DNA of 23,073 nt from a virus. Numbering within the stretch: position 1 is the first letter of the stretch; each line of letters starts with the position of its first letter. The notes under the pieces are model-generated. The model made no database searches and was not told where the DNA came from. It worked only from the letters and a program-made list of their open reading frames with translations. The position numbers and the translations under genes are program-made. Location: IMG/VR virus record IMGVR_UViG_3300028800_000318, positions 1-23,073 of that record. One strand, written 5' to 3'. Positions 1 through 23,073 of the stretch are shown here, piece by piece.

Positions 1-57
1 AATAAACAAACCGGTATAGATCAACTAAAGAGAATGGCGAGAGGGGAAAGCGATTAA
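1..57 (+). CDS. 3' end of an upstream gene (partial)
   Basis: An open frame enters from the left edge and ends at TAA 55-57, leaving 18 residues that finish with KRMARGESD. Too little remains to name it. Its position just before a helicase-loader gene suggests a replication protein such as a DnaD-like replisome organiser, but that is inference from gene order only. Its stop overlaps the proposed ATT start of the next gene (sequence ATTAA at 53-57), the same kind of coupling seen at many other junctions here. Confidence 0.5.
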   Translation, partial: NKQTGIDQLKRMARGESD

Positions 58-532
58 CAAACAGGAGACGGCGAAGCTATTGACATTGATGGCTACAGTA
101 CATCCTAGATTCGGTGAAGGGGATATAAACGAAAAGGTTGGCGTTTGGTCACTATTGTTAGCAGATATAAATTATCACCTCGCACAGCAAGCTGTTGTTA
201 AAATGCTTCGCGCCAATAAATACGAACCAAAACCGGCAGACATAATTGAAGCAGTACAGTCTATAACCGACACAACGCCAACAGCAGAACAGGCATGGTC
301 AGAAGTATTGCGCCAGTTAGACCCTTATCGTACTCCTGAGTGGTCAAATAAGCTAATTCAAGACGCTGTAAGAGTAATGGGGTTTAGAAACTTATGTGAT
401 TCAGAATCACCATCCATTGATCGGGCGCAATTTATCAAGATTTACAATAACTTAAAAAACCGGCAGAAAAATGATTATGAAAATACTGTGGTAATTCAGT
501 TAGTCGGCGGAAAATTAAAATTATTGGGTTAG
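53..532 (+). CDS. Replicative helicase loader/inhibitor-like protein, probable ATT start
   Basis: About 159 residues, mostly helical, resembling the phage helicase-loader (G39P/DnaI-like) N-terminal family. These proteins bind the replicative helicase and deliver it to the phage origin. The family look comes from a leading 'KQETAKLLTLMATVHPRF' helix, a middle 'KYEPKPADIIEAV' segment and a later 'AWSEVLRQL' segment. The first ATG or TTG in frame (TTG 80) would cut off the start of the first helix. The frame is open back to ATT 53, which has AGGGG (42-46) six bases upstream and overlaps the previous stop. I therefore prefer ATT 53, with TTG 80 as the alternative. The function is moderately sure and the start is inferred. 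Confidence 0.6.
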   Translation: MNKQETAKLLTLMATVHPRFGEGDINEKVGVWSLLLADINYHLAQQAVVKMLRANKYEPKPADIIEAVQSITDTTPTAEQAWSEVLRQLDPYRTPEWSNKLIQDAVRVMGFRNLCDSESPSIDRAQFIKIYNNLKNRQKNDYENTVVIQLVGGKLKLLG

Positions 533-571
533 AAGGAGGAACACCATGCTTAAATCAATAGCGGCCCGATG
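530..571 (+). repeat. Left copy of direct repeat flanking the methyltransferase gene
   Basis: The blocks TAGAAGGAGG, ACACCATG and ATAGCGGCCCGATG occur in the same order here and at 1431-1469, with one base changed between the first two blocks and one extra codon before the third. The repeat covers the ribosome binding site and first codons of an 'IAAR' reading frame, so the methyltransferase sits between two copies of the same gene start. Confidence 0.8.
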
Positions 572-578
572 TCCATGA
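546..578 (+). CDS. Leader mini-ORF MLKSIAARCP upstream of methyltransferase
   Basis: A ten-codon frame starts at ATG 546 behind a strong SD (AAGGAGGA at 533-540) and stops at TGA 576-578. That stop overlaps ATG 575 (ATGA), one of the possible methyltransferase starts, which has no SD of its own. The peptide shares IAAR with the N-terminus of the protein starting at 1447, so it looks like the decapitated start of that gene. It probably works now as a translational-coupling leader. The coding evidence is the SD and the repeat. Confidence 0.45.
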   Translation: MLKSIAARCP

Positions 579-1450
579 GGATGCTGTCCCTGTTCAGTGG
601 CGTCGGCGGCATAGACCTGGCGGCACAATGGGCGGGGATTGAAACGGTGGCGTTTTGCGAGATCGACCCGTTTTGTCAGAAGGTGCTGCGAAAGCATTGG
701 CCGGACGTGCCGATATTCCCTGATATAAAGAAACTGACCAAGGAGGTGCTTGACGATGCAGGAATCGGAAGAATTGACATTGTGGCCGGCGGATTTCCTT
801 GTCAGCCTTACAGTGTTGCCGGGAAGCGACGAGGCAAGGAAGACGACCGTCACCTCTGGCCGGAAATGCTCCGCATTATATCCGAAACAAGGCCCGCTTG
901 GGTTGTTGGTGAGAATGTTGCTAACTTCGTCAATATGGAGCTCGACAAAGCGTTATCTGATTTGGACAGTATCGGCTACACCTGCCAAACGTTTATTATT
1001 CCGGCTTGTAGCGCAGGAGCCGACCACGAGCGGTATAGATGCTTTATTGTGGCCAACTCCAACTGCCAACAAGCAGAGCAGCAATTGCTCGGATATGGCG
1101 AATGTGGTAGACAGCAAAGGAAACCCCTGGAAACCAGGGAAGAAACCATACGACAAGAGGACGGGACGGCAAGTAACGACAACGATTCACGATTTTATCA
1201 GATTTTTACCAACGCCAACAGCAAGCGACGGGAGTCACCCGAGAGGCCCGGCATCCCAACAATACGACCTACCGAGAGCGATCAAGGACTTATATGGGAA
1301 AGACCTCATCCCGAACCCGGCGTTCATCGAATGGTTCATGGGATACCCAACAGGATACACCGACTTAAATCACTCGGAAATGCCGTAGTACCCCAGCAGA
1401 TATACCCAATATTCGCTGCAATAGCGGCGATAGAAGGAGGTACACCATGA
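569..1450 (+). CDS. DNA (cytosine-5-)-methyltransferase, Dcm/phage type
   Basis: Transfers a methyl group from S-adenosylmethionine to C5 of cytosine in DNA, most likely protecting phage DNA from host restriction. Motifs in order: FSGVGG (I, residues 9-14), GFPCQP with catalytic Cys78 (IV), GENV (VI, 114-117), HERYR in the place of QRRER (VIII, about 153-157), and a C-terminal LKSLGNAVVPQQIYPIF (X). At 293 residues it is a compact family member with a short, polar target-recognition region (about 165-255). ATGs at 569, 575 and 581 are all usable; 575 overlaps the leader stop and is the likeliest reinitiation site. The TGA overlaps the next ATG (1447). A second long gene lies inside it in the +1 frame. 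Methyltransferase identity is sure; the target sequence is unknown. Confidence 0.93.
   Translation: MSMRMLSLFSGVGGIDLAAQWAGIETVAFCEIDPFCQKVLRKHWPDVPIFPDIKKLTKEVLDDAGIGRIDIVAGGFPCQPYSVAGKRRGKEDDRHLWPEMLRIISETRPAWVVGENVANFVNMELDKALSDLDSIGYTCQTFIIPACSAGADHERYRCFIVANSNCQQAEQQLLGYGECGRQQRKPLETREETIRQEDGTASNDNDSRFYQIFTNANSKRRESPERPGIPTIRPTESDQGLIWERPHPEPGVHRMVHGIPNRIHRLKSLGNAVVPQQIYPIFAAIAAIEGGTP
740..747 (+). promoter_or_regulatory. Internal strong ribosome binding site inside the methyltransferase
   Basis: AAGGAGGT lies within the methyltransferase coding sequence, eight bases before ATG 756. That ATG opens the long +1-frame reading frame, not the methyltransferase frame. A perfect SD at ideal spacing inside a gene is the best direct evidence that the embedded frame is translated. 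Confidence 0.7.
756..1388 (+). CDS. Overprinted +1-frame gene inside the methyltransferase ('WPTPTA / EWFMGYP' type protein)
   Basis: A 210-codon frame lies wholly inside the methyltransferase, shifted +1, with its own perfect SD (740-747). TTG 750 is a less likely start. Its product has LWPTPTAN (98-105) and LPTPTASD (151-158) modules, a KPYDKRTGRQVTTTI segment (130-144) and NPAFIEWFMGYPTGYTDL near the C-terminus (187-204). From memory, phage proteins with repeated WPTPTASD blocks ending in 'NPxWVEWLMGFPxGWTDL' are common hypothetical proteins near Dcm-type genes, so this frame looks like a recognised family. Across the target-recognition region this frame looks more protein-like than the methyltransferase frame. 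Function is unknown. It could be an accessory or recognition factor, or a shadow frame that is recurrent because the methyltransferase is conserved. Confidence 0.55.
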   Translation: MQESEELTLWPADFLVSLTVLPGSDEARKTTVTSGRKCSALYPKQGPLGLLVRMLLTSSIWSSTKRYLIWTVSATPAKRLLFRLVAQEPTTSGIDALLWPTPTANKQSSNCSDMANVVDSKGNPWKPGKKPYDKRTGRQVTTTIHDFIRFLPTPTASDGSHPRGPASQQYDLPRAIKDLYGKDLIPNPAFIEWFMGYPTGYTDLNHSEMP

Positions 1451-1469
1451 ACGAGATAGCGGCCCGATG
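1431..1469 (+). repeat. Right copy of direct repeat flanking the methyltransferase gene
   Basis: Partner of the repeat at 530-571. Here it forms the intact ribosome binding site (GAAGGAGG) and start (ATG 1447) of the next gene, whose protein begins MNEIAAR. The pair marks the methyltransferase as a cassette placed at the start of that gene. Confidence 0.8.
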
Positions 1470-1848
1470 GGCGGCGGCTACAAAGGGACCATGGCGTGTC
1501 GGTAATGGCGAAAAGGAATCATTCTACACTGGCGACAATACGGTTGTCAGTACCAACAGGGTAATCGTTGAAAGAGCAATTTACAACAATCCACACTTTG
1601 ACAATCAGACAATTGCCGATATTGCCGCAATCGCCGCCGCCCCCACTGACATCGCGTTCCTGTTGCAACGCCTCGCCGCCCTGCGGGAGATGCTGCGAAA
1701 ACATGTCATCGAAGAATGGACTAAATTTGATCTTTTGGGTAGAGGACGACAGATGTATCAGTGTCAAGTATGCGGAGAAGTTTGGTCAGATAAAGAGAAA
1801 CACGCATCTCACTGCGAATATGCGAAGCTTTTGGAGGAGGAAGAATAA
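1447..1848 (+). CDS. Small phage protein with C-terminal Cys/His metal site
   Basis: A 133-residue protein. The N-terminus (IAARWAAATKGPWRVGNGE) matches a common phage 'AAATPGPW' opening of unknown role. The middle carries an Ala-rich helical segment (about 58-90). The end has CQVCGEVWSDKEKHASHC, a C-x2-C...H-x3-C arrangement typical of a zinc finger. Start ATG 1447 overlaps the methyltransferase stop and has SD GGAGG. Its own stop overlaps the next ATG (TAATG). Function is unknown; nucleic-acid binding through the metal site is possible. Confidence 0.75.
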   Translation: MNEIAARWAAATKGPWRVGNGEKESFYTGDNTVVSTNRVIVERAIYNNPHFDNQTIADIAAIAAAPTDIAFLLQRLAALREMLRKHVIEEWTKFDLLGRGRQMYQCQVCGEVWSDKEKHASHCEYAKLLEEEE

Positions 1849-2090
1849 TGGACTGGATAAGCGTCAAGGATAGGCTGCCGGACATAAATAGCAACGTTAT
1901 TGTTGCTTGGGGAACCACTCCGGACAACATTACGATGATGAGATATACGGCATATCCGAATGCTAAAAACCAGTATGGAAGAATGCCAAGGTTTGAATGG
2001 AATGGCGGGATGAGGTCTCCCTGGGTGGTCACACACTGGATGCCACTCCCTGCCCCGCCCGAGGCGAAGGGAGAAGTGTTATGCAAATAA
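1848..2090 (+). CDS. DUF551 domain protein
   Basis: Eighty residues matching the small DUF551 phage family from end to end: it opens WISVKDRLPD, has a central 'VIVAWG' strand, and ends VTHWMPLPAPPE. The family is widespread in phage accessory regions with no assigned biochemical role. SD GGAGGAGG (1833-1840) precedes ATG 1848, which overlaps the upstream TAA. The last codons overlap the next gene's start (2081). Confidence 0.85.
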   Translation: MDWISVKDRLPDINSNVIVAWGTTPDNITMMRYTAYPNAKNQYGRMPRFEWNGGMRSPWVVTHWMPLPAPPEAKGEVLCK

Positions 2091-2314
2091 AAAGCGGCGA
2101 TTGGGTACAATGTCACGGCACAGGTGGAATCGGATTTGTCAAGCGAGTAGCAAAAGACGGCTCGTGGGCAGATGTTGAGTGGGGCAATATTAAGCGGTGG
2201 ACAAAGAGGATGCAGACGGCGGTACTTGTACCGACAGCAACAATACCGATTGGCGGCATGGTGGTAACGGATATGACGAGGGAAGCAGAGTTGGCGAAGG
2301 GGGAGGGGGAGTAG
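2081..2314 (+). CDS. Hypothetical small basic phage protein
   Basis: Seventy-seven residues starting MQIKSGDWVQCHGTGGIGFV, which suggests a small SH3-like beta barrel at the N-terminus (KxGDWV, GxGFVKRVAKDGSWADVEW). It is followed by a WTKRMQTAVLVPTATI segment and an acidic end. ATG 2081 was chosen over a longer upstream frame because it has SD AAGGGAG just upstream and makes a short overlap with DUF551. Not recognised as a named family. Confidence 0.65.
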   Translation: MQIKSGDWVQCHGTGGIGFVKRVAKDGSWADVEWGNIKRWTKRMQTAVLVPTATIPIGGMVVTDMTREAELAKGEGE

Positions 2315-2316
2315 GG

Positions 2317-2514
2317 ATGAAACAGATTCGCACAGGAACTGGATGCGGTAAAACAATAATCAATGCTGACACAGTGATGGTAAAGATAACCTGTCCCCAG
2401 AATCGTAATATCAAGATTGAAATGAACGACAACAGTATGTGGATAATTTCCCCCGGTGAAACCATGGACTTTCCTTTGGCGGATATTTGGGAGATCGAAT
2501 TTATAGCACAATAG
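2317..2514 (+). CDS. Hypothetical 65-residue protein
   Basis: Starts at ATG 2317 behind the purine-rich GGGGGAGGGGGAG that ends the previous gene. The product MKQIRTGTGC... has one beta-rich half (VKITCPQNRNIKIEMNDNSMW) and ends IEFIAQ. No motif is recognised. Upstream in-frame codons are ignored because they overlap the previous gene with no SD. Confidence 0.55.
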   Translation: MKQIRTGTGCGKTIINADTVMVKITCPQNRNIKIEMNDNSMWIISPGETMDFPLADIWEIEFIAQ

Positions 2515-2547
2515 CCTACCTTTAGGGTGGGGAGGGGGTTGAGGGGG

Positions 2548-2748
2548 ATGCGAGAGACGCCAAATAGCAAAGGTGATTACTTGATCGAAGATTGCTGTAA
2601 TGGTGAACAGTTTTTTGTGACATATAAGGAATGGGGAGTCCAATGGCCTGACGGTGTTCGACGTTGGACCCGAGAAGGAATTACCAAGGTTGAATGTGCT
2701 AACTGCGGTAAATCATTAAAATACGAAAGGGTAGAGGCCAATCAATAA
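2548..2748 (+). CDS. Hypothetical protein with CxxC motif
   Basis: Sixty-six residues beginning MRETPNSKGDYLIEDCC and ending with CANCGKSLKYERV, half of a zinc-ribbon knuckle. Start ATG 2548 has GGGGAGGGGG/GAGGGGG just upstream. A GTG at 2527 is in frame but unnecessary. Typical of small accessory genes in phage early operons; role unknown. Confidence 0.6.
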   Translation: MRETPNSKGDYLIEDCCNGEQFFVTYKEWGVQWPDGVRRWTREGITKVECANCGKSLKYERVEANQ

Positions 2749-2774
2749 CCGCAATAGCGGAAAGGAGATAGAAA

Positions 2775-3032
2775 ATGGATAATAATGTATGGAAATTTCT
2801 AAGAGATACAAGCAATGAAGTAAATCGAGCGAGGGAAAAGTTTCCCAAGAATGACCTGTTAATGGTGGCCTTGACTGAGGAGGTCGGAGAACTCGCCAAG
2901 GCGCTGCTGGACGAGTCGCCTGAAAGAATATATGCCGAGGCTGTTCAAGTGGCGTGTGTGGCCGCGAGGATAGCGACAGAGGGAGATTGCACGATAGAGG
3001 CGTGGCGCAAACTTCGGGATGAAAGGAGATAG
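2775..3032 (+). CDS. MazG-like all-alpha NTP pyrophosphohydrolase-type protein
   Basis: Eighty-five residues with the family hallmark EEVGE (35-39) followed by LAKALLDE and a second helix, EAVQVACVAARIATEGD (55-71). MazG-like enzymes hydrolyse nucleoside triphosphates to monophosphate and pyrophosphate, and phages use them for pool cleaning or ppGpp control. The usual metal-binding ExxD of helix 3 reads ExxQ (E55, Q58), so catalysis may be altered. SD AAAGGAGAT precedes ATG 2775. The gene is followed four bases later by another small gene with its own AAAGGAGAT SD. Confidence 0.7.
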   Translation: MDNNVWKFLRDTSNEVNRAREKFPKNDLLMVALTEEVGELAKALLDESPERIYAEAVQVACVAARIATEGDCTIEAWRKLRDERR

Positions 3033-3035
3033 GAC

Positions 3036-3278
3036 ATGGATTTTCTGAGTAAAATTAATCAAGCCATAGAGCAAGCAACGCGACTTAATCGAGAATATAT
3101 GAGGCTTGATAATGTGATGGTCAGAGTAGATCATATGCAAAGAATTATGCTTGAGGCTAAGTTGGGTCGGGAGGCGGAAAAAGCACACATGAAAGCCAAA
3201 GGTTGGGAGTATGACAGATATGGTCAGGAAATGTTTTATGCGATTGACGAGATACTTCGTAGCGGGGCGGTGGAGTAA
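3036..3278 (+). CDS. Hypothetical helical protein
   Basis: Eighty residues, almost all predicted helix, with many charged residues (MDFLSKINQAIEQATRLNREY..., EAKLGREAEKAHMKAKGWEYDRYG). SD AAAGGAGATAGG precedes ATG 3036. The stop TAA is immediately followed by the next GTG start, indicating operonic translation. Not recognised. Confidence 0.65.
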   Translation: MDFLSKINQAIEQATRLNREYMRLDNVMVRVDHMQRIMLEAKLGREAEKAHMKAKGWEYDRYGQEMFYAIDEILRSGAVE

Positions 3279-3506
3279 GTGACAAGTGAGCGAAAATGTC
3301 CGCATTATAACGGTGATTTGTCGAGATATGAAGACCCTGTTGCTGTAAAGGAGATCCAGCGCCTGCAGGCCGAGGTGGAGGCGGCTCAAATAAAAATAGC
3401 AACTATGAAAAATTGTAGTTTTTGTAAATTTCATTTTGTGAATTATGTTGGTAGGTGTGGTGGATGTAAGAACCATAGTAAATGGGAATTTGGACAGGAG
3501 GATTAA
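3279..3506 (+). CDS. Small double-CxxC protein with coiled coil
   Basis: Seventy-five residues from GTG 3279, directly abutting the previous stop. A short coiled-coil segment (KEIQRLQAEVEAAQIKIATM) leads into CSFCKFHFVNYVGRCGGC, a four-cysteine zinc-ribbon-like site. The role is unknown. It is one of several Cys-rich microproteins in this operon. Confidence 0.6.
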   Translation: MTSERKCPHYNGDLSRYEDPVAVKEIQRLQAEVEAAQIKIATMKNCSFCKFHFVNYVGRCGGCKNHSKWEFGQED

Positions 3507-3509
3507 GTG

Positions 3510-4361
3510 ATGGGTAAATGTTATTTTTGCGGGACTGAATCCAATCTAAACAATAGAGGTGTATGTAGTCGGTGCCACGTTATAAAATCTGAATCTCGCG
3601 AAGTTATAAATAATTATCCGCTTAATGGTTTTTGTAAAGGTGCTGATTTAGGCGATGGAAATTTTACTGGTTGCTCTTGCGATTGCCCTGCGTGTGAGGA
3701 TGCGTATAACCGCGCCCTAGCCGCCGAAACAGCGCTTGTTTCGCTCACTCCCGGCGGCAGCGAATTCTGCAACGATATAGAGGCGTGTGTAAAGTGGATT
3801 AAGTTTAAGCATGGACATCTGTCCAGACGGATTATCACGGCCATCAAGATGCAGGAAGCCGCTGAAACTGCACTGGCCGTTGAACAGGCTAAACTTTTTA
3901 CACAACAGGACAAAAACTCAGAACTGGAGCAGCAACTTTCCGAGCGGGACAAAGAGGTGGAGATAAAGATTATCAAAGAGTCGGAAGTTGAGCTTTTGGA
4001 TGATGATATAAACGAAGATGATAAGGTTATATCGCAGCTTATATGTGAATGCACGAACTGTCATTGGAGATTTATCGGTGATTGCTATAGATTTGGTTAT
4101 GGGTATACATCACAAGGAACACAAATACCTAATTATTGCCCAATGTGCGGCGGTAAAATTACTGACGACATAGCCAATGACGCCCTTACCACTTCCGCCA
4201 GCGGGGAGCGGGATAAGATGCGGGAACTACGGCAAACGGTTCTTGATGCGTGTGGTCATACCCACAACTGTAAGGATTGTAACGCTGAATGTGGATGTAG
4301 AGAGTGCAGGACAATAGCAATAGCCGCCCTGGGCCGCGAGGGGAAAGAGGGGAAAACGTGA
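3510..4361 (+). CDS. Multi zinc-knuckle protein with coiled-coil centre (Ead/Ea22-like layout)
   Basis: About 283 residues. N-terminal CYFCGTES...CSRC knuckle, then GCSCDCPAC, an acidic coiled coil (about 110-170, many E/K/Q), a second ribbon CTNCHWRF...YCPMCGG, and a Cys-rich tail CKDCNAECGCREC. The layout resembles lambda Ea22-like accessory proteins, but function is not established. ATG 3510 (SD ACAGGAGGATTAAG) is preferred over GTG 3507. Its final bases overlap the next gene (GTGA at 4358-4361). Confidence 0.6.
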   Translation: MGKCYFCGTESNLNNRGVCSRCHVIKSESREVINNYPLNGFCKGADLGDGNFTGCSCDCPACEDAYNRALAAETALVSLTPGGSEFCNDIEACVKWIKFKHGHLSRRIITAIKMQEAAETALAVEQAKLFTQQDKNSELEQQLSERDKEVEIKIIKESEVELLDDDINEDDKVISQLICECTNCHWRFIGDCYRFGYGYTSQGTQIPNYCPMCGGKITDDIANDALTTSASGERDKMRELRQTVLDACGHTHNCKDCNAECGCRECRTIAIAALGREGKEGKT

Positions 4362-4519
4362 AGACGCTGCGCGAGACTATGCCGGGGGATAGGCAAATGA
4401 GTAACCGCCTTAACAGTCTTGTAGCTCAGAGATTTCTTAATTATGCCGAGGATATAAAGCTGCTACGAATGATACGGCAGTTGATGAACGTTCTAAAGAT
4501 AGTGGGAGAAAAGCCATGA
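4358..4519 (+). CDS. Small helical protein, GTG start
   Basis: Fifty-three residues starting at GTG 4358 inside the previous stop (GTGA). SD-like AAAGAGGGGAAAA lies immediately upstream. The product MKTLRETMPGDRQMSNRLNS is followed by a predicted amphipathic helix (EDIKLLRMIRQLMNVLKIV). Upstream codons at 4304 are in frame, but that start would overlap the Cys-rich gene without an SD. No family recognised. Confidence 0.5.
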   Translation: MKTLRETMPGDRQMSNRLNSLVAQRFLNYAEDIKLLRMIRQLMNVLKIVGEKP

Positions 4520-4686
4520 TCCACGGAGACTTCAATAACTTTTATAATCACATACATTCTAAACAGCCAATATGGTACATAATCGAAGCATATCGACACA
4601 GCACAACGATGAATCTAACTGACTATGAACGGCGCAAATACTTCAATCGGCTTTATAGGAGGCGAAAGGATGTTACTTGCAATTGA
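4516..4686 (+). CDS. Short (56-residue) basic protein
   Basis: ATG 4516 overlaps the upstream TGA (ATGA). The frame runs to TGA 4684-4686, giving MIHGDFNNFYNHIHSKQ... with a Tyr/Arg-rich end, YFNRLYRRRKDVTCN. SD GGGAGAA lies seven bases upstream. The 3' end overlaps the RuvC-like start by 17 bases and supplies that gene's SD (TAGGAGGCGAAAGG). Function unknown; coding is supported by coupling at both ends. Confidence 0.5.
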   Translation: MIHGDFNNFYNHIHSKQPIWYIIEAYRHSTTMNLTDYERRKYFNRLYRRRKDVTCN

Positions 4687-5116
4687 CCCTGGAAATATAG
4701 AGTCTGCTTTTGTAGTAATTGGAGATGGATTAAGACCGGAATGGTATGAAAAAGCAAAAAATGAAGACGTTTTAACCTACATATATGACGGTTGTTTTAA
4801 AAACTGTGAAATCGCTGCTATTGAAATGGTTGCAAGTTATGGTATGGCTGTGGGGAAAGAAGTCTTTGAAACTTGTGTATGGATCGGAAGATTTATGGAG
4901 GCGCTAGAAAAATGGTCAGATATAAAGCTTGTATACCGAAAGGATGTAAAAATGACTTTATGTGGTTCGATGAGAGCAAAAGACTCTAATATAAGACAAG
5001 CTCTAATTGACCGATATGGGGTAGTAGGAACAAAAAAAAATCCAGGTTGGTTCTATGGATTTAAGGGAGATATTTGGAGTGCCTACGCGGTTGCTGTGAC
5101 GGTTAAAACGGCTTAG
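4670..5116 (+). CDS. RuvC-like Holliday junction resolvase (RNase H fold)
   Basis: A 148-residue protein that should cleave branched DNA made by phage replication and recombination, clearing it before packaging. It carries the RuvC/RNase H acidic residues in order: LAIDPG (Asp6), AIEMV (Glu52) and GDIWSAYAVA (Asp134), with the 'ASYGMAVGKEVFETCVWIGRF' helix seen in phage RuvC-like proteins. ATG 4670 with SD AGGAGG gives an N-terminus starting right at the first beta strand, so an in-frame start at 4625 is rejected. It is the last DNA-processing gene before the late regulator. Confidence 0.85.
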   Translation: MLLAIDPGNIESAFVVIGDGLRPEWYEKAKNEDVLTYIYDGCFKNCEIAAIEMVASYGMAVGKEVFETCVWIGRFMEALEKWSDIKLVYRKDVKMTLCGSMRAKDSNIRQALIDRYGVVGTKKNPGWFYGFKGDIWSAYAVAVTVKTA

Positions 5117-5175
5117 AGATATATAGAGAGTGGGAGGCAGGACGAGCTTAGATAAAAACAAGTGGAGGGGATTAC

Positions 5176-5571
5176 TTGGACAAGCAATACAACAATAAAG
5201 AGATTGAAAATGTTTTACGGAGATATCCCCGCATTAAAGCTAAGGCAGAGATCAAGCGCAAAGAACTAAAAGACTTATTCCCGGCATGTACGGCTAACTA
5301 TGACGGCATAGGCGTACAGACCAACAAGATAAGCGACACAACAGCAACATTCGGAATAAAGCGGGCTGACAATTCAGAAACACAATTGCAAGTAGACATT
5401 ATTGAACTGTTTTTAAAATCATTATCAGCCAGACAATTCAAGTTTATCGAGTTATATTACTTCAGAAAATACTATCCCGAAGAAGTAATGTCGCATTTAC
5501 ATATTGGCAGAAGAACTTTTTGGCGTATTCGCGATGATATTTTAGCAGAGTTTATAGAAATTGTGTTGTAA
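5176..5571 (+). CDS. ArpU/RinA-like phage late transcriptional regulator
   Basis: A 131-residue protein from TTG 5176 with SD GGAGGGG five bases upstream. The C-terminal third (about 78-125, LSARQFKFIELYYF...PEEVMSHLHIGRRTFWRIRDDIL) is a sigma-70-region-4-like helix-turn-helix, as in the ArpU/RinA family that switches on late genes in Firmicutes phages. The N-terminal half is helical and basic. It sits as the last gene before the GGCAC repeats, promoter and terminator. That makes those repeats its probable binding site, by context rather than direct evidence. The stop TAA adjoins the first repeat. Confidence 0.8.
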   Translation: MDKQYNNKEIENVLRRYPRIKAKAEIKRKELKDLFPACTANYDGIGVQTNKISDTTATFGIKRADNSETQLQVDIIELFLKSLSARQFKFIELYYFRKYYPEEVMSHLHIGRRTFWRIRDDILAEFIEIVL

Positions 5572-5599
5572 TGGCACTCCCGTGGCACTCTGACGGCAC
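5572..5599 (+). repeat. Three GGCAC iterons at 11-bp spacing, probable activator site
   Basis: TGGCAC at 5572-5577, TGGCAC at 5583-5588 and CGGCAC at 5594-5599, each 11 bases apart (about one helical turn), so all three face the same side of the DNA. They begin right after the ArpU-like stop and end 20 bases before a TATAAT box, in the place a -35 element would occupy. This is the expected layout of an activator or antiterminator loading site. Confidence 0.65.
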
Positions 5600-5616
5600 A
5601 AACGCTAGGAGGTATA

Positions 5617-5625
5617 TGGTATAAT
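5617..5625 (+). promoter_or_regulatory. Extended -10 promoter (probable late promoter)
   Basis: TGGTATAAT at 5617-5625 is a consensus extended -10. At the matching -35 position (about 5597-5602) the sequence is GCACAA, not TTGACA, so the promoter probably depends on the extended -10 or on an activator bound at the GGCAC repeats. The predicted transcript starts near 5631 and reads into the late genes. Confidence 0.65.
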
Positions 5626-5638
5626 ATAAGTAGGATTA

Positions 5639-5669
5639 AGGACTGCCTACTGGCGGTCCTATTTTTTTT
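5639..5669 (+). terminator. Intrinsic terminator immediately downstream of the late promoter
   Basis: AGGACTGCC (5639-5647) pairs with GGCGGTCCT (5652-5660) through nine positions, one being a G-U wobble, around a TACT loop. A run of eight T (5662-5669) follows. It begins about eight bases after the predicted start of transcription, so the late transcript must read through it or be antiterminated. Confidence 0.75.
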
Positions 5670-5678
5670 GGAGGGAAT

Positions 5679-5837
5679 ATGTGCACAGACTGCGTTTACC
5701 TTAACGAGTGCGATCGGTGTGATTTTGTAAAACTGCACAAAAAATATCCTGTTATGGAAAACTCAGTTTGTAGAAACTATGTTCCCGACCATATAGACAC
5801 TCTAAGTGGAAATTATAAAAAAAAACAGAGTGAATGA
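5679..5837 (+). CDS. Short Cys-rich protein (52 residues)
   Basis: First gene after the late promoter and terminator. SD GGAGGG (5670-5675) is followed by ATG 5679. The product MCTDCVYLNECDRCDF has C-x2-C and C-x2-C pairs and one later Cys (VCRNYVPD), typical of a small zinc-binding phage protein, and ends in a Lys-rich tail. Function unknown. Its place at the head of the late transcript suggests regulation or early virion assembly. Confidence 0.65.
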   Translation: MCTDCVYLNECDRCDFVKLHKKYPVMENSVCRNYVPDHIDTLSGNYKKKQSE

Positions 5838-5861
5838 ATATTTATCTTGGCGCGAAATGCG

Positions 5862-5978
5862 TTAATACTTCGGTGGCTTTGTGGTGAAGTCATAAGCGCG
5901 GCCTGCGATTAACGAAGGCACTGGCTCTAAATCTTATGCCAGATATTCAGGAGTTGCAACCCGCGAAACCACTTTCAT
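5862..5978 (-). pseudogene. Antisense small gene interrupted by an in-frame stop
   Basis: On the minus strand, AAGGAGG (5991-5985) sits six bases before ATG 5978. The frame gives MKVVSRVATPEYLA, a TAA at 5936-5934, then stays open for DLEPVPSLIAGRAYDFTTKPPKY to a second TAA at 5864. It may be a 14-residue peptide, or a 38-codon gene broken by one nonsense change. ATG 5978 overlaps the stop of another minus-strand frame (ATGA). No family is recognised; the SD quality is the main evidence. Confidence 0.3.
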
Positions 5979-6032
5979 TTCTTTCCTCCTTCCGCTGTGC
6001 GTCGTTCTTCTGTCCAGGAGGGGCGGCGCATG
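5975..6032 (-). CDS. Antisense mini-ORF MRRPSWTEERRTAEGGKK
   Basis: Eighteen codons on the minus strand from ATG 6032 to TGA 5975, ending in the SD and ATG of the next minus-strand frame (ATGA overlap). A TATAAT lies upstream on that strand at 6061-6056 but has no good -35. The DNA also forms an eight-pair hairpin (5997-6004 with 6024-6031), so the region may be structural RNA rather than coding. Low certainty. Confidence 0.2.
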
Positions 6033-6056
6033 GTGAATATTAGCCGAAAGGTTTGA
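5997..6056 (+). promoter_or_regulatory. Plus-strand hairpin and mini-leader before the 6061 gene
   Basis: GTGCGTCG (5997-6004) can pair with CGGCGCAT (6024-6031), covering an SD (AGGAGG 6016-6021) and ATG 6030 of an eight-codon frame, MVNISRKV. CCTCCT at 5985-5990 could also pair with the same AGGAGG. This may control translation of the gene at 6061, which has only AAAGGT as SD. Apart from this and the antisense frames, 5838-6060 holds no other gene I can support. Confidence 0.3.
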
Positions 6057-6060
6057 TTAT

Positions 6061-6363
6061 ATGATAACAGTATACGGAGACTTAAAGATTAAACATCCTG
6101 CGTCTATGTCATGGGAAGAAATATTGCCGATTATGCAAGAAGAAGTAAAACTTCGCGCTCATAAGGGTTGGACAACAGACAAAATCAACATTGAAATTGA
6201 TAATGACCATGTAATAATAAAAGCCTGGGGATCAGGCAGCATACAGAGGGTGCGAAGAATAACTGGCTATTTGTCTAATATCAACAACTTCAATGACTCA
6301 AAAATAGCGGAACTTGATTCAAGGGTAGATCATATGTCGTATGACCAATTAGCCATAAGGTAA
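6061..6363 (+). CDS. Hypothetical 100-residue late protein
   Basis: MITVYGDLKIKHPASMSWEEILPIMQEEVKLRAHKGW... alternates strands and helices, a small alpha/beta fold with many charged residues. AAAGGT at 6048-6053 is a modest SD for ATG 6061. It lies between the late-control region and the tRNA, just upstream of the terminase. No family recognised. Confidence 0.65.
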   Translation: MITVYGDLKIKHPASMSWEEILPIMQEEVKLRAHKGWTTDKINIEIDNDHVIIKAWGSGSIQRVRRITGYLSNINNFNDSKIAELDSRVDHMSYDQLAIR

Positions 6364-6368
6364 AATAA

Positions 6369-6444
6369 GCCTACTTAGCACAATCGGAAGTGTCTCTCCC
6401 TTGTAAGGAGGTGGGTGTAGGTTCGAATCCTACAGTAGGCTCCA
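6369..6444 (+). tRNA. tRNA-Thr (anticodon UGU), CCA encoded
   Basis: Full cloverleaf. Acceptor GCCTACT/AGTAGGC pairs 7/7; D stem GCAC/GTGT; anticodon stem TCTCC/GGAGG with loop CTTGTAA, anticodon TGT; a five-base variable loop; T stem GTAGG/CCTAC with loop TTCGAAT; then T and an encoded CCA. It reads threonine ACA (and probably other ACN) codons. It lies in the late region just before the terminase genes, probably supplementing the host pool; an integration-site role is possible but unsupported. Confidence 0.95.
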
Positions 6445-6503
6445 AATCAACCTATACAATCATATCGACCACACAAACAAAACGTCTTAGAAACGATTCT
6501 AGG

Positions 6504-6656
6504 ATGCCGTTTATTATGTCATCTAAGCAAATGATAAGATTTATAGATAATATAGGTAATATGATAACCGGCCTGTCCAAAGAACACTCTAAACTGCCAA
6601 TAAAACACCTTGCAGTAATATATATAGACAGTCAAGGAGAAATACAATGTAACTAG
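6504..6656 (+). CDS. Hypothetical 50-residue protein
   Basis: MPFIMSSKQMIRFIDNIGN... ends in a short strand, HLAVIYIDSQGEIQCN. ATG 6504 or 6516 could start it, and neither has a clear SD. A longer in-frame version would have to begin inside the tRNA gene and is rejected. It ends 12 bases before terS. Moderate to low certainty. Confidence 0.4.
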   Translation: MPFIMSSKQMIRFIDNIGNMITGLSKEHSKLPIKHLAVIYIDSQGEIQCN

Positions 6657-6668
6657 GTTGGTGATTAG

Positions 6669-7109
6669 ATGGCAAGACCGAGCAAATATAAAACAGAATA
6701 TAACGAACAAGCTTATAAGCTATGTTTGCTTGGTGCAACTGATAAGCAGATAGCAGATTTCTTTGAGGTAAGTGAAGACACTGTAAATGAGTGGAAGAAA
6801 GTTTATACAGAGTTTTCCGAGTCCTTAAAAAGAGGTAAGGATGAAGCCGACGCTGTTATTGCGCAAAGCCTATTCCATAGAGCCAAGGGATATGAGCATC
6901 CCGAAGATAAGATATTTAACGATGACGGTAGGGCAATGGTTGTGCCTACTATTAAACATTATGCTCCTGATACAACAGCCTGTATATTTTGGCTAAAGAA
7001 CCGACAAAAAGATAAATGGCGTGATGTGCAGAGTAAAGAACTCAGCGGCCCTGACGGTGGCCCTATGCAGTTTAAACTACCAGCGGCTGTTGAAGATTTA
7101 ATCTCATGA
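6669..7109 (+). CDS. terS: Terminase small subunit
   Basis: A 146-residue DNA-recognition subunit of the packaging motor. The N-terminus, ARPSKYKTEYNEQAYKLCLLG, leads into a helix-turn-helix (ATDKQIADFFEVSEDTVNEWKK, about 29-50) that should bind the pac/cos site. The central helices, SLKRGKDEADAVIAQSLFHRAKGYEH, and the C-terminal FWLKNRQKDKWRDVQSKELSGPDGG are typical of this terminase family. It overlaps terL by four bases (ATGA). The SD, GGTTGGTGA, is weak. Confidence 0.9.
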   Translation: MARPSKYKTEYNEQAYKLCLLGATDKQIADFFEVSEDTVNEWKKVYTEFSESLKRGKDEADAVIAQSLFHRAKGYEHPEDKIFNDDGRAMVVPTIKHYAPDTTACIFWLKNRQKDKWRDVQSKELSGPDGGPMQFKLPAAVEDLIS

Positions 7110-8437
7110 TTGATCTATCACAACTAAACCCAAAACAGCGGCAATTCTTCAAGGCCAAAGCTAGGCATGTGGCCTACGGAGGAAGTAGAGGAGGCGGGAA
7201 ATCATGGGCAATGAGAACACTTTTTATCTTATTGGCGATGAAATACTCTGGTTTAAAACTCCTCCTATTAAGAAGGACTTTGCCAGAACTAAGAGAGAAT
7301 CATATAATCCCTTTGCTATCTATGCTTGGATCGCTGGCGAAATACCAAGCGGAGGAAAAGGCTTTTATCTTTCCGAATGGTAGCAGACTCAAACTTGGAT
7401 ACTGCGACAACGAAAGAGATATATTCCAGTATCAAGGACAGGAATATGATGTTATAGGTTTTGAAGAAGCAACGTTGTTTACAGAGGCAATGATACAATT
7501 TATTCTTACTTGTAACCGCAGTACACGGTCAGATTTCAAACCTAGAGCATACTACACTATGAACCCTGGCGGTGTAGCCCACTCCTATTTCAAGAGACTA
7601 TTTATTGATCGCCAGTATCGCGAAAATGAGGATCCAGACGACTATCTTTTTATCCAGGCAAAAGTATATGATAATCCTGTACTAATGGATAACAACCCAG
7701 AATATATCAAGACTCTTGAAGCATTACCCGAGCATCTACGCAAGGCGCACTTAGATGGTGATTGGGATGTGTTTATAGGCCAAGTGTTCTCTGAATTTAG
7801 CCGCGATAAACATGTTGTTAGTCCCTATGAAATACCGGAAGACTGGCGCAGATACAGAAGCCTAGATTGGGGCTATAGTAAGCCGTATGCGGCGTATTGG
7901 GGAGCGGTTGATTGGGATGATAATTTATGGATTTACAGGGAGTTGTATGGGTGTAAGTCCGGACTTAATGACACCGGTGTTCAAGAAGATGCAGGAACAG
8001 TTGCTGTTAGAGTGCGTGATGCCGAAGTCGCTGACTTCGACTCAGTGGCAGACCCTTCTATATGGAGTAACACCGGCCACACCGGACCAACTATAGCCGA
8101 ACAATTCGTACAGGCTGGTGTACTGCTACGCAAAGCCGACAATAACCGCATACAAGGAAAGATGCAACTACATCAACGTCTAAAAGATGAAAAGATAAAG
8201 ATATTCTCATCTTGTACGCACCTGATTAGAACGCTGCCAATGCTGCAATACGACGAGCATAAAGTAGAAGATGTTGATAGTTCACAAGAGGATCACGCAT
8301 ACGATGCTGTACGTTATATGTGTATGGCGCGTCCTTATAAGCCTACGGCGGCCAAACCCGAAGACCCCAAAGCGAAGTATTATCGCCGCTATGGTATCGA
8401 GCCGGAAAAACTAAGCACAAAGGCAGGTTCGTTATGA
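7106..8437 (+). CDS. terL: Terminase large subunit
   Basis: A 443-residue ATPase-nuclease that translocates DNA into the procapsid and cuts the concatemer. Walker A is GGSRGGGKS (25-33); Walker B with the catalytic Glu is VIGFEEA (116-122); TMNPGG (151-156) is the coupling motif. The RNase H-like nuclease has Asp254 in SLDWGY, Asp316 in VADPSIW and Asp400 in HAYDAVRY. Domain order and length are complete. Its stop overlaps the start of the next small gene (ATGATG at 8434). Confidence 0.96.
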   Translation: MIDLSQLNPKQRQFFKAKARHVAYGGSRGGGKSWAMRTLFILLAMKYSGLKLLLLRRTLPELRENHIIPLLSMLGSLAKYQAEEKAFIFPNGSRLKLGYCDNERDIFQYQGQEYDVIGFEEATLFTEAMIQFILTCNRSTRSDFKPRAYYTMNPGGVAHSYFKRLFIDRQYRENEDPDDYLFIQAKVYDNPVLMDNNPEYIKTLEALPEHLRKAHLDGDWDVFIGQVFSEFSRDKHVVSPYEIPEDWRRYRSLDWGYSKPYAAYWGAVDWDDNLWIYRELYGCKSGLNDTGVQEDAGTVAVRVRDAEVADFDSVADPSIWSNTGHTGPTIAEQFVQAGVLLRKADNNRIQGKMQLHQRLKDEKIKIFSSCTHLIRTLPMLQYDEHKVEDVDSSQEDHAYDAVRYMCMARPYKPTAAKPEDPKAKYYRRYGIEPEKLSTKAGSL

Positions 8438-8610
8438 TGTTTAAGACGGGAATATATGCAGATACCTCAACTTATATTTGTGATTGTTGTGTATCCGAAT
8501 GGTATACCGCTGGAGCATCTAATCAATTATGTTCTTGTGGTAATTGGAGATTCTATCAAGATTTAGAAACAGAAAGACTATATAATTTTATTGGTGAACA
8601 TAGGGGGTAA
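8434..8610 (+). CDS. Small zinc-ribbon-like protein (58 residues)
   Basis: Starts at ATG 8434 overlapping the terL stop (the tandem ATG 8437 is also possible). The product holds YICDCCVSEWYTAGASNQLCSCGNWRFYQDLE, a C-x2-C...C-x-C-G ribbon with aromatic residues around it. It ends one base before the next gene, whose SD AGGGGG lies in its last codons. Role unknown. Confidence 0.65.
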   Translation: MMFKTGIYADTSTYICDCCVSEWYTAGASNQLCSCGNWRFYQDLETERLYNFIGEHRG

Positions 8611-8611
8611 T

Positions 8612-9865
8612 ATGATAATAATACGAGGCGAAATAACCGAACAAAAGGATTTCGTCGATGTAGTACAATGGTTACTCAAAGACTTTCGATACCTTGATTG
8701 GCTCAATGCTGAAACCGACACTCCCGAAATACTCAGTGATGCAGTTAGATTCATCCTGCAAAACTACGGTAGCAGCCCCTATGACTCATATGTAGGACTA
8801 AAGAATATGGTTGACTCTGCCGAACTCATTAGAATCACACCGGGAGTTGATGAACTTGAGGGACTTTTTATTCAAATACCTGCGATCATTGCGCTATCTG
8901 GTCCTAGCCTAAACAAGCAACTTCCTTACCTAAAAACCATGCAAGATAAAGCAGTAATAATATGTGCCGATACTGCGCTAAAGGTACTGGAGCGAGAGGG
9001 AATAACACCTCATTTTGTCTGCAAGAAAGAACGCTTCGACAACACTACAGCGGCAGTAGAAGGTAAGCATAAATCAGTATTAGTGCTATGTCCTGTATGT
9101 AATCCTGATGTATTCACGCGATATGAGGGGAGGAAGGTAATTGCCTATCGTGACTATGCTCACTTCAATTGGATGCCGTTTAAAAAAGGTTTTATTCGAA
9201 AGCCAGGAACGGTTGGAAATATGTGTTTCGGATTGGCTGAATTACTTGGGTGCAGTCCCATCGTCCTCATTGGTGCGGACCATGCCTTTAGCGGAAATCA
9301 GACTCACGCCCAAGGAGCGGAGGAATACATTGGTAAACAGCAAGGACATTGTAGAATTAAAGGGTATTATGGTGGACTTGTTGATTCAAAGCCGGAATTT
9401 GCAGATGCGGTGCGAATCTTTGCTCTTGATTCCCAACGCAGGAAAGACGTATACAACGCAACGGAGGGCGGCGCATATATCGAAGGAACCGCGCATAAAA
9501 AATTTAAGTCTATAAACCTTCCACCGTGGCCTGTAGGAGCAGCAAACGCCTTTGACATGATAGACTATATGCTCAGTGATTACGATCCTCCAGAGGTCGA
9601 CTGGGATGCCTTAAAGAAAGACACAGTAAAGCGACTTGATAAGATTATCTATCAATGTGAACGAGGTTTAGAGGGATTATGCACAATGGGCGCAGTTGTA
9701 GAAACTGATCCTTACATATGGAACATGCTAATTATTCATGTTATCCAGCCTTATCATTTAGTATGGATGATCGATAAGGGAGACTTATGCGAGTGGTTTA
9801 CTGTTGTGCGTGATGCTACAAGGATGGTGCGGGAGGTAATGAAAGATGCAATGGTCTACAAGTGA
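8612..9865 (+). CDS. DUF115 / MptE-Maf-like protein (possible sugar or pterin transferase fold)
   Basis: A 417-residue protein. The core AIIALSGPSLNKQLPYLK (91-108), DKAVIICADTALKVLEREGITPHFV (112-136) and VLIGADHAFSGNQTHA (218-233) matches the DUF115/MptE-like fold shared by archaeal 6-hydroxymethylpterin diphosphokinase and by Maf flagellin-glycosylation proteins that transfer nonulosonic acids. Database names for such phage proteins usually say 'MptE-like', but a glycan-transfer role fits a phage better. It lies between terL and portal, where most related phages have none. ATG 8612 with SD AGGGGG is chosen over TTG 8591. The domain is fairly sure; the substrate is unknown. Confidence 0.75.
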   Translation: MIIIRGEITEQKDFVDVVQWLLKDFRYLDWLNAETDTPEILSDAVRFILQNYGSSPYDSYVGLKNMVDSAELIRITPGVDELEGLFIQIPAIIALSGPSLNKQLPYLKTMQDKAVIICADTALKVLEREGITPHFVCKKERFDNTTAAVEGKHKSVLVLCPVCNPDVFTRYEGRKVIAYRDYAHFNWMPFKKGFIRKPGTVGNMCFGLAELLGCSPIVLIGADHAFSGNQTHAQGAEEYIGKQQGHCRIKGYYGGLVDSKPEFADAVRIFALDSQRRKDVYNATEGGAYIEGTAHKKFKSINLPPWPVGAANAFDMIDYMLSDYDPPEVDWDALKKDTVKRLDKIIYQCERGLEGLCTMGAVVETDPYIWNMLIIHVIQPYHLVWMIDKGDLCEWFTVVRDATRMVREVMKDAMVYK

Positions 9866-10094
9866 CTTAGAATTTCTTGACCGTTATCTAGAAGAATCTT
9901 TCGGTATTATGAGAAAAAAGGAAGAAGATGCGGCAAAAAAAGAAGAAGAAGATTTTAAAAGATTATGGCCCGAACTATTAAAGTGTCAACATGAACTGAG
10001 AACTATATTAGATAAATATAAGGCAAATGTTTGGCAACGTGAAGAAGATGGGGATATATACCTATCTATCGAAAGTGTAAGTATAAAGTTATGA
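9846..10094 (+). CDS. Hypothetical coiled-coil protein
   Basis: Eighty-two residues. A long charged helix (MRKKEEDAAKKEEEDFKRLW followed by a further helix to about residue 60) precedes a short beta end, DGDIYLSIESVSIKL. SD GGGAGGT in the end of the DUF115 gene precedes ATG 9846, a 20-base overlap. The stop overlaps the next ATG (ATGA). Confidence 0.6.
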   Translation: MQWSTSDLEFLDRYLEESFGIMRKKEEDAAKKEEEDFKRLWPELLKCQHELRTILDKYKANVWQREEDGDIYLSIESVSIKL

Positions 10095-10213
10095 ACGAAT
10101 GGTATAAAATCCACCGAATGGTCGTCTATGAACAACTTAGTTATCTTTTGTCATCGATAAATAAAGATTGGGAACCTATGAAAGAAGAATTGGGGAAGAT
10201 GGTGAATCCATGA
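10091..10213 (+). CDS. Short gene with homing-endonuclease insertion at its 3' end
   Basis: A 40-residue product, MNEWYKIHRMVVYEQLSYLL..., ending DWEPMKEELGKMVNP. ATG 10091 and TGA 10213 both overlap neighbours by ATGA. Its last 24 codons from EQLSYLL align without gaps with an untranslated-looking frame after the HNH gene (10664-10735, EQTAFLLSQINPDWEQMRDELKEL). The gene was therefore split by the HNH gene and now carries a replacement tail. Function unknown. Confidence 0.55.
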   Translation: MNEWYKIHRMVVYEQLSYLLSSINKDWEPMKEELGKMVNP

Positions 10214-10665
10214 ATAGATTTTGGGATAAGGTCGACAAAAAAGGAAAAGATGATTGCTGGAATTGGATAGGGGCAATACATAAAACAGGGTATGTTTATT
10301 TCAAGCTAAATAGAAAAGCGGTAAGAGCAAATAGGTTGGCATATGAATTGACATATGGAAAGTTTAGTAAAGAATTAGATGTTCTTCATACTTGTGATAA
10401 TAGAAAGTGTGTAAACCCAAACCACCTTTATCTAGGAACACAACAAGATAATATTAATGACATGATGCGAAGAAACAGACATGGTAAAAGCGGGCAGGTT
10501 GGGGAAGATCACCATAGTGCAAAGTTAAACACTCAAGACGTTTATGAAATAAAGTATTTCCTTGGCATTAAAATGAAACATAAAGAAATTGCTAAAGCAT
10601 ACGGAGTAAGTCGACAAGCGATTACTGATATTAACACGAATAGAAATTGGAGTAAGGTCGTTTGA
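10210..10665 (+). CDS. HNH homing endonuclease
   Basis: A 151-residue free-standing homing endonuclease that cuts DNA lacking the insertion and so spreads its own gene. The HNH_3-type core is DDCWNWIGA (14-22) followed by LHTCDNRKCVNPNHLYLGTQ (59-78), with His60, Asn71 and His72 as active-site candidates. The end carries a DNA-binding HTH (HHSAKLNTQDVYEIKYFL...KEIAKAYGVSRQAITDI, about 101-141). ATG 10210 (ATGA with the previous stop) is chosen; a longer frame at 10168 is redundant. By eye its sequence is more AT-rich than the virion genes nearby, as expected for a mobile gene. Confidence 0.92.
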   Translation: MNRFWDKVDKKGKDDCWNWIGAIHKTGYVYFKLNRKAVRANRLAYELTYGKFSKELDVLHTCDNRKCVNPNHLYLGTQQDNINDMMRRNRHGKSGQVGEDHHSAKLNTQDVYEIKYFLGIKMKHKEIAKAYGVSRQAITDINTNRNWSKVV

Positions 10666-10741
10666 ACAGACGGCTTTTTTGTTATCACAAATCAATCCTG
10701 ATTGGGAGCAAATGCGGGATGAATTAAAGGAGTTGATCTAG
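10664..10741 (+). pseudogene. Displaced 3' end of the gene interrupted by the HNH insertion
   Basis: Starting inside the HNH stop (TTTGAACAG), this frame reads EQTAFLLSQINPDWEQMRDELKELI and ends TAG 10739-10741. It matches the tail of the 40-residue gene at 10091 residue for residue with no gap, but has no start codon of its own. It overlaps the next gene's GTG (TAGTG), which suggests it was once the end of an intact gene coupled to that GTG. Confidence 0.7.
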
Positions 10742-11235
10742 TGAGTGATCGTATGCGAATCGGAAATGAAAACGATAATTACGACTTAAAAGTCAATGCT
10801 GATGGCAGTTCAAATGTTATCCAATTTATTGGTGGATCTGCTGTTGCGGTGGCTAACCCCATACCGACCACAGCCATAGCAGCAACGGCAAATACAGGAG
10901 GGTGCCTGACCTACCGGAGAATTGCCACAGCCGACACTAACCTAGCAGTAATCAAAAACGCTGCCGGTCGTATTTATGGTGTTGTTGTTCTCAGTAAAAA
11001 GGCATCTGCCTGTTATGTTAAATTATACGACAAGGCATCTAATCCTACATTGGCTTCTGACACACCGCTTATGACGTTTCTTGTTCCTGCTACAGGACAG
11101 GTTGCATTGACTTGGACTGATATAGGATGTTCCTGCGCTAATGGAATTGCTATGGCGGCTACAGGGGCTATTGGCGATACTGATACAACTAATTTAGTCG
11201 CGGCAGATATTATTGTACAGATAAACTACGCTTAA
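10741..11235 (+). CDS. Putative virion-associated beta-rich protein
   Basis: A 164-residue protein from GTG 10741 (SD AAAGGAGTTGAT). It is low in charge and rich in Ala/Thr/Gly with alternating strands (AVIKNAAGRIYGVVVLSKKASACYVKLYDKASNPTLASDTPLMTFLVPATGQVALTW). Similar proteins are encoded between terminase and portal in related phages and may be capsid-decorating or minor head proteins; I cannot name a family. Its stop overlaps the portal ATG (TAATG). Confidence 0.6.
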   Translation: MSDRMRIGNENDNYDLKVNADGSSNVIQFIGGSAVAVANPIPTTAIAATANTGGCLTYRRIATADTNLAVIKNAAGRIYGVVVLSKKASACYVKLYDKASNPTLASDTPLMTFLVPATGQVALTWTDIGCSCANGIAMAATGAIGDTDTTNLVAADIIVQINYA

Positions 11236-13382
11236 TGGGAAGTGGTAAAGTGTTATCCGAAGACATGCAAAATGAGATACTTGACTACTGCCTACGTAAA
11301 ATAGCCGAGGCAAAAACCTATTATGAGGATTATGTCGAATCAAAGATAACAGAGATGCAGGAAGTAGTTAACGGTGACAAAAAGTATTATTCTCGCAAGA
11401 TGCCGTTTCTTGATACGAAATCTAGTTATATTTCTCCTGATGCTTATTCTTTTAGAGAAAGCAAAGTAGCCAAACAGTTAAAAATCTATTTCGGCGGCGT
11501 TGATGTAATCCAGGTTCAAGGAACAAAAGGCAATCCCTCTGAAGATGCAGCCAAAGATCGACAGACCTTGATTAATTATCAACTAATCGAGAAGAATAAC
11601 GGCTTTACTAAATTCAAACACTGGTTCGAAGATGCTTTTACTAATCGAGTGGGATTTATCAAGGTCTATCCTAAAACAGATGAAGACTGGGTAGACCAGC
11701 AACCTATTCCGATTGTATCAATGGACGCACTGAAACTTCTCAAGAAAGACAAAACAGTCAAAATAACTGGCGTACAGCCGTCCTCTATGGGCGGTGTTGT
11801 TGTTTTAACCCAGAAAAAACAGATAATAGAATCATATCCCAAGATTGAAAACATTCCTGCCTATGAATTTCTTATTAGTCCTCGGGCGAAATCGATAAAG
11901 TCAAGCGAGTTTGTCTGTCACCGTCCCAAGAAAACCATTGACGAACTCAGGCGTAACATCAAAAAGACTCTTGCTGATGGCACAGAAACCGGGATGTATT
12001 GGCCGGATGCAGTTGAAGAAGTTGCTAAAACTGGCGATGTTGGCTCAATGACCATATATGAAGAAACTAACTATCAAGAACGGTCTGCGCTTACAAACGA
12101 AGAAGGACCGGCAAAAGAAGTAGAAGTCTATGAGTGTTATATTCAATGGGATATAAACGATGACGGCCTGTTAGAACCTGTTGTTGCTACCGTATGCGGC
12201 GAAACTCTATTGAGAGCAGAAAAAAACCAATTGGGTAGAGTCCCTATCTTTAGGGCGTCTCCGTCCGAACAGCAACACAAAGTATGGCCGGATATTTCTA
12301 TGATGGACTTTGTTTGTAAACTAGCCGAACTTGATACCGCTATGTTTCGACTGTGGATTGCTAATTTGGCCCAAAACAACGACCCGCAAATGGGCGTTAT
12401 CCTAGAATATATCGAAGACCTAGACGATATTTCTAACCGGGAAAAACTTGTAAAACTTCGCGGAACAGAGGATATTCGTAAGGTTATACAACAGTTACCA
12501 ATCGGACAGATTGACCCGACAACGATTAATTTCTTGGAACTTAAAGACCAGAAGTTAGAGAAAATCTCTGCTGTAACCCGCATTAATCAGGGTGTGGCAG
12601 GTGAAGTCCAAGGTCTAAATAAAACAGCTACCGGGATGCAGTTGACCGTAGGTCTGTCAAATCAAGACGACGAGAATATAGCAAGGTGTTTTGCAGAGTC
12701 CGAAGACGGTATTGGTGACCTGTTTGAATTTATGGTCGAACTAAATGAAAAGTACCCGCCGCCTAATCAGGAAGTCATTGAACTACTCGGCCATCCTCTT
12801 ACACCGCTTCCTGGAAGTACTAAACTACGTTACACGGTTGATCCTACTTTAGGAACAGGCGTAAAACAAGAGAACCTACAAAACTACCAGATGATGAGTC
12901 AAGATGCTCCGCTGTTGGTACAAGCAGGACTAATGAACATGCAGAACGTCTATGCGCTCAAAAAGAAACAGTATGAAACGATGGGAGTCAAGAATCCCGA
13001 CGAGTTTCTGCTTGACCCATCGAAACAGCCGCCTCCGCCTCCTCCGCAACCAAAGGAACCTAATATTGGTGAGAATGTTTCGATTAAGTTTGAACTCTTG
13101 CCTGAGGCAATCCAAATTAAGATGCTTAATAATGCTTTCCCGACACTACAGATAACCCCTGATGATTATGTCACAGGTGCGTTAATCAAATCACTGTTAC
13201 CAGATCAAATAAAAGCACATATGGGAGGTCAAAATGGACTCACAGGAATACCTGGACAGGGCGGACCTATCGGAGGAACTGCTTCTGCATCTCCAAACGT
13301 CCCTGGACAGACTCCGGGCGCAGGAAATGATGGGGTGGGAAACCAAAACCCCGCAGGAAGCGGAGGAAATCCGCCAGTTTAG
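11235..13382 (+). CDS. Portal protein, P22-like
   Basis: A 715-residue dodecamer-forming vertex protein through which DNA is packaged. Long helical wing and stem regions, the large size and the location between terminase and scaffold fit a P22-type (podovirus) portal. Recognisable stretches include WPDAVEEV, the acidic VYECYIQWDINDDGLLEP, RVPIFRASPSEQQHKVWPDI and NQGVAGEVQGLNKTATGMQLT. A Pro run (PPPPPPQP) is followed near the end by a Gly/Asn/Pro-rich, collagen-like tail of about 50 residues that coincides with an overlapping gene. ATG 11235 overlaps the previous stop. Confidence 0.85.
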   Translation: MGSGKVLSEDMQNEILDYCLRKIAEAKTYYEDYVESKITEMQEVVNGDKKYYSRKMPFLDTKSSYISPDAYSFRESKVAKQLKIYFGGVDVIQVQGTKGNPSEDAAKDRQTLINYQLIEKNNGFTKFKHWFEDAFTNRVGFIKVYPKTDEDWVDQQPIPIVSMDALKLLKKDKTVKITGVQPSSMGGVVVLTQKKQIIESYPKIENIPAYEFLISPRAKSIKSSEFVCHRPKKTIDELRRNIKKTLADGTETGMYWPDAVEEVAKTGDVGSMTIYEETNYQERSALTNEEGPAKEVEVYECYIQWDINDDGLLEPVVATVCGETLLRAEKNQLGRVPIFRASPSEQQHKVWPDISMMDFVCKLAELDTAMFRLWIANLAQNNDPQMGVILEYIEDLDDISNREKLVKLRGTEDIRKVIQQLPIGQIDPTTINFLELKDQKLEKISAVTRINQGVAGEVQGLNKTATGMQLTVGLSNQDDENIARCFAESEDGIGDLFEFMVELNEKYPPPNQEVIELLGHPLTPLPGSTKLRYTVDPTLGTGVKQENLQNYQMMSQDAPLLVQAGLMNMQNVYALKKKQYETMGVKNPDEFLLDPSKQPPPPPPQPKEPNIGENVSIKFELLPEAIQIKMLNNAFPTLQITPDDYVTGALIKSLLPDQIKAHMGGQNGLTGIPGQGGPIGGTASASPNVPGQTPGAGNDGVGNQNPAGSGGNPPV

Positions 13383-13497
13383 CAAAGCGATAACCAAACT
13401 TAAGTTATTGTGGGAGGCGGATATTCAAACCGGGAAGACAGTTGAAAAACAGTTGATAGCTAAAGGAGAAAAAGTTAGGAGGCGTAAACATGGCTAA
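13234..13497 (+). CDS. Overlapping +1-frame gene on the portal 3' end
   Basis: An 87-residue, highly charged helical protein (MDSQEYLDRADLSEELLLHL..., later QEAEEIRQFSKAITKLKLLW, basic end EKVRRRKHG). SD GGGAGGT (13223-13229) precedes ATG 13234 inside the portal frame, and the genes share 149 bases. The portal in that stretch is low-complexity Gly/Pro, as expected if the portal tail adapted to this gene. Its last codons hold the SD of the next micropeptide. Role unknown; possibly a small head-assembly protein. Confidence 0.65.
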   Translation: MDSQEYLDRADLSEELLLHLQTSLDRLRAQEMMGWETKTPQEAEEIRQFSKAITKLKLLWEADIQTGKTVEKQLIAKGEKVRRRKHG

Positions 13498-13552
13498 ATG
13501 TAAATCTTGTGGTGGTAAAGGTTGCAAAAAATGTAAAGGTGGTAAGTGCTAA
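13490..13552 (+). CDS. 20-residue Cys/Lys/Gly micropeptide
   Basis: MAKCKSCGGKGCKKCKGGKC, with five Cys, seven Lys and five Gly. It has a strong SD (AGGAGG, 13477-13482) seven bases before ATG 13490. C-x2-C-x4-C-x2-C spacing plus the CxxCxGxG signature (CKSCGGKG) copy the DnaJ-type zinc finger in miniature. It starts eight bases inside the previous gene and its TAA overlaps the next ATG. It lies just before the scaffold gene. A metal- or nucleic-acid-binding role is inference. Confidence 0.6.
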   Translation: MAKCKSCGGKGCKKCKGGKC

Positions 13553-13581
13553 TGGGTAAATGTGGCAAGAAGAAGAAATAA
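13552..13581 (+). CDS. Nine-residue Lys-rich micro-ORF
   Basis: MGKCGKKKK from ATG 13552, which overlaps the preceding TAA (TAATG), to TAA 13579-13581. It has no SD of its own, so translation would depend on coupling. It may be a remnant duplicate of the 20-residue peptide, since both contain 'KC.K'. Low certainty. Confidence 0.3.
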   Translation: MGKCGKKKK

Positions 13582-13630
13582 AAAAGTAAAATAATTTGCG
13601 GCAATCTTCGGAACCGCAAGGAGGGTATAT

Positions 13631-14599
13631 ATGTTTGACAACGACGGCGAAGGGACAACCCCGGACCAGTTGTTTGAAACCATCAACACGGAAGGGTCTT
13701 ATCTTGATTCATATAAAGATAAACCTGTAGAAACAAAAGAAGAACCTAAAGAAGAAGTGGAGCAAGTTAAGGACACTCCACAAGAAGCGTCCATTGAACG
13801 GATGCTCAAGATAAAAGTTGCCGGTGTAGAAATCGAAATGCCTGAATCAGAGGTAATCAAGCGTGCACAGATGGGTGAAGATTACACCCGAAAAACGCAA
13901 GCAGTTGCCGATGAACGGCGTAAATTAGACGAAGAAAAATCACGGGTTGAAGCGTACGTCAAAGAAATGATGACGCAATCAAAATCTGTTGAACCGGCAC
14001 AAGAAGAAAGTCCAATTCAAGAGTTTAAGCGGCTTTATCAACTCGACTATGATGCAACCGATGAAAGACACATTCATGCTTTGACTAGTATCATCCAATC
14101 CCAAACAGAGAAAAAGGTCGAAGCGAGATTAATGGAAAAATTGGAGGCAAAGCAAAAGCAGACCGAAGTCGGCAAGGTGCAGACAGAACTTAATCAATTA
14201 GCTTCTTTCCTGCAACAAAATCCACCGGAGGTGGGTACTTTTATTGAATCGAGTATTTATTCTCTTGCTGGGGATGCGGCTACTAGAAGTGAGTTTAATG
14301 TCTTATATCCCGCGCTTCAAAAAGCTCTCGCTATTGCTGGAGGACGTCTTGATCCTATTCATATGTCGATGAGTGAGGCCAATAAACTCCATGACTACGC
14401 AGTAAAGGCCACTAAAGATTACTATCTTAGCAAGGCTCCTAAAACTGCGGCAGCAAAAATAGAGGTGGAATCTTCTTCTCCGTCTGTGAAAACTGATGGT
14501 CCTAAGAAGATGAGTCCTAAAGAAATCCGAGACCTAGATCATGATGGTCAACTGAACGCATTCGGTGCGTATCTAGAAAAAATAAAGAAACGAGAGTGA
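13631..14599 (+). CDS. Capsid scaffolding protein
   Basis: A 322-residue acidic protein with coiled-coil features (KEEPKEEVEQVKD; ADERRKLDEEKSRVEAYVKEM; KVEARLMEKLEAKQKQ). This is the usual composition of internal scaffolds that shape the procapsid and leave before DNA fills it. It lies directly before the major capsid gene, the standard order. SD AAGGAGGGT is six bases before ATG 13631. The C-terminus is basic (YLEKIKKRE), the usual capsid-binding end. Confidence 0.8.
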   Translation: MFDNDGEGTTPDQLFETINTEGSYLDSYKDKPVETKEEPKEEVEQVKDTPQEASIERMLKIKVAGVEIEMPESEVIKRAQMGEDYTRKTQAVADERRKLDEEKSRVEAYVKEMMTQSKSVEPAQEESPIQEFKRLYQLDYDATDERHIHALTSIIQSQTEKKVEARLMEKLEAKQKQTEVGKVQTELNQLASFLQQNPPEVGTFIESSIYSLAGDAATRSEFNVLYPALQKALAIAGGRLDPIHMSMSEANKLHDYAVKATKDYYLSKAPKTAAAKIEVESSSPSVKTDGPKKMSPKEIRDLDHDGQLNAFGAYLEKIKKRE

Positions 14600-14605
14600 A
14601 AATAA

Positions 14606-15520
14606 ATGGCATTTGCAGGTCAGGAATATGCTGCTACCATGCGCGGCGTCGGTAACGCCGAGGAATTTGAAAAACTCGCTAATAATATTTCTCCGGAAAC
14701 TACTCCCCTGTATTCTCTTATCGGTCAGGTAGATATTGCCAGTGATAAATTTGAATGGATTGTAGACTCCCTGGCGACCCCTGCCGCTAACGCGATCATC
14801 GAAGCAGCCAGTATTACTGCTGCTTCTACCGCTATCCCTACAAGACTCTACAACTACGCACAACAGCTTGAAAAAACCTTTGCTATCTCCGATAGGCAGC
14901 AGGCTATTCAGAAGAAGCAGGGCGGATCCTTCGACGTTAAACAGCAGTTGCAGAATCGTACTCTTGAAGTACGGCGTGACTTTGAATACGCCATTTGTGT
15001 AAATACTGCTCGTACTCTTGGAACTACCGGCGCGGCCCAGGTCACTGGTGGCCTTGGTTACTGGCTATTGACTTCTAACAACTCCGTCGCTAACGTTGTG
15101 GCCGGTGGCTCTGCCCGTCCGACTGAAACTGTTTTGCTTACCGCTATGCAGCAGCAGTGGGATGACCATGAACCCGGTAATATGGCTGTCCTTGCTTCGT
15201 CTACCAACAAACTCGTTATTGACGGTTTCTCCGGTGGCGCGATCAAGAATACCAATGTTGGCGATAAGAAACTGACCAATACGGTCAAAATTTATGAATC
15301 GTCCTTCGGTATCTTTAAAATGATTACCTCGCGCTATGTTCCAAATACTGACATTTATGTACTTGACCTCGACTATGTAAAATCGGCTATTCTTATTCCG
15401 ATTGAGCATGTTCAGCTTGGTTTTACCAAACACGCCGAAGAACATATGGTGCATATGGTTGGCGGTCTTAAAGTATCCGCCATTAATGCTCACGCTCATA
15501 TTGCTTCTCTGGCCGCTTAA
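14606..15520 (+). CDS. Major capsid protein, SU10/DUF5309-like
   Basis: A 304-residue HK97-fold shell protein. It opens MAFAGQEYAATMRG and has an NNISPETTPLYSLIG stretch, then EWIVDSL, TAIPTRLYNYAQQLEKTFAIS, and a later IFKMITSRYVPNTDIYVLDL near the end, as in the DUF5309 (SU10-like) capsid family. Only GAGAG (14592-14596) precedes ATG 14606, a poor SD for the most abundant virion protein, so coupling to the scaffold gene (stop 14599) is likely. A C6-hairpin follows its stop. Confidence 0.87.
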   Translation: MAFAGQEYAATMRGVGNAEEFEKLANNISPETTPLYSLIGQVDIASDKFEWIVDSLATPAANAIIEAASITAASTAIPTRLYNYAQQLEKTFAISDRQQAIQKKQGGSFDVKQQLQNRTLEVRRDFEYAICVNTARTLGTTGAAQVTGGLGYWLLTSNNSVANVVAGGSARPTETVLLTAMQQQWDDHEPGNMAVLASSTNKLVIDGFSGGAIKNTNVGDKKLTNTVKIYESSFGIFKMITSRYVPNTDIYVLDLDYVKSAILIPIEHVQLGFTKHAEEHMVHMVGGLKVSAINAHAHIASLAA

Positions 15521-15524
15521 TCCT

Positions 15525-15550
15525 GGGGGGTTTATCCCCCCTTTTGGGGG
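15525..15550 (+). terminator. G6-C6-G5 competing hairpin after the capsid gene
   Basis: GGGGGG (15525-15530) can pair with CCCCCC (15536-15541) around TTTAT, followed by only four T: a weak terminator. The same C block can pair instead with GGGGG (15546-15550), which is the SD of the gene at 15555. The two folds exclude each other, so the element could both trim transcription and mask a start site. Confidence 0.6.
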
Positions 15551-15554
15551 TATT

Positions 15555-15905
15555 ATGGCAGAAACATTACACGAAACTCTTGAATGGAATCCACTACTTA
15601 GACAGTATGAGCATATTGTGCAAATCGACAGAACCGCACAGGCGAAATACAACCATGACCGAAAAAAAGAAATCGGTAATGGTATGTGTTTTCGTTCAGA
15701 GGCAAAGGAAATCGGTGAAATTGATTTAGCATATATGCACGATCCACTAGTAAGAGAGTTTCTTACCAATTCCACAGGTGATAGAAAACTGATGAAAAAG
15801 GTTTTTGCAAAATATCCATCTATGCGAACCTCAACAGATGGTCCTAGTACCAACAAGATATTTATCCCTTCGGAGGTGAAACAAAATGTCAAAAGTAACC
15901 CATAA
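15555..15905 (+). CDS. Hypothetical 116-residue protein after capsid
   Basis: MAETLHETLEWNPLLRQYEHIV..., charged and mostly helical, with FRSEAKEIGEIDLAYMHDP and KKVFAKYPSMRTSTDGPS near the end. ATG 15555 has GGGGGT as SD, four bases upstream. A longer in-frame version would begin inside the capsid gene and is rejected. The 3' end overlaps the next gene by 20 bases. Function unknown. Confidence 0.65.
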   Translation: MAETLHETLEWNPLLRQYEHIVQIDRTAQAKYNHDRKKEIGNGMCFRSEAKEIGEIDLAYMHDPLVREFLTNSTGDRKLMKKVFAKYPSMRTSTDGPSTNKIFIPSEVKQNVKSNP

Positions 15906-16125
15906 AGTAGGCGGAACGAATTACTATAACTGTAACTTGACGCTTCCTTACGTATCCGGTTCTGGTGGTTCAGGTTATTCGACCGTATCTACTCTGGCCG
16001 CTACTCCTTATCCCGAACCGGCGGCAGGGAATATGTTCCTGCTTAAAAATACGGATGATTCCAATAAACTTTCCCTGGCTTTTTATGATGGAACGAACTG
16101 GAAGTGTGTTGGCAAGAATACCTAA
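15886..16125 (+). CDS. Hypothetical 79-residue virion-region protein
   Basis: Beta-rich, Gly/Ser/Thr-rich product (MSKVTHKVGGTNYYNCNLTL; ending LSLAFYDGTNWKCVGKNT). Strong SD CGGAGGTGA lies before ATG 15886. A hairpin terminator follows its stop directly. No family recognised; a capsid decoration or small structural protein is possible. Confidence 0.65.
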   Translation: MSKVTHKVGGTNYYNCNLTLPYVSGSGGSGYSTVSTLAATPYPEPAAGNMFLLKNTDDSNKLSLAFYDGTNWKCVGKNT

Positions 16126-16152
16126 GAGGGGGATTCATTCCCCCTCCCTTTT
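16126..16152 (+). terminator. Hairpin (intrinsic-terminator-like) after the head genes
   Basis: GAGGGGGA (16126-16133) pairs perfectly over eight bases with TCCCCCTC (16139-16146) around a TTCAT loop and is followed by CCTTTT. It separates head genes from fibre genes. The short T run suggests partial termination or an mRNA processing/stability role. Confidence 0.65.
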
Positions 16153-16168
16153 ATAAGGCGGTGAAGAA

Positions 16169-16321
16169 ATGGCTATTACGCAAGTAACTATGACTACAGA
16201 TACATTTTACGGATTATCGTCCGATACAAAACCAACTGTAAATATAGCGGTTGGTTCTCTTTTTTGTGAGACTGATACAAAGAATTGGTTTGTTTATACC
16301 AGTAGTTGGTGTGCGTTATGA
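16169..16321 (+). CDS. Short beta-rich protein (50 residues)
   Basis: MAITQVTMTTDTFYGLSSDTKP... ends SLFCETDTKNWFVYTSSWCAL, the 'S...DTKPT...GSxFxETDTxxWxxY' pattern common in small phage proteins placed before fibre genes. SD AAGGCGGTGA precedes ATG 16169. The stop overlaps the next start (ATGA). Role unknown, possibly a fibre or capsid accessory. Confidence 0.6.
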   Translation: MAITQVTMTTDTFYGLSSDTKPTVNIAVGSLFCETDTKNWFVYTSSWCAL

Positions 16322-17316
16322 GCGACTTGGGCGTTGTTGCGCTTGCTAAAGTAAACGCTCTTGCCGCCACTGTAGCTGGAATGTCTGCCGGATCATCGTA
16401 TCCGACAGTCGCTGCTTTTGCAAATTTACCCGCCGCTGCATCGAATAACGGAGTAATTTACGTTGTTCAAGGTGCAACAGGGGTTTGGTTTATTAATCGA
16501 CACGAAGCGGGTTTATATAGGTCAAACGGTTCAACTTGGGTTTATCTTGGTTCTGATGTATCTACTACATCCCTGGTTGCCGGTGGAACAACTGTAACTG
16601 CTGATCCTGTTACATTGGTAAATGGAACAAACATCACTATGACGGGTGATGCTGGAGCAGGAACGGTAACAGTAAATTCCGCTAGTCAGGTTCAATCGGA
16701 TTGGAACGCTTCAAGCGGATTAGGGCAAATTCTCAATAAACCTAGTATTCCCGCCGCACAGGTGCAAAGTGATTGGAACGCCTCGTCTGGAATGGGTCAG
16801 ATTCTAAATAAACCGTCAATTCCTTCTGCATATACCGATGAACAGGCCCAGGATGCAACTGCAGCAATGATTGCGGCGGGAACCCAAACCGGGATAACCG
16901 CAACCTATGATGATGCCAATAACAAAATTTCATTTGCTGTGCAGTACGGTACAACGTCTTCGACAGCAGCGGTAGGAAACGATATCAGATTCCCGACATA
17001 CCTTCCAGTAAATAACCAAACTGCTTCTTATTCTCTTGTCCTAACCGATGCCGCCGCTCCGCTTTATCAAGGGATTGTTACAATGAACGTCGGCACAGCA
17101 AACAACTTAACCGTACCGCAAAATTCTAGTCAGGCTTTCCCGATTGGAACACAAATACAGGTAATCCAGTTGGGTGCAGGACAAACGACAATCGTTGCCG
17201 GAACTGGTGCTACCGTTAACAACGCTTCATCCATGACGGTTAGGGCGCAGTACGGAACTGTGTTGCTGACTAAGATTGCCACTAATACCTGGATACTTAG
17301 CGGTGATGTAACATGA
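16318..17316 (+). CDS. Tail fibre/appendage protein with tandem repeats
   Basis: About 332 residues, rich in Ala/Gly/Thr/Ser/Asn. Around residues 124-171 are two 24-residue repeats (QVQSDWNASSG...ILNKPSIP), a motif of trimeric phage fibres. The C-terminal region (TASYSLVLTDAAAPLYQGIVTM...TWILSGDV) is beta-rich, typical of fibre heads. ATG 16318 overlaps the previous stop; the alternative at 16306 only adds MVCV. Its own stop overlaps the next ATG (ATGA). Host-surface binding is inferred from fold type and place. Confidence 0.65.
   Translation: MSDLGVVALAKVNALAATVAGMSAGSSYPTVAAFANLPAAASNNGVIYVVQGATGVWFINRHEAGLYRSNGSTWVYLGSDVSTTSLVAGGTTVTADPVTLVNGTNITMTGDAGAGTVTVNSASQVQSDWNASSGLGQILNKPSIPAAQVQSDWNASSGMGQILNKPSIPSAYTDEQAQDATAAMIAAGTQTGITATYDDANNKISFAVQYGTTSSTAAVGNDIRFPTYLPVNNQTASYSLVLTDAAAPLYQGIVTMNVGTANNLTVPQNSSQAFPIGTQIQVIQLGAGQTTIVAGTGATVNNASSMTVRAQYGTVLLTKIATNTWILSGDVT
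16687..16830 (+). repeat. Two 72-bp tandem fibre repeats
   Basis: Copies at 16687-16758 and 16759-16830 encode QVQSDWNASSGxGQILNKPS plus IPxA with 22 of 24 residues identical. The DNA differs at about 21 of 72 sites. Three serines change between the TCN and AGY codon sets, so the protein is conserved while the DNA is not. Confidence 0.85.
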
Positions 17317-18086
17317 TCCCTTGTTTAACAAGACATCGGGCAAGTGGCCCGAATTATGTAGGTTCCGGAAATGCATCTGCACATTCGGCGGCAGGGTTAA
17401 TTCTTGATCTATACGCTGCAAAAGCTGATTTAGGTTCAAGCCCCGGAAGTAATAGCGACTCAACTAATAGGGGAACATGGACAGATTTAAGCGGTAATAA
17501 TTTAAATTTCGGTCTTAGTAATTTTGCGTACACAACCAGTAGCGGGTGGACCGGAAGTAATACATCGGGGGATCCTGACAGGTTAGAGTTTGACGGAGTA
17601 GATGACAATGCAAATAAAGCCTACACTGCGACACTTGACCTTGCTACATTAACAGTAGATATGTGGTTTTATCCAAGAGCATTTACCACTAGCGGACGAA
17701 TTATGACCACTTCTAGCAGCTGGACAAATATGTGGGGAATTATTTTCCTAGATACCCTTGGAAATATCAGACTAGGTACAGGTTCTAATGTTGTTGGTCA
17801 GTGTCTTGAGACATCAACACCGCCTTTAACCGCAAATCAATTAACTCATTTAAGGGCACAATTTTCAACAAGTGTAACAGATCTAAAGGTATGGATAAAT
17901 AACTCTCCTGTTACCCTTATATCGGCGGGTGCTGGCGTTTCTCAAGCTGCGGGAAGTATGCGTATATCGGCAAAAGCAGATGCTTCGAATTATGGAAAAA
18001 ACGGGGTCATTTCCACAAGGATCTATAACAGGTTATTGTCTGACTCTGAAGGAACTCAAAACTATAACGCCGGGGTGACTTGGTAA
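17313..18086 (+). CDS. LamG/concanavalin-like lectin domain adhesin
   Basis: A 257-residue protein with the order of a laminin-G-like (Con A fold) domain: RGTWTDLSGNNLNFGL, LEFDGVDDNANKAY, DLATLTVDMWFYPRAF, then YNRLLSDSEGTQNYNAG at the end. This 'WxDLSGxxN...F(D)GxxD...YNRxLSxxE' series marks glycan-binding LamG_3 domains in fibres. It probably recognises a surface polysaccharide. ATG 17313 overlaps the fibre stop; the TAA overlaps the next ATG. No SD of its own is needed. Confidence 0.8.
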   Translation: MIPCLTRHRASGPNYVGSGNASAHSAAGLILDLYAAKADLGSSPGSNSDSTNRGTWTDLSGNNLNFGLSNFAYTTSSGWTGSNTSGDPDRLEFDGVDDNANKAYTATLDLATLTVDMWFYPRAFTTSGRIMTTSSSWTNMWGIIFLDTLGNIRLGTGSNVVGQCLETSTPPLTANQLTHLRAQFSTSVTDLKVWINNSPVTLISAGAGVSQAAGSMRISAKADASNYGKNGVISTRIYNRLLSDSEGTQNYNAGVTW

Positions 18087-18406
18087 TGCAATTCGTTATC
18101 GCACCTATTGAATACTGGCAGTCAATTTGGCAGGATGATATGGGAATTTGTCCGATTGATGTTTGGCGAAAATCATTAGACGGAACACAGGCAATATTGC
18201 ATTATGAATATGCCTCCTTATTGACGGATCCTGATAATGATTCTAATGTAATAGTCTACAATGACGATCCTGATAACCCCGATGAACCTGGTAGTGGTGG
18301 TCATAGTAAGGGTGGCGGAACAATCCTAAACCCAATAGGAACAACCACACAAGATTTAATTGATTTACTAGACGGCCCCGATTGGAGCGATCCAAATGAA
18401 TGGTAA
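18086..18406 (+). CDS. Hypothetical protein with disordered Asp/Pro/Gly linker
   Basis: About 106 residues. A folded start (MQFVIAPIEYWQSIWQDDMGICPIDVWRKSL...) is followed by an acidic linker, NDDPDNPDEPGSGGHSKGGG, and a short end, LLDGPDWSDPNEW. ATG 18086 overlaps the previous TAA (TAATG). Its 3' end overlaps the adaptor gene by 11 bases. Probably a tail or fibre-associated protein, judging from its neighbours. Confidence 0.6.
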   Translation: MQFVIAPIEYWQSIWQDDMGICPIDVWRKSLDGTQAILHYEYASLLTDPDNDSNVIVYNDDPDNPDEPGSGGHSKGGGTILNPIGTTTQDLIDLLDGPDWSDPNEW

Positions 18407-19019
18407 AACAATCTTAGATACCTGTCAATCCATTATCGCCAGAACTGACACAAATCGTACTCTGCTTTTGCAGTACGTCAACGAAGGACGCAGACAGGCG
18501 CTAATGGATACCGAAATAAGACGATTCTTTCAAGTAATCTCTAATATTTCACAGATAAATGGACTGATAAACGGCGCAACCAACAGAATCAAACACGCTA
18601 AATCTCTTGAATACCAGGACGCAGGTGGTACAATTAGTCATTTGCATAGACTAAGAGACTACGAACACGCCAAACATCTCTATCCTAGCTTTACAGTAAC
18701 CGGAACACCACTGTATTATATCGAAATTGGCGCGGATATACAGGTCTTACCTGTTCCCGCCACTGGACAAATCAACTTTTACGGTGAAATATGGCCGGTT
18801 GACCTTACTGATGATGTAAATTCCTCAGATATAACCACAATTGAGCTAGGTATGGCGTGGGTTAGTCTTGGACTAGCCTTTTATTTCGTCTTTTTGCAAG
18901 AGTTTGACAAATCAGCAGGCTGGAAACAAGACGGCGACGCTAGAGTGGCTAAATACCTGAGTTTCCAAATCAAAGAAGATGGGTATAAACTGAAAACTTA
19001 CCCTAAATTTCATGTTTGA
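18396..19019 (+). CDS. Head-tail adaptor protein (P22 gp4-like)
   Basis: A 207-residue protein that should bind under the portal and receive the tail hub after packaging. The N-terminal helices (TILDTCQSIIARTDTNRTLLLQYVNEGRRQAL), a middle beta section (PLYYIEIGADIQVLPVPATGQINFYGEIWP) and the long C-terminal helix area (LGMAWVSLGLAFYFVFLQEFDKSAGW) match the short-tailed phage adaptor pattern. Together with the P22-like portal it defines the connector. Its C-terminus overlaps an 18-codon frame. Confidence 0.7.
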   Translation: MNGKTILDTCQSIIARTDTNRTLLLQYVNEGRRQALMDTEIRRFFQVISNISQINGLINGATNRIKHAKSLEYQDAGGTISHLHRLRDYEHAKHLYPSFTVTGTPLYYIEIGADIQVLPVPATGQINFYGEIWPVDLTDDVNSSDITTIELGMAWVSLGLAFYFVFLQEFDKSAGWKQDGDARVAKYLSFQIKEDGYKLKTYPKFHV

Positions 19020-19068
19020 TATTGAAGAATATATAAAAAATCACCCCTGGATTACGATAAGGAGGTGA
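19012..19068 (+). CDS. 18-residue mini-ORF overlapping the adaptor
   Basis: MFDIEEYIKNHPWITIRR begins at ATG 19012 inside the adaptor's final codons and stops at TGA within the very strong SD of the pentapeptide gene. It has no clear SD. It may be translated only by coupling, delivering ribosomes to the next start. Low certainty. Confidence 0.25.
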   Translation: MFDIEEYIKNHPWITIRR

Positions 19069-19070
19069 TC
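19058..19070 (+). promoter_or_regulatory. Near-complete anti-SD match upstream of a pentapeptide ORF
   Basis: TAAGGAGGTGATC matches the 3' tail complement of 16S rRNA over at least 12 bases (AAGGAGGTGATC), far longer than any other SD in the window. ATG 19073 lies two bases beyond it, seven from the GGAGG core. Such an extreme site is unexpected for a five-codon frame. Confidence 0.8.
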
Positions 19071-19072
19071 TC

Positions 19073-19090
19073 ATGCCGCGCAAACGTTAA
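19073..19090 (+). CDS. Pentapeptide gene MPRKR
   Basis: Five codons, ATG CCG CGC AAA CGT, then TAA, behind the strongest SD in the window. The peptide is fully basic. The stop is followed five bases later by a UUCG-loop hairpin (19096-19109). Either the peptide itself matters, or the site holds ribosomes and serves translation of the collar gene 45 bases on. The product is small enough that detection would be hard, so confidence is modest. Confidence 0.4.
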   Translation: MPRKR

Positions 19091-19095
19091 TACAA

Positions 19096-19109
19096 GGGGC
19101 TTCGGCCCC
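19096..19109 (+). promoter_or_regulatory. GGGGC-UUCG-GCCCC hairpin
   Basis: Five G/C pairs close a UUCG tetraloop, one of the most stable small RNA hairpins. No T run follows, so it is not a normal terminator. It lies between the pentapeptide stop and the collar gene start and may protect or pace the transcript. Confidence 0.7.
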
Positions 19110-19134
19110 GCTACATAGAAAGGATGTGCTTAAT

Positions 19135-19965
19135 ATGGCATGGCCTACAATAGACCCCACTTCCCCCGCTGGAACTGATAAAGTAAAATTTGGTGACGAT
19201 CAAATTAGATCGCTAAAACAGGCTGTACTTGACGTACTTGCGGCGATCAGTAACTGTACATCAACCGGAACTACTCCTGCGCTAAAGACTACGGTATGGA
19301 ACACGGTAGGCAGACCGACAGATACAAGTCTTGTCGATAAAGTTACAGGTTACAATTCGGATTTAGGATGGATCGAATATTACGACCTTTCAACAGTAAC
19401 CTGGAAGTCCTTAACCGCTCCTTCTTATTCTACTTGGACAGTCGCAACGCGTCCTGCTTCTCCGTATACTGGACAGTTTGGTTATAACTCTGATTTAGCA
19501 GTAGAAGAACGGTGGACAGGAACGGCATGGGTAAGAATTTCTGGCGGTGTAGCGGGAACGGTAGACGCTTTTGCTATGTTAAGCGAACCGGCAGGATATT
19601 TAAAATGCAATGGTCAGGAAGTAAGTAGAACGACATATTCCGACCTTTTTAACGTAATTGGAACAAATTATGGAAGTGGTAATGGTTCTACGACGTTTAA
19701 CGTTCCCGAGTACCGGGGAGAGTTTTTGCGCGGTACTGATGATTCAAGGGGAGTAGATGTGGGAAGAACAATAGGCAGCGCACAGGCCCAAGATGTTCAA
19801 CCTCATACCCACCAAATGACAACTGGATACGTATATACGTCGACAGGAACCCCGTGGGCTGTACCGAGTACAAATAACCCCGGTACGCCGCAAAATACCG
19901 CATCCACAGGTGTAACTGAAACCCGTCCGCGAAACGTCGCTGTTCTTTACTGCATTAAAACATAA
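19135..19965 (+). CDS. Tail collar-domain fibre protein
   Basis: A 276-residue protein. The N-terminus (MAWPTIDPTSPAGTDKVKFGDDQIRSLKQAVLD) is a common phage fibre attachment module. The middle (ATRPASPYTGQFGYNSDLAVEERWTGTAWV) is a short beta module, and the C-terminal half is a phage Tail_Collar domain (AMLSEPAGYLKCNGQEVSRTTYSDLFNVIG...TTFNVPEYRGEFLRG...HTHQ). ATG 19135 has AGAAAGG 11 bases before it; an in-frame GTG 19126 has better spacing and may be used. Its 3' end overlaps the antisense lipoprotein gene by 19 bases. Confidence 0.85.
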   Translation: MAWPTIDPTSPAGTDKVKFGDDQIRSLKQAVLDVLAAISNCTSTGTTPALKTTVWNTVGRPTDTSLVDKVTGYNSDLGWIEYYDLSTVTWKSLTAPSYSTWTVATRPASPYTGQFGYNSDLAVEERWTGTAWVRISGGVAGTVDAFAMLSEPAGYLKCNGQEVSRTTYSDLFNVIGTNYGSGNGSTTFNVPEYRGEFLRGTDDSRGVDVGRTIGSAQAQDVQPHTHQMTTGYVYTSTGTPWAVPSTNNPGTPQNTASTGVTETRPRNVAVLYCIKT

Positions 19966-20510
19966 TATTTTATTGCATTGGCCCATATTTTGTAACCATT
20001 ATCGTTCAAATGAAGTCCGTCAACAGTGAGTGTTTTTCTTATTCCTTGACCGTCTTTAAATAGGGGATAAAGATTGATAAAAATTACATTGTGTTTTCTG
20101 CATAGAATCATTAGTTGGTTGTTTAGATTTTCTATTTCCAATATTGTTCTTCCCTCAAAATCGGAAGGGAGAACGCTTTGAACATAAATCAGCGTCGATG
20201 GTGTTTTTCCCTGGATAGATGACAATATTTTATCATAGTTTTTAATCGTATCAGGAATTTTATAGTATAAGTCATTCGTCCCAATCATGATAAATAATTT
20301 GTCTGGCTTGCTGGAAACAACATCATCAATTCTTGCTAAAACTCCTTGCGTTGTGTCCCCACTTATCCCTTTATTAACAATGGTGGTTTGCAATAAATCA
20401 GACCAATTTGCTCTAGCAGTCAGACTATCACCAACAAAAACAATTGGTTTTCCTGGTGAACATGCCGCAAGAAAAATAGCAATGAAAACTAGAAGCAATG
20501 ATTTATTCAC
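19947..20510 (-). CDS. SGNH/GDSL-family hydrolase lipoprotein (probable moron)
   Basis: A 187-residue exported esterase. The signal peptide MNKSLLLVFIAIFLAAC ends in a lipobox (LAAC, Cys17), so it should be membrane-anchored outside the cytoplasm. SGNH blocks: FVGDSLT with Ser29, MIGTND with Asn79, and DGLHLN with Asp164 and His167. It may remove acyl or acetyl groups from surface glycans or lipids. GTG 20510 has GAGGTGA as SD and its own extended -10. It is the only full-length gene on the minus strand, and by eye is AT-richer than its neighbours: signs of a lysogeny-expressed moron. Confidence 0.9.
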   Translation of the reverse strand: MNKSLLLVFIAIFLAACSPGKPIVFVGDSLTARANWSDLLQTTIVNKGISGDTTQGVLARIDDVVSSKPDKLFIMIGTNDLYYKIPDTIKNYDKILSSIQGKTPSTLIYVQSVLPSDFEGRTILEIENLNNQLMILCRKHNVIFINLYPLFKDGQGIRKTLTVDGLHLNDNGYKIWANAIKYYVLMQ

Positions 20511-20527
20511 AAAATCACCTCATCCAT

Positions 20528-20536
20528 ATTATACCA
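20528..20536 (-). promoter_or_regulatory. Extended -10 promoter for the antisense lipoprotein
   Basis: On the minus strand TGGTATAAT occupies 20536-20528, a consensus extended -10. It lies about 18 bases before GTG 20510, leaving a leader of about 11 bases that holds the SD. No good -35 is visible, as at the late promoter. Confidence 0.65.
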
Positions 20537-20553
20537 CAAAGGCAGGTGATAAC

Positions 20554-22323
20554 ATGCCAAAATCAAACGAACAATTTAAGGCGGTAATGGCTCCTGCCGC
20601 TGGCATCAACAACAACAACCCTATTAATTTAATCAAAGATGAACAATGGTCTAACGGAAACAATGTCCACTTTGGCGTAGGATACGTCGAAAAGGTTGGA
20701 GGATATAAAAAATTATTCAACCAGGCCGCCGCTAGAGTCGCTCTAACCGCTTATATAGTCGGGCAATACGTTACCCCTGCCACACCGAATACACACGTTT
20801 ACAAGTGCACTACGGCAGGCACAACGGGATCAGGGACTCCGACATACCCCACAACCGCAGGAGGAACCGTTACTGATGGTGGAGTCGTCTGGACAGAGGT
20901 AGGAGTCAATAAGTTAAACGGTACGCCAATGGCGATTGACAACTACTTTAAATTCAACGGTGATTCGTGGTTAATCTTTATCACTACCACCAAAGTTTAT
21001 TATTACAATTCAACTAATAACGTAGCTATCGATATTACCGGGGGAACACTAAATGGTAAAACTCAAAATCCGGTATTCAGCGAAAACGCGCAGAATCTTT
21101 TTGTATTCACTAACGGAGTCGATCCGGTAAAGTGCTGGAACGGCAGTGGGAATATTAGTAATCTTGGCGGATTGACGGATTGTGTTCCCTGGAATGATGG
21201 AACCGCAGTTACTTCGGTTGTGGCAAAATGTCTTCTGTACTTCAATGAGTTTCTTATCCTCGGTGGAACCGTTGAAAACGGAATTGCCTATCCGCAGCGA
21301 TTGCGGTGGTCAACGATAGGCGATATTACGAAGTGGAAAAACACGAATCAAGCTACACAGGACTTACAGGCGGGTTGGGCCGACATGACGGACGGCGTTG
21401 ACTGGATACAATCCCTGCAAACGATAGGTAACTACGTTGTCGCTTACAAAGAAAGAAGCGTACAGGTTGTAACCTATGTCGGCGGTGATGAGATATTCGA
21501 TAAGTGGCCTGCAATCGAAGGTTATGGACTCCTTGCTCCAAAAGCACTCCTAGATTTAGGTGACGAACATATTTTTCTTGGCAATAACAATATTTACTCG
21601 TTCGATACAAGAGAAGTAAAAATCGCTGGTGATGATATTTCCAAGGATTTTTTCAATGACCTTGACCCTGGTAACACGGTACTTTCGAATTGTTTCTATT
21701 TTGAAGAAGTCCCCGAAGGGGGCTTTAATTATGTCTCTACCTCCAGTCCTGACGGACTTCCGGATAAGGCAATAGTTTATAATCCCGATACAAAGGCATG
21801 GTCTATACGTGATATGCCAATGATGTGTTTTGGTTACTACAATCAAATTAGTACCTCATTGTGGGACGATCAAGATGTAACTTGGGATAGCCAAGAGCAG
21901 GAATGGGACTCATCGAAAAATCTTGCCAATGCGCCCATTAACCTATGCTCCGATTCTTCCGGCAATCTATATAATTTTGATGGTCATTCCCTCGACGGTG
22001 CGGATATTAATAGTTTTATCCAAACAAAACTATTTGACTTTGGCAATCCTGTTCTAATGAAAAGGGTCATACGACTACAACTGATGATTTCCCGCGAAGG
22101 CCCCTACACACTTCCTATGTACGTAGGAACGGCGGCAAACGTCGATGAAGATATTGTATGGTATGGTCCCTATAATATGAGTCTTGACAAGACTACGCCG
22201 CCGTGGGTGGACTTTGACATTACCGCCCGGTATATGACGTTTAAACTCGGTACGACTTTACAAAATCAACCGTGGAAACTTACCGGATATGTCATCTACT
22301 ATCAGATGAGGGGGCCGGTATAA
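20554..22323 (+). CDS. Tail hub/nozzle-type protein (P22 gp10-like, probable)
   Basis: A 589-residue protein, repeat-rich and beta-propeller-like (W..LQTIGNYVVAYKERSVQVVTYVG; LGDEHIFLGNNNIYSFDTREVK; PDKAIVYNPDTKAWSIRDMPM). Its start, MPKSNEQFKAVMAPAAGINNNNPINLI, and its place after adaptor and fibre genes fit the tail hub/nozzle or DNA-stabilisation proteins of short-tailed phages. SD AGGTGAT precedes ATG 20554. A long in-frame extension back to 20287 crosses the antisense gene and its promoter and is rejected. The family name is moderately sure. Confidence 0.65.
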   Translation: MPKSNEQFKAVMAPAAGINNNNPINLIKDEQWSNGNNVHFGVGYVEKVGGYKKLFNQAAARVALTAYIVGQYVTPATPNTHVYKCTTAGTTGSGTPTYPTTAGGTVTDGGVVWTEVGVNKLNGTPMAIDNYFKFNGDSWLIFITTTKVYYYNSTNNVAIDITGGTLNGKTQNPVFSENAQNLFVFTNGVDPVKCWNGSGNISNLGGLTDCVPWNDGTAVTSVVAKCLLYFNEFLILGGTVENGIAYPQRLRWSTIGDITKWKNTNQATQDLQAGWADMTDGVDWIQSLQTIGNYVVAYKERSVQVVTYVGGDEIFDKWPAIEGYGLLAPKALLDLGDEHIFLGNNNIYSFDTREVKIAGDDISKDFFNDLDPGNTVLSNCFYFEEVPEGGFNYVSTSSPDGLPDKAIVYNPDTKAWSIRDMPMMCFGYYNQISTSLWDDQDVTWDSQEQEWDSSKNLANAPINLCSDSSGNLYNFDGHSLDGADINSFIQTKLFDFGNPVLMKRVIRLQLMISREGPYTLPMYVGTAANVDEDIVWYGPYNMSLDKTTPPWVDFDITARYMTFKLGTTLQNQPWKLTGYVIYYQMRGPV

Positions 22324-22823
22324 TGCAGATTAATAAACTTCCCTCTGCTCCCAATGTTGACACGAGTGTAACCAAGCCTACCTGGGATTGGCTTATAAAA
22401 ATGGGAAAACTATTAAATCAATTGGTTGATTGGGTGAATAGTTATACCGCTCCAACCACGGTAATTGCTCACGCCTCAACCCACGCAAGTGGAGCAAGCG
22501 ATCCGATAACTCCTGCGTCAATTGGAGCTATGACTTTAAGTCAATTTACCGGAACTTTTTCCGCAAATGGATACAGAAAACTTCCTGACGGAACCATGAT
22601 TCAGTGGCTTACTGCTAACGCAACAGGAGATAATTATTCTTTTAGTTGGCCTACAGCGTTTTCAACTGCTTGTTACGGTGCGTTATCGACATCGGTTGCA
22701 AGTGGTAATTATGTTACTGCTGCTTATAATCTTAGTGTAAACGGTGGAGTATTAACAAGTCGGGTAAGTACAACGGGTTCAGGAACGGCAGGAACATATT
22801 TTGTTGTGGGTATAGGCAAATGA
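22323..22823 (+). CDS. Tail fibre tip protein (gp53-like C-terminal domain)
   Basis: A 166-residue protein with the common fibre linker IAHASTHASGASDPITPASIGA (about 44-65) and a C-terminal beta-sandwich (GYRKLPDGTMIQWLTANATGDNYSFSWPTAFSTACYGAL...) like the gp53-type fibre domain. It probably contacts the host surface. ATG 22323 overlaps the previous TAA (TAATG); the stop overlaps the next ATG (ATGA). Confidence 0.75.
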   Translation: MQINKLPSAPNVDTSVTKPTWDWLIKMGKLLNQLVDWVNSYTAPTTVIAHASTHASGASDPITPASIGAMTLSQFTGTFSANGYRKLPDGTMIQWLTANATGDNYSFSWPTAFSTACYGALSTSVASGNYVTAAYNLSVNGGVLTSRVSTTGSGTAGTYFVVGIGK

Positions 22824-23073
22824 ACCTAATTGAAATGGTTGAAGACTACTGCCGCCGTGCACCTACAAGATTAAATCCTTCACAAATAGCGCAAGTAATA
22901 CAGAGCAATCATATTTTAATAGGTGATGATTGCTTTATTGTATTTCGGATGTTTCTAGATGAAATTCATATTCTTTACCCATATGCCGCTAAAGGAAAAA
23001 CAATGATTCCTTTATATTGGAAATTAGAGGCAAAGGCTAAAGAACTTGGATTTAAGCGAATCGAAATCACAAC
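22820..23073 (+). CDS. Partial gene, possible GNAT-like small phage protein
   Basis: Starts at ATG 22820 in the previous stop and is open to the right edge: MNLIEMVEDYCRRAPTRL..., then HILIGDDCFIVFRMFLDEIHILYPYAAKG and KLEAKAKELGFKRIEI. The strand-strand-helix-strand order resembles a GNAT acetyltransferase half, or the small phage proteins of that shape found near tail genes. The sequence is truncated, so the call is tentative. Confidence 0.5.
   Translation, partial: MNLIEMVEDYCRRAPTRLNPSQIAQVIQSNHILIGDDCFIVFRMFLDEIHILYPYAAKGKTMIPLYWKLEAKAKELGFKRIEIT

Follow-up and report, generated by a model that had tools for sequence, protein, structure and literature searches.

The window analyzed here, the whole stretch of 23,073 nucleotides, is a 23-kb phage fragment in which terminase, portal, and head genes lie downstream of a methyltransferase locus. 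At this locus, all of whose features are on the plus strand, an ORF at positions 756 to 1388 (ATG start, 210 amino acids) lies in the +1 frame wholly within an ORF at positions 569 to 1450, just as the original prediction had it. We refer to the protein encoded by the outer ORF as alpha and to that encoded by the inner, overprinted ORF as beta. Alpha is the putative catalytic subunit of a C5-cytosine methyltransferase, with motifs I to VIII and X and without motif IX. The beta ATG is preceded by a perfect Shine-Dalgarno sequence, AAGGAGGT, at positions 740 to 747, which is eight bases 5' of the start codon, as had also been noted. Upstream of alpha is a 10-codon leader ORF (MLKSIAARCP; positions 546 to 578) with a strong Shine-Dalgarno sequence of its own, AAGGAGGA, at positions 533 to 540. 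The leader TGA overlaps an ATG at position 575 (ATGA), so alpha may be translationally coupled to the leader and start there; position 575 is probably the alpha start, since L010, a near relative, starts with that Met. An imperfect direct repeat (19 nt at 95% identity and 14 nt without mismatch; positions 530 to 571 and 1431 to 1469) flanks the alpha/beta cassette. The repeat consists of the ribosome-binding site and first codons of the downstream gene (1447), duplicated 5' of alpha, which looks like the trace of a cassette insertion at the start of that gene.

Beta begins with an N-terminal domain (positions 756 to 1043; pattern TSGxKC..KMLL..S.W.ST..LTWK..LLFQL) that overlaps alpha motifs IV to VIII. 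The blocks WPTPTA (positions 1050 to 1067) and LPTPTA and the C-terminal end NPAFIEWFMGYPTGYTDL are present as originally described. Module 1 (TANKQSSNCSDMANVVDSKGNPWKPGKKPYDKRTGRQVTTTIHDFIRFL; positions 1062 to 1208) is a candidate target-recognition module, module 2 (positions 1218 to 1304) lies 3' of the second PTP block, and a motif-IX-like end, LIPNPAFIEWFMGYPTGYTDL, occupies positions 1305 to 1367. Over this stretch alpha has a linker between motifs VIII and X (positions 1064 to 1342), which is predicted to be disordered and is a passenger of the beta frame, and then the motif X helices (LKSLGNAVVPQQIYPIF; positions 1352 to 1438), for which pLDDT is 75 at first and rises to between 93 and 95. 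The original prediction held that methyltransferase motifs VIII and X coincide with the WPTP and EWxMGxP motifs of the embedded protein. This is correct for motif VIII, in that FIVANSN (alpha) and WPTPTA (beta) are identical bases read in two frames, whereas EWFMGYP (positions 1329 to 1349) lies ~26 nt 5' of GNAVVPQ (positions 1376 to 1396) and overlaps the lead-in to motif X rather than motif X itself.

Beta is a conserved protein-coding gene

The embedded ORF is real and far beyond chance expectation. The longest +1 open stretch in the window is 216 codons, compared with ~87 expected from synonymous-codon shuffling, and 0 of 300 shuffles reach 216. Among 117 alpha homologs, each compared with synonymous shuffles of its own gene, there are 644 stops in the +1 frame versus 1054 expected; the +2 frame of the same homologs has 1932 versus 1995 expected. 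This is the opposite of the frequent +1 stops that were named beforehand as the pattern that would speak against the prediction. When a conventional Dcm query was run against viral contigs, only one relative was found, and genome loci were therefore used as the control set. The 19 conventional C5-methyltransferases in this set, mostly from the same bacterial genomes as the beta-type loci, contain no beta matches and show no depletion of +1 stops (401 versus 377 expected). Their longest open +1 fraction is 0.18 (0.19 expected), compared with 0.78 (0.36 expected) at beta-type loci, mostly of those genomes. The long open +1 frame usually begins within alpha and ends ~60 to 125 nt before the alpha stop.

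Codon periodicity was examined in 40 pairs with nucleotide-guided alignments that favor neither frame. From motif VIII to the beta stop, there are 610, 234, and 256 differences at alpha positions 1, 2, and 3, respectively, so variation is greatest at the third codon position of beta. In the alpha-only 5' DNA of these pairs, the corresponding values are 255, 175, and 917, and in the alpha tail the peak of variation is back at alpha position 3. Thus, from the first WPTP block to the beta stop, substitutions track the codon periodicity of the inner frame and not that of the methyltransferase, and the methyltransferase frame alone does not explain them. The window and its closest relative, L010, show the same pattern from motif VIII to the beta stop (46, 15, and 21 differences in 87 codons; Fisher P = 2e-6 versus alpha-only DNA), with 66% identity in beta and 45% in alpha. 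Pooled position rates in the beta N-domain region are 0.22, 0.15, and 0.37, compared with 0.12, 0.09, and 0.44 in alpha-only DNA. It had been suggested that both frames are constrained at the same bases; this holds over motifs IV to VIII, but elsewhere constraint is mostly handed along, from alpha to both frames, then to beta, and then back to alpha.

In L099 (and L193, on the same contig), alpha stops just 3' of motif VIII. Window module 1 and its L099 counterpart are identical at 33 of 49 residues, and the differences fall 12, 10, and 35 at beta positions 1, 2, and 3 (49 codons), despite ten alpha-frame stops inside the L099 module. Only the beta frame explains this conservation. The Shine-Dalgarno sequence before the beta ATG is not significant in the window alone (P = 0.17), because the alpha Lys-Glu-Val codons supply it, but over 102 loci internal starts with a Shine-Dalgarno sequence are enriched relative to shuffles (mean, 4.0 versus 2.6 nt; P = 7e-11), which supports a conserved internal start. 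Of 26 genome loci that were identified through alpha and played no part in building the beta model, 24 have beta in the +1 frame, and the other two are conventional enzymes. These 24 loci span Bacillota, Alphaproteobacteria, Desulfovibrio, Ignavibacteria, and others. Based on the stop depletion, the periodicity, and the L099 module, we conclude that the inner frame is a gene.

Sequence and predicted structure of alpha and beta

Alpha matches Pfam DNA_methylase at 1.4e-44, but the match ends at profile position 220 of 324, and its match to TIGR00675 ends at position 186 of 329. The motifs of C5-cytosine methyltransferases are found in order, namely, I, IV (PCQ), VI (ENV), VIII, and X (GGFPCQPYS, GENV, RYRCFIVA, and GNAVVPQ). 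In an AF2 model, pLDDT is >90 for most of residues 1 to 165 and 93 to 95 for residues 271 to 290, while residues ~171 to 260 are mostly <55 (mostly 39 to 54 in the linker). In a structure search, ~168 of 327 positions of this model matched HhaI and HaeIII methyltransferases, at 1.6 to 2.0 Å for most of the best hits, and the matching part corresponds to the large domain. In ordinary C5-methyltransferases, the part missing from alpha is the small domain, which carries target recognition and motif IX (PMC3404938). The truncated profile matches, the predicted disorder of the linker, and the match to only half of HhaI together show an alpha polypeptide that, as modeled, has no DNA-recognition domain, no motif IX, and no ordered structure from motif VIII to motif X. 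Motif X (GNAVVPQ) is retained, as originally claimed, but not all of the catalytic motifs are in the host frame, since motif IX is absent from it and the beta frame instead carries a motif-IX-like element. The lack of motif IX in alpha points to a two-subunit enzyme.

Window beta has no Pfam, NCBIfam, or PADLOC match; it matches PHROG 1008 (1.3e-27), which is labeled "DNA methyltransferase" and is also matched by all 59 of the 59 betas scanned. A tblastn search found beta in 70 phage records, all at <60% identity (30 to 42% among the matches listed) and 67 of them at a query coverage of at least 80%. The original prediction placed such relatives near Dcm-type genes of phages. They are indeed in many phages, but within Dcm genes and not beside them: in the annotated regions that we opened, the beta match is inside a methyltransferase-sized CDS, in the +1 frame. 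Two Paenibacillus phage records annotate the inner ORF, one as "g55 internal gene" and the other as "g62 internal gene" (SHELLY_56 in KP296795 and LILY_63 in KP296792). The labels given to beta are only "DNA methyltransferase" or "hypothetical protein," and in many other records it has no annotation. In hosts, beta was found in 1 of the 61 relatives searched, so beta is accessory and rare in hosts.

The consensus of 59 betas consists of the N-domain (TSGxKC..KMLL..S.W.ST..LTWK..T..LLFQL), at least one PTP block, and the end LNPxxVEWLMGFPxGWT, in which E and M are invariant among 50 aligned sequences. When a profile of the beta end is compared with conventional C5-methyltransferases, it falls on motif IX (RxLTxREAARLQSFPDxF). 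This match has a P value of 0.008 but a probability of only 5%, so the assignment of the beta end as motif-IX-like rests on position and pattern together with a weak profile match, which support it without proving it. The AF2 model of beta alone is of low confidence (pLDDT, 63.5; pTM, 0.33) and has no fold match in the PDB, and neither the beta profile nor the motif-IX profile finds a methyltransferase among PDB sequences. Thus, the search of translated positions 756 to 1388 that had been proposed yielded PHROG 1008 and phage relatives but no structure.

Several loci have additional features. The beta ORF of L113/L114 (1843 to 3649) extends ~700 nt past the alpha stop, and more WPTP blocks follow its motif-IX element, which puts modules outside the overlap. 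L145 and L184 are two alpha/beta pairs close together in one genome region, and each has beta in the +1 frame. In a Paenibacillus bovis plasmid (L160; 2196 to 3884), the alpha and beta ORFs look intact and are largely unannotated, and a second beta-like segment (3437 to 3878) follows them in the third frame. In three Lacticaseibacillus phage loci (L003, L004, and L009), a second CDS lies directly 3' of the alpha/beta gene (a "putative methylase" in Lc-Nu).

Beta modules and the placement of motif X

We split 212 betas at the PTP blocks, which gave 490 modules of ~35 residues each, with 1 to 5 modules per beta (1 to 6 with a looser parse). There are 157 module pairs that are at least 75% identical while alpha motifs I to VIII are no more than 60% identical; in 116 of them, the two modules differ in position or belong to strings that differ in length. 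In addition, 721 pairs of loci have one module in common while other modules differ. Window module 1, for example, is 76% identical in L090, where alpha is 53% identical, and 68% identical in L099/L193 (L099 alpha, 33%); its identity in L090 and L010 is 76 to 79%. These sequence comparisons show that beta modules are shuffled between loci, and in this they behave like exchangeable specificity units. Because short units are exchanged independently, as in the multispecific enzymes of Bacillus phages, we infer by analogy that the modules are target-recognition units.

Among ~290 alpha loci, beta is in the +1 frame in ~278, and the motif-IX-like element is in the +1 frame at nearly all. Motif X is in the alpha frame in ~235 loci and in the beta frame in ~26, proportions that are not frequencies in nature, since many loci were found by beta queries and some are duplicates. 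In this second layout (e.g., L099 and L121), motif VIII is directly followed by the end of alpha, and the modules, the motif-IX-like element, and motif X come in canonical order in the beta frame. At eight inspected loci of the second layout, stops accumulate in the alpha frame past the end of alpha, which suggests that at loci with motif X in alpha, the frame is kept open in order to reach it. That motif X can be in either frame implies that the alpha and beta products form one enzyme. A few alpha genes (L035, L040, L142/L176, and L195) have an apparent frame break or stop, and in two of them, L040 and L142, the beta frame takes over motif X. Gene decay or sequencing errors could explain these cases, or they could be intermediates between the two layouts.

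A proposed two-polypeptide methyltransferase and its known counterparts

We consider it likely that the locus encodes a two-polypeptide C5-cytosine DNA methyltransferase in which beta is the overprinted recognition subunit and carries the motif-IX-like element. Alpha would provide the catalytic half (motifs I to VIII) and the closing helix (motif X), and would bind AdoMet, flip the cytosine, and transfer the methyl group. Beta would be translated from its own Shine-Dalgarno sequence and ATG inside alpha; its N-terminal domain probably docks on alpha, its two PTP-delimited modules probably read the target sequence, and its motif-IX-like element would orient the recognition domain. The alpha frame would be open through the recognition region mainly to let translation reach motif X, with the sequence there set by beta. 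Since modules are exchanged between phages, the enzyme could acquire a new specificity with its catalysis intact. Phage DNA methylated at host restriction sites would resist cleavage, which is probably the benefit. The alpha-beta complex, recognition by the modules, and the anti-restriction role are what we infer from these comparisons. They agree with the recognition-subunit role offered in the original prediction; for its alternative, a separate self-protection partner, we found no evidence. Points against the proposal are the low-confidence model of beta alone, its lack of a fold or profile match in the PDB, and the weakness of the motif IX match.

It is unlikely that beta is a real protein with another task, such as a regulator of alpha, an anti-restriction protein, or a decoy. 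Its conserved N-domain of unassigned function and its lack of detectable homology to solved structures would fit such a role, but another task would leave alpha without a recognition domain or motif IX, and it does not account for the motif-IX-like element at the beta end, for modules that act as exchangeable specificity units, or for the movement of motif X between frames, which implies a joint enzyme. Less probable still is a programmed +1 frameshift near motif VIII that fuses alpha motifs I to VIII to the C-terminal half of beta, with beta not made separately. In the second layout (L099 and L121), such a shift would yield a complete enzyme with modules, motif IX, and motif X in canonical order, but in the common layout it would lose motif X. 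Moreover, the first alpha stop past motif VIII ranges from immediate to ~90 codons, and thus there is no fixed shift site, while the beta frame upstream of the putative junction encodes a conserved N-domain and internal starts with Shine-Dalgarno sequences are enriched. The lack of a fixed junction and the presence in beta of its own start and N-domain disfavor this explanation. Finally, although the bases shared by FIVANSN and WPTPTA mean that conservation of motif VIII gives some shadow similarity, we reject a chance ORF or noncoding shadow of methyltransferase motifs and codon usage as scarcely credible, given the stop depletion against synonymous shuffles, which conventional enzymes do not show, the third-position periodicity of the beta frame, and the beta-frame homology of L099 across ten alpha-frame stops.

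Beyond the two-polypeptide enzyme itself, we tentatively raise a broader possibility, which we judge slightly less likely than not. The family may be a large, widespread class of phage C5-methyltransferases whose whole recognition apparatus is built combinatorially from ~35-residue modules, strung together in the +1 frame of the catalytic gene. The leading frame would switch along a single DNA stretch, any exchange of modules would have to leave neither frame interrupted, and one methylated target sequence would be added or changed by each module. If the recognition role is true, then the specificity subunit has been overlooked in the annotation, and perhaps in the testing, of many "orphan" phage methyltransferases, and the module strings would offer a ready set of parts for cytosine-methylation specificity. 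Annotation pipelines usually dismiss long same-strand overlaps, but for this family of several hundred loci there is direct evolutionary evidence of dual coding. The alpha/beta family would also be a clean system for studying how two proteins share one stretch of DNA.

A close known counterpart is M.EcoHK31I, which is known as one enzyme of a restriction system rather than as a phage family with shuffled modules. Its beta polypeptide, too, is encoded in an alternative frame inside alpha, and the two polypeptides are of similar sizes to those here (309 and 176 amino acids). In this Escherichia coli enzyme (YGGCCR; Lee et al. 1995, described in PMC3404938), the larger polypeptide has motifs I to VIII and X, the smaller one has motif IX, and the recognition domain is predicted in the larger polypeptide. 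Compared by motif distribution only, the window would be similar, with motifs I to VIII and X in alpha and an element that is motif-IX-like, by position and a weak profile match, in beta. However, the recognition-like modules are here in the smaller polypeptide, beta, and this difference counts against our proposal. In M.AquI (CYCGRG), motifs I to VIII are on one polypeptide, motifs IX and X are on a second, and the split lies within the variable region (PMC3404938). The window does not have this distribution, since its motif X is in alpha; only loci of the second layout do (L099, L121, and ~25 others), and they differ from M.AquI in that beta overlaps alpha in the +1 frame and has an N-domain and PTP modules. 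In temperate phages of Bacillus, multispecific C5-methyltransferases (Trautner et al. 1996, cited in PMC12707154) have arrayed recognition domains in one polypeptide. Each such phage enzyme has several exchangeable recognition units and protects against many restriction enzymes. The alpha/beta loci would resemble them in having such units, but here the candidate units are in a separate, overprinted subunit.

Given the motif splits of M.EcoHK31I and M.AquI and the alternative-frame subunit of M.EcoHK31I, the principle of the two-polypeptide enzyme is already known. Likewise, beta ORFs are already clustered and partly annotated, as PHROG 1008 and as the internal genes of the Shelly and Lily records, which are the same beta ORF. 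A literature search on the overlap and on PHROG-type descriptions found nothing directly on this arrangement and no analysis of the function or overlap of beta. What is new compared with these systems, as far as the literature was searched, is the evidence that hundreds of loci in phages and prophages are dual coding, together with the passing of constraint between frames, the two motif X layouts, and the shuffled modules.
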